Assembly: GCF_016785095.1 (NCBI RefSeq)
Contig: NZ_JAEKJB010000004.1
Location: 124,001-188,000, forward strand
Direction of reading: 5' to 3'
Source: Alloalcanivorax marinus
GTDB taxonomy: Bacteria; Pseudomonadota; Gammaproteobacteria; Pseudomonadales; Alcanivoracaceae
Length of the DNA: 64,000 nucleotides
Positions 1-64,000 of this stretch are shown here, in pieces. Numbering within the stretch: the first letter of the stretch is position 1; each line of letters begins with the position of its first letter. Below the pieces are notes generated by a model that was given only the letters and a program-made list of their open reading frames with translations, had not been told where the DNA came from and did not search any database. The position numbers were made by a program, and so were the translations under genes.

Positions 1-951
1 TTCCAGCCCCGGACCAACGGTGAGCTCGGCGATGGCCTCCGCCAGGCGGGCCACCAACTCCGCGTGTTGGCCGCGATGCACCACCACCCGGGTGGCCGCG
101 GAGCAGGTCTGGCCGGCATGAGGAAAGGCGGCCTTGATCAACGTCGGTACCGCGCTTTCCAGATCGGTATCCGGTAGTAAGACATTCGGCGACTTCCCGC
201 CCAGTTCCAGCAATACGGGAACGATGTTTTCGGCCGCTGATTTCATTACCAACCGGCCTGTTTGAACCGATCCCGTGAAGACCGCGAGATTGATGTCGGG
301 GTGGGAAGCGAGGGCCGCCCCGGCTTCCTGCCCCAGGCCGGTGACAATATTGAGTACGCCCGCGGGCAACCCTTCTTCCTGACAGATTCGGGCCACTTCC
401 AGCACACTCAAGCAGGCCAGTTCAGCGGGTTTCATGACCACGGTATTGCCGGTGGCCAGCGCTGGAGCCAGGCCACGGCAGGCGATCTGCAACGGGTAAT
501 TCCAGGGTACGATCTGGGCCGTCACCCCCATTGGCTCACGCACGGTGAAGTCCACGTATTCAGGCCCCATGGGGATAGCGTCACCGAGCACCTTGTCGGC
601 GGCGCCTGCGTAGTATTCAAAGAAACGGGCCGCCGCCACCGCGTCGGCTCTGGCTTGAAATAACGGTTTGCCGGTATCCCGACTTTCCAGATGCGCCAGC
701 CGGTCCTGCTCGGCGAGCAGCCGGCGCGCAATGGCGGAGAGTATTCGCGAGCGTTCCACGGGCGGCCGTTCACACCAGCCCGGCAGCGCCGACCTGGCAC
801 TGGCCACGGCGGCATCCACCTCTTGCGCTCCGCCACGGGCGATTTCCGCCAGCCGCAGGCCATTAGCCGGGTCCAGCACATCCAGATATTCACCGGACGC
901 GGCCGCCGTCCAGTCGCCCCCGATAAAACAATCGTAACGGTCATTTGGCAT
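1..951 (-). CDS. Aldehyde dehydrogenase (3' end outside window)
   Basis: NAD(P)-dependent aldehyde dehydrogenase that would oxidise an aldehyde to a carboxylate. About 317 residues are visible and the C-terminal part runs off the window. The chain starts MPNDRYDCFIGGDW and has the cofactor-binding run VPWNYPLQ, VFTGSVQTGR, the general-base Glu in LELGGKSPN and the nucleophilic Cys in HAGQTCSAATR, so the active site is intact. The ATG follows GGGAGAATAGA. It lies 20 bases after the small AtuA-domain gene in the same direction, so it is probably the third gene of that operon. The substrate is unknown; an aldehyde from an acyclic or branched compound is inferred only from the AtuA neighbour. Confidence 0.93.
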   Translation of the reverse strand, partial: MPNDRYDCFIGGDWTAAASGEYLDVLDPANGLRLAEIARGGAQEVDAAVASARSALPGWCERPPVERSRILSAIARRLLAEQDRLAHLESRDTGKPLFQARADAVAAARFFEYYAGAADKVLGDAIPMGPEYVDFTVREPMGVTAQIVPWNYPLQIACRGLAPALATGNTVVMKPAELACLSVLEVARICQEEGLPAGVLNIVTGLGQEAGAALASHPDINLAVFTGSVQTGRLVMKSAAENIVPVLLELGGKSPNVLLPDTDLESAVPTLIKAAFPHAGQTCSAATRVVVHRGQHAELVARLAEAIAELTVGPGLE

Positions 952-971
952 TCTATTCTCCCAAGGTCGGT

Positions 972-1370
972 TCACCGCCGATCTCCATCACCCATTGGCA
1001 TGACAGCTATTTCCGGTAGTCCGGGAACCAATGAGCGGGGAACCGGCACAGGCATTTCCAGCAGCAAGAACGACAACCCCTTGCCATGCGCATCCAGGTT
1101 CAAGGCACCGTTGACACCGCCGTCCAGCACCCCTTCCAGCACCAGGTTAAAAGCGCGTAATCCAGGCAGGGTGTAGCGCAGCACACAGGTTGGCGCGCGA
1201 TCCTCGAACCACTCGCCGACCCGGGCCACCGTCAGTTGATCCAGCAGCACGCCATAACAATCGTCATTCCAGGCGACCACGGCGATATTGGCGATGTCCC
1301 CTTTGTCGCCGGTACGACAATGGGCCAGCCGGTAAAGTGGTACGGGGGTGGTTTCAATCGGGCCTTTCAT
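972..1370 (-). CDS. Small AtuA C-terminal-domain protein
   Basis: 132-residue protein resembling the C-terminal domain of AtuA-type (acyclic terpene utilisation) proteins, with the typical opening LAHCRTGDKGDIANI and an internal RYTLPGLRAFNLVLEGVL stretch. The chosen ATG follows AGGAGGTGGC and overlaps the stop of the large AtuA-like gene by four bases (ATGA), so the two are translationally coupled. Some homologues carry both parts in one chain; here they are separate. The biochemical role of this family is not established, so no reaction is assigned. Confidence 0.8.
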   Translation of the reverse strand: MKGPIETTPVPLYRLAHCRTGDKGDIANIAVVAWNDDCYGVLLDQLTVARVGEWFEDRAPTCVLRYTLPGLRAFNLVLEGVLDGGVNGALNLDAHGKGLSFLLLEMPVPVPRSLVPGLPEIAVMPMGDGDRR

Positions 1371-2722
1371 GCCACCTCCTCCTGCCAGTACCACCCGGTT
1401 GGCACCTGGCCACGGGGAATGGTGCACGACAACATGTTCAGTCGCGGGCGAAGCGTGGTTCTAACCCCTCCGCCACCGGCCGGCCCACAGGTGTAAAGCG
1501 ATAGCACTTCCCGGCCGACCTGGCTCGCCGTTCGTCGGTCAGGGTGCACCGCCGCCACGCGTAAGCGCACATCCTCTCGGTGCCGATCCGGCTCCCGCGC
1601 CAGACGGCGGCCTTCATCGTCGCCCAAGATGCTTACCGCGCCGATCAGATCGACTCGCAGCGGCAGGACGCCGGCAAGCCGTTTACGAACGATGTCCGCC
1701 GCCAGGCGCGCGCGTGCCTCCGCCTGCAGGCCGGCGTAGGAAATACTCGCCTCCACCAACCAGCCGCCTCGATAGCAAACATTGACCTTTAATTCTTCCG
1801 GACGCCGGTGGCCGGTAACACCATGCACCGCGACACGATCAGCGCCCATCTCCTGCACGCTCGCGGCGCTCAGATCAGCGATCACATCCGGGGTGAGATA
1901 GCGCGCCGGATCATGCACCTCATAGAGGAGCTGTTCCTTGACGGTACGTGATGTCACCTGACCGCCGGTGTTGTCCGCCTTGCCCACCACGAAGCCGCCA
2001 TCCCGGTCTATTTCAGCAATCGGCATGCCGACGGCATGCAGATCCGGTACGTCTTTCAGGCCGGGGATCGCGAAATAGCCGCCGCTTACCTGGGCGCCGC
2101 ACTCCAATAGATGGCCAGCGATGCTGGCTCGCCCGAGGCGCGCCCAATCATGCTGGCTCCAACCGTGGTGGGCGATAGCCGGGGCGAGTGTCAGAGAGGG
2201 GTCCGCTACCCGCCCGGTAACCACGACCTGGGCCCCGGCCCGTAGGGCGTCCGCGATATCCATGGCGCCGATATAGGCATTGGCACTAACGACATCGGCA
2301 CGATCCAGCTTCGCGCCCAAGCGCTCGCGCAGTACCGCCCACTGCTCCGCGCTTTCCAGGCGATCGCCGGTCACCACCGCGACGCGGGGCGCGGGCAACC
2401 CCTGTTGACGGGCGAGTTCGCGGATCCGCGCCGCTGCCGCTGGCGGATTGGCGGCACCGAAATTGCCGATAATGGGAATGGAATGGGAAAGACACTCGCT
2501 GAGCACCGGTGAAATCAGGTCGTCGAGCTGGGATTCATAGCCGAGCGCCGGGTTTTCGTCCCGGGCCAGTTGTGCCAGCGCCAGCGTGCGCTCGGCCAGG
2601 GTTTCGAAAATCAAGGTGCCCCCGCCGCGGGCCACCAGAGTGCGTACCAGCGGCAGCGCGCCGTCCGCCCGATCACCGGAGAAGCCGGTGGCGCAACCCA
2701 CGCGACAAATCGAATCGCCCAT
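1367..2722 (-). CDS. AtuA-like (DUF1446) protein, large subunit
   Basis: 451-residue acyclic-terpene-utilisation AtuA-family protein. Family signs are the N-terminal RVGCATGFSGDR, the central IGNFGAANP and VVTGRVADPSLTLAP, the KADNTGGQVT run and the GVTGHRRPEELKVNV motif. The start MGDSICRVG was chosen because it follows AGAGGTGTC; a longer reading of 13 extra residues has no ribosome site. In P. aeruginosa atuA begins the citronellol/geraniol operon, but the atu dehydrogenase, carboxylase and geranyl-CoA genes are not next to it here. It is divergent from a LysR gene, its likely regulator. Substrate unknown. Confidence 0.85.
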   Translation of the reverse strand: MGDSICRVGCATGFSGDRADGALPLVRTLVARGGGTLIFETLAERTLALAQLARDENPALGYESQLDDLISPVLSECLSHSIPIIGNFGAANPPAAAARIRELARQQGLPAPRVAVVTGDRLESAEQWAVLRERLGAKLDRADVVSANAYIGAMDIADALRAGAQVVVTGRVADPSLTLAPAIAHHGWSQHDWARLGRASIAGHLLECGAQVSGGYFAIPGLKDVPDLHAVGMPIAEIDRDGGFVVGKADNTGGQVTSRTVKEQLLYEVHDPARYLTPDVIADLSAASVQEMGADRVAVHGVTGHRRPEELKVNVCYRGGWLVEASISYAGLQAEARARLAADIVRKRLAGVLPLRVDLIGAVSILGDDEGRRLAREPDRHREDVRLRVAAVHPDRRTASQVGREVLSLYTCGPAGGGGVRTTLRPRLNMLSCTIPRGQVPTGWYWQEEVA

Positions 2723-2787
2723 GACACCTCTTATTTGAATGTTGGTCAGCAGGTGGAGCACGCCGGTTGGCCACCAGCGTGTTTTTC

Positions 2788-2840
2788 ACTATAGTCAGCG
2801 CAAATTAATCTGCGAAATAGAAAAATCAGATCATTTGATC
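2788..2840. promoter_or_regulatory. Divergent control region between the atuA-like operon and lysR
   Basis: The minus strand carries TATAGT (2788-2793), a plausible -10 for the AtuA-like operon. Just beside it lies the imperfect palindrome CGCAAATTAATCTGCG (2799-2814, 14 of 16 positions symmetrical), an A/T-cored dyad of the size LysR-type regulators bind. A second dyad, GATCATTTGATC (2829-2840), lies immediately before the lysR start. Assignment of either as the operator is inference from position and symmetry. Confidence 0.45.
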
Positions 2841-2850
2841 GGGAATACGG

Positions 2851-3753
2851 ATGAATCTTTCGAGCCGGCAATTGAAGGCGTTCGTGGCTCTGGTGGAGGA
2901 GCGCAATTTCACTCGCGCGGCCAAACGCTGCCACCTCTCCCAGCCGGCCTTTTCAGCCTTGATCCAATCACTGGAGCAGGAAGCCGGAGTGCGGCTGTTT
3001 GATCGCAGCACCCGACATGTCGACCTCACCGCGGAAGGACACGAGCTGGAAACCAGCGCTCGCGGGCTACTGACCGATATGTCCCTGGCCCTGGAAAATC
3101 TTCGTGATCACGCCGCCAAACGGCGAGGCCGGGTGTCGGTCGCCGCGCTGCCCTCTCTCGCCGCCGGTTGGCTGCCGGAACTGTTGGCCCGTTTTCATGA
3201 GCGCTATCCCGGCGTGACCTTGCAGGTTCACGATGCCGTGCTGGACCCCTGTCTGGATCTGGTCGCGCGGGGCGAGGCGGATTTCGCGGTAGCGGCACTG
3301 CGGCCGGACATGTCGGACCTGGAGGGGCAGTTCTTGCACGCCGACCCGTTCTTTCTGGTATGCAGGCAAGACCACCCACTCGCGTCGCGGGATCGAATCA
3401 GACTACGAGACGCCTTGAAATGGCCCTGGATCGCCACGGCGCGAAACAGCAGCGTGCGCAAGCATCTGGAACAGGCACTGGGTGACGAAACACCTTCGGC
3501 ATTATTGGAAGTGGCGCACCTGGCCACCGTTACCGGGCTGGTGAAAGCCGGTATGGGGATTGCGTTGGTTCCGGCCATGACCCTGTTTCAATTCGAGCGC
3601 CCCGGCCTGGTGATCAAACCCCTGAGCGGCAGGGTACCGGCGAGGCGATTGTATCTTATCAGGAGGCGGCGGCGCTCACTGTCGGTCGCCGGACAAGCAC
3701 TTTATGATCTGCTTTTGGCGAATGCGCCGAGCAATCCGTCAGGGGTGGAATGA
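2851..3753 (+). CDS. LysR-family transcriptional regulator
   Basis: 300-residue LysR-type regulator. Winged helix-turn-helix at residues about 1-60 (RNFTRAAKRCHLSQPAFSA, then VRLFDRSTR), followed by a periplasmic-binding-protein-like effector domain from about residue 90 (VSVAALPSLAAGWLPELLARF). Length is normal for the family. It is transcribed away from the AtuA-like/aldehyde dehydrogenase operon with 128 bases between, the usual arrangement for a LysR activator and its target; dyads in that gap are annotated separately. The inducer cannot be read from the sequence. Confidence 0.93.
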   Translation: MNLSSRQLKAFVALVEERNFTRAAKRCHLSQPAFSALIQSLEQEAGVRLFDRSTRHVDLTAEGHELETSARGLLTDMSLALENLRDHAAKRRGRVSVAALPSLAAGWLPELLARFHERYPGVTLQVHDAVLDPCLDLVARGEADFAVAALRPDMSDLEGQFLHADPFFLVCRQDHPLASRDRIRLRDALKWPWIATARNSSVRKHLEQALGDETPSALLEVAHLATVTGLVKAGMGIALVPAMTLFQFERPGLVIKPLSGRVPARRLYLIRRRRRSLSVAGQALYDLLLANAPSNPSGVE

Positions 3754-3774
3754 TACGGCGGAGACCTCGAAAAA

Positions 3775-3861
3775 TGGTGCGGGTAGCCGGATTCGAACCG
3801 GCACGGCCATACGGCCGAGAGATTTTAAGTCTCTTGTGTCTACCAGTTTCACCATACCCGC
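3775..3861 (-). tRNA. tRNA-Leu (UAA)
   Basis: 87 bases including an encoded CCA. Acceptor GCGGGTA pairs with TACCCGC, the anticodon loop is CTTAAAA (anticodon TAA), there is a long class II variable arm, and the T arm GGTTCGAATCC is standard. It is the last gene of a Gly-Cys-Leu tRNA cluster downstream of pgsA. Confidence 0.97.
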
Positions 3862-3907
3862 CTGACAGCAGAGGCTACTCGTGTAACACGGTGGGGTGAA
3901 GCGGAAA

Positions 3908-3981
3908 TGGAGGCGCGGGTCGGAATCGAACCGGCGTATACGGAGTTGCAGTCCGCTGCATAACCACTCTGCCACCGCGCC
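3908..3981 (-). tRNA. tRNA-Cys (GCA)
   Basis: 74 bases with encoded CCA. Acceptor GGCGCGG pairs with CCGCGCC, the anticodon is GCA in the loop CTGCAAC, and the T loop is GGTTCGATTCC. It lies between tRNA-Gly and tRNA-Leu on the same strand. Confidence 0.97.
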
Positions 3982-3995
3982 GTGAACCTGGGGAA

Positions 3996-4024
3996 TAAAA
4001 AACCCCGGTATGTGAACCGAGGTT
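3996..4024 (-). terminator. Hairpin plus T-run between tRNA-Gly and tRNA-Cys
   Basis: On the minus strand AACCTCGG, an eight-base loop, then CCGGGGTT runs directly into TTTTATT. This is an eight-pair stem with one G-U pair and six consecutive Ts, the form of an intrinsic terminator, placed inside a tRNA cluster. It may limit read-through to tRNA-Cys and tRNA-Leu, or act as a processing signal. Confidence 0.6.
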
Positions 4025-4034
4025 CTTTTTAATC

Positions 4035-4110
4035 TGGAGCGGGAAACGAGATTCGAACTCGCGACCCCAACCTTGGCAAGGTTGTGCTCTACCAACTGAG
4101 CTATTCCCGC
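4035..4110 (-). tRNA. tRNA-Gly (GCC)
   Basis: 76 bases with encoded CCA. Acceptor GCGGGAA pairs with TTCCCGC, the anticodon is GCC in the loop TTGCCAA, and the D arm AGCTCAGTTGGTAGAGC is canonical. First gene of the Gly-Cys-Leu cluster, behind a strong promoter. Confidence 0.97.
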
Positions 4111-4150
4111 TTTTTTCTTCATCGTGGGCATCGCCCCGATGCGAAGCCGC

Positions 4151-4178
4151 ATTCTACCCGAGCGACCCTCTCTGTCAA
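4151..4178 (-). promoter_or_regulatory. Sigma70 promoter of the tRNA-Gly/Cys/Leu cluster
   Basis: The minus strand reads TTGACA, 16 bases, TAGAAT, then GCGGC. A perfect -35, a near-perfect -10 and a G/C-rich discriminator are typical of stringently controlled stable-RNA promoters. It lies about 40 bases before tRNA-Gly and after the pgsA stop, so the tRNAs need not depend on pgsA read-through. Confidence 0.8.
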
Positions 4179-4237
4179 GACTGTTTTTTCTGTCCTTTCA
4201 ACATCTTGGCCAAACTTTGCGCAGCCGGGGCGCGGGC

Positions 4238-4843
4238 TCAGTCACCGCCGCCAGCGGCCAGGAACTGAGGCGCGGCGGCACGCAGATAGCGCATCATGGA
4301 CCAGAGCGTGAGCACCATGGCCAGGTAGAGCGCGGCATAGCCAATCCACAGGCCCGGCGTCATGAGAATATCGCCATCGGCGCCGTGTGCCGGCTTGAGC
4401 GCCAGCAGCACGGTGATCGAGCCCATCTGCGCCACGGTCTTCACCTTGCCCACCGCGCTCACCGCCACCCGGGCACGCTGGCCGAGCTCCGCCATCCACT
4501 CACGCAGGGCGGACACGGCGATTTCCCGGCACACGATCACCATGGCCGGCACCGACAGCCAGATGGTGGCGTGCACCTGCACCAGCACCACCAGCGCCAC
4601 CGCCACGATCAGTTTGTCCGCCACCGGGTCCAGGAAGGCGCCGAACGGGCTTGTCTGACCGAGCTTGCGGGCCAGGTAGCCGTCCAGCCAATCGGTGAGG
4701 CCGGCGGCCAGGAACAGCCCGGCGGCCAGCATGTCGCTCCAGCCAAAAGGCAGGTAGAACACCGCCACCAGCACCGGAATCGCGGCCACGCGGATCAGGG
4801 TGAGGATGTTGGGCAGATTAAGAATGGGCGCGTGCTTGGACAT
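4238..4843 (-). CDS. pgsA: CDP-diacylglycerol-glycerol-3-phosphate 3-phosphatidyltransferase
   Basis: 201-residue inner-membrane enzyme making phosphatidylglycerol phosphate from CDP-diacylglycerol and glycerol 3-phosphate, the committed step to phosphatidylglycerol and cardiolipin. The CDP-alcohol phosphotransferase signature is complete at residues 51-76: DWLDGYLARK, then G and two Asp in FGAFLDPVAD. Several hydrophobic segments flank it and the length is normal. It lies 82 bases after uvrC and before the tRNA cluster, the order seen in pseudomonads. Confidence 0.96.
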   Translation of the reverse strand: MSKHAPILNLPNILTLIRVAAIPVLVAVFYLPFGWSDMLAAGLFLAAGLTDWLDGYLARKLGQTSPFGAFLDPVADKLIVAVALVVLVQVHATIWLSVPAMVIVCREIAVSALREWMAELGQRARVAVSAVGKVKTVAQMGSITVLLALKPAHGADGDILMTPGLWIGYAALYLAMVLTLWSMMRYLRAAAPQFLAAGGGD

Positions 4844-4925
4844 GAATACCGTCTGTGCCGTCGGCGAAAAAAGAAAGTATATCGGAAAGCGGCGCGGCTC
4901 TCATTCCACGACGCATTCCGGCCCG

Positions 4926-6749
4926 CTATTCATGGAACCAGTTGTACAGCGTTTCGGCGGTCTGGGCATTGATCCCTTCCACCCGCGCCAGCTCTTCCCG
5001 GGAGGCGTTGCGGAGTTGCTTGAGGCCGCCGAAGTGGTTGAGCAGCGCCTTGCGACGCTTGGGGCCCACGCCGGGGATCTCTTCCAGGCCGGAGCGGCGC
5101 GCCTTGCCGCGCCGTGCCCGGTGGCCGGTAATGGCGAAGCGGTGCGCCTCGTCGCGCACCTGTTGCAACAGGTGCAGGGCGGCGCTGGCACCGCCGGGTA
5201 CCAGTTCCCGGCCGTCGGGCAGATACAGGACTTCCAGGCCGGGACGACGGCTGGGCCCCTTGCCGATACCCATCACCAGTACCCGGTTATCCAACTGCAG
5301 CGACTGTATCACTTCGAAGCAGCGCCGCATCTGGCCCTTGCCGCCATCGATGAGCAGCAGATCCGGCAGCTTGCCCTCTTCCTTGACCACCCGCTGGTAG
5401 CGCCTGCGCACGGCTTCCTCCAGGGCTTCGTAATCATCGCCACCGTGCTCCGGGTTGACGTTGAAACGGCGGTAATCCGCCTTGCGCGCGCCCTGCTGAT
5501 CGAACACCACGCAGGACGCCACCGCCCGCTCGCCCCGGGTATGACTGATATCAAAGCACTCGATGCGACGGATGGAGGCGTCCGCCTCGAGCAGGGTTTC
5601 CAAAGCGTGGAAACGTTCCTCCAGGTGCTCCCGGGCCGCCAGATCACCGACCAGCGACTGCTCGGCGTTGGTGCGCGCCATGTTCAGCCAGGCGAGGCGC
5701 TGGCCGCGAACCCGGTGGGCCAGCCGGATGCGCCGCCCGAGCCGGGTTTGCAGAGCTTCCTGCAGGGCCTCCTGGCCGGGCAGGGCCTCCGGCAGCACCA
5801 CCTCGTGGGGGATCGACTGGTCATCGCGCTCGCCCAGGTAGTACTGGGCCAGAAACGCCTCCAGGATCTCGGTGAGATCCTCCTCGCCACGGGTATCCGG
5901 GCGGAAGCTGCGGTGCCCGAGCACCCTGCCCTGGCGCACCATCAGCACCTCCACCACCGCCAGGCCGTGACGGGCGGCCACGGCCACCGCATCCACATTG
6001 CCACCGCGATCGGTCTCCACGTTCTGCTTCTGCTGCACGGACTGGATGGCGGCCAGCTGGTCGCGCAGCTCCGCGGCGCGCTCGAAATCCAGGTTGGCGG
6101 CGGCCTGCTCCATCTCGGCGGTGAGCTGGTCGGTGACCGCGCGGCTGCGACCGGAGAGAAAATCCATGGCCAGGCGCACCTGCTCGGCGTAGGCCTCGCG
6201 GCTTACCGCCCCCACGCAGGGCGCGGTGCAGCGGCGAATCTGATATTGCAGGCAAGGCCGGGTTCGGTTACGGAAGAAGCTGTCGCGGCAGTTGCGCACC
6301 CGGAACACCTTTTCCACCAGGGCCAGGGTATCGCGCACGCTGCCGGCACTCGGGTAAGGCCCGAAGTAGCGGCTGCCGGGCCGGCGCTTGCCGCGATGGA
6401 AGGTGATGCGCGGGTAGTCGTCCGAGCTGGTGATCTTGATGTAGGGGTAGGATTTGTCGTCGCGCAGCAGAATGTTGTAGGGCGGTCGCAGTTCCTTGAT
6501 CAGCGACTGCTCAAGCAGCAGCGCCTCCGCCTCACTGCCGGTGACCGTGGTCTCCACGCCGGCGATGCGCGACACCAGGGCCCGGGTCTTGGCGCTGGCC
6601 AGATTTTTCTGGAAATAGCTGCCCAGGCGGGCCTTGAGGTCGCGGGCCTTGCCCACGTACAGCACCTCGCCGGCGGCACCGATCATGCGGTAAACGCCCG
6701 GCTTGCGGGCGCAATGGGCCAGAAACTGCTTGGCGTCGAACTCGGGCAA
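4926..6749 (-). CDS. uvrC: Excinuclease ABC subunit C
   Basis: 607-residue nuclease that makes both incisions in UvrABC nucleotide excision repair. N-terminal GIY-YIG domain (residues about 12-90: KPGVYRMIG, EVLYVGKA), the UVR motif that contacts UvrB near residue 200 (LDFERAAELRDQL), the RNase H-like endonuclease domain from about 370, and C-terminal helix-hairpin-helix repeats (LEEIPGVGPKRRKALL). The start codon is TTG, preceded by ACGGAGCCGTTC. It lies 74 bases after uvrY, so the two may be co-transcribed as in other gammaproteobacteria. Confidence 0.97.
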   Translation of the reverse strand: MPEFDAKQFLAHCARKPGVYRMIGAAGEVLYVGKARDLKARLGSYFQKNLASAKTRALVSRIAGVETTVTGSEAEALLLEQSLIKELRPPYNILLRDDKSYPYIKITSSDDYPRITFHRGKRRPGSRYFGPYPSAGSVRDTLALVEKVFRVRNCRDSFFRNRTRPCLQYQIRRCTAPCVGAVSREAYAEQVRLAMDFLSGRSRAVTDQLTAEMEQAAANLDFERAAELRDQLAAIQSVQQKQNVETDRGGNVDAVAVAARHGLAVVEVLMVRQGRVLGHRSFRPDTRGEEDLTEILEAFLAQYYLGERDDQSIPHEVVLPEALPGQEALQEALQTRLGRRIRLAHRVRGQRLAWLNMARTNAEQSLVGDLAAREHLEERFHALETLLEADASIRRIECFDISHTRGERAVASCVVFDQQGARKADYRRFNVNPEHGGDDYEALEEAVRRRYQRVVKEEGKLPDLLLIDGGKGQMRRCFEVIQSLQLDNRVLVMGIGKGPSRRPGLEVLYLPDGRELVPGGASAALHLLQQVRDEAHRFAITGHRARRGKARRSGLEEIPGVGPKRRKALLNHFGGLKQLRNASREELARVEGINAQTAETLYNWFHE

Positions 6750-6823
6750 GAACGGCTCCGTCGGGTCGCGATGGGGGCATCGAATGATGGCGCCGCGCGG
6801 GAAACTGTCAAGGGCCCGACGGT

Positions 6824-7477
6824 TCAGGCCGGATTGAGCTCGTTGGCGTCCACCATGCCGTGGCGCACCGCCACCAGGGCCATTTCCACGTCGCTGCTGA
6901 TGCCCAGTTTATCGAAGATGCGATAGCGGTAGGTATTCACCGTTTTCGGTGACAGGCAGAGCTGATCGGCCACGTCCTGGACCTTATGACAGTTCACGAT
7001 CAGCATCATGATCTGCAATTCCCGCTCGGAGAGCATGTCCAGGGGCGCGTGGTGGGTCGGCACGTAGGGCCGCAGCGCCATGGTCTGGGCGATCTCGGGG
7101 CTGATGTAACGCTGCCCCGCGTTGACCACCTTGATGGCCCGCAGCATCTCATCCAGATCCGCGCCCTTGCTCATGTAGCCGGCGGCGCCGGCCTGCATCA
7201 ACCGGGACGGGAACGGCTCGTCCTCGCACACGGTCACCGCGATCACCCGCACCCCGTCGTCCTGGCGCAGCATGCGCCGGGTGGCTTCCAGGCCACCAAT
7301 GCCCGGCATCTTGATGTCCATGAGCACCACATCCGGGTTAGACTCCCGGGCCAGGCTCACGGCGTCCTCGCCGGAACTGGCCTGGGCGACCACGCGAATC
7401 CCTTCCTGGTCATCAAGCATACGGGCGATGCCCGTTCTCACCAGGTCGTGGTCGTCGACCACCATTACCTTGATCAT
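6824..7477 (-). CDS. uvrY: Response regulator UvrY/GacA
   Basis: 217-residue two-component response regulator of the GacA/UvrY type, partner of a GacS/BarA kinase not in the window. Receiver domain with the acidic pair Asp8-Asp9, phospho-acceptor Asp54 (VVLMDIKMPG) and conserved Thr and Lys. A C-terminal LuxR-type helix-turn-helix spans about 145-210 (LSERELQIM, LCLSPKTVNTYRYRI). In this family it activates small RNAs that titrate CsrA/RsmA. Placement before uvrC is the classic context. Confidence 0.95.
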   Translation of the reverse strand: MIKVMVVDDHDLVRTGIARMLDDQEGIRVVAQASSGEDAVSLARESNPDVVLMDIKMPGIGGLEATRRMLRQDDGVRVIAVTVCEDEPFPSRLMQAGAAGYMSKGADLDEMLRAIKVVNAGQRYISPEIAQTMALRPYVPTHHAPLDMLSERELQIMMLIVNCHKVQDVADQLCLSPKTVNTYRYRIFDKLGISSDVEMALVAVRHGMVDANELNPA

Positions 7478-7588
7478 TGTTCTACTCCCCCACTTGGCGT
7501 CCCTGACAGTGGCTGTTCAGAAGAGTCCAAGACTAGCGCGACGGCGCTCTCCTGCCTAGGCCCCCGGCCAACCCTCGACCTTGGTCGT

Positions 7589-7627
7589 ATTGACGCCCCC
7601 TTTGCGGGCGATTCGATTGACGCCCCC
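7589..7627. repeat. Direct repeat upstream of cstA
   Basis: ATTGACGCCCCC occurs twice, at 7589-7600 and 7616-7627, a 27-base period, within the 207-base gap between uvrY and cstA. The spacer contains GCGGGCG, which can pair with the first CGCCCCC. This could be a regulator site or a local duplication; nothing identifies a binding protein. Confidence 0.5.
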
Positions 7628-7684
7628 GGACACCGGCGCCATCCTGGCGCTCGGAATGGCAGAACCAATCACAAGGACAAACAA

Positions 7685-9364
7685 ATGAGCGCAATATTGC
7701 TTCTGGTTCTCGGCCTGGGTGGCATGGCCGCGGGCTACTTTTTCTATTCCCGTTTCATCGCGGCCAAGGTCTATCAGCTTGATCCCGACTTCCGCACGCC
7801 GGCCCACGAATTCGAGGACGGCGTGGACTTCGTGCCCACCAACCGATTCGTGCTCTGGGGCCACCACTTTACCTCCGTGGCCGGGGCGGCACCCATCGTC
7901 GGGCCGGCGATCGCGGTGATCTGGGGCTGGTTGCCGGCGTTCCTGTGGGTGGTGCTGGGCACCATCTTCTTCGCTGGCGTACACGACGCCGGCGCGATCT
8001 GGGCAAGCGTGCGTAACCGCGCCAAGTCCGTCGGCGCCCTGACCGGCGAGGTGGTCGGCGGGCGCGCCCGCAGTGTGTTCATGATCGTTATCTTCCTGGT
8101 GCTGTTGATGGTCAACGCGGTGTTCGGCGTGGTGATCGCCAAACTGCTGATCAACAACCCCGGCGCGGTGGTACCGGTGTGGGGCGCGATCGCCGTGGCC
8201 CTGGTGATCGGCCAGTTGATCCGCCGCCGCGTCATTGGCCTCGGGCTGGTTTCCGTGCTCGGCGTGGCCTGCCTGTACGGGCTCATCTTCCTGGGGCCGC
8301 AGGTGCCGGTAGCACTGCCGGAGACGGTGGGCGGCCTGTCCGCCAACGCGGTCTGGATTCTGATCCTGTTCGGCTACGCGGCCATCGCCTCCCTGCTGCC
8401 GGTATGGATGCTGCTGCAACCCCGGGACTACATCAACGGCCTGCAGCTGTTCGTGGGCCTGATCCTGCTGTACGCGGCGGTGCTGATCGGTAACCCCACC
8501 GTGGTGGCGCCGATGATCAACTTCGACGCGCCAGTGGGTACGCCGTCCATGATTCCGCTGCTGTTCGTGACCATCGCCTGCGGCGCCATCTCCGGCTTCC
8601 ACGGGCTGGTCGCCTCGGGCACCACTTCCAAGCAGCTCAACAAGGAAACCGATGCCCGCTTCGTGGGCTACTTCGGCGCCGTGGGCGAAGGCGCCCTGGC
8701 GCTGGCCGCGATTCTCGCCGCCACCGCCGGCTTCGCCTCCCTGGCGGACTGGCAGGCGGTCTATTCCGGGTTCGGCCAGGGCAGCCTGACCGCCTTCGTG
8801 GACGGCGGCGCCGCCATTCTCAGCGGTGGCACCGGGCTCGATGCCGAGGTGGCCGCCACCCTGCTCACGGTAATGGCCGCCCTGTTCGCCGGCACCACCA
8901 TGGACACCGGCCTGCGTCTGCAGCGCTACATTTTCCAGGAATGGGGCGAGATCTATGATCAGGCGTGGATGCGCAAGCCGTTCCCGGCCACCATGCTGGC
9001 GGTGATCAGTTGCCTGGTGCTGGCGTTCGGCGCCGGTGGCGCCGACGGCTCCGGCGGCCTGCTGATCTGGCCTCTGTTCGGCACCACCAACCAGTTGCTC
9101 GCCGGTCTGACCCTGCTGGTGATCACCGTGATGCTGGTGCGGCGCGGGCGTCCCACCTTCTACACGTTGGTGCCGCTGGTGTTCCTGCTGCTGATGACCC
9201 TTGCCGCGCTGCTGATCCAGCTCAAGGGCTTCTACACCGACGAGAATTGGTTCCTGCTGGGCCTGGACCTGGTGGTGCTGGTGGCGGCGGTTCTGGTGAC
9301 CCTGGAGTGCGCCGCCGCCCTGCGTCGCCATAAACGCCTGCACCAGGAGGAGGCGCGCTCTTGA
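7685..9364 (+). CDS. cstA: CstA-family peptide/pyruvate carrier
   Basis: 559-residue polytopic inner-membrane protein of the carbon starvation CstA family, whose studied members take up peptides or pyruvate. The N-terminus has the family stretch DGVDFVPTNRFVLWGHHFTS followed by AGAAPIVGPAIAVIWGW, and further on FHGLVASGTTSKQL, GTTMDTGLRLQRYI and WPLFGTTNQLLAGLT. It is shorter than the roughly 700-residue E. coli CstA, ending soon after the last helices. The ATG at 7685 follows AAGGACAAACA; a longer upstream reading lacks family similarity. Its stop overlaps the next gene, so the three-gene operon is translationally coupled. Confidence 0.92.
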   Translation: MSAILLLVLGLGGMAAGYFFYSRFIAAKVYQLDPDFRTPAHEFEDGVDFVPTNRFVLWGHHFTSVAGAAPIVGPAIAVIWGWLPAFLWVVLGTIFFAGVHDAGAIWASVRNRAKSVGALTGEVVGGRARSVFMIVIFLVLLMVNAVFGVVIAKLLINNPGAVVPVWGAIAVALVIGQLIRRRVIGLGLVSVLGVACLYGLIFLGPQVPVALPETVGGLSANAVWILILFGYAAIASLLPVWMLLQPRDYINGLQLFVGLILLYAAVLIGNPTVVAPMINFDAPVGTPSMIPLLFVTIACGAISGFHGLVASGTTSKQLNKETDARFVGYFGAVGEGALALAAILAATAGFASLADWQAVYSGFGQGSLTAFVDGGAAILSGGTGLDAEVAATLLTVMAALFAGTTMDTGLRLQRYIFQEWGEIYDQAWMRKPFPATMLAVISCLVLAFGAGGADGSGGLLIWPLFGTTNQLLAGLTLLVITVMLVRRGRPTFYTLVPLVFLLLMTLAALLIQLKGFYTDENWFLLGLDLVVLVAAVLVTLECAAALRRHKRLHQEEARS

Positions 9365-9645
9365 AGAGCGCGCCCATCGTCGGCCGGCTGAAGCGCTGGT
9401 ACCGGCACGCCAGCCATTGGGGGGCGGAGTATTACAACGCCCCCTACCGGGCCGCCATCGCCCGCGCCCGGCGCGACGAGGAAGACCTGTTCATGCTGCT
9501 GGTGTTCGCCGAGACCCTCGGCATTCCCAACCCGGTCGGCTGGTACACCCTGGAGTTGCAGCCTCTGCTGCTGGACCGTTTCCACGACTGGCACCGGCGC
9601 ATGGGGCTGCCCCATTCCCCCCTGGATCAATTCCGCTGCTGCTGA
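9361..9645 (+). CDS. Small cory-CC-star-type protein
   Basis: 94-residue soluble protein rich in aromatic and basic residues (RWYRHASHWGAEYYNAPYR near the N-terminus, then GIPNPVGWYTLELQP) that ends in RCC directly before the stop. That terminal Cys-Cys is the mark of the small 'cory-CC-star' family, which I recall as occurring beside CstA-type carriers. The start is TTG, overlapping the cstA stop by four bases and preceded by CAGGAGGAGG. Its own stop overlaps the ATPase start (TGATG). Function is unknown; a terminal Cys pair could bind metal or a thiol partner, which is inference. Confidence 0.8.
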   Translation: MKSAPIVGRLKRWYRHASHWGAEYYNAPYRAAIARARRDEEDLFMLLVFAETLGIPNPVGWYTLELQPLLLDRFHDWHRRMGLPHSPLDQFRCC

Positions 9646-10652
9646 TGACCGATCTCGATTTCACCACTTTACTGCAACAGCGGCGCCTTCTGATGGTGGG
9701 TGGCAAGGGAGGCGTCGGCAAGACCACCACCGCCGCCGCCCTGGCCCTGGCCGCCGCCGGCCAGGGCCGGCGGGTGCTGCTGGTCTCCACCGACCCGGCG
9801 CACAGTCTGTCCGACGCCTTCGACCGGGAAATCGGTGACCGGGAGACCGCCCTGGCGCCGAATTTGTTCGGCCTGGAAATCGACCCGGATCACGAAGTGG
9901 ACGCCCACCTGGATACGGTACGCGCCCGCATGGCCCGCTTCGCCGCCCCGGACCAGCGCCCGGAGCTGGAACGCCAACTGCGGCTCAGCCGCCAATCCCC
10001 CGGCGCCCAGGAAGCGGCGTTGCTGGAGCGGCTGACCACGCTGATGGATCAGGTCGATGACTACGACCTGATGGTGTTCGACACCGCCCCCACCGGCCAT
10101 ACCCTGCGCCTGCTCAGCCTGCCGGAAGTGATGGCCGCCTGGACCGAGGGCCTGCTACGCCAGAACCGGCGCGGCGAGGAATTGGGCAAGGTGCTCAACC
10201 ACCTGACCCCGGGCCGCGATCTGGACAGCCTCACCGAGGAACCGGAACAGCGCGAATTGGCCGACCTGGATGAGCGGGCCCGCGGCCTCGCCGCGCCGCT
10301 GCTCGAACGCCAACGGCGTTTTCACCGCGCCCGCCGGCGCTTGCAGGACGCCGCCCACAGCGGCTTCCTGTTTGTATTGACCCCGGAGAAGCTACCGATC
10401 CTGGAAACCGAGCGGGCGGTGGCCAGCCTGGCGGACGCCGGCATCCCGGTGGCCGGCGCCATCGTCAACCGGGTGCTGCCGGACGACGCCGAAGGGGCCT
10501 TCTTCCGCGCCCGCAGAGAGCGGGAACAACGTCACCTGGCGGACATCGAGGCACGCCTCGGCGCCCTGCCCCGTCACCATCTGCCCCTGCTCGCCGACGA
10601 CATCCATGGGCTGCAAGCACTGGAGGCCTTCTCTAGCCGGCTGCTGTCCTGA
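9645..10652 (+). CDS. ArsA/GET3-like P-loop ATPase
   Basis: 335-residue soluble ATPase of the ArsA/TRC40/GET3 class. Deviant Walker A GGKGGVGKTTTA with the signature Lys at residues about 19-30, the switch STDPAHSLSDAF, the DTAPTGHTLRLL motif and the VNRVLP base-recognition segment. It is a single ATPase unit, unlike the duplicated ArsA of arsenite pumps, and no arsA/arsB/arsR gene is near, so arsenite export is unlikely. Four-way coupling (cstA, CC-terminal protein, ATPase) suggests it energises, inserts or regulates the carrier, which is inference. Confidence 0.88.
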   Translation: MTDLDFTTLLQQRRLLMVGGKGGVGKTTTAAALALAAAGQGRRVLLVSTDPAHSLSDAFDREIGDRETALAPNLFGLEIDPDHEVDAHLDTVRARMARFAAPDQRPELERQLRLSRQSPGAQEAALLERLTTLMDQVDDYDLMVFDTAPTGHTLRLLSLPEVMAAWTEGLLRQNRRGEELGKVLNHLTPGRDLDSLTEEPEQRELADLDERARGLAAPLLERQRRFHRARRRLQDAAHSGFLFVLTPEKLPILETERAVASLADAGIPVAGAIVNRVLPDDAEGAFFRARREREQRHLADIEARLGALPRHHLPLLADDIHGLQALEAFSSRLLS

Positions 10653-10802
10653 CGTCCGCGGGCTCCAGATGGCAACGGAAAGGATTGCCCCGTTCCAGGT
10701 GATTTCCTCATCAAGAGTCCGGCCCATCAGTGTCTCGTTGGTTCATCACATCCCGCCTGGAGCGCGTATACTGTCGCCCAAGCCAGGTTTTTCGAGGTAT
10801 CT

Positions 10803-11489
10803 ATGCCCGCGTCCAAAAGCAGCCCATTCGCTCCGGTCCGCCGCCGCTCCATGGAGGAAGAAGTCTATCTGCGAATGCGCGAGGCGATCCTGCAGGGCGA
10901 CCTGCCTGGCGGGGAGCGCCTGGTGCAGGAGGACATCGCCCAGCGTTTCGGTACCAGCCGCATCCCGGTGCGCGACGCGCTGCGACGGCTGGACGCGGAC
11001 GGTTTGGTGGAAGCCGGAGCCCGGGGCGTCTACAGCGTCACCCGCTTCGGGCCGGACGACCTCAAGGAGGTCTACGCCCTGCGCGAACTGCTGGAAGGCC
11101 ACCTCGCCGCGCATGCCTGCGAACACCTGGGCGCGGAGGCCCTGGACGAGCTGGAACAGCTCCAGGAAGAAATGGAGCATGCCCAAGCGAACCAGGACGC
11201 GGAGGCCTATGTGGCACTCAACCAGCGCTTCCACCGCGCGCTGTACGATGCCGCCGCCCAGCCACGCACGGAAAAGATCATTCTCTCGCTGTGGCAGGGC
11301 ATTCCGCCCCTGACGCCGCTCACCATTGAACACCGCATGGAGGAATCCAGCCGCGAGCACCGCGCCATCATCGCCGCGCTGCGTGCCGGCGACAGCGCCG
11401 GTGCTGGACAGGCGATGCGCGCCCACATCGCCACCGCCGGTCGAGCGCTGCTTGACCATGTGGCCCGTGGCGAGGTGAACCTGCGTTGA
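10803..11489 (+). CDS. GntR-family (FadR/FCD type) regulator
   Basis: 228-residue regulator. Winged helix-turn-helix at residues 20-85 (VQEDIAQRFGTSRIPVRDAL), then an all-helical FCD effector domain with conserved metal-binding type residues (RFHRALYDAA, EHRAIIAALRAGD, MRAHI). FCD regulators usually repress catabolic operons and bind organic acids or acyl-CoAs. It faces the 3' end of the 12-gene acyl-CoA operon, a likely target. GTATAC at 10766-10771, about 30 bases before the start, repeats the unit of the 29520-29539 element, so self-binding is possible. Confidence 0.9.
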   Translation: MPASKSSPFAPVRRRSMEEEVYLRMREAILQGDLPGGERLVQEDIAQRFGTSRIPVRDALRRLDADGLVEAGARGVYSVTRFGPDDLKEVYALRELLEGHLAAHACEHLGAEALDELEQLQEEMEHAQANQDAEAYVALNQRFHRALYDAAAQPRTEKIILSLWQGIPPLTPLTIEHRMEESSREHRAIIAALRAGDSAGAGQAMRAHIATAGRALLDHVARGEVNLR

Positions 11490-11490
11490 T

Positions 11491-11519
11491 GACCGGCGCT
11501 CTCAGGAGACACGCCGGTC
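11491..11519. terminator. Hairpin between convergent gntR and ligase genes
   Basis: GACCGGCG (11491-11498) and CGCCGGTC (11512-11519) are perfect inverted arms around a 13-base loop, placed exactly where the two convergent genes end. There is no T-run on either side, so it may block read-through weakly or only protect 3' ends. Confidence 0.35.
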
Positions 11520-13058
11520 CCGGCCCCGCCAGTACGGCTCGCGTAGCACGTTTTTGAGAATCTTGCCGGCCCCGGACAACGGCATCTGGTCCCGATATTC
11601 CACTGAGCGCGGGCACTTGTAACCGGCCAGTTCCTGGCGACAGAAGTCACACAGCTCGGCCTCGGAGGCCCGCGCGCCTTCCCGCAGCACCACGACGGCA
11701 TGGACACTTTCGCCCCACTGGGCATGCGGCACGCCGATCACCGCGCAACTGACCACCGCCGGATGACGCGCGAGTCGGTTTTCAACTTCCGCGCAGTACA
11801 CATTCTCGCCACCACTGACAATCATGTCCTTGAGGCGGTCAACGATGTAGATATAGCCGCCCTCGTCCATGTAACCGCCGTCGCCGGTGTGCAGCCAGCC
11901 ATCACGCAGCACCTCGGCGGTCTGCGCCGGCTGGTTCCAGTAACCGAGCATGATGTTGTCACCGCGGGCGATGACCTCGCCGATTTCACCGCGCGGCAGC
12001 TCGGTGCCACTTTCGTCGACGATCCGCACTTCCAGGCCCCAACCGGCGCGCCCGGCGGATTTAACCCTGCCGTTGCGTAACGCCTCACCCTGGTGATTCC
12101 ACCAAGGGTTCACGGTGATCACCGGCGCGGCCTCGGTCATGCCGTAGGACTGCATGAAACGAGCACCGGGAAGTGCCGCCATGGCCCGCTCCAGCAGCGG
12201 CAGGGACATTGGCGAGGCACCGTAGGTCACCGTTTGCAGCGCACTCAGGTCATGAGCCGCGAACCCGGGGTCATCCACCATCATCTGGATCATGCTCGGC
12301 ACCAGAATCACATCGGTGACCTTTTCCCGGGCGATCGCCGCCAGAGCCTTCTCGACCCGGAAACCAGGCAACACCACCGAGGTGCCACCCACGATCAGCT
12401 GCGAAACCAACTTACCAAGTCCGGCGGTATGGAACAGGGGTACCGCCATCAGCGTCACGAAGGGTGACGGTACCTCCGTTTCCGCCAGCCGCCCCACCGC
12501 CGAACTCCACAGATTGGAATGCGAGAGCATCACCCCCTTGGGAAAGCCGGTGGTACCGCCGGTATACAGGATCACCGCCAGTTCCTCGCCGTCGGCGCGC
12601 CGGTCCGACACCGCCTGCGCCGCGGCAAGCCAGGGCTCGTAGGGTATGAGTCCCGGCGGTGTCGGCTCACTCCCCACATGAATGATCCTCTCCAGCGCGG
12701 GGCATCGCTGCCGCAACTCCGGCACCCGCTCCAGAAACTCGTCGTCGACCAGCAACACCCGGGCACCGCTGTCCGCCAATGAATAGGCCATCTCCTTGAG
12801 GCTCCAGCGAGTATTGACCGGATTGGCCACGAACCCGCCCCACCAAAGGCCGGCGAAGTAATCCCAGTGCGTCGCGCCGTTGAGCGCCAGAATCGCCACT
12901 CGATCACCGGGCTTGAGGCCGGCCTCGGCGAGCGCCCCGGCAAGGCGCGCACATCGGTCCGCTAGGGTCCGGTAATCACGGCGCAGACCATCATCGATGA
13001 CCGCCGTTCGCTCGGGAAACTGCTGTACCGCCCGGTGCAGGCCTTGCGTCAGGTACAT
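11502..13058 (-). CDS. Acyl-CoA synthetase (AMP-forming)
   Basis: 518-residue ANL-superfamily ligase that would activate a carboxylic acid to its CoA thioester with ATP. Phosphate loop YTGGTTGFPKGV (residues about 168-180), SYGMTEAAP, the TGDGGYMDEGGY core with IVDRLKDMIVSGGENVY at the hinge, and the C-terminal catalytic Lys in LSGAGKILKN. Last gene of the minus-strand catabolic operon, 11 bases after the Bug receptor. The substrate cannot be fixed from sequence; medium-chain or branched acids are typical for this subgroup. Confidence 0.92.
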   Translation of the reverse strand: MYLTQGLHRAVQQFPERTAVIDDGLRRDYRTLADRCARLAGALAEAGLKPGDRVAILALNGATHWDYFAGLWWGGFVANPVNTRWSLKEMAYSLADSGARVLLVDDEFLERVPELRQRCPALERIIHVGSEPTPPGLIPYEPWLAAAQAVSDRRADGEELAVILYTGGTTGFPKGVMLSHSNLWSSAVGRLAETEVPSPFVTLMAVPLFHTAGLGKLVSQLIVGGTSVVLPGFRVEKALAAIAREKVTDVILVPSMIQMMVDDPGFAAHDLSALQTVTYGASPMSLPLLERAMAALPGARFMQSYGMTEAAPVITVNPWWNHQGEALRNGRVKSAGRAGWGLEVRIVDESGTELPRGEIGEVIARGDNIMLGYWNQPAQTAEVLRDGWLHTGDGGYMDEGGYIYIVDRLKDMIVSGGENVYCAEVENRLARHPAVVSCAVIGVPHAQWGESVHAVVVLREGARASEAELCDFCRQELAGYKCPRSVEYRDQMPLSGAGKILKNVLREPYWRGRDRRVS

Positions 13059-13068
13059 GGCTCGCTCC

Positions 13069-14034
13069 TTAATCCAGCGTCAAACCGGCGTCATCGATGA
13101 TGCCGCCCCAGACCTGGCTGTCCCGTTCCACCCGGTCGACGAACTGGTCATGGGGAGTTCCTTCCATGATCAGGCTCAGCTTTCCCATGCGCTCGACCAC
13201 GGACGGTTCCGCCACCGCCGCCATCAACGCATCGGATATCTCCGCCACCACCGGCTCCGGCATGCCGCTCGGACCGAACACGCCAAACCATCCCTGGTAG
13301 TTCATGCGCTCGAATCCCTGTTCCTGGAAGGTCCTGACCTCCGGCAATTGTGGCAGGCGTTTTTCACCGGTGACCCCGAGGGCGCGCACCTGGCCGTCCT
13401 CGATCAATGGCAAGGCACCCTTCCCTGACATGAACACCATGGGAATCTGTCCCGCCAACAGCTCATTGACGGACGGCGCCTCGCCGCGAAAAGCCACATG
13501 GATCAGGTCCAGATCGTTCTGCTCGCTGAAAACATGGCCATACAAATGGGCGCTTGAACCGGCGCCGTAGGTGCCATAGAAGGCATCGTCGGGATGGGCA
13601 CGCACATGCTCGACGAATTCGCCCGCGTCGTGAACATCGAGATCAGAGCGCACCACCATCAGCAGGCTGGTGGTGGCGATACCGGCCACCGGCCTCAGCG
13701 CTTCCATCGGGTCGACCTTAACGTTCGGGTAGAGATGCGGCGCCTGAATCAAGGCGATATTGGGCAACAAAAGGGTATGCCCATCCGGCTGGGCCTGGGC
13801 CACGTACTCGGTGGCGATCATGCCCGCGGCACCTGATCGATTGTCCACCACCACGGGCACTCCCCAGCGCTCGGACAGCTCCTGACCCAGGGTGCGGGCG
13901 AGAATGTCATTGGCGCCGCCGGGCGGGTATGGCACCACGATACGCACCTCCTGGTCGGGAAAACCGGCGCGGGCAAACGGTACCCAAAGGATAAAGAAGG
14001 AGGCCATCAAAGCGTGTAGCAAACGAGTCTTCAT
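13069..14034 (-). CDS. Bug-family tripartite tricarboxylate receptor 1
   Basis: 321-residue periplasmic solute-binding protein of the Bug/TctC family. Signal peptide of 23 residues (MKTRLLHALMASFFILWVPF, then ARA), followed by the family signature IVVPYPPGGANDILAR and VVDNRSGAAGMIATEYVA. Of three consecutive ATG codons the third is chosen because it sits seven bases from AAGGAG. It would deliver a carboxylate to a TctA/TctB membrane unit; the only such unit in the window is at 24746-26756. It is embedded between enzyme genes of the operon. Confidence 0.9.
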   Translation of the reverse strand: MKTRLLHALMASFFILWVPFARAGFPDQEVRIVVPYPPGGANDILARTLGQELSERWGVPVVVDNRSGAAGMIATEYVAQAQPDGHTLLLPNIALIQAPHLYPNVKVDPMEALRPVAGIATTSLLMVVRSDLDVHDAGEFVEHVRAHPDDAFYGTYGAGSSAHLYGHVFSEQNDLDLIHVAFRGEAPSVNELLAGQIPMVFMSGKGALPLIEDGQVRALGVTGEKRLPQLPEVRTFQEQGFERMNYQGWFGVFGPSGMPEPVVAEISDALMAAVAEPSVVERMGKLSLIMEGTPHDQFVDRVERDSQVWGGIIDDAGLTLD

Positions 14035-14075
14035 CATCATTCTCCTTGTTATCGTGATGATCATGGACACGACGT

Positions 14076-15227
14076 TCAGCCGGCTTCTCGCATCATGTTG
14101 CGGGCGATCACCAATTGCTGAATCTGGCTGGTACCCTCGTAAATCCGGAACAGACGGACGTCCCGATAAAAGCGCTCGATTCCGTATTCGGACATGTAGC
14201 CGGCGCCACCATGAATCTGTACCGCGCGGTCAGCGACCCGACCGCACATCTCCGAGGCGTAGTACTTGCAGCAGGAGGCCTCGGTGGCCACGTTCTCTCC
14301 CAGATCGCGGCGCCGGGCCGCGTCCATGACCATGCAGCGGGCCGCGTAGATCTCAGTGCGGCAGTCAGCGAGCATCGCCTGCACAAGCTGGAACTCCGCC
14401 ACCGCCTGACCGAACTGTTTGCGCTCCATGGCGTAGCGCAGGGCGTCATCGAGCATGCGTTCGGCGACGCCGACACAGATCGCGGCGATATGAATACGCC
14501 CCTTCTCCAACACCTTCATCGCGGTGCTGAAGCCTCGGCCGGGCTCGCCGCCGATGATATTCTCCGCCGGCACCCGGCAGCCATCGAACACCACGTCACA
14601 GGTGTGCGCGCCGCGCTGACCCATCTTGCGGTCCGGCTTGCCAAGGCTGATACCCGGGCTGCACGCATCGACGATAAAGGCCGACACGCCCTTGTGTCCG
14701 GGCTGGTCCGGCTCGCTGCGCGCCATCAACGTGAACACGCCGGCGTGCGGCGCATTGGTGATGTAGCGTTTGGTGCCGTGGATCACATAGTCGTCACCAT
14801 CGCGCACCGCCCGGGTGGTGAGTGACGCCGCGTCGGAACCGGCCTCCGGCTCGGTAAGCGCGAACGAAGCGATCAGTTCGCCGCTGGCGAGCCGGGGCAG
14901 CCATTCTCTTTTCTGCGCCTCGGTGCCGTCCATGAGGATGCCCTGGGACCCGATGCCCACTGTGGTGCCGAACAGGGAACGGAACGCCGGCGATGTTTTG
15001 CCCATCTCGATCATCACCAGAGCTTCCTCTTCCATGGTCACGCCCAGGCCCCCGTATTGTTCAGGAATGGTAAGACCAAACAGCCCGATCTCCTTCATTT
15101 GGCGGACCACGTCGTCCGGAATTTGATCATGCTCCGCCACCCACTCTTCCCTGGGCACCAGGGTATCCCGAACAAAGCGACGCACCGTGTCGAGCAGCGC
15201 CGTCATGGTTTCCTGATCACGAATCAT
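14076..15227 (-). CDS. Acyl-CoA dehydrogenase
   Basis: 383-residue FAD-dependent acyl-CoA dehydrogenase, introducing an alpha-beta double bond into an acyl-CoA. Signatures are FALTEPEAGSDAASL, the FAD/substrate segment MERKQFGQAVAEFQLVQ, QIHGGAGYMSEYGIER and the catalytic-base Glu in RIYEGTSQIQQ. The ATG at 15227 follows GGGAGAAAGGC; upstream residues in the same frame come from the hydratase gene. It overlaps the upstream enoyl-CoA hydratase gene by 11 bases, so it is co-translated. Short/branched-chain specificity is the usual guess for this subtype. Confidence 0.94.
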   Translation of the reverse strand: MIRDQETMTALLDTVRRFVRDTLVPREEWVAEHDQIPDDVVRQMKEIGLFGLTIPEQYGGLGVTMEEEALVMIEMGKTSPAFRSLFGTTVGIGSQGILMDGTEAQKREWLPRLASGELIASFALTEPEAGSDAASLTTRAVRDGDDYVIHGTKRYITNAPHAGVFTLMARSEPDQPGHKGVSAFIVDACSPGISLGKPDRKMGQRGAHTCDVVFDGCRVPAENIIGGEPGRGFSTAMKVLEKGRIHIAAICVGVAERMLDDALRYAMERKQFGQAVAEFQLVQAMLADCRTEIYAARCMVMDAARRRDLGENVATEASCCKYYASEMCGRVADRAVQIHGGAGYMSEYGIERFYRDVRLFRIYEGTSQIQQLVIARNMMREAG

Positions 15228-16026
15228 GCCTTTCTCCCGAGCGCTCCCGCGGCCATAGAAAAGTGGCGGGTTTTTTATTGAGGAAACGGTCCACGGCTTC
15301 ACGATGCTCCACCGTGTCGAACAACACCACTTGACCCAGGGCCTCGCGATGCAACAGATCATCGATGTGTCCGGCTGACAAATTCCGGATTTCGCTTTTG
15401 ATCAACGCCACCGCCGCCGGCGAGGCACCTTCAAACGCTCTGGCGATCTCCAGAGCACGCTCTGGCAGGCGCTCGCTATCGTGGCACTCGCTCACCAATC
15501 CCAGCGTCCGTGCCTCGACGGCGGATAGTTCCCGAGCGCTGAGCGCCAGTTCGCGCGCACGGCGCGGGCCGAGCGCGGCCACCAGTGCCGGCAACCCACC
15601 CAGGTCCGGCATCAGGCCGACACGCAGAAATGACATACAAAAGCGGGCACGGGGGCCGGCGAGCAGAAAATCGCCCACCAGCGCCAGGCTGAAGCCCGCG
15701 CCGTAAGCGGCCCCATCAACCGCGGTGATGACCGGGCAGTTGAGCGCGAGCAATGGCTTAAGCCATTCGTGGCCACGGGCCATGCGCCGGCGCCAACCGT
15801 CCGCGTCCAGGCGTGACCCGCCAATGCTCTTGAGATCACCGCCAGCGCAGAAGGCGCCTCCCTCCCCCTGAATCACCAGGGCACGAAGATCCTGATCGTC
15901 GGCCAGGCGGGAAACCACTGCTCTAAGTTCCTCGCGCAGCACTTCATCAAGGGCATTGCGGGTGCCAGGGCGGGACAGGGTGACGACCACCACGCCACCC
16001 TCTCGCTGTAAACGCAACGCTTCCAT
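15217..16026 (-). CDS. Enoyl-CoA hydratase/isomerase, PaaG-like
   Basis: 269-residue crotonase-fold enzyme. The oxyanion-hole runs FCAGGDL and DGAAYGAGFSLA are present. The usual catalytic Glu of hydratases in a PEI/V motif is replaced by FLRVGLMPDLGG, a pattern with the Asp typical of PaaG-like isomerases, so double-bond isomerisation is as likely as hydration. It overlaps the downstream acyl-CoA dehydrogenase start and lies four bases after the dienoyl-reductase-type SDR gene, inside the 12-gene operon. Confidence 0.88.
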   Translation of the reverse strand: MEALRLQREGGVVVVTLSRPGTRNALDEVLREELRAVVSRLADDQDLRALVIQGEGGAFCAGGDLKSIGGSRLDADGWRRRMARGHEWLKPLLALNCPVITAVDGAAYGAGFSLALVGDFLLAGPRARFCMSFLRVGLMPDLGGLPALVAALGPRRARELALSARELSAVEARTLGLVSECHDSERLPERALEIARAFEGASPAAVALIKSEIRNLSAGHIDDLLHREALGQVVLFDTVEHREAVDRFLNKKPATFLWPRERSGERHDS

Positions 16027-16029
16027 GGT

Positions 16030-16812
16030 CTACTCCGGCTTCAGATCGCGGCCGCCCTGCAAGGAACTGCCGCCATCCACGGTGAGCACCGCGCCGGTGA
16101 CGAAGCCGGCCAGCGGTGAACACAGGGTCATCGCCATGTTCGCTACCTCGGCCAGTGAGCCAAGACGGCGCAGAGGCACGGTCTCACGCATGCGCGCCAG
16201 GGCCGCCTCGTTTGGCGCCAGACGGCGAATGCCCTCGGTGTCGCCGATCGGTCCTGGAACCAGGGAGTTGATGCGGATACCGTGCCCGCCCCACTCCATC
16301 GCCAGCACTCTGGTAACCATGTCCACACCGGCCTTGGCGGCGCAGGCATGAACCTGATAGCGGGTCGGGTTGAACGCCTGTGGCGCGGAGATATTCAGCA
16401 CCGACGCGCCAGGCTTGCGCAGAAAGGCATGCCCGCAGCGCAATACGTTGAAGGTACCCAGCAGGTCGATGTCGATCACGGTCTTGAAGGCGTTACAGGA
16501 CATCTCCAAGGCGCCGGCCAGGAAATTACCGGCGGCCCCGGAAATCAACACATCGATCTCGCCAAACCACTCCGTGGCTTGCAGGTAAGCCGCCTCCAGC
16601 GCGGCCGGATCGCGCACATCCGCGGCGCAGCCACGTGCCTCGCCACCTCGCTCGCGTAACCCGGCCACGGCGGCGTCCACCCGTTCCTCCGAGCGGCTGA
16701 TCAGAAACAGGCGGGCGCCCCGGGCAGCAAATGCCTCGGCAATGGCCAGATTGATGCCGCTGCTGCCGCCAGCCACGAATACCGATGTGTTTTCAAAGTT
16801 CAGTTCATTCAT
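16030..16812 (-). CDS. SDR oxidoreductase, 2,4-dienoyl-CoA reductase type
   Basis: 260-residue short-chain dehydrogenase. Cofactor loop AGGSSGINLAIAEAF, and the active-site segment QVHACAAKAGVDMVTR. The usual Tyr four residues before the catalytic Lys is missing, as in SDR-type 2,4-dienoyl-CoA reductases (DECR2/Sps19), which also share the AMEWGGHGIRINSLVPGPI and TEGIRRL stretches. It would remove a conjugated double bond with NADPH, pointing to an unsaturated substrate. Start is ATG at 16812; a GTG three codons earlier overlapping the upstream stop is an alternative. Confidence 0.85.
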   Translation of the reverse strand: MNELNFENTSVFVAGGSSGINLAIAEAFAARGARLFLISRSEERVDAAVAGLRERGGEARGCAADVRDPAALEAAYLQATEWFGEIDVLISGAAGNFLAGALEMSCNAFKTVIDIDLLGTFNVLRCGHAFLRKPGASVLNISAPQAFNPTRYQVHACAAKAGVDMVTRVLAMEWGGHGIRINSLVPGPIGDTEGIRRLAPNEAALARMRETVPLRRLGSLAEVANMAMTLCSPLAGFVTGAVLTVDGGSSLQGGRDLKPE

Positions 16813-16817
16813 CAAAG

Positions 16818-17807
16818 TCACCGAATACTGATGCCGGTTTCATCCACCAGCGTCCGCCAGGTTTTCAGGTCCTTCTCGATGACCTCCGCGAATTCATCGC
16901 CGCGGTTACCCACCGGGGTCAGGCCCAACCGAATCAGCAACGAAGAAACATCGTCTGAACGGACCACCTCTGAAATCGCCGCCGACAACTTATCGCGCAC
17001 GTCACCGGGAATGCCGGCTGGCGCCAGCACGCCAAACCAGCCGTAGGCATCGAGACCCTCATAACCCAGCTCCTTGAAGGTAGGCACGTCAGGCTGGGTG
17101 GAAAGACGCTCCGAGCCAGTCACCGCGAGCACCTTGAAGGCGTCGCTGTCGAGATGGGAGCGCGAACTGGCCGCATCGATGATGGCCAGTCGTACCTGCT
17201 GACCCAGAATGGCATTCAGCAAAGGCGCCGAGCCCGGATAGGGTACGTGCAGCAGGTCCATGCCAGTCTGCAGATTCAGTGACTCTCCCTGGATGTGGGC
17301 GGAGGTGCCCATCCCGTAGTTGCCGAGCTCGTACTCGCCTGGATGCTCCAGGACTTCACGGACCAGTTCATCAAAGGTCTCCGCCGGAACGTCCGGCGTG
17401 GCCACGAACAGGCTTTGCGAACGGGCCACCAGGGAGAGCGGCGTGAGATCCCGGCGAACGTCATAATCCAGGTTGTCAAACAGGGCAGGAGCCTGCACTA
17501 GCAAGTTGATGCCGAACAACAGCCTGTAGGGGTTGCCCTGGTCGCGGGCCACGTAGGAAGCGCCGATATTGCCGCTGGCTCCGGGACGATTGTCCACCAC
17601 CACGGCCTGTCCCCAGCGCTCCGAGAGTTTCTGCGACACTGCTCTTGCCAGGGTGTCGGTGGCACCGCCCGGCGGATAGGGCACCACGATCTCGATCTCA
17701 CGTTCAGGATAGGCGTGGGCGTCGACCGGATCGGCGAACCCCACGCTGGACAGAATCAGCCCGCATAGCATCACCAGCGCGGGTGCCCGTAATCTTGTTA
17801 TTGGCAT
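16818..17807 (-). CDS. Bug-family tripartite tricarboxylate receptor 2
   Basis: 329-residue periplasmic solute-binding protein, second of two in the operon. Signal peptide MPITRLRAPALVMLCGLILS, then VGFA, a short linker and the Bug signature IVVPYPPGGATDTLARAVS with VVDNRPGASGNIGASYVA. The ATG at 17807 is favoured by AAAGGTG seven bases upstream; an in-frame ATG at 17813 and a GTG at 17816 are possible. The two receptors share one fold but differ throughout, so they probably bind different carboxylates while sharing one TctAB channel. Confidence 0.9.
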   Translation of the reverse strand: MPITRLRAPALVMLCGLILSSVGFADPVDAHAYPEREIEIVVPYPPGGATDTLARAVSQKLSERWGQAVVVDNRPGASGNIGASYVARDQGNPYRLLFGINLLVQAPALFDNLDYDVRRDLTPLSLVARSQSLFVATPDVPAETFDELVREVLEHPGEYELGNYGMGTSAHIQGESLNLQTGMDLLHVPYPGSAPLLNAILGQQVRLAIIDAASSRSHLDSDAFKVLAVTGSERLSTQPDVPTFKELGYEGLDAYGWFGVLAPAGIPGDVRDKLSAAISEVVRSDDVSSLLIRLGLTPVGNRGDEFAEVIEKDLKTWRTLVDETGISIR

Positions 17808-17837
17808 TGTCATCACCTTTTTTGATTGAGGTTGAAA

Positions 17838-19514
17838 TCACTGCACGGCCCGGGCCGCGTATTCCTCCTGAACATGCCGCCAGAGAATCTTTCCGGCGGC
17901 GGATTTAGGCAATTCATCGACGAAGCTGACCGAACGTGGCGCCTTGTACACCGCCATTTCGGAGCGGGCCCATTCGATAATGTCGTTCTCGCCGAGTCGA
18001 TCACGGTAGTCGTCGTCAAGCACCAGAACCGCTTGCACCCGCTCGCCTTTCTCTTTATCCGGTACGCCCACGACACACGCCTCACGGACCCCCGGATGCC
18101 GATACATCAAGTTCTCGATTTCCGCCGGCCAGACCTTGTAACCGGATACCGTGATCATTCGCTTGAGCCGGTCGGTGAGGAAGAAATAGCCGTCCTCGTC
18201 ACGATAGGCCAGATCGCCGGTTCGGAAGTAGCGGCGCCCTTCGATCTCGATAAAGGCATCCCGGTTGGCCTGGTCGTTATTCCAGTAACCGAGCATCACC
18301 TGCCCCCCGCTGGTTACCAGCTCGCCCTGCTCATTGTCCGGGAGAGGGACGCCGGTGTCGGGATGGATGATCAGCGAATGAACACCGAAGGTAGGCACGC
18401 CAAGGCATTGCCGTTTATTGCGATGCACCGGATTGGCGTGCAGGAAGGCCGCGGTTTCAGTAAGGCCGTAGGACTCATTGAAGACAATGCCGTGATCGTC
18501 GTTGAGTTTGCGCGACACCGCCTCCGGCATGGCGGCGCCGCCGCCGAAAATCAGCGACAGGCTGGACAAATCATGACCGGTCACCTCCGGGTCGGAAAAG
18601 AAGCCCATGACCATGGACGGCGGTGCGCCCCAAATGGTGACACCCCGGGCTTCGATCAGACGGGCCGCGGTGTGCCGATCCCAACGTGGCAGAATCACCA
18701 GGGTTCCCCCGAGGAAAAGGGGCAGGTTCATGGAGTTCTGTAGCCCCAGCATGTGGAACATGGGCGCCACGGATAAAAACACCGCTTCCGAGTTGAATGC
18801 GCGCCACAGCGTGGAGGCATGGAGTGCGGTTATCAGCGTGCGGTGGCTGTGCCGACACCCCTTCGGTTTGCCGGTGGTACCGGAGGTATAGGGCAGCACG
18901 CAGAGCTGATCCGAATCGAAGGGCTGGGCGGCGGGACGCCCCCCCTCTTGCAGGGCCTGATCCCAGAACACCACGGCCGGGTCGCGCGGTGGCCGGCGCT
19001 CGGCGGTAAGCCACGCTGGCATCGGCGGATCGGTCTCGCCCTGGGTGCCCAGCCCGTCCGTGTAGTGGAACACCAGGGTGCGAGTCACGGTACCATTGTC
19101 CACACAGGGGCGCAGCGAGGGATAGAGTTCCTCGGCACAGATCGCCAGGTGGGCGCCGCTGTCGTCCAGGTAGTATTGCAATTCGTCGGCGGTGCTCATG
19201 GCATTCACCGGAACCACCGCCGCGCCAATTGAAGTTACGGCGTAGAAGGCGATCACGAATTGCGGGCAGTTCTGGGCAAGCAGCAACACTCTTTCACCGC
19301 GCACCACGCCCCAGTGTTGCCGCAGATAACCCGCCAGTCGTTCAACCTGCTCCTGCAGTTGCGCGTAACTGACTTCCGTTTCGTAGAATACCAGCGCCGG
19401 CTTGTCCGGAAACCGGCGCGCCGATTGGGACAGCGCCTCCGGCAGGGTGATCGAAGGCACACGAATATCCTGCCTCAGGCCCCGTGGATAGAACTGGAGA
19501 TGATTGTTATTCAT
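17838..19514 (-). CDS. Fatty acyl-CoA ligase (AMP-forming)
   Basis: 558-residue ANL-superfamily ligase. P-loop YTSGTTGKPKGCRHSH (residues about 210-225), NESYGLTETAAF, the hinge region FRTGDLAYRDEDGYFF with LTDRLKRMITVSGYKVWPAE, and catalytic Lys in SAAGKILWRH. It resembles long/medium-chain acyl ligases (VFYETEVSYAQLQEQV opening). The second ligase of the operon, separated from the first by five genes, so two distinct acids or two stages may be activated. Confidence 0.92.
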   Translation of the reverse strand: MNNNHLQFYPRGLRQDIRVPSITLPEALSQSARRFPDKPALVFYETEVSYAQLQEQVERLAGYLRQHWGVVRGERVLLLAQNCPQFVIAFYAVTSIGAAVVPVNAMSTADELQYYLDDSGAHLAICAEELYPSLRPCVDNGTVTRTLVFHYTDGLGTQGETDPPMPAWLTAERRPPRDPAVVFWDQALQEGGRPAAQPFDSDQLCVLPYTSGTTGKPKGCRHSHRTLITALHASTLWRAFNSEAVFLSVAPMFHMLGLQNSMNLPLFLGGTLVILPRWDRHTAARLIEARGVTIWGAPPSMVMGFFSDPEVTGHDLSSLSLIFGGGAAMPEAVSRKLNDDHGIVFNESYGLTETAAFLHANPVHRNKRQCLGVPTFGVHSLIIHPDTGVPLPDNEQGELVTSGGQVMLGYWNNDQANRDAFIEIEGRRYFRTGDLAYRDEDGYFFLTDRLKRMITVSGYKVWPAEIENLMYRHPGVREACVVGVPDKEKGERVQAVLVLDDDYRDRLGENDIIEWARSEMAVYKAPRSVSFVDELPKSAAGKILWRHVQEEYAARAVQ

Positions 19515-19530
19515 GGTTTCTCCGTGAATA

Positions 19531-20697
19531 TCAGACGAAGCGGCGGTCCAGATCCCGGGCGATCACTTCCTTCATGATTTCGTTGGCGCCGCCGTAAACC
19601 TTGCCGACTCGAGCGTCGGTGTACATGCGCGAGATCGGGTACTCCTCCATATAGCCGTAGCCACCGTGCAGCTGCAGACATTCGTCCACCACCTGACAGT
19701 GCAACTGGGTGGTCCACCACTTGGCCATGGCGGCGGTGGGTACATCCAGGCCGCCGTCCATAACGCGCTGGATGCAGTCATTGATGAAGCAATCAACCAC
19801 GGTGGCCTGGGTGTGAGCCTCGGCGAGCTTGAAACGGGTGTTCTGCATATCAAGGAGGCGCTGACCGAATACTTGCCGCTGGTTGACGTACTCCAGGGTG
19901 TCGTCGATGGCCCGACGCATCGCCGCCGCCGCGCCAATGGCGATCAGTAAGCGCTCGCGGGGAAGCTGCTCCATGAGCTGAGTGAACCCCCTTCCCTCCT
20001 CGCCACCGAGCAACTGGCGACGCGGCACGCGCACCTGGTCAAAGAACAGCTCGGCGGTATCCTGACCGCGCTGGCCGATTTTCTTCAGTAGCCGGCCACG
20101 CCGGAACCCGTCCACCTCCCGGGCATCCACCAGAATCAGGGAGATACCGCGGCTGCCCTTGGCCTGACCATCGGTTTTCGCCACCACGCACACCAGATCC
20201 GCATGGTATCCGTTGGTGATAAACGTCTTGGCGCCGTTGATAAGGTAGTCGTCTCCGTCCCGTTGGGCGGTGGTGCGCACCGCCTGCAGGTCGGACCCCG
20301 CACCGGGTTCACTCATGGCGATGGCCGCCACCGTTTCGCCACTGGCCATGCCGGGCAGCCAATGGCGCCGCTGCTCCTCGCTGCCATAGTTGAGGAGATA
20401 ATGGGCGACAATATTACTGTGCACGTTGAGGCTGAAACTGTTGAGCTGGGCACGGAACTGTTCCTGGCAAATCACCGCTTCGTGGCCAAAGCCACCGCCA
20501 CCACCGCCATATTGTTCCGGAATGCCGGCGCACAGCAGCCCCAGGCGCCCCAGCTCGCGCCATACTTCCCGGTCAGGGTAGCCCTGGGCCAGCCAGCGGG
20601 CTTCCCGGGGCACGAACTCGTTTTCGAACATGCGGCGCACCGAGTCCTGGAAGATGCGCAGGTCCTCGTTCATCCACGCCGGTGCGGGAATACTCAT
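19531..20697 (-). CDS. Acyl-CoA dehydrogenase, long-chain/LCAD-like
   Basis: 388-residue FAD-dependent acyl-CoA dehydrogenase. IAMSEPGAGSDLQAVRT, YVNQRQVFGQRLLDMQNTR, QLHGGYGYMEEYPISRMY and VYGGANEIMKEVIARDL mark it. The Glu found in the YEGTSQ motif of short/medium-chain enzymes is Gly here, as in LCAD and isovaleryl-CoA dehydrogenases that use a Glu from another helix. Start ATG at 20697 follows AGGGAGCC; 56 residues readable upstream have no family similarity. Sits between the ligase and SDR genes of the operon. Confidence 0.93.
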   Translation of the reverse strand: MSIPAPAWMNEDLRIFQDSVRRMFENEFVPREARWLAQGYPDREVWRELGRLGLLCAGIPEQYGGGGGGFGHEAVICQEQFRAQLNSFSLNVHSNIVAHYLLNYGSEEQRRHWLPGMASGETVAAIAMSEPGAGSDLQAVRTTAQRDGDDYLINGAKTFITNGYHADLVCVVAKTDGQAKGSRGISLILVDAREVDGFRRGRLLKKIGQRGQDTAELFFDQVRVPRRQLLGGEEGRGFTQLMEQLPRERLLIAIGAAAAMRRAIDDTLEYVNQRQVFGQRLLDMQNTRFKLAEAHTQATVVDCFINDCIQRVMDGGLDVPTAAMAKWWTTQLHCQVVDECLQLHGGYGYMEEYPISRMYTDARVGKVYGGANEIMKEVIARDLDRRFV

Positions 20698-20707
20698 GCA
20701 TGGCTCC

Positions 20708-21529
20708 CTAGGGCCGGCCACCGCCGCAAACGACGGTCTGGCCGCTGATGTAATTGGATTCAGGGGTACAAAACAGATAAACCGCGTCGGCGGCTTCCCG
20801 GGGCGTGCCGGCGCGGCCCAGGGGAATACTGGCCTCGGCGGCGCGCAGATTGCGGGCGGACACACCCACCGCGATATCCCGGCCCTCGATTTTCACGGTC
20901 TTACGCTCTTCGGTTGCCTGGGTCAGGCGAGTGGCGATCAAGGCAAAGGCCACGCAGTTCACATTAACCTTGTATCGACCCCATTCCTTCGCCATCGCCT
21001 TGGTAAAGCCCATGACGCCAGCCTTGGCAGCGGAATAGTTGGCCTGGCCGGCATTACCCATGACCCCGGAAGTGGAGGAAATATTAACCACCTTGCGGAA
21101 TACCTCCCGACCTTCTTCAGCCTCCCGTTTAGCGCTCTCACGCAGGTAGGGCGCGGCGGCCCGCAGAATCCGGAACGGCGCGGTCAGGTGCACGTCGAGA
21201 ATCGCCGACCACTGCTCGTCATCCATTTTCTGGATCACGTTGTCCCAGGTGTAGCCGGCGTTATTGACGATGATGTCCAGCCCGCCCAGGGATTCCACGG
21301 CAGTGGCCACGAAGCCTTCGGCGAAATCCGGATCGGTGACGCTGCCGGGGAAGCTCACGGCCCGGCCGCCGGCGGCCTCGATATCCGCCACGGTATCCGC
21401 GGCCGGCACCGGGTCCAGGTCATTGACCACCACCGCCGCGCCCTCTTGCGCCAGTTTCAAGGCGATCTCCCGGCCTATGCCACGCCCGGAACCGGTCACC
21501 AGCGCCACTTTGCCGTCAAGCTTTGCCAT
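20708..21529 (-). CDS. SDR 3-hydroxyacyl-CoA dehydrogenase-like
   Basis: 273-residue short-chain dehydrogenase with an intact active site: cofactor loop TGSGRGIGREIA, NNAGYTWDN, Ser in NISSTSGVMG and the YSAAK pair. Likely oxidises a 3-hydroxyacyl-CoA or similar alcohol with NAD. Start MAKLDGKV at 21529 follows AGGGGGAACAACA; it overlaps the 3' end of the MaoC gene by 14 bases. Position directly after the hydratase genes fits the third beta-oxidation step. Confidence 0.9.
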   Translation of the reverse strand: MAKLDGKVALVTGSGRGIGREIALKLAQEGAAVVVNDLDPVPAADTVADIEAAGGRAVSFPGSVTDPDFAEGFVATAVESLGGLDIIVNNAGYTWDNVIQKMDDEQWSAILDVHLTAPFRILRAAAPYLRESAKREAEEGREVFRKVVNISSTSGVMGNAGQANYSAAKAGVMGFTKAMAKEWGRYKVNVNCVAFALIATRLTQATEERKTVKIEGRDIAVGVSARNLRAAEASIPLGRAGTPREAADAVYLFCTPESNYISGQTVVCGGGRP

Positions 21530-21962
21530 TGTTGTTCCCCCTGTTCGTGATGCCATCGGCGGGCACTCGCACGGTAGCCTCGCCTTTGATTTTCAGCGCC
21601 TCGCCCTGGTCTCGTACCGACAGCGCCAGCGTCACCCGACAGCTCTCACCCAGTTGCTCGATGGCGGACACCCGGCCCACGCATCGCAGTCGCGCGCCCA
21701 CCGGGGTAATCGAGGAGAAACGCACCGAGTAGGTTTCAATCCAGGATTGCGGGACCCAGTTGGTCAGAACCCGACCAAGATAGGCCATCGACAACATCCC
21801 GTGGGCGAACACATCCTCCATGCCCGCCGCGCGGGCGAAGTCAATATCCACGTGAATCGGGTTGTGATCGCCGGACGCGCCGCAATACAGTGCCAGGTCC
21901 AGCCGCGACACAGGACCCACTGACAACTCGGGAAGTACATCGTCGATGGCCATTCCGTTCAT
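21516..21962 (-). CDS. MaoC-type enoyl-CoA hydratase subunit
   Basis: 148-residue hot-dog-fold hydratase with the (R)-hydratase active-site motif: Asp and His in GDHNPIHVD, followed by FAHGMLSMAYLGRVLTNW. It would add water to an enoyl-CoA. It overlaps the preceding catalytic-motif-free MaoC-like gene by four bases, so the two probably form a heteromeric hydratase like steroid ChsH1/ChsH2, with this one carrying the catalytic residues. Confidence 0.9.
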   Translation of the reverse strand: MNGMAIDDVLPELSVGPVSRLDLALYCGASGDHNPIHVDIDFARAAGMEDVFAHGMLSMAYLGRVLTNWVPQSWIETYSVRFSSITPVGARLRCVGRVSAIEQLGESCRVTLALSVRDQGEALKIKGEATVRVPADGITNRGNNNGKA

Positions 21963-22417
21963 GAATCTCCTCCTTGCGGATTTCGAACCACGGTGACGCA
22001 GCGCAGATCCGCCACCGCCTGGCCGTGCTGATTAGTGACCCGCGTATCACGCACCACGAATTCCAGGGCACCACCCTTCTTGGCATGGATATCCGCGATC
22101 ACTGGCTCGAATCGCAACCGGTCGCCGGCGTGCGCCTGGCGGTGGTAACGGAAGTGCTGTTCACCGTGCAGCACCCGGGCTATATCGATGCTCAAAAGCT
22201 TGCGCAACGCCGCCGGGTCCGGAGCATCCATCTCCAGACAGAAAAGGAAGGTGGGCGGCACCGGCAGATCGGGGTGGCCGGCACCCCGAGCCGTGGCGAG
22301 ATCGCTGTAGAGCGGATCGTCCTGACCGATGGCCTTGGCGAACAACGCCAGGCGGCCGCGCTCAACCATGACCTCGAAGGAGGGCAAGGACGTGCCGATA
22401 TAAGAGGTATCAATCAT
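21959..22417 (-). CDS. FAS1/MaoC N-terminal-like dehydratase subunit
   Basis: 152-residue single hot-dog protein of the MaoC N-terminal (FAS1-like dehydratase) type. It has the substrate-entry pattern IGQDDPLYSD, VPPTFLFCLEM and LHGEQHFRYHRQAHAGDRL but no catalytic Asp/His motif. Four-base overlap with the following catalytic MaoC gene indicates a 1:1 complex in which this subunit shapes the acyl pocket. Bulky acyl-CoAs such as sterol side chains are the known substrates of split MaoC pairs. Confidence 0.85.
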   Translation of the reverse strand: MIDTSYIGTSLPSFEVMVERGRLALFAKAIGQDDPLYSDLATARGAGHPDLPVPPTFLFCLEMDAPDPAALRKLLSIDIARVLHGEQHFRYHRQAHAGDRLRFEPVIADIHAKKGGALEFVVRDTRVTNQHGQAVADLRCVTVVRNPQGGDS

Positions 22418-22426
22418 CGCGCCGCC

Positions 22427-23611
22427 TCAGTCCTTGCCGTACAGAGTGACCACGCAGGCGCCACCCAGCCCCAGGTTATGCTGCAAAGCCACCCGCGCGC
22501 CCTCGACCTGACGCGGGCCTGCGTCGCCACGCAGTTGCCAGACAAGCTCGGCGCACTGGGCAAGGCCGGTGGCGCCCAGGGGATGCCCTTTGGAAAGCAG
22601 GCCGCCCGAGGGATTGGTGACGACACGGCCACCGTAGGTGTTATCACCGTCCAGGATGAAACGTTCCGCGGTGCCAGGAGCGGTAAGTCCCAGCCCTTCG
22701 TAGGTGATCAGTTCGTTGGCGGTGAAACAGTCATGCAGCTCCACCACGTCGACGTCTCCAGGGCCTACGCCTGCCTCCTCATAGACCCGGCGCGCAGCCA
22801 GCTCGGTCATGTCGTAGCCGACTACCTTTCGCATGTCCTTGCTCTCGAAAGTGCCAGGCATATCAGTGGTCATCGACTGCGCGACGATGTGTACCGCCCC
22901 GGTCAGGCCCTGACGGGCGGCGAAATCCGCCGAACACACCACCGCCGCCGCCGCTCCACAGGTAGGCGGGCAGCATTGCAGGCGCGTCAGCGGATCAAAA
23001 ATCATCGGCGCGTCCAGCACCTGCTCCAGAGCTACGGTGTCGCGAAACACCGCATAGGGATTGTTGGCGGCATGTTGGCGTGCCTTGACCGAGATGCGCG
23101 CGAAGGTCTCCGGCGCGGCCCCGTACTCGTTCATGTAGGCACGCGCGGCGCCACCGAACAACTGAGCTGCCCGGGGGGCTTGTTCATCGTAGCCCTGCAC
23201 CTCGACCATGGCGTCGACCAGGCCGGCCACCGCCGGACGGCGATCCGGGAACGGGCTGCTCAGCGCGCCCGGCGTCATCTGCTCGAAGCCCACCGCCAGC
23301 GCGCAGTCCACCACACCGTGGGCAACCGCCTGACGGGCAAGGAACAACGCACTGGAACCGCTGGCGCAGTTATTGTTGACATTGATGACAGGGATGCCGG
23401 AAAGGCCGACTTCATAGAGACCGGCCTGACCGCTGGTGGAATCGCCATACACATAGCCGGCGTAGGCTTGCCGAACCTGGGGGTAATCAATGCCGGCATC
23501 CTTCAGAGCGGCGCGGACGGCGCGGGACGCCATCACATGGTAGGCCTCACTGCGACCCGGCTTGCTGAACGGGATCATCCCGACCCCGGCGACGTACACG
23601 CGTTCTGCCAT
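22427..23611 (-). CDS. Thiolase, SCP-x type
   Basis: 394-residue thiolase-family protein of the lipid-transfer (SCP-x) subgroup. The nucleophilic Cys is present in NVNNNCASGSSALFL (residue about 85), with the C-terminal NPSGGLLSKGHPLGATGLAQ loop; a true 3-ketoacyl-CoA thiolase is therefore plausible. Start ATG at 23611 follows GGGAGAGAACA. First gene of the 12-gene minus-strand operon that runs to 11502; intergenic gaps in the operon are short or negative throughout. Confidence 0.9.
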   Translation of the reverse strand: MAERVYVAGVGMIPFSKPGRSEAYHVMASRAVRAALKDAGIDYPQVRQAYAGYVYGDSTSGQAGLYEVGLSGIPVINVNNNCASGSSALFLARQAVAHGVVDCALAVGFEQMTPGALSSPFPDRRPAVAGLVDAMVEVQGYDEQAPRAAQLFGGAARAYMNEYGAAPETFARISVKARQHAANNPYAVFRDTVALEQVLDAPMIFDPLTRLQCCPPTCGAAAAVVCSADFAARQGLTGAVHIVAQSMTTDMPGTFESKDMRKVVGYDMTELAARRVYEEAGVGPGDVDVVELHDCFTANELITYEGLGLTAPGTAERFILDGDNTYGGRVVTNPSGGLLSKGHPLGATGLAQCAELVWQLRGDAGPRQVEGARVALQHNLGLGGACVVTLYGKD

Positions 23612-23696
23612 TGTTCTCTCCCATCTCATTGACACTCATGGTGCCGCCCGACCCGGGAATCCGGCATGGCCCGACCCCTCAAAGTGATTGGCCGAA

Positions 23697-24749
23697 CTAA
23701 ACAATTTGCCCGCTTCGGGCACGACGTTTGAGATGGGTATAGCGGTATTCGCCGGGGGGCAGCCCGGTCCATTTCTTGAATGCGCGATGAAAGGTACTGA
23801 GCTCGGAGAAACCCAGCCGGAAAGCGACGTCCTGCAGCTGCAACTCCGGATTGGAGAGGTATTCGATGGCCGCATCACGACGGAGGCGATCCTTCAGCCC
23901 CTGATAGGTCTGACCCTCGGCGCGTAGTCGACGGCGTAGTGTCTGCGGGGTCATGCCAAGAGTATCGCCAACCTGCTCCAGCGTAGGCAGGCCACTGTCC
24001 AGGTGCTTTCTCAGTAGCCGTCGAATCCGCTCGGTGCAGGAGGTCTCGTCACGGTAACGCACCAGAAGATTGGCCGGCGCCTGATGGAAAAACTCCTCCA
24101 CGCTGAGGCGGTTCTGCACCACCGGCAGGTCCAGCCAACGGGCATCGAACTGATAACCGAAAACCGGCTGGTCGTAGAGTACCGGCGCCTGGAACATCAC
24201 GTAAGGGTCGGTGCCGCTGCCGGGCCCGGGCTGCTGATAGTGCACTGCGCGCAAAGGCAGCCGTCGCGCCACCAACCACGACGCCAGGCCCCAGGAGAAG
24301 AACATGAAAGTACGGCGCGCATAGTGTTGCGCGCGCGGATCACGGTTGTTCTGGTGGATGATTACCCGGGCAACCCCGCGCCGTACCGTAAGCCGCGCCA
24401 CGAAATCATCGAGCATCAGGTGGTAGAACGAGAAGCCCTTGCGCATGGCTTCCCCCAACGTACCGCAGCCAATCAATTCTCGGCAGATATGGGCAAAGGC
24501 GCCCAGCCGCACCGGCTGACTGCACAGCCCGAAGTATTCGTCACGCAAGGTACGGCCAAGCAACGATAGCAGCCGCGCATACTGATCCTGGGACACCCTC
24601 GACAGGGGCGTTTCCAGTAACGAAGGCGAGATGCCCGAGCGGCGTAGAAGGCGGCGCACATCCACACCCTGGGAGCGCGCCCCCTCGGTAATTTCAATAA
24701 CGTGGGAGATGGCGATGGTATGGGTGGGCGGCGCCACGCGCGCGTTCAT
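23697..24749 (-). CDS. AraC-family regulator
   Basis: 350-residue regulator with an N-terminal arabinose-binding-like domain of the OruR/ArgR-like kind (residues 1-230, HICRELIGCGTLGEAMRKGF) and a C-terminal double helix-turn-helix (LEQVGDTLGMTPQTLRRRLR, then LQDVAFRLGFSELSTFHRAF). Its start overlaps the tctA stop by four bases, so it is translated with the transporter. It lies 85 bases before the first gene of the catabolic operon, a natural target. The inducer is probably a pathway intermediate, by inference. Confidence 0.92.
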   Translation of the reverse strand: MNARVAPPTHTIAISHVIEITEGARSQGVDVRRLLRRSGISPSLLETPLSRVSQDQYARLLSLLGRTLRDEYFGLCSQPVRLGAFAHICRELIGCGTLGEAMRKGFSFYHLMLDDFVARLTVRRGVARVIIHQNNRDPRAQHYARRTFMFFSWGLASWLVARRLPLRAVHYQQPGPGSGTDPYVMFQAPVLYDQPVFGYQFDARWLDLPVVQNRLSVEEFFHQAPANLLVRYRDETSCTERIRRLLRKHLDSGLPTLEQVGDTLGMTPQTLRRRLRAEGQTYQGLKDRLRRDAAIEYLSNPELQLQDVAFRLGFSELSTFHRAFKKWTGLPPGEYRYTHLKRRARSGQIV

Positions 24750-26257
24750 GAGCCCACCCCCCGCGCGAATTGAACACCCCGACCCACGAGGTTTCTCAGG
24801 GAGAACAGAAAGATCAGGATGCTGGCGACGATCAGGGTCGCGCTTAACGGGCGCTCCATGAACACCATGAAATCCCCTCGCGAGAGAAGCAAGGCACGGC
24901 GCAGATGCTCCTCAAGAGCCGGCCCCAGCACGAAGCCGAGCAACAATGGCGCCGCCGGATAACGAAAAGCACTGAGCACATAGCCCACCAGCCCAAAGAA
25001 AAGCGCCACATAAAGATCGAACACATTGTTGCGCGCGCTGTACACGCCCACGCATACGAACACCAGGATAATCGGATAGAGAATCTGGTAGGGAATCGAC
25101 ACCATCCTCACCCACAAACCGATCAAGGGGATATTGAGCACCAGCAATAGCAGATTGCCGATCCAAAAACTCATGACCAGCCCCCAAAACATGTCAGGGT
25201 TCTCGGTGATAAAACGCGGACCCGGCACGATACCGTGTAGCATCATCGCACCCAGCAACAGGGCCATCACCGCGTCGCCGGGAATGCCCAGCGTCAGGGT
25301 AGGAATGAAACCGCTCTGGGTGGCGGCGTTGTTGGCCGCCTCCGGGGCCACCACCCCTTCCACGGCGCCCTTGCCGAAGCGCTCCGGCTCCCGCGACAGC
25401 TTCTTCTCGCCAATATAGGCCAGGAAGGAAGACAGCACCGCGCCGACGCCGGGCAGCACCCCGATCACCGTGCCCAGCAGCGAACCGCGCCCGGCCGGCA
25501 TCCAGAACCGCCTCCAGTCGTCGCGGTCGGGCATCATGGATCGCAGGGTCACTTTTTCAGGGCGACGCCGCTCACCCGGGTCGCGGCCCACATTGGCGAG
25601 GATCTCGCCGATGCCGAACAGGCCCATGGCGATGGCGATCAGGTTGACGCCATCGGCCAGGCCTTCCAGGCCGAACGTATAGCGATACTGACCAGAGGTG
25701 ACATCCGTGCCAATCAGCCCAAGCACCACCCCCACGATCACCATGGCCACGCCCTTGAGGGGCGAGCCACTGGCCAGGGACGATGCCGCTACCAGGCCCA
25801 ACAACATGATCGCGAAGTATTCATAGGCACTGAACTTGACGGCGAAGGCGGCCACCACCGGCGCGAACCCCATCACCACCACGATGGCGATGGAACTGCC
25901 CACGAAGGACGCGATGGCGGTAACGAAAAGGGCGATGCCGGCACGACCGTTACGCGCCATGGGAAATCCATCAATGCAAGTCACTGCGGAGGTAATGCTG
26001 CCTGGCAGGTTCAGCAGAATAGCCGCCGTGGACCCACCGTACATGGTTCCGTAGAAAATGCCCGCCAACATCACCAGCGCGGCGGTCGGATCAAAATGGT
26101 GGGTGATCGGCAGCGCCAGGGAAATCGCCGCCAGAGCACCGATCCCCGGCAACACGCCGACGAAGGTACCAATGGTGACGCCGATGAAACAAAACAGAAA
26201 GGTTTCCAGGGTGAGGGCTTCATGCAGGCCCAGCAGGATGTTGCTCCACAATTCCAT
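24746..26257 (-). CDS. TctA-family large membrane subunit
   Basis: 503-residue polytopic permease of the tripartite tricarboxylate transporter. About 11-12 hydrophobic segments, with the two family signatures GTFVGVLPGIGALAAISLAL near the N-terminus and YGGSTAAILLNLPG after it, and an internal repeat of the glycine motif (VIGVLPGVGAVLSSFLAY). It works with TctB (next gene) and a Bug receptor; two receptor genes lie in the neighbouring operon but none beside tctBA, so either or both may serve it. Confidence 0.93.
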   Translation of the reverse strand: MELWSNILLGLHEALTLETFLFCFIGVTIGTFVGVLPGIGALAAISLALPITHHFDPTAALVMLAGIFYGTMYGGSTAAILLNLPGSITSAVTCIDGFPMARNGRAGIALFVTAIASFVGSSIAIVVVMGFAPVVAAFAVKFSAYEYFAIMLLGLVAASSLASGSPLKGVAMVIVGVVLGLIGTDVTSGQYRYTFGLEGLADGVNLIAIAMGLFGIGEILANVGRDPGERRRPEKVTLRSMMPDRDDWRRFWMPAGRGSLLGTVIGVLPGVGAVLSSFLAYIGEKKLSREPERFGKGAVEGVVAPEAANNAATQSGFIPTLTLGIPGDAVMALLLGAMMLHGIVPGPRFITENPDMFWGLVMSFWIGNLLLLVLNIPLIGLWVRMVSIPYQILYPIILVFVCVGVYSARNNVFDLYVALFFGLVGYVLSAFRYPAAPLLLGFVLGPALEEHLRRALLLSRGDFMVFMERPLSATLIVASILIFLFSLRNLVGRGVQFARGVGS

Positions 26258-26261
26258 GGTA

Positions 26262-26756
26262 TCACTCCGGGAAAGCGGACACCGGAATGCCCAGGGCCTG
26301 AATGAACAGCATCACGCTCACCGCCGACATCACCACCGCGATCGCCAGAATCGCCAGTGGTCGCAGGGTGCGTTCCCCGAGAGCGCTGAGCACCACCAGG
26401 CTGAACACCGCCGGCACCATGCCGGCTCGCTCCACTAACTGCGCGAAGCTGATGATACCCAGGGACAGCATCATGAAGGGACGCATCAACAAGGGTGGCG
26501 GTGGGTTATCCGAACGTATCACCTCGATGACCAGCGCCACGCCGATGGCGGCCAGCATCAGGCCGAGAATCAGGGGAAAGTAGCCGGGGCCCATGCGGCG
26601 CAGATCGCCGAGCTGGTAGCCTGTGGCGATGCCCGCCACGGCCAGCCCCACCAGGGTGAAGGCGATCGCCACCACGATCTCGCCCCGGTTCAGACGCCGG
26701 CCCTTGGACGCGGGCCGGGACGGCGCCACTTCGGGCGCCCGGGTATCGGTGCTCAC
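26262..26756 (-). CDS. TctB-family small membrane subunit
   Basis: 164-residue membrane protein with about four hydrophobic segments (VVAIAFTLVGLAVAGIATGY, PLILGLMLAAIGVALVIEV, the central SLGIISFAQL stretch and LAILAIAVVMSAVSVMLFI) and the MGPGYFPL motif of TctB. The start is GTG at 26756, preceded by GAGGAGGTGTGTC; an ATG five codons earlier lies inside that ribosome site and is rejected. Four bases separate it from tctA. It begins the TctB-TctA-AraC unit, 168 bases after the thiolase-like gene. Confidence 0.88.
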   Translation of the reverse strand: MSTDTRAPEVAPSRPASKGRRLNRGEIVVAIAFTLVGLAVAGIATGYQLGDLRRMGPGYFPLILGLMLAAIGVALVIEVIRSDNPPPPLLMRPFMMLSLGIISFAQLVERAGMVPAVFSLVVLSALGERTLRPLAILAIAVVMSAVSVMLFIQALGIPVSAFPE

Positions 26757-26924
26757 GACACACCTCCTCATTGTTATTAGATGTTTTTATCGCCTCGCCG
26801 CTGGAAAGCATGTCCCCGGCGAACCGCCGCGCCTATGGCGATAGGCGCCAAACCGGTTGGCGGAAAACGTCATCGCCGGGCGGGTTTCACTCCCTTGGAT
26901 GACGGTTTCCGCCAGTCAGGTCGA

Positions 26925-28106
26925 TTACACCGTGGCACTGGTTCCCAGGATCGCGGTGGACTGGCTCGATAGCGTCCCCCCGTTACCGTGCACGATGGCG
27001 GTGTTTGCTCCAGCGACCTGGCGCTCCTCGCCGTCACCACGCAACTGCCGTACAGCTTCGATGGTGGCGAAAATGCCGTACATGCCCGGGTGCCCCCAGG
27101 ACAGACCACCGCCGTTGGTGTTTACCGGCAGCGAACCGCCTGGGCGTATATTTCCATCGGCGACAAAGGCACCCCCCTCCCCTTTTGCGCAAAATCCCAG
27201 GTCCTCGAGGAACAACACCGTGTTGATGGTGAAGGCGTCGTACAGTTCCGCGATGTCCATGTCGGCGGGGCCCAGTCCGGCCATCCGATAAGCCTGCTCA
27301 CCGGATTGCCTGGCGGCGGTCACGGTGAGGTCCGGCATTGATGAAATCTGCCGGTGCCAGACCGCCGTGCCACTGCCAAGCACATAAACCGGCGGTTTGG
27401 GCAGGTCGCGGGCACGCTCGCCACGTACCAGCACATAGGCGCCGCCACCATCGGTGACCAGACAAGAGTCACGTACCGTGAGCGGATCGGAAACCATGCG
27501 CGCGCCCAGCACGTCGGCTACCGTGAGAGGGTCACGCATAAAGGCATCCGGGTTAAGGCGTGCCCACTGGCGCGCGGCTACCGCGACTTCCGCCAATTGC
27601 TCCCTGGTGGTGCCGAATTCATGCATATGGCGAGAAGCCGCCAGCGCATAGGCGGACAATGGCAGCATCGGCTGGTACGGATGCTCGTAGGGTTGTGGGT
27701 CCATACGCCGGCGCGCCCTGGCCACTTCCTTGCGATTCAAGGTGGAAGTACGTTGCGCGCTGCCGTAGCACACCAGCACCGCGTCGCACTGCCCGGACTC
27801 CAGCGCCAACATGGCTGGCATCAGATGCGCCACGAAGCTGGAGCCTCCGATCATGGTACCGTCGATAAAGCGGGCATTGATGCCCAGATGTTCCACCACC
27901 TCCATGGGCCACATGGTGGCCAGTACACTGGCGGTGCATACTCCGTCGATATCCTTCATGGTCAGACCGGCATCCGTCACCGCGCGACGGGCCGCGTTGG
28001 CGAGCAGGTCCATGTCGCTGTAGCCGGGGGATTCACCGCATCCAAAGGTAGCCACGCCGGCAATCGCGGTCTTGCCTCGTAGATGACTCAGGCTGGCGTT
28101 ATTCAT
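26925..28106 (-). CDS. Thiolase-like protein without nucleophilic Cys (Ltp2-like aldolase candidate)
   Basis: 393-residue member of the thiolase/lipid-transfer-protein superfamily. Where a thiolase has its nucleophilic Cys it reads TMIGGSSFV (residues 84-92), so thiolysis is not expected. It keeps the C-terminal GGGLSWGHPGMYG loop and has Tyr289 (AELYDAFT) and Tyr343 (GMYG). From memory these match the catalytic tyrosines of the Ltp2 retro-aldolases of steroid side-chain degradation, which need a DUF35 partner. A DUF35 gene overlaps its start by eight bases. It would cleave a beta-hydroxyacyl-CoA with an alpha or beta branch. Start ATG follows GGAGAAAGATC. Confidence 0.82.
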   Translation of the reverse strand: MNNASLSHLRGKTAIAGVATFGCGESPGYSDMDLLANAARRAVTDAGLTMKDIDGVCTASVLATMWPMEVVEHLGINARFIDGTMIGGSSFVAHLMPAMLALESGQCDAVLVCYGSAQRTSTLNRKEVARARRRMDPQPYEHPYQPMLPLSAYALAASRHMHEFGTTREQLAEVAVAARQWARLNPDAFMRDPLTVADVLGARMVSDPLTVRDSCLVTDGGGAYVLVRGERARDLPKPPVYVLGSGTAVWHRQISSMPDLTVTAARQSGEQAYRMAGLGPADMDIAELYDAFTINTVLFLEDLGFCAKGEGGAFVADGNIRPGGSLPVNTNGGGLSWGHPGMYGIFATIEAVRQLRGDGEERQVAGANTAIVHGNGGTLSSQSTAILGTSATV

Positions 28107-28524
28107 GATCTTTCTCCGGCTGTCGATCCACTTCCACCGCATCGAACAGCAGCACGCCCTGATCTTCCTCCACCGCCACCCGCGCACGAACCGGCTGACC
28201 AATACATACCGCGTCCGGGGATAGCCCATCCACCCGACTCATCAATCTTGGCCCTTCCTCGAGGTCGATCAGGGCCACGTTGTAGTCACCGCCCGCCTCC
28301 TCCTTACGACGCACCGTGGTGGTGGCATAGACGGTACCCCGGCCACTGGGCGCGAACCAATGCAGGTCACCGCTACCGCAGGCCGGGCAGAGTTCACGGG
28401 GATAGAAAATAGCGCTATCGCAGTCCTGGCAGCGCTGAATCCGAAAGCGGCCGGCGGCCAGCGTCTCCGCGTAGACGCGGGCCGCCGGACCCGCCGGGTT
28501 GATGGCGTTGTCATTCATGGTCAT
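28099..28524 (-). CDS. DUF35 OB-fold/zinc-ribbon acyl-CoA partner protein
   Basis: 141-residue DUF35 protein: N-terminal rubredoxin-like zinc ribbon with four Cys (IQRCQDCDSAIFYPRELCPACGS; key pairs CQDC and CPAC) and a C-terminal OB-fold (VALIDLEEGPRLMSRVDG). DUF35 proteins bind acyl-CoA and pair with thiolase-like enzymes, delivering or holding the substrate. It directly precedes and overlaps the Cys-less thiolase-like gene, the arrangement expected for an Ltp2-DUF35 aldolase. Start ATG at 28524 follows GGAGAACA; a second ATG two codons in is possible. Confidence 0.9.
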   Translation of the reverse strand: MTMNDNAINPAGPAARVYAETLAAGRFRIQRCQDCDSAIFYPRELCPACGSGDLHWFAPSGRGTVYATTTVRRKEEAGGDYNVALIDLEEGPRLMSRVDGLSPDAVCIGQPVRARVAVEEDQGVLLFDAVEVDRQPEKDHE

Positions 28525-28543
28525 TGTTCTCCGGTAAGCGGAC

Positions 28544-29464
28544 TCAGATCGGGTCCCAGCAAAATACGTCGGCGGATTTATCGAGATCGTGGAAGCTGGC
28601 GCGCAGCGCCGGCAGCGCCTGGGACAACACCGTGTCCGGGGTCCAGCCGTCGCTGTTGTGTACCGAACGCACCGGACGAGGCTGGCTGATCAGGAATATC
28701 TCATTGTTGCGCACCGCGAAGATCTGCCCGCTCACATCGGTGGTCTGATCGCCCATCAGAGCCACCGCCAAGGGCGCGATCTTGGCCGGCGTCATCCGCT
28801 TGAAGCGTTCCACGCGCTGTTTTTCCTCCTCGCTGTCCGCCGGTACGGAACCGGTCATACGGCTCCAGGCGAAGGGCGCGATGCAGTTTGAACGCACGTT
28901 GAAACGCTGCATGTCCAGGGCGATCGATTTGGACAGCGCGGCCACGCCCAGTTTGGCGGCGGAATAATTGGCCTGTCCCAAGTTGCCGATCAGCCCGGAG
29001 GTGGAAGTCATGTGCACGAAGGCGCCGCTTGCCTGAGCCTTGAAATGTGGCGCGGCGGCGCGGCTCATGTAGAAGGCACCGTACAAGTGCACCTTCAATA
29101 CCGCATCCCATTCATCCACGCTCATCTTGTGAAAAAAACGGTCACGCAGAATACCCGCGTTGTTCACCACGCCATCGATGCGCCCGAAATGATCCAGAGC
29201 CATCTCTATGACGGCGTTCGCGCTGCTCGCTTCGGACACGCTATCAGTACTCGCCACCGCTTCACCTCCGGCGGCGCGGATCGCTTCCACCACCGCCTGG
29301 GCGGGGCCGTCGTCGGTGCCGTCGCCACTCAGGGACGCGCCGATATCGTTGACCACCACCCGCGCGCCAGCGGCCGCCATGGCCAGGGCGATGTCACGCC
29401 CAATACCGCCACCGGCGCCGGTGACCACCACCGCCTTGCCATCGAGCAAAGTGCTGTTCGACAT
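28544..29464 (-). CDS. SDR, peroxisomal-multifunctional-enzyme-2-like hydroxyacyl dehydrogenase
   Basis: 306-residue short-chain dehydrogenase like the N-terminal dehydrogenase of 17-beta-HSD4/MFE-2: TGAGGGIGRDIALAMAAAGA, VVVNDIGASLSGDG, NNAGILRDRFF, MTSTSGLIGN and YSAAK are all present. A C-terminal tail (residues about 250-306) extends beyond the usual SDR core. Start ATG at 29464 follows GGAGAGGAGTT. First gene of the SDR-DUF35-aldolase unit, diverging from the itaconate-type operon across the GTATAC operator. Confidence 0.9.
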   Translation of the reverse strand: MSNSTLLDGKAVVVTGAGGGIGRDIALAMAAAGARVVVNDIGASLSGDGTDDGPAQAVVEAIRAAGGEAVASTDSVSEASSANAVIEMALDHFGRIDGVVNNAGILRDRFFHKMSVDEWDAVLKVHLYGAFYMSRAAAPHFKAQASGAFVHMTSTSGLIGNLGQANYSAAKLGVAALSKSIALDMQRFNVRSNCIAPFAWSRMTGSVPADSEEEKQRVERFKRMTPAKIAPLAVALMGDQTTDVSGQIFAVRNNEIFLISQPRPVRSVHNSDGWTPDTVLSQALPALRASFHDLDKSADVFCWDPI

Positions 29465-29518
29465 AACTCCTCTCCCGTTTCTTTTTTTGTCGATGTCACT
29501 TCTTGTTGAAGGATTTAA

Positions 29519-29539
29519 TGTATACCGTATACAGTATAC
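29519..29539. promoter_or_regulatory. Triple GTATAC operator in a divergent promoter
   Basis: GTATAC occurs at 29520, 29527 and 29534, a seven-base pitch. The first two units form the perfect 15-base palindrome TGTATACCGTATACA. It lies in the 105 bases between the divergent SDR (minus) and hydratase (plus) genes, so one bound protein could control both operons. No LysR gene of the known itaconate type is adjacent; the GntR regulator at 10803 is one candidate because GTATAC also occurs before its own start. Confidence 0.65.
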
Positions 29540-29569
29540 GAAAGAAAGCAACGAAGAAAAGGAAGCCCG

Positions 29570-30409
29570 ATGGCTGCTGGTCAACCGCAAACCTGGCTCG
29601 GCGCCGAGCAGAACCAGACGGACACGCTGGACCTCGGGGCGGTGGCCCGCGTGGCCGCTACCCTGGGAAGGGACACGCCGGACAAAGGTGATGCCCTGCC
29701 CTGGCTGTGGCATTGGGCCTTCTTCCAAGCGGCGGCACCGGCGGCAACGCTGTCCAACGACGGGCACCCCGAAGGCGGTGGCTTCCTGCCCCCCATGCCT
29801 GGCCTGCAGCGAATGTGGGCCGGCAGCCGGCTCACCTTCCAGCGCCCTTTACGGGTCGGCTTCCCGGCTCGCCGACACAGCCGGGTCCGGGACATCCAAC
29901 GCAAGACCGGCCGCAACGCCGGGACCATGACGTTCGTGACCCTGGATCATCATTACGAGCAGGACGGCGAAGAAACGCTGCATGAACAGCAGGATCTGGT
30001 TTACCGCGAACCACGCCCCTTGCCCGCCCGGCCCGGCATCCCGCTGCCAGAGCTGCACTGGCGCCGCGACATCAAGCCGGACCCTGTGCTGCTGTTCCGT
30101 TATTCAGCGGTGACCTTCAACAGCCACCGCATCCATTACGACTGGCCCTACGCCACTGGCGCCGAGGGTTACACCGGCCTGGTGGTGCACGGCCCGCTGA
30201 TCGCGACCCTGGTGCTGGATGCCTTTCTCGACGCCCATCCGGGTGTCACACCCACGGGCTTCCAATTTCGTGGTCTGCGGCCACTGCTCTGCCCCGGCCA
30301 ATTCGTGGTCGGTGGCATCCGGGAGGAACCGGGCCGGGCCCGCCTGTTCGCCGGCGATAGAGACGGCCAGTCGCAAACCGCCGAAGTGCATTTCAAGGAG
30401 ACCCCGTGA
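29570..30409 (+). CDS. ich: Itaconyl-CoA/mesaconyl-CoA hydratase-like
   Basis: 279-residue double hot-dog hydratase of the HTD2/mesaconyl-C4-CoA hydratase family. The second half holds the active site: TFNSHRIHYDWPYATGAEGY then VVHGPLIATLVLDAF. In P. aeruginosa the homologue Ich turns itaconyl-CoA into citramalyl-CoA. The companion genes (PrpD, acyl-CoA dehydrogenase, class III CoA-transferase, CitE lyase) match that cluster, which supports the assignment; mesaconyl-CoA hydration is the alternative. The start follows AAAAGGAAGCCCG. First gene of a five-gene plus-strand operon. Confidence 0.8.
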   Translation: MAAGQPQTWLGAEQNQTDTLDLGAVARVAATLGRDTPDKGDALPWLWHWAFFQAAAPAATLSNDGHPEGGGFLPPMPGLQRMWAGSRLTFQRPLRVGFPARRHSRVRDIQRKTGRNAGTMTFVTLDHHYEQDGEETLHEQQDLVYREPRPLPARPGIPLPELHWRRDIKPDPVLLFRYSAVTFNSHRIHYDWPYATGAEGYTGLVVHGPLIATLVLDAFLDAHPGVTPTGFQFRGLRPLLCPGQFVVGGIREEPGRARLFAGDRDGQSQTAEVHFKETP

Positions 30410-31788
30410 TGAGCCGTCACAGCGAACATCTCACCGCCTTTCTGGCGGGCCTGCGTTTCGAGGACCTGCCCCAGCCCGTGGTGGCGCGCACCGAGGACCT
30501 GTTTCTCGACTGGCTCGGTTCTCTGCTGGCTGGTCGCTCGCAGCCACCGATTCCGCTTTTCTCTGGCTATGCCCGGCGCATGGGGCCAGGCACGGGGCGC
30601 TGCGAGAATCTGGTCGACGGTGGCACCACCTCACCCTATTTCGCCGCCCTGGTGAACGGTGCCGCTTCCCATGTGGTGGAGCAGGATGATCTACACAACA
30701 GTTCCGTGCTGCACCCCGCCACGGTGGTGTTCCCCGCCGCCCTGGCACTGGCCCAGGATCAGGAACGCAACGGCCAGGCGCTGATCACGGCGGCGGTGGC
30801 GGGTTATGAAGCGGGTATTCGGATTGGTGAATTCCTGGGCCGCTCCCACTACCGCGTGTTTCATACCACCGGGACCGTGGGCACCCTGGCGGCGGCCGTG
30901 GCCGCCGGCAAGCTCCTGGGACTGGATCAGAACGGCTTTACCCATCTGCTCGGCAGCGCCGGCACCCAGGCCTCCGGTCTGTGGGAATTCCTCCGTGACG
31001 CGGCGGATTCCAAGCAACTGCACACCGGCAAAGCGGCGGCGGACGGCGTGCTCGCCGCCTGCCTCACGGCCGAGGGCCTCACCGGCGCCCGCGACATTCT
31101 GGAAGGCGATCAGGGGCTGGCCGCCGGCTTGTCGCGGGACGCCGACCCGGCGTTTCTCGACGACCGGCTCGGTGAACGCTGGGCCCTGGCCGAAACCTCC
31201 TTCAAATTCCACGCCTCCTGCCGACACACCCACCCGGCGGCGGACGCCCTGCTCGACCTGATGACTCGCGAACGACTGATGGCCGAGGACATCGTTAGCG
31301 TCACCGCTCGGGTCCACCAGGCGGCGCTGGATGTGCTCGGCCGGGTGGAGACGCCGCGCACCATTCATCAGGCGAAGTTCTCCATGGGCACGGTGCTGGC
31401 GTTGATCGCCCTGCATGGCCGCGCCGGCCTTGGCGAATTCCACCACATCCCCCTGGATAATCCGGCCGTGGCCGCGTTCCGGGACAAGGTGGGGATGATC
31501 CTGGACGCTGAGGTGGACGGTGCTTACCCGGCCCGGTGGCTGGGACGGATCACCGTGGAGACCACCGACGGGCGCCGCCTGCAAGGCGCCATCGACGAGC
31601 CCAAGGGCGACCCCGGCAATACCCTTTCACGGGCGGAACTGGAGACGAAGTTCCGGCATCTGGCGGCCTTCGGGCAGGTCGATGCGACCCGCGCCGACGA
31701 CCTTATCGCCCGGGTCTGGCGGCTTGGCGCCAACGGCCCGGTGCGTTTTCAGGCATACCAACAAGATCGGGAGAGACAAGATGGTTGA
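30409..31788 (+). CDS. MmgE/PrpD family protein
   Basis: 459-residue MmgE/PrpD-fold protein (2-methylcitrate dehydratase/cis-aconitate decarboxylase/ isomerase superfamily). Typical runs are AASHVVEQDDLHNSSVLHPA (substrate loop), TGTVGTLAAAVAAGKLLGLD and FKFHASCRHTHPAADAL. The same family member sits in the P. aeruginosa itaconate cluster (PA0881, from memory), where its role is unproven; isomerising or dehydrating a C5 acid is plausible. The ATG overlaps the previous stop (TGATG); a GTG one codon earlier is possible. AAGGAG lies just upstream. Confidence 0.87.
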   Translation: MSRHSEHLTAFLAGLRFEDLPQPVVARTEDLFLDWLGSLLAGRSQPPIPLFSGYARRMGPGTGRCENLVDGGTTSPYFAALVNGAASHVVEQDDLHNSSVLHPATVVFPAALALAQDQERNGQALITAAVAGYEAGIRIGEFLGRSHYRVFHTTGTVGTLAAAVAAGKLLGLDQNGFTHLLGSAGTQASGLWEFLRDAADSKQLHTGKAAADGVLAACLTAEGLTGARDILEGDQGLAAGLSRDADPAFLDDRLGERWALAETSFKFHASCRHTHPAADALLDLMTRERLMAEDIVSVTARVHQAALDVLGRVETPRTIHQAKFSMGTVLALIALHGRAGLGEFHHIPLDNPAVAAFRDKVGMILDAEVDGAYPARWLGRITVETTDGRRLQGAIDEPKGDPGNTLSRAELETKFRHLAAFGQVDATRADDLIARVWRLGANGPVRFQAYQQDRERQDG

Positions 31789-32944
31789 GTACGATGCACA
31801 GGCACTGGACGGCATTCGCGACGGCGTTCGCGGTCTGTGTGAACGGTTCAGCGATGAATACTGGCGTGGCATCGACCGGGACAAGGGCTTCCCGGAAGAA
31901 TTCGTCGCCGCGCTCACCGAGGCCGGCTGGCTGGCGGCGATGATCCCCGAGCAATATGGCGGCTCCGGCCTCGGCTTGGCGGAAGCCTCCGTGATCCTGG
32001 AGGAAGTGAATCGTTGTGGCGGCAACTCGGGCACCGTGCACGGCCAGATGTACAATATGTTCACGCTGCTACGCAATGGTTCCGAAGCCCAGAAGCGCGA
32101 GTACCTTCCCAGGCTGGCCAGCGGCGAGCTGCGCCTGCAATCCATGGGGGTCACCGAACCCACCACCGGCACCGATACCACCAGGATCAAGACCACCGCC
32201 ATCCGCCGCGGCGACAAGTATGTGATCAATGGCCAGAAAGTGTGGATCTCGCGCATCCAGTATTCGGATCTGATGATCCTGCTGGCGCGCACCACGCCGC
32301 TGGACCAGGTCAGCAAGAAAACCGATGGCATGTCGATCTTCCTGGTCGACCTGCACCAGGCCATTGGCAACGGCCTCACCGTCCAGCCTATCGACAATAT
32401 GGTGCACCATGTCACCAATGAGCTGTTCTTCGATGACCTGGAGATCCCGGCGGAAAATCTGATTGGCGAGGAAGGCAAGGGCTTTCGCTATATCCTCGAT
32501 GGCCTCAACGCGGAACGCACCCTGATCGCCGCCGAGTGCATTGGCGATGGCCGCTGGTTCATCGACAAGGCCCGCCACTACGCTCGGGAACGGGAAGTGT
32601 TTGGCCGCCCCATCGGTCAGAACCAGGGCATTCAGTTCCCGCTGGCGGAGGCACACATCGAGGTGGAAGCCGCCGACCTGATGCGCTGGCGCGCCTGCCG
32701 CGAATACGATTCCGGTATGCCCGCTGGCGCCAGCGCCAACATGGCCAAATACCTGGCCGCCAAGGCCTCCTGGGAGGCCGGCAACGCCTGCCTGCAAACC
32801 CATGGCGGTTTCGGGTTCGCCTGCGAATACGACGTCGAACGCAAGTTCCGCGAGACCCGTCTCTATCAAGTCGCGCCGATCTCGACCAACCTGATTCTGT
32901 CCTACGTGGCCGAGCATCTGCTCGAATTGCCACGCTCGTTCTGA
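31781..32944 (+). CDS. Acyl-CoA dehydrogenase of the itaconate-type cluster
   Basis: 387-residue acyl-CoA dehydrogenase: MGVTEPTTGTDTTRIKTTAI in the FAD site, REVFGRPIGQNQGIQFPLAE and QTHGGFGFACEYDVERKF. Starts with ATG eight bases inside the previous gene, so translation is coupled. A dehydrogenase of the same type belongs to the P. aeruginosa itaconate cluster (PA0879), perhaps converting a related C5 acyl-CoA such as methylsuccinyl-CoA into the pathway; that role is inference. Confidence 0.92.
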   Translation: MVEYDAQALDGIRDGVRGLCERFSDEYWRGIDRDKGFPEEFVAALTEAGWLAAMIPEQYGGSGLGLAEASVILEEVNRCGGNSGTVHGQMYNMFTLLRNGSEAQKREYLPRLASGELRLQSMGVTEPTTGTDTTRIKTTAIRRGDKYVINGQKVWISRIQYSDLMILLARTTPLDQVSKKTDGMSIFLVDLHQAIGNGLTVQPIDNMVHHVTNELFFDDLEIPAENLIGEEGKGFRYILDGLNAERTLIAAECIGDGRWFIDKARHYAREREVFGRPIGQNQGIQFPLAEAHIEVEAADLMRWRACREYDSGMPAGASANMAKYLAAKASWEAGNACLQTHGGFGFACEYDVERKFRETRLYQVAPISTNLILSYVAEHLLELPRSF

Positions 32945-32966
32945 ACGCTGGCCAAGGAGACTCAAC

Positions 32967-34163
32967 ATGACCGATACCCCTTCACGGCCACTGGACGGCG
33001 TAACCGTGGTCAGCCTGGAACACGCCATCGCCGCGCCGTTCTGCACGCGGCAACTGGCGGACCTGGGCGCCAGGGTGATCAAGATCGAGCGTCCTGGCGT
33101 GGGCGATTTCGCGCGCGGCTATGACGGGCGCGTACATGGACTGGCCTCCCACTTCGTGTGGACCAACCGCTCCAAGGAAAGCCTGACCCTGGATCTGAAA
33201 CACGCCGACGCCACCCCCATACTGGACGGCCTGCTGGCCGAGGCCGATGTGCTGGTACAGAACCTGGCGCCCGGCGCCGCCGCACGCATGGGACTAAGCT
33301 TCGACGCCCTGCATGAGCGTTTCCCGTCATTGATTGTCTGTGATATTTCCGGTTACGGCGAAGGCGGCCCCTACCAGCACAAGAAAGCCTATGACCTGCT
33401 GATCCAGAGCGAAGGCGGCTTTCTTTCGGTCACCGGCAACGGCGACGAGATGGCCAAGGCGGGCTGCTCGATCGCTGACATCGCTGCGGGCATGTACGCC
33501 TACAGCCATATCCTTTCCGCCTTGCTGATGCGCGAGCGAACCGGCAATGGCAGTCGCATCGAGGTCTCGATGCTGGAGAGTCTGGTGGAATGGATGAGCT
33601 ATCCGCTCTATTACGCCTTCGAAGGCGCCGAACCGCCGCCACGCACCGGCGCCGCCCACGCCACCATTTACCCCTACGGGCCATTCGACACCGGCGACGG
33701 CGGCACCGTGATGCTGGGGCTGCAAAACGAACGGGAATGGAAGTTGTTCTGCGACAAGGTACTGCGGCAGGCGCCCCTGGCCGACGACGAGCGCTTCGCC
33801 TCCAACACCCTTCGAGTACGTCACCGGGCCGCGCTGAAGGCGGTGATTCTTACCGAATTCGCGAACCTGGACGCCGAAGAGGTACTGAAAAGGCTGGATC
33901 AAGCGGGCATCGCCAACGCCCACGTCAACGACATGCACGGCGTGTGGCGCCATCCGCAACTGGCCGCCCGTGGCCGCTGGACGGAGATCGGCAGCCCGGC
34001 CGGGCCGTTGCCCGCCCTGCTGCCGCCCGGAGTCAGTAGTGACTGGATGCCGCGCATGGACGCGGTACCGGATCTGGGCGAACACAATGATGCCATCCTT
34101 ACCGGCCTGGGCGTTGCCCAAGAGGAGCGGGACCGGCTACGACGGCAAGGAGTGATCGGATGA
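32967..34163 (+). CDS. ict: Class III CoA-transferase (CaiB/BaiF), itaconate type
   Basis: 398-residue family III CoA-transferase moving CoA between carboxylates through an aspartyl-CoA anhydride. Signatures are AAPFCTRQLADLGARVIKIE, GDFARGY, the conserved Asp143 in AYDLLIQSEGG and AHVNDMHGVWRHPQL near the C-terminus. In P. aeruginosa Ict is of this class and activates itaconate with succinyl-CoA. It lies 22 bases after the dehydrogenase (AAGGAGACTCAAC before the ATG) and overlaps the lyase by four bases. Confidence 0.85.
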   Translation: MTDTPSRPLDGVTVVSLEHAIAAPFCTRQLADLGARVIKIERPGVGDFARGYDGRVHGLASHFVWTNRSKESLTLDLKHADATPILDGLLAEADVLVQNLAPGAAARMGLSFDALHERFPSLIVCDISGYGEGGPYQHKKAYDLLIQSEGGFLSVTGNGDEMAKAGCSIADIAAGMYAYSHILSALLMRERTGNGSRIEVSMLESLVEWMSYPLYYAFEGAEPPPRTGAAHATIYPYGPFDTGDGGTVMLGLQNEREWKLFCDKVLRQAPLADDERFASNTLRVRHRAALKAVILTEFANLDAEEVLKRLDQAGIANAHVNDMHGVWRHPQLAARGRWTEIGSPAGPLPALLPPGVSSDWMPRMDAVPDLGEHNDAILTGLGVAQEERDRLRRQGVIG

Positions 34164-34987
34164 ACCATGATCAGTCTCCGGTACGCTCGGCGCTGTTCGT
34201 TCCCGCCAGCCGGCCGGAACGTATCGCCAAGGCCCGCGCCAGTGGCGCCGACGCGGTGATCGTGGACCTGGAGGACGCCCTGCCCCCGCGGCACAAGGAC
34301 AGCGCCCGCCGGGCCCTGGCCGAGGCGCTCACCGACGATCCCGGCGGAGTGCCCTTATGGGTACGTGTTAACGCCGCCGGCAGCCCCTGGTTCGACGACG
34401 ATCTGGCCCTGTGCGCAAGGCAACCGGCGATCCATGGCGTCATGCTCCCGAAAGCGGAGCGGCCCACCGATCTGGTCAAGGTCGCCACCCTGGGCAAGCC
34501 ACTTTGGGCTCTGGTGGAAAGCGCCGCCGGAGTCCTCGCGCTGCCGGAGCTGACCGCCACACGGGGCCTGGAGCGGCTCGCCTTCGGAGCCCTGGACAGC
34601 GCCCTCGATCTGAGCCTGGAGGACGGCAGCGAAGGCGCCACCACGGTACTCGACCAACTGCGCGTGCAAATACTGCTGCACAGTCGGGCGCGAGGCCTGG
34701 CACCGCCCTTGGAAAGCGTGGTGGCCGAGTTCCGGGATCCGCGGCCGTTGCGCCGCCGCGCGAACCTGGCGGCGCAGATGGGCTTCGGTGGCATGCTTTG
34801 CATCCATCCCACGCAGATCCCGCCGGTGCACGCGGCCTTTGCCATTGATGAAGCCCGGCGGGACTGGGCACGACGGGTGCTCCAGGCCGCCGAACAGCAG
34901 CCTCCACCGTTTCAGTTGGAGGGCGAGATGATCGACGAACCGGTGATCCGCCGCGCCCATCGATGGCTGGGGTCGATCAGCGGCTGA
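34160..34987 (+). CDS. ccl: CitE-like (S)-citramalyl-CoA lyase candidate
   Basis: 275-residue CitE/HpcH-HpaI family lyase with Mg2+-binding and acyl-CoA-binding residues: RSALFVPASRPER, VIVDLEDALPP, WVRVNAAGSPW, LVESAAGVLALPEL and GFGGMLCIHPTQIPP. In itaconate degradation it would split citramalyl-CoA into acetyl-CoA and pyruvate, the last step. Coupled to the CoA-transferase by an ATGA overlap. Other possible substrates are malyl- or beta-methylmalyl-CoA. Its stop codon abuts the stop of the convergent next gene inside the palindrome GGCTGATCAGCC. Confidence 0.85.
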   Translation: MNHDQSPVRSALFVPASRPERIAKARASGADAVIVDLEDALPPRHKDSARRALAEALTDDPGGVPLWVRVNAAGSPWFDDDLALCARQPAIHGVMLPKAERPTDLVKVATLGKPLWALVESAAGVLALPELTATRGLERLAFGALDSALDLSLEDGSEGATTVLDQLRVQILLHSRARGLAPPLESVVAEFRDPRPLRRRANLAAQMGFGGMLCIHPTQIPPVHAAFAIDEARRDWARRVLQAAEQQPPPFQLEGEMIDEPVIRRAHRWLGSISG

Positions 34988-35269
34988 TCAGCCCTTCAGA
35001 GCAAACAGCTTCACATCCGGGCGGCCGGCCAGCAGGCCCTTGAGGCCCTCGCCCAACTCCTTCATGTGCTCCCGGTGGGCCTGCAACGCCGCTTCGTCGG
35101 TGTATTGCTCGTAAATCAGCAGGGTGTCGGCGTCGTCCAGGGACTGATGCACCAGGTAGCAATGGTTGCCCTCTTCCTTGACTACCTCGGTGGCGATTTT
35201 CTGCATGGCGGCGACCAGGGCATCGCCCTGCCCCGGGGCGGCGGTCATCACTGCGGTAATACCGATCAT
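34988..35269 (-). CDS. Antibiotic biosynthesis monooxygenase-domain protein
   Basis: 93-residue ferredoxin-like ABM-domain protein, like YgiN-type quinol monooxygenases: ITAVMTAAPGQGDALVAAM, EGNHCYLVHQSLDD, LLIYEQYTDEAALQAH and HMKELGEGLKGLLAG. Start MIGITAVM follows GGGAGAGCTCA; a longer reading of 16 residues is not family-like. Probably dimeric and cytosolic. It stands alone, convergent with the lyase gene and downstream of the terminator of the metalloenzyme gene. Confidence 0.87.
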   Translation of the reverse strand: MIGITAVMTAAPGQGDALVAAMQKIATEVVKEEGNHCYLVHQSLDDADTLLIYEQYTDEAALQAHREHMKELGEGLKGLLAGRPDVKLFALKG

Positions 35270-35377
35270 TGAGCTCTCCCGTGTTGGAAACAGTTTTGTT
35301 GAAATGGTGTTTCGCATACTGGCAGCAGGTGGGAGCCACGGCCATGGGCGGTTGCGTCGTTGGCAGGGGCCAAAAGC

Positions 35378-35406
35378 GCAAAAAAAAACGGCCCCGGAGG
35401 GGCCGT
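35378..35406 (-). terminator. Intrinsic terminator after the NicX/M29-like gene
   Basis: On the minus strand ACGGCCCC, a three-base loop and GGGGCCGT run straight into a stretch of nine Ts. An eight-pair perfect stem with U-tract about 27 bases after the stop of the gene at 35433-36464. Confidence 0.9.
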
Positions 35407-35432
35407 GACGAAAACACTGAATGACAGCGCTG

Positions 35433-36464
35433 TTAGTTTCGTTCCATCTGGATTTCCTTGACCACGATATCGCCGTCGATGACCACCGGCTCGTCGTCCA
35501 GGAACAGGGAGCAATTCCGCATCGGGATGTCCAGGTGACAGGCGGTGTCGTTGCTACCGCCCAGTTCGTTGTTGGGGCCGGTGGAGAACATTACGTTGCC
35601 GTAGAAGCTGCGCGGCTCCATGCCCATGCCGCCGGGGAACTCGCCCGGGGTCATGCGGTGCCATTTGGCGTCCGGGTTCATACCCCAGCCGACGTGGCTC
35701 ATGCCCTTGCCACGCTCGTCGTTGAAGCTGTCCATGTAGGACTTGACCAGGTCGGCGTCGAGGCCGCCACGGATGTCGGTGATCCAACCCTTTTCGATGG
35801 TGTAGGTGATCGGGTCGCGCACGTACATGTTCTGCGGCAGCAGCACGTCGCCGGGGGCCACCACGATCTGGCCATCGACACCGTCGTCGTCGCCACCGGT
35901 GAACACGAACCCGGAGGGCCAGTGGTCCCAGCGGCCCGGCTCATCGGTGCAGGCGTATTCCATGATGGTCGGGTAGGTATTGAGCTTGTAGGTCACGTCG
36001 GTGCCGTGGGGCGAGGTGATGCGCATTACCTTGGCCTTGGCCAGCAGCTCACCGGCGATTTCCACCTTCTCGCGCAGTTCCTTGGTGGGCAGCATGCGTG
36101 CCAGCAGTTCCGGCGGTTCCACGGCGGTGAGCACGCGGGTGCCGGCGGCCTGGATCGCCATCTGCTCCGGGGAGAATAGCAGGAACACGCAATCGATCAG
36201 CATGTCCGCCTGCTTGAGCGCTTCCACCGCCTCGGGCAGCGCCGCCAGGCCGGTCTGGCCCACGTTCCAGCCGCCCATGGGCGACGGCGCCGGCAGACGC
36301 ATATGGTACATGCGCGCGCCTAGTTTCTGGCCCGCCGCCATGAAGGCGTCGGCGTAATCAAGGCGCTCGTTGCCCTGGGTGAGGACGACCAGTTTTTCGC
36401 CCTCGTGCACACCGGACATCTTGAGCTGGTGCAAACAGATTTCGGTAAAGCTGATGGCATCCAT
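35433..36464 (-). CDS. M29 aminopeptidase T-like / NicX-like metalloenzyme
   Basis: 343-residue protein of the family that includes thermophilic aminopeptidase T and 2,5-dihydroxypyridine 5,6-dioxygenase NicX (about 350 residues). Candidate metal ligands are His in MSHVGWGMNPDAKW and the His-x-Asp in ACHLDIPMRN, which from memory correspond to the Fe(II) ligands of NicX; GMEPRSFYGNVMFSTGPN is also family-like. A ring-opening dioxygenase on a hydroxypyridine-like ring or an aminopeptidase are both possible; no nicotinate genes are nearby. Start MDAISFTEI follows CGGGAGAGAAATC. Single gene with its own promoter dyad and terminator. Confidence 0.8.
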   Translation of the reverse strand: MDAISFTEICLHQLKMSGVHEGEKLVVLTQGNERLDYADAFMAAGQKLGARMYHMRLPAPSPMGGWNVGQTGLAALPEAVEALKQADMLIDCVFLLFSPEQMAIQAAGTRVLTAVEPPELLARMLPTKELREKVEIAGELLAKAKVMRITSPHGTDVTYKLNTYPTIMEYACTDEPGRWDHWPSGFVFTGGDDDGVDGQIVVAPGDVLLPQNMYVRDPITYTIEKGWITDIRGGLDADLVKSYMDSFNDERGKGMSHVGWGMNPDAKWHRMTPGEFPGGMGMEPRSFYGNVMFSTGPNNELGGSNDTACHLDIPMRNCSLFLDDEPVVIDGDIVVKEIQMERN

Positions 36465-36520
36465 GATTTCTCTCCCGCGTTCGTCGCATTGGGTAGGCGT
36501 GACCGTTGAGTCCGAGCATA

Positions 36521-36540
36521 AATTATAATTCTGTATAATT
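36521..36540. promoter_or_regulatory. AT-rich inverted repeat over the promoter of the NicX/M29-like gene
   Basis: AATTATA (36521-36527) and TATAATT (36534-36540) are perfect inverted arms with a six-base spacer. On the minus strand the dyad contains TATAAT, a consensus -10 placed about 57 bases before the metalloenzyme ATG, so a bound protein would block that promoter. It lies 114 bases before the divergent tetR start and differs from the CTACC/GGTAG tetR operator, so the cognate regulator is unknown. Confidence 0.55.
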
Positions 36541-36616
36541 ACAAGCCTTAACGTCAGTATGCGGACGGCCGTTACCGGGCGTTCAATCGACCGCCCACCA
36601 ATCGGTCTCACCCTGG

Positions 36617-36645
36617 TTGACAACCTGCCTACCAGAAGGTAGTTT
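36617..36645 (+). promoter_or_regulatory. tetR promoter with embedded operator
   Basis: TTGACA (36617-36622), a 17-base spacer and TAGTTT (36640-36645). The palindrome CTACC-AGAA-GGTAG (36629-36642) covers the spacer and reaches into the -10, the position expected for self-repression. The predicted transcript start lies only a few bases before the ATG at 36654, so the message would be nearly leaderless; no ribosome site is visible. Confidence 0.7.
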
Positions 36646-36653
36646 TCTTTTCC

Positions 36654-37232
36654 ATGAATCCCTCATCCAGCACTTACGACAATATCCTCCACTGCACACG
36701 GGCGCTGCTGCTCAAGGGTGGATACAACGCGTTCAGCTACGCGGACATCTCCAAGGAAGTCGGCATTCGCAAGGCCAGCATCCATCATCATTTCCCGACC
36801 AAGGAGAAGCTGGTGCAGAGCCTGGTGGCCGGTTACCGCGAGGAGGCGGTGCTGGGCATTGCCGAACTTGAACGGCTGACACCGGATCCGCTGCAACAAT
36901 TACAGGGCTATCTGGGTTATTGGGAAGCCTGTATCGCCGACTCCAGTGCTCCGTTCTGCGTCTGTGCACTGCTCGCCGCGCAGCGGCCCAGCCTGCCGGA
37001 ATCCGTGGCGCAAGAAGTGAACATGCACTTTCGCACCCTGGAACTCTGGTTGGAGTCGGTTCTTGAACGCGGCCTGCGGCAAGGTCGATTGGTGCTGAGC
37101 GCCGCCCCGGATATCGAAGCCCAGGCACTGGTCGCCACGGTTCATGGAGCCATGCTGTCCGCGCGCGCCCATGGTGATGCCGGAGCCTTCAAACGGATCT
37201 CCACCGCCACGCTGGCGCGACTGCAGGCATGA
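36654..37232 (+). CDS. TetR/AcrR-family regulator
   Basis: 192-residue TetR regulator. N-terminal helix-turn-helix (GGYNAFSYADISKEVGIRKA, then SIHHHFPTKEKLV) at residues about 25-60 and a helical ligand domain with two Cys (FCVCALL) near residue 100. Its promoter contains CTACC-AGAA-GGTAG, and the same half-sites occur again before the membrane-protein gene at 37325, so it probably represses itself and that gene. A ligand of a reactive or lipophilic kind is usual but unknown. Confidence 0.92.
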   Translation: MNPSSSTYDNILHCTRALLLKGGYNAFSYADISKEVGIRKASIHHHFPTKEKLVQSLVAGYREEAVLGIAELERLTPDPLQQLQGYLGYWEACIADSSAPFCVCALLAAQRPSLPESVAQEVNMHFRTLELWLESVLERGLRQGRLVLSAAPDIEAQALVATVHGAMLSARAHGDAGAFKRISTATLARLQA

Positions 37233-37260
37233 CCCGTTCGTCCATTTTTATCGCTCCCAA

Positions 37261-37280
37261 ACCTACCATCTAGTAGGTAG
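37261..37280 (+). promoter_or_regulatory. Second CTACC/GGTAG operator, before the membrane-protein gene
   Basis: ACCTAC-CATCTA-GTAGGT (37261-37278) is a perfect inverted repeat; the same stretch also contains CTACC (37263-37267) and GGTAG (37276-37280), the half-sites of the tetR promoter operator with a wider spacer. It lies 45-64 bases before the ATG at 37325. Confidence 0.6.
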
Positions 37281-37324
37281 CCCCTTCTGTTCGAGGTTAC
37301 TTTTCCGCATCCTAGGAGAACACC

Positions 37325-37819
37325 ATGTTCGGCATTTCCCCTCTCGGCTGGCTCCACACCCTGGGCAGTCTTCCGGCGATTCCCGCCGCTCTGTATATGC
37401 TCATTCGCCACGGTCGAATCGTGCCGGCATCGCTCGCCGGCGGCATCTATTTCGTGGCCATGCTGATCGGCGCCCTGAGCGTATTCCTGGTCACCCACCA
37501 GCCGGTGGGTTATGTGATTGGCGGCGCCACGCTGGCACTGCTGCTGGTGGGCTACGGAATCCGGTATCGGGCGGGGTCTGGCGCGGCGCGCTATGTACAA
37601 ACGATCTGCCTGACCCTGACCGTCTTCCTGCTGATGGTACCGACGGTCAGTGAAACCCTGCGGAGGGTACCGGATGGCCACCCCCTGGTCACCGACCTCC
37701 ACTCCCCTCTGCTGCTGGGTGCTCAGGGAGTGTTGTTGCTGACGCTGATCGTCGGCCTGGGCGGCCAGATTCTCTACCTGCGCTCTCAGCGCCAGCGCAG
37801 CCGAACCCGGACTGACTGA
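37325..37819 (+). CDS. Membrane protein of unknown function
   Basis: 164-residue inner-membrane protein with four or five hydrophobic helices (WLHTLGSLPAIPAALYML, SLAGGIYFVAMLIGALSVFL, VIGGATLALLLVGYGI, ICLTLTVFLLMVPTVS and LLLTLIVGLGGQILYL) and a basic C-terminal tail (RSQRQRSRTRTD). I recognise no family. The ATG follows CCTAGGAGAACACC. The CTACC/GGTAG operator upstream and the TetR gene before it suggest a stress- or solvent-inducible membrane protein; that is inference. Confidence 0.8.
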   Translation: MFGISPLGWLHTLGSLPAIPAALYMLIRHGRIVPASLAGGIYFVAMLIGALSVFLVTHQPVGYVIGGATLALLLVGYGIRYRAGSGAARYVQTICLTLTVFLLMVPTVSETLRRVPDGHPLVTDLHSPLLLGAQGVLLLTLIVGLGGQILYLRSQRQRSRTRTD

Positions 37820-37828
37820 AACAGACCG

Positions 37829-38503
37829 TTATTGGATCGGTGCCGCCAAGCCGGTGCTCAGAAAAAGCACCAGTTGGCGCAGCATCTCGTCGCGGCCTGG
37901 CTCGCCGATCTGCCCGTCGGTGAGATCGTTGAGGCGGCCCAGGTCGTTGAGCATGAACATATAGGTGCCGACCAGGAACGCCATGCGCACGCTGATCACC
38001 TGGCGCGGAATGCCGGGCAGCGCTTCGGCCAGGGCCTGTATATAGCGGCGCAGGGAGTCGTCATAGACCTCCCGGCGCAGACGCAGCGCATACTCCGCCG
38101 GTTCCGCGTGCAGCCGTGCCTGCAGACGCACGAAGGCGGCGCCGCCGGGACCGCTGTACTTCATGTCCCATTGGGGTTTGAGGTAGGCGTGGATCAGTTG
38201 CGGCACGGTGGGGCGGCCGTCGTCGGCCAGCAGCGCATCCAGCAGCTCATGGCGGGCCCGGGAGATGACGCCGCCGTGGCGGCGGTAGACGGCGTTGAAC
38301 AGCTCATCCTTGGTGCCGAAATAGTAACGGATCATGTTCTGGTTGACGTCCGCCGCCCGAGCGATGTCGCGCACCTTGGTGCCGGCGAAGCCGTGCTCGG
38401 CGAACGCCAGCTCCGCCTGATCCAGAATCACCTCGCGCACCGCCTGGTCGTCCTTGGGCCGCCCCGGCCCGCGCCGTTTACGGGTTACCTTCTGTTCCGT
38501 CAT
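37829..38503 (-). CDS. TetR-family regulator with basic N-terminal arm
   Basis: 224-residue TetR regulator. An Arg/Lys-rich N-terminal arm (KVTRKRRGPGRPKDD, an AT-hook-like GRP) precedes the helix-turn-helix (FAGTKVRDIARAADVNQNMI, then RYYFGTKDELF), followed by a C-terminal helical domain of the CecR/YbiH type. Start ATG at 38503 follows GGCAAGGCC; an in-frame ATG seven residues upstream is possible. Convergent with the membrane-protein gene; no obvious target gene adjoins it. Confidence 0.9.
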   Translation of the reverse strand: MTEQKVTRKRRGPGRPKDDQAVREVILDQAELAFAEHGFAGTKVRDIARAADVNQNMIRYYFGTKDELFNAVYRRHGGVISRARHELLDALLADDGRPTVPQLIHAYLKPQWDMKYSGPGGAAFVRLQARLHAEPAEYALRLRREVYDDSLRRYIQALAEALPGIPRQVISVRMAFLVGTYMFMLNDLGRLNDLTDGQIGEPGRDEMLRQLVLFLSTGLAAPIQ

Positions 38504-38604
38504 GGCCTTGCCTGGCTCCCTCATCAACCTGTTTCGTCAGCGCCCGGGCGCGATGACGCTGCACGGTAACTGAGTTCACCGCAAATTGGCAGCACCGACC
38601 ACGA

Positions 38605-39501
38605 TCACGGCAGCAGGTTATCGACCATGAAGTCGATGAACACTCGCAGCTTGGGGGATGGATAGCGGCTGGAAGGCCAGAGAACGCGAAACACGCCGCG
38701 TTGCTCAAGCACCTCGTCCAGCACACTGATCAGTGTTCCCGCCGCCCGTTGCGGGCGCACGGCGAAATCCGGCAGACAGGCCAGACCGAGCCCCTGCTCG
38801 GCCATGAACAGCAAAGGCTCGATGGCGTTGGCCACCGTGACCGTGGTCATGGCATCCACCAGACCAGCGTCATCGCCGGTGAGCGGCCAGGGCTCCAGCT
38901 TGCCGGTGGTCGGGTAGCGGTGGCGCAGCGCCCGATGGCTGGCCAGATCCGCCGGTGTGCGCGGCACGCCATGACGCTGGAAATACGCCGGCGCGCCCAC
39001 CAGGTGGAACCGGAAAGTGCCCAGGGTGCGCGTGACCAGACGGGAATCACTGACCTCGCCGGTGCGAATCACCGCGTCGAAGCCCTCGTCGATGACCTCC
39101 ACCATGCGGTCGGAAAAATCCAGATCCAGCTCGATGTCCGGCCAGGCCCGGGTAAAGGCGGACAGGGTTGGCATCATCAACATGCCCACCAAGGGGAGGC
39201 TGACCTTCAGCACCCCCTCCGGCCGGTCACGCATACGGGAAAGCTCCAGCTCGGCGGCCTCCAGCTCACCAAGAATCCGGCGGCAACGCTCCAGGAACAG
39301 CTGCCCTTCCGGGGTCAGCGTGATAGCCCGGGTGGAGCGGTGAAAAAGGCGCACGCCAAGCCGGTCCTCCAGCCGCGCCACCGCCTTGCCCACCGCCGAG
39401 GAGGACAGCCCCAGTTGGCGGCCGGCGGCGGTGAAGCCACGGGTCTCCGCCGCCTTCACGAAGACGTTCAGGGCACCGGGACTGTCCAGAGGAATCGACA
39501 T
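38605..39501 (-). CDS. LysR-family regulator beside an MFS exporter
   Basis: 298-residue LysR regulator: helix-turn-helix RGFTAAGRQLGLSSSAVGKA at residues about 16-35, LFHRSTRAITLTPEG, then an effector domain (VSLPLVGMLMMPTLSAFTRA). Divergent from the MFS gene at 39605 with 103 bases between, containing the dyad CGGAC-N6-GTCCG. Regulation of that exporter is likely. Confidence 0.93.
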   Translation of the reverse strand: MSIPLDSPGALNVFVKAAETRGFTAAGRQLGLSSSAVGKAVARLEDRLGVRLFHRSTRAITLTPEGQLFLERCRRILGELEAAELELSRMRDRPEGVLKVSLPLVGMLMMPTLSAFTRAWPDIELDLDFSDRMVEVIDEGFDAVIRTGEVSDSRLVTRTLGTFRFHLVGAPAYFQRHGVPRTPADLASHRALRHRYPTTGKLEPWPLTGDDAGLVDAMTTVTVANAIEPLLFMAEQGLGLACLPDFAVRPQRAAGTLISVLDEVLEQRGVFRVLWPSSRYPSPKLRVFIDFMVDNLLP

Positions 39502-39505
39502 AATG

Positions 39506-39521
39506 CGGACATTTTAGTCCG
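39506..39521. promoter_or_regulatory. Dyad in the lysR/MFS divergent region
   Basis: CGGAC-ATTTTA-GTCCG is a perfect inverted repeat starting five bases before the lysR ATG. A second, looser pair CGGAA...TTCCG follows at about 39529-39551. Together they resemble paired LysR recognition and activation sites; assignment is by position. Confidence 0.5.
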
Positions 39522-39604
39522 AAGTATGCGGAATTACAGCCTGTTTTTCCGAATTCGACGGCGTGGCACTTTTGCCGCTGATTCCACCCGAGACGAGGTT
39601 CAAT

Positions 39605-40798
39605 GTGATTTCCACCACCCGGACTCCCGGCGCCGCCACCGGCGGCCTGCCCTTGAACGGCCTGCTGGCGCTGGCCACCGCCGCATTCATCACCATTCTC
39701 ACCGAAGCCCTGCCCGCCGGGCTGTTGCCGGGCATCAGCGCCGGCCTCGGCGTGCCGGAATCCGCCGCCGGGCAGCTTGTCACCGTCTATGCGGTGGGCT
39801 CCCTGGTGGCGGCGATACCGCTGACCGTTCTGACCCGGGGGTTGAACCGCCGGCCCCTGCTCCTCACCGCCCTGGCCGGCTTTCTGATCGCCAACACCAT
39901 CACCGCGCTGTCCGGCAGCTATGCGCTCACCCTGGTAGCGCGTTTTATCGCCGGTGTCTCCGCCGGCCTGCTTTGGGCACTGGCGGCGGGCTACGCCGCC
40001 CGTCTGGCGCCCGCGCCGCTGAAAGGCCGGGCCATCGCCATCGCCATGGCGGGCACGCCGCTGGCGCTGTCACTGGGCGTGCCCGGCGGCACCTTTCTTG
40101 GCTCCCTGATTGGCTGGCGCGCCTGCTTCGGGCTGATCAGCGGACTGTGCGTGGTGTTGATTGTGTGGATCATGGCCGCCCTGCCGGATTTTTCCGGCGA
40201 AGCCGCCGGCGAGCGCAAGCCGCTCAAGGGGGTCCTGATGCTGCCCGGCGTGCGCGCGGTGCTGCTGGTGGTGCTCGGCTTCGTGGTCGCCCACAACCTG
40301 CTTTATACCTACATCGCCCCCTTTCTCCAGGCGCTCAATATGGCCGAACAAGCCGACCGGGTGCTGCTGGTGTTCGGGATCACCTCGCTGGCCGGCATCG
40401 CGGTGGTGGGGGCCCTGATCGACCACTGGCTGCGGACCCTGACGCTGGCCAGCATCCTGCTGTTCGCGGTTGCCGCCGTACTCCTGGCGGTGGCCGCAGG
40501 CATGCCATCACTGGTGTACGGGGCCATCGCCCTGTGGGGGCTGGCGTTCGGCGGTGCCGCCACCCTCTTCCAGACCGCCAGCGCCAAGGCCGCCGGGCCG
40601 GCGGCGGATCTGGCCCAGTCCATGCTGGTCACGGTGTGGAACACGGCCATCGCCGGTGGCGGGCTGATCGGCGGGCTGTTGCTGGAGGCTGCCGGTGTCG
40701 ACGCCTTCGCGCCGGCCCTGCTGCTCCTGCTGGCCTGTGCCTTCGGCGTTACCCTGGCCTCGACGCACGGGTTTCCGCGCCGGCCATCACCACGCTGA
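39605..40798 (+). CDS. MFS transporter, sugar/drug exporter type
   Basis: 397-residue major facilitator with about 12 membrane helices. Family signs are TEALPAGLLPGISAGLGVPE in the first loop, GLNRRPLLLTALAGF, and the motif-C-like GTPLALSLGVPGGTFLG, as in the arabinose-efflux/DHA1 exporters (SotB, YdhP, CmlA types). The GTG at 39605 preceded by GAGGTTCAAT is favoured over a GTG 14 codons earlier. Divergent LysR gene is the likely regulator. Export of a sugar-like or amphenicol-like compound cannot be decided. Confidence 0.88.
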   Translation: MISTTRTPGAATGGLPLNGLLALATAAFITILTEALPAGLLPGISAGLGVPESAAGQLVTVYAVGSLVAAIPLTVLTRGLNRRPLLLTALAGFLIANTITALSGSYALTLVARFIAGVSAGLLWALAAGYAARLAPAPLKGRAIAIAMAGTPLALSLGVPGGTFLGSLIGWRACFGLISGLCVVLIVWIMAALPDFSGEAAGERKPLKGVLMLPGVRAVLLVVLGFVVAHNLLYTYIAPFLQALNMAEQADRVLLVFGITSLAGIAVVGALIDHWLRTLTLASILLFAVAAVLLAVAAGMPSLVYGAIALWGLAFGGAATLFQTASAKAAGPAADLAQSMLVTVWNTAIAGGGLIGGLLLEAAGVDAFAPALLLLLACAFGVTLASTHGFPRRPSPR

Positions 40799-40893
40799 GA
40801 CGCGGCCCTGCATTTTCTTTTGGTTGAAAGCCTTGCCATACGTCCGTCGTTCCCCATCTCTGTGCCAGAACGGCAAGGGTGCGAGGGAATTCC

Positions 40894-41472
40894 ATGGGAA
40901 AGAAGATTGCGGTGATTCTGGGCAGTCCGGATCCGGCGAGTCTCTGTCGCGCGCTGGCGGACCGCTATGCGGAAAGCGCGGAACAGGCCGGGAATGAGGT
41001 GCGGTATTTTCGCTTGGGCGAGATCGAGTTTGACCCGATCTTGCGTCATGGCTACAACCAGCGCCAGGAGTTGGAACCTGGCTTGCTGGAGATCAAGGAC
41101 GCGTTCACCTGGGCTGAGCATGTGGTGTTGGTGTTCCCGGTATGGTGGGGTTCCATGCCGGCCATCATGAAAGGCATGTTCGACCGTGTCTTCCTGCCTG
41201 GTTATGCCTTCAAGTATCGCGAGAACTCCCAGCTCTGGGACAAGCTGCTGGCAGGGCGCTCAGCGCATGTGATCACCACCATGGATACGCCCCCCTGGTA
41301 CTTCAAGCTGGTGTACCGTAGCCCGGCCCACAACCAGATACGTAGAACGATTCTGGAATTCGTTGGCATCAAACCGGTTGAAATGACGGTGCTGGGCCCG
41401 GTGCGGTATGCGTCGGATGCCAAGCGGCGAACATGGCTGGATCGCATGTCCGCGTTTGCCCGCAAGGCCTGA
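40894..41472 (+). CDS. NAD(P)H quinone oxidoreductase-like flavoprotein
   Basis: 192-residue flavodoxin-fold reductase of the NQO1/KefF/MdaB family, using FMN or FAD to reduce quinones by two electrons. KKIAVILGSPDPASLCRALA is the phosphate-binding loop; VVLVFPVWWGSMPAIMKGMF, DRVFLPGYAF and TTMDTPPWYFK complete the flavin and substrate site. Start ATG follows GAGGGAATTCC. Monocistronic; 95 bases after the MFS gene. Confidence 0.9.
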   Translation: MGKKIAVILGSPDPASLCRALADRYAESAEQAGNEVRYFRLGEIEFDPILRHGYNQRQELEPGLLEIKDAFTWAEHVVLVFPVWWGSMPAIMKGMFDRVFLPGYAFKYRENSQLWDKLLAGRSAHVITTMDTPPWYFKLVYRSPAHNQIRRTILEFVGIKPVEMTVLGPVRYASDAKRRTWLDRMSAFARKA

Positions 41473-41620
41473 TGGAAGGCGCCGAGATTCAAACTTCCGG
41501 GTAAGCGGCTACTTCGAGGAAACCCGACCGCGGCGAATCGGCGTTGGCGACAGGCACGCATGAGGCCGATGGGCTATGCCCGGCGCCGCGGGGGACCAGG
41601 GCTGGAGGGCGGAGGCCACG

Positions 41621-41648
41621 AAAAAAGGCGCCGCGAGGGCGCCTTTTC
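41621..41648 (-). terminator. Intrinsic terminator after tRNA-Ser
   Basis: AAAAGGCGCC-GCGAG-GGCGCCTTTT is a ten-pair stem that ends in a T-run on both strands. It lies directly after the tRNA-Ser 3' end on the minus strand and could also stop plus-strand transcripts from the flavoprotein gene. Confidence 0.88.
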
Positions 41649-41652
41649 GATG

Positions 41653-41742
41653 TGGCGGAGAGGGTGGGATTTGAACCCACGGAGGACGCAAATCCTCGGC
41701 GGTTTTCAAGACCGCTGCATTCAACCACTCTGCCACCTCTCC
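41653..41742 (-). tRNA. tRNA-Ser (UGA)
   Basis: 90 bases with encoded CCA. Acceptor GGAGAGG pairs with CCTCTCC, anticodon loop CTTGAAA (TGA), long class II variable arm GAGGATTTGCGTCCTC, and T loop GGTTCAAATCC. Placed next to the Bax-inhibitor gene, as serT is next to yccA in E. coli. Confidence 0.97.
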
Positions 41743-41753
41743 GGTCGGCGCAC

Positions 41754-41781
41754 ATGATACCTGAGCGGCTCCGGCAGTCAA
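41754..41781 (-). promoter_or_regulatory. Promoter of tRNA-Ser
   Basis: The minus strand reads TTGACT, 16 bases, TATCAT, then GTGCGCC, with the tRNA 5' end 12 bases beyond the -10. A good sigma70 match with a G/C-rich discriminator. Confidence 0.7.
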
Positions 41782-41880
41782 CGCCCGCACGTCAAGAAAC
41801 CTGTCCTAACTGTGTGATTCAACGGGAAAATCTTGATTTTGGCGCGGGCGTCCCTATTATCCGGGGGAGACCCACAAGCA

Positions 41881-42579
41881 ATGAGTCCAATTATGAGTAA
41901 CCATCCGAATCCCTATGCGTCACCGGTTCGTGCCGGTGGCACCCAGGTCAGCGGTGAGCGCGCCGCTCAGGTGCTGAAAAACACCTACATGCTGTTGGGC
42001 CTGTCCCTGATCGCCGCCACCGGCGCGGCGATGTTCGCCATGTCCGCGGGGATCGGTTACATGAACCCGTTCGTGACCATTGGCGTGTATTTCGTGCTGC
42101 TGATCGCCACCAACATGCTGCGCAACAGCGGCTGGGGCATTCTTGCCGTGTTCGGTCTGACCAGCTGGCTGGGCTTCACCACCGGGCCGCTGATCAACAT
42201 GTACGCACAGATCAACGGTGGCATGGAAATCGTGTCCCTGGCCCTGGGCGGCACCGCCACCATCTTCGTGGTGATGTCCGCCATCGCCCTGGTGACGCGC
42301 AAGGATTTCAGCTTCCTCACCAACTTCCTGATGGTGGGCCTGATCGTGGCGTTCCTGGCCGGGCTGGCGGCGGTGTTCTTCAACATTCCGGCGCTGTCGC
42401 TGGCGGTGTCCGCCGCTTTCGTGCTGCTGTCGTCCCTGCTGATCCTGTGGCAGACCAGCGCCATCGTGCACGGCGGTGAAACCAACTACATCATGGCCAC
42501 GGTCACCCTGTTCGTGTCCATCTACAACCTCTTCCTGTCCCTGCTGAACATTCTTACCGCGCTAAGCGGGAATGACTGA
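41881..42579 (+). CDS. Bax inhibitor-1/YccA family membrane protein
   Basis: 232-residue integral inner-membrane protein with about seven helices, of the BI-1/YccA family; in E. coli YccA is a substrate and modulator of the FtsH protease. Recognised from the N-terminal VLKNTYMLLGLSLIAATGAA, GWGILAVFGLTSWLGFTTGP and C-terminal TLFVSIYNLFLSLLNILTAL. Start ATG at 41881 follows GGGGGAGACCC; an ATG four codons on is possible. Its 3' end overlaps tusD by eight bases. Confidence 0.92.
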   Translation: MSPIMSNHPNPYASPVRAGGTQVSGERAAQVLKNTYMLLGLSLIAATGAAMFAMSAGIGYMNPFVTIGVYFVLLIATNMLRNSGWGILAVFGLTSWLGFTTGPLINMYAQINGGMEIVSLALGGTATIFVVMSAIALVTRKDFSFLTNFLMVGLIVAFLAGLAAVFFNIPALSLAVSAAFVLLSSLLILWQTSAIVHGGETNYIMATVTLFVSIYNLFLSLLNILTALSGND

Positions 42580-42928
42580 GTTCAGTGTTCTGGTGACCGC
42601 CGGGCCCCAACGGCCCGGCGCCCTCACCGCCCTGCACACCGCCCGCGCCATCCAGGCTTCCCCCTACTCCCTGTACCGGCTGTTCTTCTACGGCGACGGC
42701 GTGCTGCTGGCCAACCGCTATCTTCACGAAGCGGGCCCCGCCGGCGACACCGCCCGGGCCTGGCAGGACTGGGTCGCCAGCGAGCGGCCCCCGGCCACGG
42801 TGTGCGTGGGCGCCGCCCAGAAACGGGGCCTGATCAGCGACAATCTGGCCGAGGGTTTCGCCCTGGCGGGCCTGGGTGACTGGGTGGATGCCCTGGGCCA
42901 TGCCGGCCGGGTGGTGCACTTTGGCTGA
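42572..42928 (+). CDS. tusD: Sulfurtransferase subunit TusD
   Basis: 118-residue DsrE-family protein, active subunit of the TusBCD sulfur relay that passes persulfide sulfur from TusA towards MnmA for tRNA 2-thiouridine. Catalytic Cys78 lies in TVCVGAAQKRGL, the same position as in E. coli TusD. Overlaps the upstream membrane-protein gene by eight bases and tusC by eight. Confidence 0.93.
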   Translation: MTEFSVLVTAGPQRPGALTALHTARAIQASPYSLYRLFFYGDGVLLANRYLHEAGPAGDTARAWQDWVASERPPATVCVGAAQKRGLISDNLAEGFALAGLGDWVDALGHAGRVVHFG

Positions 42929-43238
42929 TTCCGTTCTCTATATCGTTCAGGGTGCGGCTGGGCGCGACAGCCGCTGGCGGGATGCCGTGGAGATGGCGCT
43001 CACAAGCGCCGCCTTCGCCCTGCCCACCCGGGTATGGCTGGGCCCGGACGCGGTGGCCGCCCTCGCCCGCCGCGACGACGGCGACGCCTTGCTCGCCGAA
43101 CTGACGGATTTCGGTGTTAGCTGCGTGGCCGACCTGGCCCATCGCGGCGCCGGCGCTCCCACGGCCATTGCATGGCTCGACACCGGCGACCTGAATGCCC
43201 TGCGCGACCAGGCCGCGCAGATTATCGTGTTGTCCTGA
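42921..43238 (+). CDS. tusC: Sulfurtransferase subunit TusC
   Basis: 105-residue DsrF-family subunit of TusBCD. Start is TTG at 42921 (first residues LADSVLYIVQGAAG read as M), inside the tusD 3' end; no nearer ATG exists in frame. ALTSAAFALPTRVWLGPDAV is the family-like core and QAAQIIVLS the C-terminus. Structural rather than catalytic in the E. coli complex. Confidence 0.88.
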   Translation: MADSVLYIVQGAAGRDSRWRDAVEMALTSAAFALPTRVWLGPDAVAALARRDDGDALLAELTDFGVSCVADLAHRGAGAPTAIAWLDTGDLNALRDQAAQIIVLS

Positions 43239-43248
43239 GAGAGCCGCC

Positions 43249-43506
43249 ATGCTGCATGTGATTGCCTTCGACGATCCGGACGGTGCCCTGGCCCGCCAGT
43301 GCCTGGCGCTGTACCGGGACGGCGATGTCTGTGTGTTCGCCGACGGTGGCGCCCTGGTGGCGGCGGCTTTCCCGCTGCGCGGCCCCGGCTATCTGCTTGA
43401 GGGCGGCGCGCCGGCGGCCCGCCCCGCCGCCCTGGAGACCATCGACCACGCCCGCTTCGTGACACTGATGGCGGAACACGGGCCGGTGACGAGCTGGTAC
43501 CCTTGA
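43249..43506 (+). CDS. tusB: Sulfurtransferase subunit TusB
   Basis: 85-residue DsrH-family subunit of the TusBCD complex, ending VTSWYP as is usual for the family. The start ATG follows GAGAGCCGCC, 10 bases after tusC. In many gammaproteobacteria tusE follows directly; here the next gene begins five bases later and is ybiB-like, so tusE is absent from this position. Confidence 0.87.
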   Translation: MLHVIAFDDPDGALARQCLALYRDGDVCVFADGGALVAAAFPLRGPGYLLEGGAPAARPAALETIDHARFVTLMAEHGPVTSWYP

Positions 43507-43510
43507 GACC

Positions 43511-44497
43511 ATGACCGAACATTCCTTTGCTCCTTTTGTCCGCACCTTGGGGCGCGGTAAACGTGCCCGCCGCAGTCTGACCCGGGAAGAAGCCGCCGAG
43601 GCCATGGCGATGATCCTGGAGGGCCATGCCACCGACGCCCAGGTGGGTGCCTTCCTGATGCTGTTGCGGGTCAAGGAGGAAACCCCGGAAGAGCTGGCCG
43701 GCTTTCTCGACGCTTGCCGGCCACGCTGCGCCGAACGGCTGGCGGACCTGCCGGCGGTGGATGTGGACTGGCCCAGCTATGCGGGCAAGAAGAAGCACCA
43801 TCCGTGGTATCTGGCCGCCGCCCGTTTACTGGCCGGCCACGGGCTGCGCATTCTCATGCACGGCGGCCCCGCCCATACGCCCCAGCGACGCTACAGCGAC
43901 GATATGCTGGCGGAGCTGGGCATGCCGTTACCCGGCTCCGTGGGCGAGGCCGCTGCGCAACTGGCCAACGGCGGGTTCACCTTCCTCGATCTGAAGCATT
44001 TTTGCGCGCCTCTCGCCCCGCTGCTGATGATGCGCTTCGAACTGGGTCTGCGCTCGCCGATCAATACCCTGGCGCGCAGCCTTAATCCGTCGGGCGCGCC
44101 GCTGAGCATGCAGAGCGTATTCCACCCGGCCTATCTGGAGCTGCACCTGGGCGCCTCGACGCTGTGCGGCGATCGGGACCTGCTGCTGTTCAAGGGCGAA
44201 GGCGGTGAGCCGGAGATACGTCCGGACGCACGCACCGCGCTCACCGGACTGCGCCACGGCCAGCCCGCCGAGGCGGTGCTGGACGCCGCTTTGCCCCGCC
44301 AGGCGCCGCCGGGCGAGGTATCGCCGGCCCACGTGCGCGCGGTGTGGCGCGAGAAGGCGGAGGACGCCTACGGCGTGGCGGCGATTCGTGGCACCGTGGC
44401 CACGGTGCTGTGGGGTCTGGAGAAGGTGGACACGCTGGAAGCCGGCCTGCGGGCCGCCGAGGCCCTCTGGGAAGCCCGCGACCGCCAGGCACTCTGA
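43511..44497 (+). CDS. TrpD2/YbiB-like glycosyl transferase family protein
   Basis: 328-residue member of the anthranilate-phosphoribosyltransferase-like YbiB/TrpD2 family, which binds nucleic acid rather than making tryptophan. N-terminal helical domain (SLTREEAAEAMAMILEGHAT, QVGAFLMLLRVKEETPEELA) and a C-terminal alpha/beta domain with FLDLKHFCAPLAPLL, LRSPINTLARSLNP and VFHPAYLELH. Same place between tusB and cysG as in P. aeruginosa. Physiological role uncertain. Confidence 0.88.
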   Translation: MTEHSFAPFVRTLGRGKRARRSLTREEAAEAMAMILEGHATDAQVGAFLMLLRVKEETPEELAGFLDACRPRCAERLADLPAVDVDWPSYAGKKKHHPWYLAAARLLAGHGLRILMHGGPAHTPQRRYSDDMLAELGMPLPGSVGEAAAQLANGGFTFLDLKHFCAPLAPLLMMRFELGLRSPINTLARSLNPSGAPLSMQSVFHPAYLELHLGASTLCGDRDLLLFKGEGGEPEIRPDARTALTGLRHGQPAEAVLDAALPRQAPPGEVSPAHVRAVWREKAEDAYGVAAIRGTVATVLWGLEKVDTLEAGLRAAEALWEARDRQAL

Positions 44498-44513
44498 AAC
44501 GCCCGGGTTTGCC

Positions 44514-44593
44514 GTAGGAGCGACTTTAGTCGCGATGATGTTGGCACCGAGGCTGATCGCGACTGAAGCGGAATGCCGCCCAGTCGCTCCTAC
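44514..44593. repeat. REP-like inverted doublet A
   Basis: A 23-base REP-like unit, GTAGGAGCGACTTTAGTCGC then GAT (44514-44536), and an inverted longer copy (44556-44593) that differs by a 15-base insert (CGGAATGCCGCCCAG). Outer ends are GTAGGAG/CTCCTAC. It fills the gap between the convergent ybiB-like and cysG genes. The same two units recur at 53721-53797. Confidence 0.8.
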
Positions 44594-44635
44594 GCACGAG
44601 GAAACGAGGCAGGCGCGGCCGCTCGGCGTTCGGTT

Positions 44636-46021
44636 TCAGTGGAACCAGCGGTAGCGCGGGTGCAGGCCCACCACGCCGCCGACGATGATCAGGGTGGGCG
44701 CGTGGATTTCCCGCCCTTCCACCGCGTCCGGCAAATCCGCCAGGGTGCCGGTGATTACTTCCTGCAGGTCGGTGGTACCCCGGGACACCAGCGCGATGGG
44801 CGTGGCCGGGTCGCGGCCGTGTTCCATCAACCGCGCGCAGATTTGCCGCAGCCCCACCAACCCCATGTAGAACACCAGCGTCTCGTTGGGCGCCATCAGC
44901 CCGGCCCAGTCCAGGTCCACACTGCCGTCCTTGCGGTGGCCGGTGACGAAACGCACCGACTGGGCATGGTCCCGGTGGGTCAGCGGGATGCCGGCGTAAG
45001 CGGCGCAGCCACTGGCGGCGGTGATGCCGGGCACCACCTGGAAGTCGATGCCGGCGGCCACCACCTTTTCCAGTTCCTCGCCGCCGCGCCCGAAAATAAA
45101 GGGGTCACCGCCCTTCAGGCGGCACACTTTTTTCCCTTGGCGGGCGTAGTGCACCAGCAGGTCGTTGATGTTGTCCTGGGGCAAGGTGTGGCGGTCGCGG
45201 GCCTTGCCCACGTAGACCTTCTCGGCGTCGGCGCGGGCCAGGGCGACGATCTCCGGGGCCACCAGGCGGTCATAGAGCACCACGTCCGCTTTGTCGAGCA
45301 GATGCAGGGCGCGGAAGGTGAGCAGGTCCGGGTCGCCGGGGCCGGCGCCCACCAGGTAGACCTCTCCGGTGGCGCCAGCGGGCCGGGCCGAGGCGTGCTC
45401 GATGGCCTGACGCAAACCGGCTTCGGCCTCGGATTCATGGCCGGACAGCACGCGCTCCTCCAAGGGGCCGTTCAACTGCGCCTCCCAGAAGGCTTCCCGG
45501 TCCCGGCGCACCGGCAGCCGCCGTGCCAGCGGCGCGCGGAACCGGCCCAGCAGGTGTGCCAGCCGGCCCCAACGGGCCGGCAGCCAGGCTTCCAGACGAG
45601 CGCGCAAGCGGCGTACCAGCACCGGTGACACCCCGGAGGAACTGATCGCCACGAACAGCGGGTCGCGGTCGATCAGCGCCGGGAACACGAAGCTGCTGAG
45701 TTGCGGGCGATCCACCACATTCACCGGCAGGCCGCGCTCGTCGGCGAGCCGCGCCAGGGCTTCGTTGGCATCGCCGTCGTCGGTGGCGGCCACCACCAGC
45801 CGCACGCCTTCCAGATCGGCGGTCGCCACCGATCGCGCCCGGTACTCACCACCTCCCTGTTCCACCAGAGCACGCAAATCCTCACGGCAACGGGGCGCCA
45901 CCAGACGCACTTTGGCGCCCGCCTTGTACAGCAGGCGGGATTTACGCAGGGCACTGTCGCCACCACCGGCCACCAGTACGATGGCCCCGGCAAGCTTCAG
46001 TCCCAGGGGCAGAAAGTCCAT
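44636..46021 (-). CDS. cysG: Siroheme synthase, trifunctional
   Basis: 461-residue fusion enzyme making siroheme from uroporphyrinogen III. N-terminal dehydrogenase/ferrochelatase ([53 protein letters not shown]) and C-terminal SAM-dependent methyltransferase from about residue 215 ([54 protein letters not shown]). The length equals the E. coli enzyme. It supports sulfite/nitrite reductase; lies 11 bases after serS on the same strand. Confidence 0.96.
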
Positions 46022-46032
46022 GGTCGCAGGCC

Positions 46033-47507
<1,475 letters not shown>

Positions 47508-47534
47508 GGGAGGCTGGCACGGCCTCGGCGAAGC

Positions 47535-48866
47535 TCAGTCGTCGTATCGATGCCAGTCCGCGTCGGAGTTTTGCTGGCGCAGGCGGCGCAGCTTCTCGGC
47601 GATGCGGATTTCCAGGCCGCGCTCCACCGGCTCATAAAGACGGGTGTCACGCAGTTCCTGCGGGAAATAGTTCTCACCGGGCACGAACGCCTCCGGGAAG
47701 TCATGGGCGTAGTGGTATTCCGCGCCGTAGCCTTCCGCTTTCATCAGCTTGGTGGGGGCATTACGCAGGTGCAGCGGAACCTCATTGCTGGGGTTGCGGG
47801 CGACCAGATCCCGGGCCTGGTTGTAGGCGGTGTAAACCGCGTTGCTCTTGGCCGCCACCGCCAGATAGGCGATCGCCTGGGCCACCGCCAGTTCCCCTTC
47901 CGGGCTGCCCAGGCGCTCCTGCACGTCCCAGGCGTTCAGGCACAGGGTGAGCGCCCGGGGATCGGCGTTGCCGATGTCCTCGCTGGCCATGCGTACCACC
48001 CGGCGAGCGAGATAGAGCGGGTCGCAGCCGCCGTCCAGCATGCGCGCGAACCAGTACAGGGCGGCGTCCGGATCGGAGCCGCGCACCGCCTTGTGCAGGG
48101 CGCTGATCTGGTCGTAGAAGACGTCGCCGCCCTTGTCGAAGCGGCGCACCGCGTCGCGCAGCACTTCTTCCATCAGCGGTCGGTCGATGACGGCGGCGTC
48201 GCCGCTGCCCTCGGCCAGGTCCACGGCGATTTCCAACATGTTGAGCAGGCGCCGGGCGTCGCCATCGGCGTAGCCAAGCAGCAGGTCGCGGGCGTCGTCG
48301 GCCAGCTCGATGCCGGCCAGCTCCGGTTCGCGCAGGGCCCGTTCCAGCAACCCGGCCAGATCCTCCCGCTCCAGGGAACGCAGGCGGTAGACCCGGGCCC
48401 GGGACAGCAACGCATTGTTGAGTTCGAAGGACGGATTTTCCGTGGTGGCGCCGATGAAGATCACCGTGCCCTCCTCCACGTGGGGTAGAAAAGCGTCCTG
48501 CTGGGCCTTGTTGAAACGGTGCACCTCGTCCACGAACAGCACCGTGCGCCGGCCCTGGCCGAGCCGCGCCTTGGCCTGATCGACGGCGGCGCGGATGTCC
48601 TTCACCCCGGACAGCACCGCCGACAGGGTGATGAATTCCGCGTCCACCACGCTGGCCAGAATCAGCGCCAGGGTGGTCTTGCCGGTGCCCGGCGGTCCCC
48701 ACAGGATCATGGAATGCAGTTGGCCGCGCTCGGCGGCCTGGCGCAGGGGCTTGCCCGGGCCCACCAGGTGCCGCTGGCCGACGTAGTCATCCAGAGTGGA
48801 GGGGCGCAGCCGCGCCGCCAGGGGCTGGGCGTCGCCGCGCTGCTGTTGCTCGAACAGGTCGCTCAT
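47535..48866 (-). CDS. rarA: Replication-associated recombination protein A (AAA+ ATPase)
   Basis: 443-residue AAA+ ATPase (MgsA/WRNIP1 family) that acts at stalled replication forks. Starts MSDLFEQQ, typical of the family; Walker [13 protein letters not shown], Walker [17 protein letters not shown], sensor GATTENPSF, then the C-terminal tetramerisation region ([27 protein letters not shown]). Its ATG overlaps the lolA stop by four bases (ATGA), so the two are coupled. Confidence 0.96.
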
Positions 48867-49474
48867 TGCTGACGGATGATGTCGGTGCCTTCCGGCGGCT
48901 GGAATTTGAAACGCCCCGGGGTGGGCTCGCCGTTGATGGTCAGGTCACGGAAGTCGATCAGGGTCTTCTGGCCAAGGGCGTCTTCCAGGCGCATGGCGCT
49001 CGGCGTTTCGCCGTTGAAGGTCACGTCCAGGGTGTCGAACAGGGGATCGCCGGCCTTGGGTCGCAGCCGGTAGGTAACGCGCTCGCCCTGGCGGTCCTGC
49101 TCGCTGACGCTGAATGCCCGGGTCACCGCCGAGGGATCACCGCCAAACAGCAACGCCGGCGTTTCACCAAGATCGTCGCTGAGCGGACGCACCACCACCT
49201 GTTCCAGGTCCGGGTCGTAAACCCAGACAGTGGCGCCATCGGACACCGCCAACTGCTCATAGGGCCGCTCGGTGTGCCAGTAGAAGCGGTTGCCGCGCGC
49301 CACCTCCAGGGTGCCGGCGCTGTCCCGGGCCCGTTCGCCCCCCTCGCCGATCACGGTCTGCTCGAAGTGGCCGGACAGGGCGCGCAGTTGATCGAGCCGG
49401 GCCACCAGGTCTTCCGCCGGGCCGGCAAGAGCCAGGGCCGGCAACATCAGGGCAATGATCGAGAAAAATCGCAT
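48863..49474 (-). CDS. lolA: Outer-membrane lipoprotein carrier LolA
   Basis: 203-residue periplasmic carrier that takes lipoproteins from LolCDE to LolB. Signal peptide MRFFSIIALMLPALALAGPA with cleavage before GPAEDL, then ALSGHFEQTVIG, RGNRFYWHTERPYEQLAVSD and TVWVYDPDLEQVVVRPLSDD. Lies 29 bases after ftsK and overlaps rarA, the conserved ftsK-lolA-rarA order. Confidence 0.95.
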   Translation of the reverse strand: MRFFSIIALMLPALALAGPAEDLVARLDQLRALSGHFEQTVIGEGGERARDSAGTLEVARGNRFYWHTERPYEQLAVSDGATVWVYDPDLEQVVVRPLSDDLGETPALLFGGDPSAVTRAFSVSEQDRQGERVTYRLRPKAGDPLFDTLDVTFNGETPSAMRLEDALGQKTLIDFRDLTINGEPTPGRFKFQPPEGTDIIRQQ

Positions 49475-49503
49475 ACGGAGAAAAGTCCTTGTCGGGGGCG
49501 GCG

Positions 49504-51825
49504 TCAGGAAGGCGGTGGCGCCAGCACTTCGCGCTGACCGTTGTGCCCGGCCTCGGACACCACGCCGGCCATTTCCATGGCCTCCACCAGGCGCGCCGCC
49601 CGGTTGTAACCGATCTTGAGTTTGCGCTGCACCGACGAAATCGAGGCACGCCGGGACTCGGTGACATAGGCCACCGCCTCGTCGTAGAGCGGGTCGTCCT
49701 CCTCGCCACCACCCTCCGGGCTTTCCATCCCCGGCAGGGGCGCGTTGAGATCGCCGCCACCCTCGAGGATTTCCTCCAGGTAGTCCGGCTCGCCGCGCTT
49801 GCGCCAGTCATCGCAGACACGATGCACTTCCTCATCTGAGACAAAGGCGCCGTGCACCCGTTCCGGCATGCTGGTGCCGGCGGGCAAATAAAGCATGTCG
49901 CCGTGACCCAGCAACTGTTCCGCGCCGCCCTGGTCGAGCACCGTGCGCGAGTCGATCTTGGAGGACACCTGGAAGCCGATCCGCGACGGTACGTTGGCCT
50001 TGATCAGGCCGGTGATCACGTCCACCGAGGGGCGCTGGGTAGCGAGGATCAGGTGGATGCCCGCCGCCCTCGCCTTCTGCGCGATGCGCGCGATCAGCTC
50101 TTCCACCTTCTTGCCGACGATCATCATCATGTCGGCGAATTCGTCGATGACGATGACGATGTAGGGCAGCTTCTGGGCCAGCGGCGCCTCCTCGTCCAGG
50201 TTCATCGGATCATCCGGCTTCCACAGCGGGTCCTTGAGCGGCTCGCCCTTCTTCTCCGCTTCGCTGACCTTGCGGTTATAGCCGGCGATGTTGCGCACGC
50301 CCATGGCCGCCATCAGCCGGTAGCGGCGCTCCATTTCGCCGACGCCCCAGCGCAGCGCGCTGGCCGCTTCCTTCATGTCGGTGACCACCGGTGTGAGCAG
50401 GTGCGGAATGCCGTCGTAGACCGCCAGTTCCAGCATCTTGGGGTCGATCAGGATCATCCGAACTTCTTCCGGATTGGCCTTGAACATGAGCGACAGCAGC
50501 ATGGCGTTCAACCCCACCGACTTACCGGAACCGGTGGTACCGGCCACCAGCAGGTGCGGCATCTTGCCCAGATCGGCCATCACCGGGTTGCCGGAGATAT
50601 CCTTGCCCAGGGCCAGAGTCAGCGGCGAGGACGCGTCGTCGAACATTCGCGAACCCACCACCTCGGTGAGGCGGATCATCTCGCGCTGCTCGTTGGGAAT
50701 CTCGATGCCCACGGTGGTCTTGCCAGGGATCACCTCCACCACCCGCACACTGATCACCGCCAGGGAGCGGGCCAGATCCTTGGCCAGGTTGGAGATCTTG
50801 GACACCTTGATACCCGGCGCCGGCTGAATCTCGAAGCGGGTGATCACCGGACCGGGCTGCACCGCCACCACCTCGGCGTCGATGTTGAAGTCCTTGAGCT
50901 TGATCTCCAGCAACCGGGACATGGCGTCCAGGGCTTCCTCGGAGTAGCCCCCCTTGCCTTCGTCCACGGCGTCAAGCAGGGACAGTGGCGGCAGATCGCC
51001 GGTGACCTGGGCGGTGAACAGAGTCTGCTGCTTCTCCTTCTGCACCCGTTCGCTTTTCTCCACCGGTCTGGCGGGCTGGGCGATCTTGGGCGGGGTGCGG
51101 TTTTCCTGTTTTTTCTTCGCCTCGGTGACCACCTTGGCGCGCTTCTGGCGGGCCTCCCGGGCGGCCTGCTGCTCGGCGCGCTTCTCACGGCGCGCCTCGA
51201 ACCAGGCCGGCACCTTCTGGCCCAGGGCCAGCACCGCCGCGCCCAGACTCTCCGCCAGGGCGATCCAGGACAGGTCGGTGAACACGGTAACGCCGATCAG
51301 GAACAGGGCCACCATCACCAGGGTGCCGCCCAGGGCGTTGAAGGCGTCCAGGGCGGCGCCCCCCACCACATGGCCGAGGATGCCGCCGGCATCCTCCGGT
51401 AACGAGAAGCCGCCGCCGGAGAAGTGCATGTAAGCCAGCGCCGTGCCGCTCATCATGGTCAGCACGAAGCCCACCAGCCGCAGGCTGAACAACGGCCAGC
51501 TGCCGGCCAGCCCGGCGTGGCGCTCGCGCAGCACGCGACCGGCCCAGAATGCCACCAGCACCGGGAACACATAGGCCATGAACCCGAACAGACCGAGCAG
51601 GAGGTCGGCGCAGAACGCGCCGGCGCGACCGCCAGCGTTGTTCACCTGGCCCGCGTCGCCCACGTAGGACCAGCCCGGATCACCACCGTCGTAGGTCACC
51701 AGCGCCAACAACAGATACAGGGACAGGGCGATCAGCGCGATCACCAGCCCTTCCATCAGGCCTTTCTTGAGATGGCGGGAAAACCCGGAAACCTCCCCGC
51801 CGGATGCTGCCTTTGCCTTGGTCAC
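49504..51825 (-). CDS. ftsK: DNA translocase FtsK
   Basis: 773-residue division protein. N-terminal membrane domain with four helices (residues about 25-210), a short basic/charged linker ([20 protein letters not shown]), the motor domain with Walker [16 protein letters not shown], Walker [15 protein letters not shown] and a C-terminal gamma winged helix that reads KOPS ([20 protein letters not shown]). It moves DNA at the septum and activates XerCD. The linker is short compared with E. coli FtsK, as in pseudomonads. Confidence 0.97.
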
Positions 51826-51987
51826 TTCAGGCCTCTGGGGTTGAGGAGCCGCCGAACAACGCCGCGCGCGCCGGGCTCCTTGAATCTAACGACTTGAAAA
51901 CCTTGGGATTGTAGTCAATCCGGGGGCCGCCAGCCAGCGCCCCGTGCCGGAGCCGCGCGTCCCTGGCGCCGCCTATCGCGGCCATAG

Positions 51988-53714
<1,727 letters not shown>

Positions 53715-53720
53715 GACCTG

Positions 53721-53797
53721 ATCGCGACTGAAGTCGCTCCTACAGGGGGACCTTCTGCCGTAGGAGCGACCGGGCGGCGTTCCGCTTCAGTCGCGAT
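53721..53797. repeat. REP-like inverted doublet B
   Basis: A short unit ATCGCGACTGAAGTCGCTCC then TAC (53721-53743) and, inverted, the long unit with the 15-base insert (53760-53797). Both units match doublet A but the outer ends are now ATCGCGA/TCGCGAT, so the arrangement is inside-out relative to A. It separates aat from the convergent acetoacetyl-CoA synthetase gene. Confidence 0.8.
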
Positions 53798-53805
53798 CAC
53801 CCCGG

Positions 53806-55782
53806 TCAACGCCCGGCCGTGCCCCGCCGTTCCGCGAACCCGCTATAGAAGGCAATGCTGTCCGGGTTGGCCATGGCGTCCGGGTTCGCCACCTGGTCGA
53901 TGGACTGCCCCAGCAGCAGCTTCTTGATCGGCAGCTCCATCTTCTTGCCGGTGAGCGTGCGCGGCACGTCCGGGGCGGCGATGATCTCGTTGGGCACATG
54001 GCGCGCCGACAGATGATCGCGGATCGCCGCCTTGATGCGCCCGGCCAGCTCCTCGTTCAGCGCCACGCCCTCGCGCAACACCACGAACAGTGGCATGTAG
54101 GATTCCCGGCCCAGGTATTCCAGATCCACCACCAGGCTGTCCAGCACCTCCGGAATCTCCTCCACCACCCGATAGATTTCCCCGGTGCCCATGCGGATAC
54201 CATGGCGATTGATGGTGGTGTCGGAGCGGCCATAGATGATCGCCCCGCCTCGCGGCGTGATGCGAATCCAGTCGCCGTGGCGCCAGATCCCCGGGAACAC
54301 ATCGAAATAGCTGTCCCGGTAGCGCTCGCCACCCTCGTCGTTCCAGAAGTACAACGGCATGGACGGCATCGGCTTGGTGACCACCAGTTCGCCCACCTCG
54401 TCATCCAGCAGCTCGCCATTGTCACCCATGGCGTACACCGCCGTGCCCAGATAACGGCACTGCATTTCACCGGGGTACACCGGCAGCGTCGGGCAGGCGC
54501 CCACATAGGCGCTGGCCACGTCGGTGCCACCACTGATGGCGGCGATCATGACATCGTCGAACTGGTCCATCAGCCAGCGGTAGCCCTCCTCCGGCAACGG
54601 TGAGCCGGTGGAACCGATGGAGCGGATGCGTCCGCTATCCACCCAGTCGCCGGGTCGGATCTCCGCTTTCTTGCAGTTGAGGAAATAGGCGGCGCCGGCG
54701 CCGAAGAACGTCATTTCCGTTTCCTCCGCGAAGCGCCACAGAGTGCCCAGATCCGGGTAGCCCGGATTGCCGTCATACAGGCAGATGCTGGCGCCGGTGA
54801 GCAGGCCGGACATCTGCGAGTTCCACATGATCCAGCCGGTGGTGGTGAACCACATGTAGCGGTCGTCCGGCCCCAGGTCCAACTGCAAGGCGTGATCCTG
54901 CAGCCCCTCCAGCAACGCGCCGCCATGGCCATGCACGATCGGTTTGGGCATGCCGGTGGTGCCGGAGGAATAGACCACCCACAGCGGATGATCGAACGTG
55001 ACCTGCTCGAAGCGCATCGGCGCCGGTTCGCGCACCAGAGCGTGCCACTGGTGGGCACCGGCCAGCTCGGCATCGCCATTCAGGTACGGCAACAGCACCA
55101 CCTGCTCCAGGGTCGGCAGTTGGTCGCGCAGACCCTCCACCACCGACAGCCGGTCGAAGTCCTTGCCGCCGTAACGGTAACCGTCCACGGCGATCATCAC
55201 CTTGGGATCGATCTGCCGGAAGCGGTCCAGCACGCTGCGCGTGCCCATGTCCGGCGAACAGCTGGACCAGATCGCGCCCAGGCTGCTCACCGCGAAAAAC
55301 GCCACCATGGTTTCCGGCAGGTTGGGCAAGTAGGCCACCACCCGGTCGCCGGGACCCACCCCCAGCGCGCGCAAGCTGTTGGCCAGGGCGCTGATGTGCT
55401 CGCGCAGCTCGCCCCAGGTCAAAGTCTGCAGACCACGCAATTCAGAGCGCGACAGAATCGCGGGCCGCTCCGGTTCATCCTCATGGTGGCGGAACACCTG
55501 CTCCGCCAGGTTCAGGCGGGCGCCTTCGAACCATTTCGCGCCGGGCATATGATGGCCGTCCAGCACCCGCTCGTAGGGGGCGGAATGGCGGATGTCAAAG
55601 TATTGCCAGAGTGATTCGTAGAAGTCTTCCAGATGCTCCACGGACCAGGCCCACAGGCTCTGGTAGTCATCGAAGGCGAGGCCTTTCCCGGCGCTCAGCC
55701 AGCGTTGATAGTCGGTGATGCGGGCGTCGGCGATGCGCGACGCATCCGGCCGCCACAGCGGCGCGGGGCTGGTATTTGTCAT
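53806..55782 (-). CDS. aacS: Acetoacetyl-CoA synthetase
   Basis: 658-residue AMP-forming ligase converting acetoacetate, ATP and CoA into acetoacetyl-CoA. AacS-type features are the N-terminal VEHLEDFYESLWQYFDI and HMPGAKWFEGARLNLAEQV, the P-loop VVYSSGTTGMPKPIVHGHGG, IYGRSDTTINRHGIRMGTGE and the C-terminal catalytic Lys in TGKKMELPIKKLL. It would use ketone bodies or acetoacetate from branched-chain breakdown. It interrupts the aat-bpt order remembered from P. aeruginosa, on the opposite strand and with REP-like doublet B at its 3' end. Confidence 0.94.
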   Translation of the reverse strand: MTNTSPAPLWRPDASRIADARITDYQRWLSAGKGLAFDDYQSLWAWSVEHLEDFYESLWQYFDIRHSAPYERVLDGHHMPGAKWFEGARLNLAEQVFRHHEDEPERPAILSRSELRGLQTLTWGELREHISALANSLRALGVGPGDRVVAYLPNLPETMVAFFAVSSLGAIWSSCSPDMGTRSVLDRFRQIDPKVMIAVDGYRYGGKDFDRLSVVEGLRDQLPTLEQVVLLPYLNGDAELAGAHQWHALVREPAPMRFEQVTFDHPLWVVYSSGTTGMPKPIVHGHGGALLEGLQDHALQLDLGPDDRYMWFTTTGWIMWNSQMSGLLTGASICLYDGNPGYPDLGTLWRFAEETEMTFFGAGAAYFLNCKKAEIRPGDWVDSGRIRSIGSTGSPLPEEGYRWLMDQFDDVMIAAISGGTDVASAYVGACPTLPVYPGEMQCRYLGTAVYAMGDNGELLDDEVGELVVTKPMPSMPLYFWNDEGGERYRDSYFDVFPGIWRHGDWIRITPRGGAIIYGRSDTTINRHGIRMGTGEIYRVVEEIPEVLDSLVVDLEYLGRESYMPLFVVLREGVALNEELAGRIKAAIRDHLSARHVPNEIIAAPDVPRTLTGKKMELPIKKLLLGQSIDQVANPDAMANPDSIAFYSGFAERRGTAGR

Positions 55783-55960
55783 TCTTGCTCTCCCGGTGCC
55801 GGCACGGCGATCGCCAAAAGGAGCGACCGACCCGTCACCGGCGTTGTCGTTGTTTTTACGCCGGCCACACTATAACCGTGGCAAGGAACACAAGTCACCG
55901 GCCACCCTGGAGCCACGATGCCAGTGTCACCGCGATACAAGTATCCGCTACACTTGGACC

Positions 55961-56695
55961 ATGAGCGATCTGTCTGAACTCCGCTTCTTCCGCACCCCGG
56001 CGCACCCTTGCAGTTATCTCGAGGAGCGTCAGGCGGCGACCCTGTTCGTGGACCCGCAGACGCGGCTCGACGCGGGGCTGTACAGCGAGTTGTCACGGCT
56101 GGGCTTTCGGCGTAGCGGCGACTACCTGTACCGCCCCCATTGCGACGGCTGCCGGGCCTGCGTGCCGGCCCGGGTGCGGGTGGCGGATTTCCAGCCCCGG
56201 CGGCGCCATAAACGTCTGCGGCGCCGCAACGCCGACCTCACCGTCAGCGAGGAACCGGCCCGCTATACCCGCGAGGTGTACAGCCTGTATGCCCGCTATA
56301 TTGATCAGCGCCACGGCGACGGTGATATGTTCCCGCCCTCCGAGGAACAATTCACCAGCTTCCTGACCTGCGACTGGGCGGACACCCGCTTCTACTGCTT
56401 CCGTGATCCTCGTCGGCGGCTGGTGGCGGTGGCCGTGACCGACCTGCTTGATGACGGCCTGTCGGCGGTCTATACCTTCTTCGACCCGGACCAGCCTGAT
56501 CGGGGGCTGGGCGTCAATGCCCTGCTCTGGCAGATCGAGGCCGCCCATGCCCGGGGCATGCCTTATCTCTATCTCGGCTATTGGATTCGCCAATGCCAGA
56601 AGATGAGCTACAAAAGCCAGTACCAGCCGCTGGAGTTGCTGGACGGCGGTGATTGGCGGGAGCTGCCCGGCCCGGATGCGGAAAGCCGCCGATAA
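55961..56695 (+). CDS. bpt: Aspartate/glutamate leucyltransferase
   Basis: 244-residue arginyltransferase-like protein that adds Leu to N-terminal Asp/Glu (bacterial Bpt), another N-end-rule enzyme beside aat, clpS and clpA. N-terminal domain with the Cys set [13 protein letters not shown]-terminal acyltransferase domain with [34 protein letters not shown]. Start ATG at 55961; a longer reading crosses the promoter region. Next gene, infA, follows after 71 bases. Confidence 0.94.
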
Positions 56696-56766
56696 GCCTT
56701 TGCAGCACGGTCGCATTTCCGGCACAATTGCGCTCCCTCTCAAGCCGAGATCAGGACATTCACTGG

Positions 56767-56985
56767 ATGGCGAAAGAAGAGCAAATCGAGCTGGAAGGGG
56801 TGGTCTTGGAAACCCTTCCGAATACCATGTTCCGCGTCAAGCTGGATAATGGTCATATTATTACCGCCCACATTTCCGGAAAAATGCGCAAGTTCTATAT
56901 CCGCATTCTCACCGGCGACCGGGTGAAGGTGGAAATGTCGCCCTACGATCTGAGCAAGGGCCGCATCACCTTCCGCATGAAATAA
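56767..56985 (+). CDS. infA: Translation initiation factor IF-1
   Basis: 72-residue OB-fold factor that binds the ribosomal A site. [40 protein letters not shown] and [15 protein letters not shown] match E. coli IF-1 nearly residue for residue. Followed by an intrinsic terminator at 57020. Confidence 0.98.
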
Positions 56986-57019
56986 CCTTCGCGCCCGCGC
57001 GGCGCGAAGCGCTCCCCCG

Positions 57020-57042
57020 AACCCGGCCCCGCCGGGTTTTTT
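57020..57042 (+). terminator. Intrinsic terminator after infA
   Basis: AACCCGGC-CCC-GCCGGGTT followed by TTTT, about 35 bases after the infA stop. Confidence 0.85.
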
Positions 57043-57081
57043 GGTTTGTGTCCGACGATAAGCGGCCACCCGATGAGCCAT

Positions 57082-57108
57082 AAAAAAGCCCGGCGCGAGG
57101 CCGGGCTT
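57082..57108 (-). terminator. Intrinsic terminator after clpA
   Basis: On the minus strand AAGCCCGGC-CTCGC-GCCGGGCTT runs into TTTT, about 27 bases after the clpA stop. Confidence 0.85.
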
Positions 57109-57134
57109 GGTAGGAGTCGAAGGACGTTGCCGGG

Positions 57135-59399
<2,265 letters not shown>

Positions 59400-59441
59400 A
59401 GGCTACCTCACTGCTTGAAGCCCGCTCCGTCGCCGGAGACG

Positions 59442-59849
59442 TCAGGCCCGTTCGACCTGACACATCAGCGGATGCTGATGTTCGCGGGCGTAGTCGACCA
59501 CTTGCGCGGCCTTGGTCTCGGCGATGTCCTGGGGATAAACCCCGCACACCGCCTTGCCTCTCGTATGCACCGTCAGCATCACCTGGGTGGCTTGCTCCCG
59601 GTCCATGCGAAAGAAGGTTTCCAGCACCTCGACGACGAAATCCATGGGGGTATAGTCGTCGTTCAGCATCATCACCTTGTACATGGGCGGACGCCTGAGT
59701 CGAGGCTTGGCCTCCTCAACGGCGGCGTCGTCCTGACGATCGGGGGTTTGCGGCGGCTCCGGGCCGAGCCGCGACACCCGCGACGCCATGGTGAGGACGG
59801 CGTTCGACGCGTCCTTGCTTCGAGATGTGGGTTCGTGCTGCCTGTTCAT
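59442..59849 (-). CDS. clpS: ClpAP adaptor ClpS
   Basis: 135-residue adaptor delivering N-degron proteins to ClpA. Core contains the N-degron pocket residues in [19 protein letters not shown] and the His of [18 protein letters not shown]. Start MNRQHEPTS follows AGAAGGTT; the N-terminal extension of about 50 residues is longer than in E. coli (106 residues), and an internal ATG at residue 21 is an alternative. Divergent from cspD, the usual arrangement. Confidence 0.95.
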
Positions 59850-60046
59850 AACCTTCTCTAACGGTTGTATACCCGCTGGCGTCAGCAGGCAATCAACAAA
59901 TGAGGGGTATCACGGTGTTTTTCAATCCCGGCGGCGGAGGGGTTGACACCCCGCCGACCATAGGGAACAGTTGTTCAAAAACCAACCTATTCTAACTGAG
60001 CCGGGGGTGGTTGTGTGGCCCACAGCCAGCGGCCAGAGGGAGCACC

Positions 60047-60337
60047 ATGGCAACGGGAACGGTTAAGTGGTTCAACAACGCCAAGGGATACGGATTCGTG
60101 CGGCCCGATGAAGGCGGTGACGACCTGTTCGTACACTACTCCTATATACAGGAAGAAGGATACAAGACCCTGTACGCGGGACAAAGCGTGGAATACGAGC
60201 GCCGCGAGGCCAGCAAGGGCTATCATGCGGTGAATCTTAAACCGGGGGACGTGAAGAATGGGGAAGCTCCCTCTTCCCGCCGGCCGGGCAAGGCACGGCG
60301 GCGGGATCGGGAAAGCAACGCCGTCTCCCCGGAGTGA
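60047..60337 (+). CDS. cspD: Cold-shock-domain protein CspD
   Basis: 96-residue single-stranded nucleic-acid binding protein; CspD of E. coli inhibits replication in stationary phase. Cold-shock domain residues 1-67 with RNP1 KGYGFVRPD and RNP2 DLFVHYS, then a basic disordered tail (RRPGKARRRDRES). Start ATG follows AGAGGGAGCACC. Divergent from clpS across about 200 bases with no other gene. Confidence 0.93.
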   Translation: MATGTVKWFNNAKGYGFVRPDEGGDDLFVHYSYIQEEGYKTLYAGQSVEYERREASKGYHAVNLKPGDVKNGEAPSSRRPGKARRRDRESNAVSPE

Positions 60338-60358
60338 GGAGGCCGGCGCGGTGGGCGT

Positions 60359-61621
60359 TCAGACGCCCATGTGCTCGATCACGGCATCGCCGAACTGAGA
60401 ACATTTGAGCAGGGTCGCATCGGGCATCAGACGCTCGAAGTCGTAGGTCACGGTCTTGGCGGCGATGGCGCCTTCCATACCCTTGATGACCAGATCGGCG
60501 GCGTCGTCCCAGCCCATGTGACGCAGCATCATTTCCGCGGACAGAATCAGCGAACCCGGGTTCACCTTGTCCTGGCCGGCGTACTTCGGCGCGGTGCCAT
60601 GGGTGGCCTCGAACAGCGCCACGGAACCACCGATGTTGGCGCCCGGCGCGATGCCGATGCCGCCCACTTCCGCCGCCAGGGCGTCGGAGATGTAGTCACC
60701 GTTCAGGTTCAGGGTGGCGATCACGCTGTAGTCGGCGGGACGCATCAGGATCTGCTGCAGGAAGGCGTCGGCGATCACGTCCTTGATGACGATGTCCTTG
60801 CCGGTGCGCGGGTTCTTCATCACCATCCACGGGCCGCCGTCGAGCAGCTCGGCGTTGAAGCGGTCGCGGGCCAGCTCGTAGCCCCAGTTCTTGAACGACC
60901 CCTCGGTGAACTTCATGATGTTGCCTTTGTGCACCAGGGTGACGGAATCCTTGTCGTTGTCGATGGCGTACTGGATCGCCTTGCGCACCAGACGCTGGGT
61001 GCCTTCACGGGAAACCGGCTTGATGCCAATGCCACAGCCCTCGGGGAAACGGATCTGGGTAACGCCCATTTCCTCACGCAGGAACTTGATCAGCTTGGTG
61101 GCCTCCGGGCTGTCGGCGGCCCACTCGATGCCGGCGTAGATGTCCTCGGAGTTCTCCCGGAAGATCACCATGTCGGTGAGCTCGGGGTGCCGTACCGGGC
61201 TGGGCACGCCTTCGAACCAGCGTACCGGGCGCATGCAGGTGTACAGGTCGAGTTCCTGACGTAGCGCCACGTTCAGGGACCGGATACCGCCGCTCACCGG
61301 AGTGGTCAGCGGGCCCTTGATGCCGACGGTGAATTCCCGCAGCGCTTCCAGGGTTTCTTCGGGCATCCAGGTGTCCGGGCCGTAGACCTTGGTGGCCTTT
61401 TCGCCGGCGAACACTTCCATCCAGTTGATGCCACGCTTCGCCCCGTAGGATTTTTCCACGGCGGCGTCCACTACTTTGATCATCACCGGCGAGATATCGA
61501 CGCCGATGCCGTCCCCTTCGATATATGGAATGATCGGATGGTTGGGGACATTCAGGGATAGGTCCGCATTTACGGTGATTTTGTCACCGTCTGCCGGAAC
61601 CGTGATCTTTTGGTATCCCAT
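60359..61621 (-). CDS. icd: Isocitrate dehydrogenase, NADP-dependent
   Basis: 420-residue dimeric dehydrogenase of the TCA cycle, isocitrate to 2-oxoglutarate. [20 protein letters not shown] carries the phosphorylatable Ser and substrate Arg residues, [24 protein letters not shown] and the NADP-type [17 protein letters not shown] are present. Length matches E. coli Icd. Divergent from rluE. Confidence 0.97.
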
Positions 61622-61731
61622 CTACACTACTCCCTCTGAGAAAAACCGTAGGATTCGGTTGCGGGGCGAGAGTATAGCACCCAGGTGCTACTCTTGCTTG
61701 GCTTCCAGCCCGCCGCAGCGAGATTTCGTCC

Positions 61732-62355
61732 ATGGCAAGACTGATTTTGTTTAACAAACCCTTTCAGGTGCTCTCGCAGTTCAGCGACGAGCGGGGAAGA
61801 CGCACCCTCAAGGACTACATCCCGGTGCCGGGCGTCTACCCCGCCGGCCGGCTGGACTGGGACTCCGAGGGCCTGTTGCTGCTCACCGATGACGGCGCCT
61901 TGCAGGCGCGCATCGCCAGCCCGCGCTTCCATTTGCCCAAGACCTACCTGGCCCAGGTGGAGGGCGAGCCCGGGGAAGCGGAACTGGAGCGGCTGCGGCG
62001 CGGCATCACGCTCAAGGACGGACCCTGCCGGCCGGCGCCGTCACGGGCCATCGACGAGCCCGCGCTGTGGCCCCGCGAACCGCCGGTGCGCACGCGGCTC
62101 ACGGTAGCGGACCGGTGGCTGGAAATCACCCTGGACGAAGGTCGCAACCGCCAGGTGCGGCGGATGACCGCGGCCATCGGCCACCCCACCCTGCGGCTGG
62201 TGCGCTGGCGCATCGGCGACTGGACCCTGGACGGGCTCGCCCCGGGGGAATGGCGGGAACTTACCGTGCACGCTCCGAAGCCGCGCCCATCCAGCGCGCG
62301 GCCGCCTCGGCGTCGCGCTCGCGGGCCTCGACCCAGTGCCAGCCGTCGTCGTTGA
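61732..62355 (+). CDS. rluE: 23S rRNA pseudouridine(2457) synthase
   Basis: 207-residue pseudouridine synthase. Catalytic Asp42 in [32 protein letters not shown] near the C-terminus of the catalytic domain. The last 25 residues form an Arg/Pro/Ser-rich tail ([20 protein letters not shown]) that lies wholly over the convergent moaE gene, so it is probably encoded only because the stop was lost there. Divergent from icd. Confidence 0.93.
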
Positions 62356-62746
62356 GCTCCTTCTTCCACAGCGGCACCTGGCTCTTGAGGATATCCATCA
62401 GAAAGGCGCAGGCCTCGAAAGCCGCGTGGCGATGACCGGCCCACACCACCACCCGCACGATTTCCTCACCGACCTGGATTTCACCGATCCGATGAATTAT
62501 TTCGATGGCATTGAGAGGCCAGCGCTCTCGGGCGTGTTCGGCGATCCGCGTCAGGGCGTTTTCGGTCATGCCCGGATAGTGCTCCAGAAACAGCGCCCGC
62601 ACCCGGCCGGATTCGTCGCGCACGCGACCGGAAAAGCGTACCTCGGCGCCACTGCGGCCATCCTGGCCCTCCACGGAGGACACGCCTTCCAACGGCTCGG
62701 CGATGATCGCCACCCGGATGTCGGTCTCTGCGTTGATGGCGGTCAT
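62261..62746 (-). CDS. moaE: Molybdopterin synthase catalytic subunit
   Basis: 161-residue large subunit that, with MoaD thiocarboxylate, converts precursor Z to molybdopterin. [46 protein letters not shown] and catalytic Lys in VPLWKKEL. Start one base after the moaD stop. The 3' end overlaps rluE by 95 bases, tail to tail; the overlapped part includes the C-terminal [10 protein letters not shown]. Confidence 0.95.
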
Positions 62747-62747
62747 C

Positions 62748-63014
62748 TCAGCCTCCGGTCACCGGCGGGAACAGGGCCACGGTGTCACCGGCGGCCACCG
62801 GACTGTCCGGCGTCGCCAGCTCCTCGTTGATCGCCACCATGCGCCGGGGGGTGGCCTCGAGGGCGATGCCCACCGCCGGGTACTCGGTGGTCAGCCAGTC
62901 GCATAACGCCGCTACCGTGGTTACCGCCGCCGGCGGGCTTACGCGCAGTACCTCCTCGCCAACCCGCTCACGCAGGACGGCGAAAAAGCGCACCTCGATG
63001 ATGGTCCCGTTCAT
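62748..63014 (-). CDS. moaD: Molybdopterin synthase sulfur carrier subunit
   Basis: 88-residue ubiquitin-like carrier ending in the required Gly-Gly (FPPVTGG), which is adenylated and thiocarboxylated. [19 protein letters not shown] is the N-terminal strand and helix. Start overlaps the moaC stop by four bases. Confidence 0.94.
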
Positions 63015-63493
63015 GGGGCCTCCCGACGGAATTCACCGCTGCGGCCACCGGTCTTTTCCACCAGATGGACGTGCTCGATCTCCATGGCCCGGTCCACCGC
63101 CTTGCACATGTCGTAGACGGTGAGCGCCGCCACCGAGGCGGCGGTGAGCGCCTCCATCTCGACGCCGGTGCGGCCCTTGAGCTTACAGCGGGCATCCACC
63201 CTCAGACCGTCGTCGCCGTCCGGCTCGAGCTGCACTTCCACGCCGCTGAGCATCAGGGGGTGGCACAGGGGAATCAGGTCCCAGGTCTTTTTCGCCGCCT
63301 GGATACCGGCCAGGCGCGCCACCGCCAGCACGTCGCCCTTGGGATGTTCCTGGTCCAGAATCATGGCCAGGGTGCGTGGCGCCATGCGCACACGGGCGCG
63401 GGCGTGGGCGGTGCGGGCGGTGGTGTCCTTGTCGGTGACATCGACCATGCGGGCGCGGCCCTGGTCGTCCAGATGGCTAAAGGAATCATTCAC
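63011..63493 (-). CDS. moaC: Cyclic pyranopterin monophosphate synthase
   Basis: 160-residue enzyme of molybdenum cofactor synthesis acting after Moa[55 protein letters not shown] and [13 protein letters not shown] with the catalytic Lys. Start is GTG at 63493 after GGGAGAAAGCAAGACC; no in-frame ATG gives the conserved N-terminus. First gene of moaC-moaD-moaE; moaA and moaB are not in the window. Confidence 0.94.
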
Positions 63494-63610
63494 GGTCTTG
63501 CTTTCTCCCGGAGGTGGCTCCATACAACGGCCCGGCGGCTGTCACGGCGGCCTCCGGTGCGCTACCATCTGCGCCCGCTGACCGATCACGACGCCCGGCT
63601 GGAGCCTTCG

Positions 63611-64000
63611 ATGAACAGCTTCGAACCGCACATTACTGTGGCCACCATCGTCGAACAAGAGGGCCGCCTTTTGTTCGTGCGCGAAATGCAGGCCGGCCAG
63701 GCGGTGCTCAACCAGCCCGCCGGGCACGCCGAGTTCGGCGAGGACCTGATGCAGGCGGCCTACCGGGAAACCCTGGAAGAAACCGCCTGGCGGGTGGAGA
63801 TCACCGACCTGCTGGGGTGGTATATTTTTCAGCCCCGGCCTGGCGCCGGTGTCTATTATCGCACCTGTTTCGTGGCCCGGGCCCTGGGCCACGATCCGCA
63901 CCAGAAGCTGGACACCGGCATTCTGGAGGCGCTGTGGCTGAGCCCGGAGGAACTCCAGGCACGCCGCGACGAGCACCGCGGCCCCCTGGTGGAACGCTGC
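63611..64000 (+). CDS. Nudix hydrolase, NudJ-like (3' end outside window)
   Basis: 130 codons of a Nudix phosphatase; the C-terminus is beyond the window. The Nudix box GHAEFGEDLMQAAYRETLEE, then TAWRV, is present with the two catalytic Glu residues, though the usual Gly after EE-x is Ala. PHITVATIVEQEGRLLFVRE opens the fold. In pseudomonads a NudJ-like gene (thiamin-phosphate phosphatase type) lies before mnmA, consistent with this place. Divergent from moaC. Confidence 0.9.
   Translation, partial: MNSFEPHITVATIVEQEGRLLFVREMQAGQAVLNQPAGHAEFGEDLMQAAYRETLEETAWRVEITDLLGWYIFQPRPGAGVYYRTCFVARALGHDPHQKLDTGILEALWLSPEELQARRDEHRGPLVERC

Follow-up and report, generated by a model that had tools for sequence, protein, structure and literature searches.

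The window, a 64,000-nucleotide stretch of Alloalcanivorax marinus DNA, contains three plus-strand genes at positions 7685-10652 that overlap stop to start. The first (7685..9364; ATG at 7685, stop TGA at 9362-9364) encodes a CstA-family carrier of 559 amino acids that belongs to a short clade. The second (9361..9645) begins with a TTG codon at 9361, which is preceded on the same strand by a Shine-Dalgarno-like element (AGGAGGAGG, 9345..9353; a good match as read from the sequence), and encodes a 94-residue cory-CC-star protein, called cory below, with the C-terminus DQFRCC; the codons for its terminal Arg-Cys-Cys (9634..9642) are followed directly by the TGA stop (9643-9645). The third (9645..10652; ATG at 9645, stop at 10652) encodes a 335-residue, single-domain ATPase of the ArsA/GET3/TRC40 family that lacks cysteine, and its deviant Walker A motif (P-loop), GGKGGVGKTT, occupies 9699..9728. 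Both overlaps described in an earlier, sequence-only reading of this DNA (TTG/TGA at 9361 and TGATG at 9643) were confirmed. Searches of the genome with family profiles at E ≤ 0.001 returned a single CstA gene (its frame matched in two pieces), a single cory gene, one full-length and six short partial matches to PF02374, and no YbdD-family match, and no ars gene was recognised by eye among the open reading frames (ORFs) at positions 4000-15000. Adjacent genes for CstA, a protein of ~90 codons and a single-domain ATPase constitute the layout of the CstA-CstX-ArsA operon.

The carrier matches the CstA family (PF02554) with an E value of 4.7e-137 and 458.5 bits, compared with a Pfam gathering threshold of 27. 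Its score against NF011590, the pyruvate/proton symporter CstA equivalog, is 242.2 bits and does not reach the cut-off of 1188, so the protein receives no equivalog assignment and its substrate can only be inferred. The small protein scores 126.7 bits against NF041419 (CC_star_Cory; curated cut-off 80), which bears out the earlier assignment of a 94-residue protein ending in RCC to the cory-CC-star family, NF041419 being, like NF033934 (see below), a curated name only. For the ATPase, the scores are 268 bits against TIGR00345 (GET3_arsA_TRC40; cut-off 135), 248.6 bits against PF02374 and 147.2 bits against the arsenite ATPase model arsen_driv_ArsA, the last below its cut-off of 650. It had been read correctly as unduplicated, with one domain and one GGKGGVGKTT motif. 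The P-loop is kept in all 79 aligned ATPases (the 80 loci described below, minus L031 and L045, in which the best ORF has no P-loop, plus the window sequence), and STDPAHSL.D and the switch II motif DTAPTGHTLRLL are kept in at least 97%.

The sequence-only reading had called this CstA shortened to 559 residues; the length holds, but the protein is not shortened, since the uncut cory-linked CstAs examined are 554-585 residues long (one with a frame break has 494). CstAs linked to YbdD are longer, at ~650-704 residues. The window CstA groups in a clade with the cory-linked CstAs in a tree built from 76 of 86 rows, ten near-duplicate CstAs being omitted. One row of this tree, L050b, is labelled lone, yet its gene lies 1.4 kb further along, immediately behind the ATPase gene of the same cluster. 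Cys299 is present in every row of an alignment of partnered and lone CstA types, and the other cysteines depend on the type (91% of the cory type have one at position 443, all of the YbdD-CC type one in the column at 504). A carrier cysteine common to the partnered types but missing from the lone ones was also sought, and none exists in this alignment.

Conservation of the three genes was assessed at 80 loci, the best of at least 564 cory relatives and a set that leans to close ones. An ATPase frame follows cory on the same strand at all 80, and cstA precedes it at 79, the contig of the 80th beginning 111 bases ahead of the cory frame. Cory was present in 7 of 378 genomes of the phylum, and near-full-length ATPase matches were present in the same 7, always adjacent (at most five ATPase candidates were scored per genome). 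Three plasmids, two alphaproteobacterial and one from Cytobacillus, carry the trio as well, and the linkage spans several families and reaches another phylum. No wider neighbourhood is conserved with it, the commonest neighbour family occurring at 16 of the 80 loci (ORFs of at least 100 residues, up to four per side). Partners commonly encoded far from cstA, which the sequence-only reading had named as the observation that would speak against its proposal, were not what we found across the 80 loci and 378 genomes. Both cory and the ATPase are missing from the genomes of four short-clade CstAs (L157-L160) that fall within the cory clade of the tree, a pattern that probably reflects joint loss of the two partners. 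Distances among the three proteins correlate over 73 loci (r 0.65-0.83; the highest of 300 shuffles gave 0.11), the CstA-ATPase pair giving the highest value (r 0.83). Common descent alone gives correlated distances of this kind. Together, linkage, joint presence and absence, and correlated divergence strongly support the view, already put forward in the earlier reading, that CstA, cory and the ATPase form one functional unit.

Operons of this type were described by Castillo and Saier in 2010 (PMC2963123). According to the accessible sections of that paper, they contain the same three kinds of gene as the present locus, with a single-domain ATPase of ~330 residues and a CstX protein of ~90 residues that is missing from 2 of 26 CstA-ArsA operons, and the tabulated ATPases include one of 347 residues from Alcanivorax sp. 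DG881, whose locus is L046 in our set. By size and position, cory matches CstX. The same sections call CstX (cluster 14 there) a single-TMS protein, whereas cory looks soluble or peripheral from its sequence, its 19-residue hydropathy being at most 1.36 in 80 proteins and not clearly that of a membrane-spanning protein. In the proposal of Castillo and Saier, the ATPase supplies CstA with energy and CstX links the two; both the trio and the concept of an ATP-assisted CstA have thus been on record since 2010, and what the sequence-only reading put forward as a new kind of ATP-assisted carrier complex had already been published. Our search of the open-access literature naming the parts found no experiment on an ATP-assisted CstA, and the term YbdD was searched for in PMC2963123 without a hit.

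The Cys-Cys end of cory is constant, being present in 80 of 80 relatives (the best 80 of at least 564). It is not a background feature, because cory is the only one of 355 mechanically called ORFs of at least 60 residues in the window to end in CC, and none of 501 neighbour ORFs does so. For folding, the window protein was aligned with 56 of the 80 relatives; helices are predicted at residues 4-26, 30-53, 59-62 and 67-81, and a comparison with the PDB gave five matches, none with E ≤ 0.001. Pattern matches to cory relatives in viral contigs numbered 65, none of which was confirmed.

A point of comparison is E. coli, in which pyruvate uptake needs both CstA and YbdD (accessible sections of PMC5847655) and a predicted CstA-YbdD complex scored above its authors' cut-off (accessible sections of PMC11188072). 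As at the present locus, a CstA-family carrier is accompanied by a small protein encoded immediately beside it; unlike here, the CstA is long, YbdD has 65 residues and no detectable similarity to cory, and there is no ATPase. YbdD-family genes adjoin long cstA genes, the distance being at most 1 kb for 64 of the 69 matches (a comparison with the 84 CstA rows of ~490 bits or more among the matches listed). Among 56 distinct YbdD-family proteins, those of the loci studied out of the 69 matches, 51 end in CC and 5 in CPC. The matches listed also include 11 strong CstAs of the long type whose genomes lack YbdD; 10 of these proteins themselves end in RCC, and the 11th is cut off by the contig end. 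The terminal motif of cory therefore recurs with two further types of CstA. Some CstAs have no dithiol partner: none lies downstream at L157-L169, L171, L188, L189, L191 and L200-L202, where the cory and YbdD profiles matched none of the frames.

Homology between cory and YbdD was not detected (best local hhalign E value 0.086 over 11 columns, global 0.97), and cory has no Pfam match to PF04328 (Sel_put, YbdD/YjiX), so their equivalence rests on position and tail. Cory and YbdD/YjiX share a gene beside cstA and a C-terminal dithiol, which is an argument for working alike and not for family membership, and cory is probably the counterpart of YbdD. Mutual exclusion of the two was considered as a statistical argument and dropped, as it is not significant (0 of 7 genomes with both, P 0.28). 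The shared tail gives no account of the ATPase, since YbdD systems have no such ATPase. A YbdD-family protein scored 63.1 bits against NF033934 (KCU-star selenoprotein; cut-off 85), a name that hints at reactive chemistry; selenocysteine forms were not found (none of 185 genomes from the class had a match above the KCU-star cut-off, and none of the 16 matches contains an internal stop). The shared C-terminal dithiol is not mentioned in the accessible passages of the papers cited.

We give about an even chance to the reading that this operon encodes a carrier together with a dedicated accessory pair, in which the ATPase gates CstA via the dithiol subunit. CstA would be a LeuT-fold secondary carrier, probably importing pyruvate or a similar small nutrient, as judged from E. 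coli CstA. Cory would be a small helical accessory subunit, the counterpart of YbdD/YjiX, that contacts the carrier directly and presents its C-terminal dithiol (RCC) to it. The ATPase would be dedicated to this subunit, and its ATP-driven opening and closing may load, activate or remove the dithiol subunit on CstA, such that it would gate CstA as opposed to serving membrane insertion.

Rather unlikely, in our judgement, is an ATP-driven pump in which the ATPase, joined by the small protein, powers CstA as ArsA does ArsB. This is the published proposal, drawn from operon and tree comparison of 26 instances (accessible sections of PMC2963123). The intact ArsA-family motifs and the strength of the CstA-ATPase correlation favour it. 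Within the 378 genomes and the candidates scored, however, the ATPase never turned up without cory, so CstAs that are lone or partnered by YbdD manage without it. Moreover, the CstA model predicted from an alignment of the window protein and 25 other sequences resembles LeuT/APC-fold carriers, and LeuT-fold carriers are a class driven by ion gradients.

The ATPase has its family and motifs in common with ArsA of ArsA-ArsB and with GET3/TRC40, but it has one domain and no cysteine where ArsA has two domains and a thiol metalloid site, and it lacks the CxxC and the hydrophobic, Met-rich client groove of GET3. GET3-like targeting, in which it would chaperone and insert CstA or another membrane client with cory as adaptor, is accordingly improbable. 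Its closest PDB relatives after ARSA1 are full-length matches to the single-domain proteins 3zq6 and 3ug6, which we take to be archaeal Get3 homologues. Against this, CxxC occurs in 0 of 79 ATPases, the positions aligned with the CxxC of 3zq6 reading GAFF, and region 166-235, aligned to the Met-rich helices of 3zq6 and 3ug6, is polar and Met-poor (median 1 Met, range 0-3, vs 5 and 7; hydrophobic fraction 0.30 vs 0.40 and 0.37). These features weaken the GET3-like insertion route suggested by the sequence-only reading, as do a cory that is not clearly membrane-spanning (despite the single-TMS CstX of PMC2963123) and a CstA that is polytopic, not tail-anchored. We regard as more doubtful still an ArsD-like handling of metal, metalloid or sulfur, in which the cory Cys pair would deliver sulfur or a soft metal to the ATPase or accept it from there. 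The operon does combine vicinal cysteines with an ATPase of the ArsA family, and on the Cytobacillus plasmid genes for a metal-sensitive regulator and a TusA/DsrE-type sulfurtransferase follow within 4 kb; yet cysteine is absent from 49 of 79 ATPases, that of the window included, so there is no ArsA-type thiol site, no ars gene is annotated flanking the three plasmid loci examined, and the same tail marks YbdD-family proteins, whose carrier takes up pyruvate (accessible sections of PMC5847655). Finally, gene overlap is often a matter of translational coupling and nothing more, but linkage across several families and another phylum and the apparent joint loss of cory and the ATPase make it very improbable that the three genes are merely co-transcribed and act separately.

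Extending the gating reading to the family as a whole, we consider it possible, at somewhat less than an even chance, that a C-terminal dithiol is a widely used working part of CstA-type carriers, supplied from three unrelated sources (YbdD/YjiX, cory-CC-star/CstX and the carrier's own C-terminus), and that the cory branch recruited an ATPase of the ArsA family to time dithiol engagement with the carrier, giving a secondary transporter gated by ATP and possibly by redox state. Partners of other CstA-family carriers have the same double-Cys tail as cory, which offers a simple experimental entry: with cory tied to YbdD by the terminal dithiol, the question can be put to the test in E. coli K-12. 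Should the tail prove necessary, YbdD, cory and the RCC-tailed CstAs would all be accounted for by a single mechanism, and the contribution of the ATPase would be the sharp question that remains.

The genes for CstA, the cory-CC-star protein (cory) and the ATPase lie on the plus strand of the window at 7685-9364, 9361-9645 and 9645-10652 and encode 559, 94 and 335 residues, respectively; the sequence agrees with the positions and stop-to-start overlaps given in the sequence-only reading. Profile searches identified CstA as PF02554 (E 4.7e-137), cory as cory-CC-star (NF041419, 126.7 bits against a cut-off of 80) and the ATPase as a member of the ArsA/GET3/TRC40 family (TIGR00345, 268 bits against a cut-off of 135). 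The window CstA and its counterpart in Alloalcanivorax profundimaris are 97% identical, which makes an origin of the window in that genus probable. At E <= 0.001, the whole genome contains one CstA gene, one cory, one full-length and six short ArsA_ATPase matches, and no match to the YbdD family (Sel_put). A CC terminus occurs in one of 355 mechanically called ORFs of the window and in none of 501 neighboring ORFs in related loci, against which background the terminal cysteine pair of cory is unusual.

The trio is one conserved unit. A scan of genome contigs yielded at least 564 cory relatives, and among the best 80 of these an ATPase frame always follows cory on the same strand within about 150 bases, while cstA lies 5' of cory in 79; in the sole exception (L019), the contig begins 111 bases ahead of the cory frame. 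Every one of these 80 cory proteins has a CC terminus (RCC in 69, KCC in 10 and SCC in 1). The ATPase is split between two reading frames in loci L031 and L045, as is CstA in L045 and L058, which may reflect sequencing errors or decay. Cory is present in seven of 378 genomes sampled across the phylum, and an ATPase search of the 378 (E <= 1e-25, up to five candidates scored per genome) gave matches in ten: the same seven, in which they are near full length and adjoin cory, and three with partial matches in other frames of 277-592 residues. The co-occurrence of the three families, which the sequence-only reading had proposed to examine, was found both as linkage and across genomes. The three proteins have diverged in a correlated manner (r 0.65, 0.83 and 0.65 over 73 loci; highest of 300 shuffles 0.11), as would also be expected from common species history alone. 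Plasmids of Pseudochrobactrum, Paracoccus and Cytobacillus spongiae carry the trio as well (three examined of six plasmid matches), the last species belonging to another phylum. In the Cytobacillus locus (L187), an unnamed 95-codon gene (4633-4920) with no NCBIfam match separates cstA and cory, and genes for a metal-sensitive regulator and sulfurtransferases lie downstream (7783-9501).

Divergent from cstA in the window is a LuxR-type response regulator gene (6824-7477, minus strand), whose product we take from its sequence to resemble UvrY/GacA; its relatives are the commonest neighbor, at 16 of the best 80 of at least 564 loci. UvrY/GacA feeds the Csr system, and Csr controls E. coli cstA. 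A putative regulator encoded past the ATPase gene (10803-11489, plus strand) is presumably of the GntR family.

Both the gene arrangement and a bioinformatic hypothesis on its function have been published before. Castillo and Saier (PMC2963123) describe 26 operons that combine CstA with an ArsA homologue; 24 of these also encode a ~90-residue protein, which they named CstX. They place the 347-residue protein of Alcanivorax sp. DG881, whose locus is in our set (L046), in cluster 18. They propose that CstA is energized by ArsA with CstX linking the two, which anticipates the ATP-assisted carrier complex that the sequence-only reading had considered new. Among the open-access papers searched, we found no other paper mentioning CstX alongside CstA or ArsA, no experimental test of this proposal, no occurrence of "cory-CC-star", and "carbon starvation protein" together with ArsA only in PMC2963123 and a Pseudomonas genome paper.

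Seven PDB structures match the predicted CstA model (pLDDT 69, pTM 0.76) at E <= 0.001. Each is a carrier that we take to have the LeuT/APC fold, although the TM-scores by query are modest (0.33-0.40). A preprint table also assigns CstA to that group (PMC10862720). The cory model (pLDDT 78, pTM 0.52) comprises three long helices and has no significant PDB match, and its top 19-residue Kyte-Doolittle hydropathy (1.31; range 0.82-1.36 over 80 proteins) does not suggest a membrane span. All 79 rows of the ATPase alignment have an intact P-loop, and each of the two switch motifs is kept in at least 97%; CxxC occurs in none of the 79, and 49 lack cysteine entirely. Because the region matching the Met-rich helices of two archaeal homologues is polar and Met-poor (median 1 Met, range 0-3, versus 5 and 7) and retains conserved H186, L187, P189, R222 and R230, we infer that a fixed partner docks there and not a hydrophobic client.

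A second small partner, found with long-type CstAs, is YbdD (YbdD/YjiX, PF04328). CstA and the adjoining 65-residue YbdD are both required for constitutive pyruvate uptake in E. coli K-12, uptake dropping to 13% and 20% of the wild-type level (PMC5847655). A microprotein survey predicts a CstA-YbdD complex above its cut-off (PMC11188072), and two other papers report YbdD and CstA as a gene pair (PMC8477406, PMC13356812). The YbdD family occurs in 63 of the same 378 genomes (69 matches); 64 of these have a strong long-type CstA match no more than 1 kb away and two have one just past 1 kb, while two lie on contigs without a strong long-type CstA and one in a genome without one. Two terminal cysteines are kept in all 56 distinct YbdD-family proteins from the loci examined (51 CC and 5 CPC, the latter in L150, L156, L212, L213 and L216). 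The NCBI KCU-star selenoprotein model scored 63.1 bits against a YbdD-family protein, below its cut-off of 85. Its name implies relatives ending in Lys-Cys-Sec, a terminus that would suggest reactive chemistry; none was seen in 185 genomes of the class.

Twenty of the 84 strong CstA matches listed have no YbdD-family match within 1 kb. Eleven of these come from genomes without any such match, and ten of the eleven, all long CstAs, carry their own RCC C-terminus (L172, L173 and L192-L199); the eleventh (genome G114) ends at a contig edge. Two others are CstA-YbdD pairs spaced just over 1 kb, and seven are from genomes with the YbdD family at another place. The four of these seven examined (L171, L200, L201 and L202) have no dithiol end, own or adjoining. 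The dithiol tail is thus widespread among CstA systems, yet not universal.

In a quick maximum-likelihood tree, which has some long branches, 76 CstAs separate into a short clade of cory-linked or lone proteins and a long clade whose members are YbdD-linked, RCC-tailed or lone; the RCC-tailed proteins form a single clade. Since the lone CstAs of L157-L160 nest within the cory clade and their genomes lack both cory and ATPase, their placement reads as joint loss of the two. In L050 and L082, the ATPase of a complete trio is directly followed by another full-length CstA (7409-9091 and 7391-9094, respectively), so one cory-ATPase pair may serve two carriers.

The conserved unit, the intact ATPase motifs and the constant terminal dithiol of cory are established. 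We infer that cory is the counterpart of YbdD: it would offer its C-terminal dithiol to CstA, and the ATPase, acting via cory, would turn the carrier on and off. Against this mechanism, hhalign detected no homology between cory and YbdD, lone CstAs occur, and the observations fit energization of CstA as well as gating; mutual exclusion of cory and the YbdD family per genome was not significant (0/7, P 0.28). The names CC-star and KCU-star show that NCBI curators are aware of the motif within each family, and the open-access text available to us makes no mention of a dithiol common to both. This shared C-terminal dithiol of cory and YbdD is the part that deserves experimental test.
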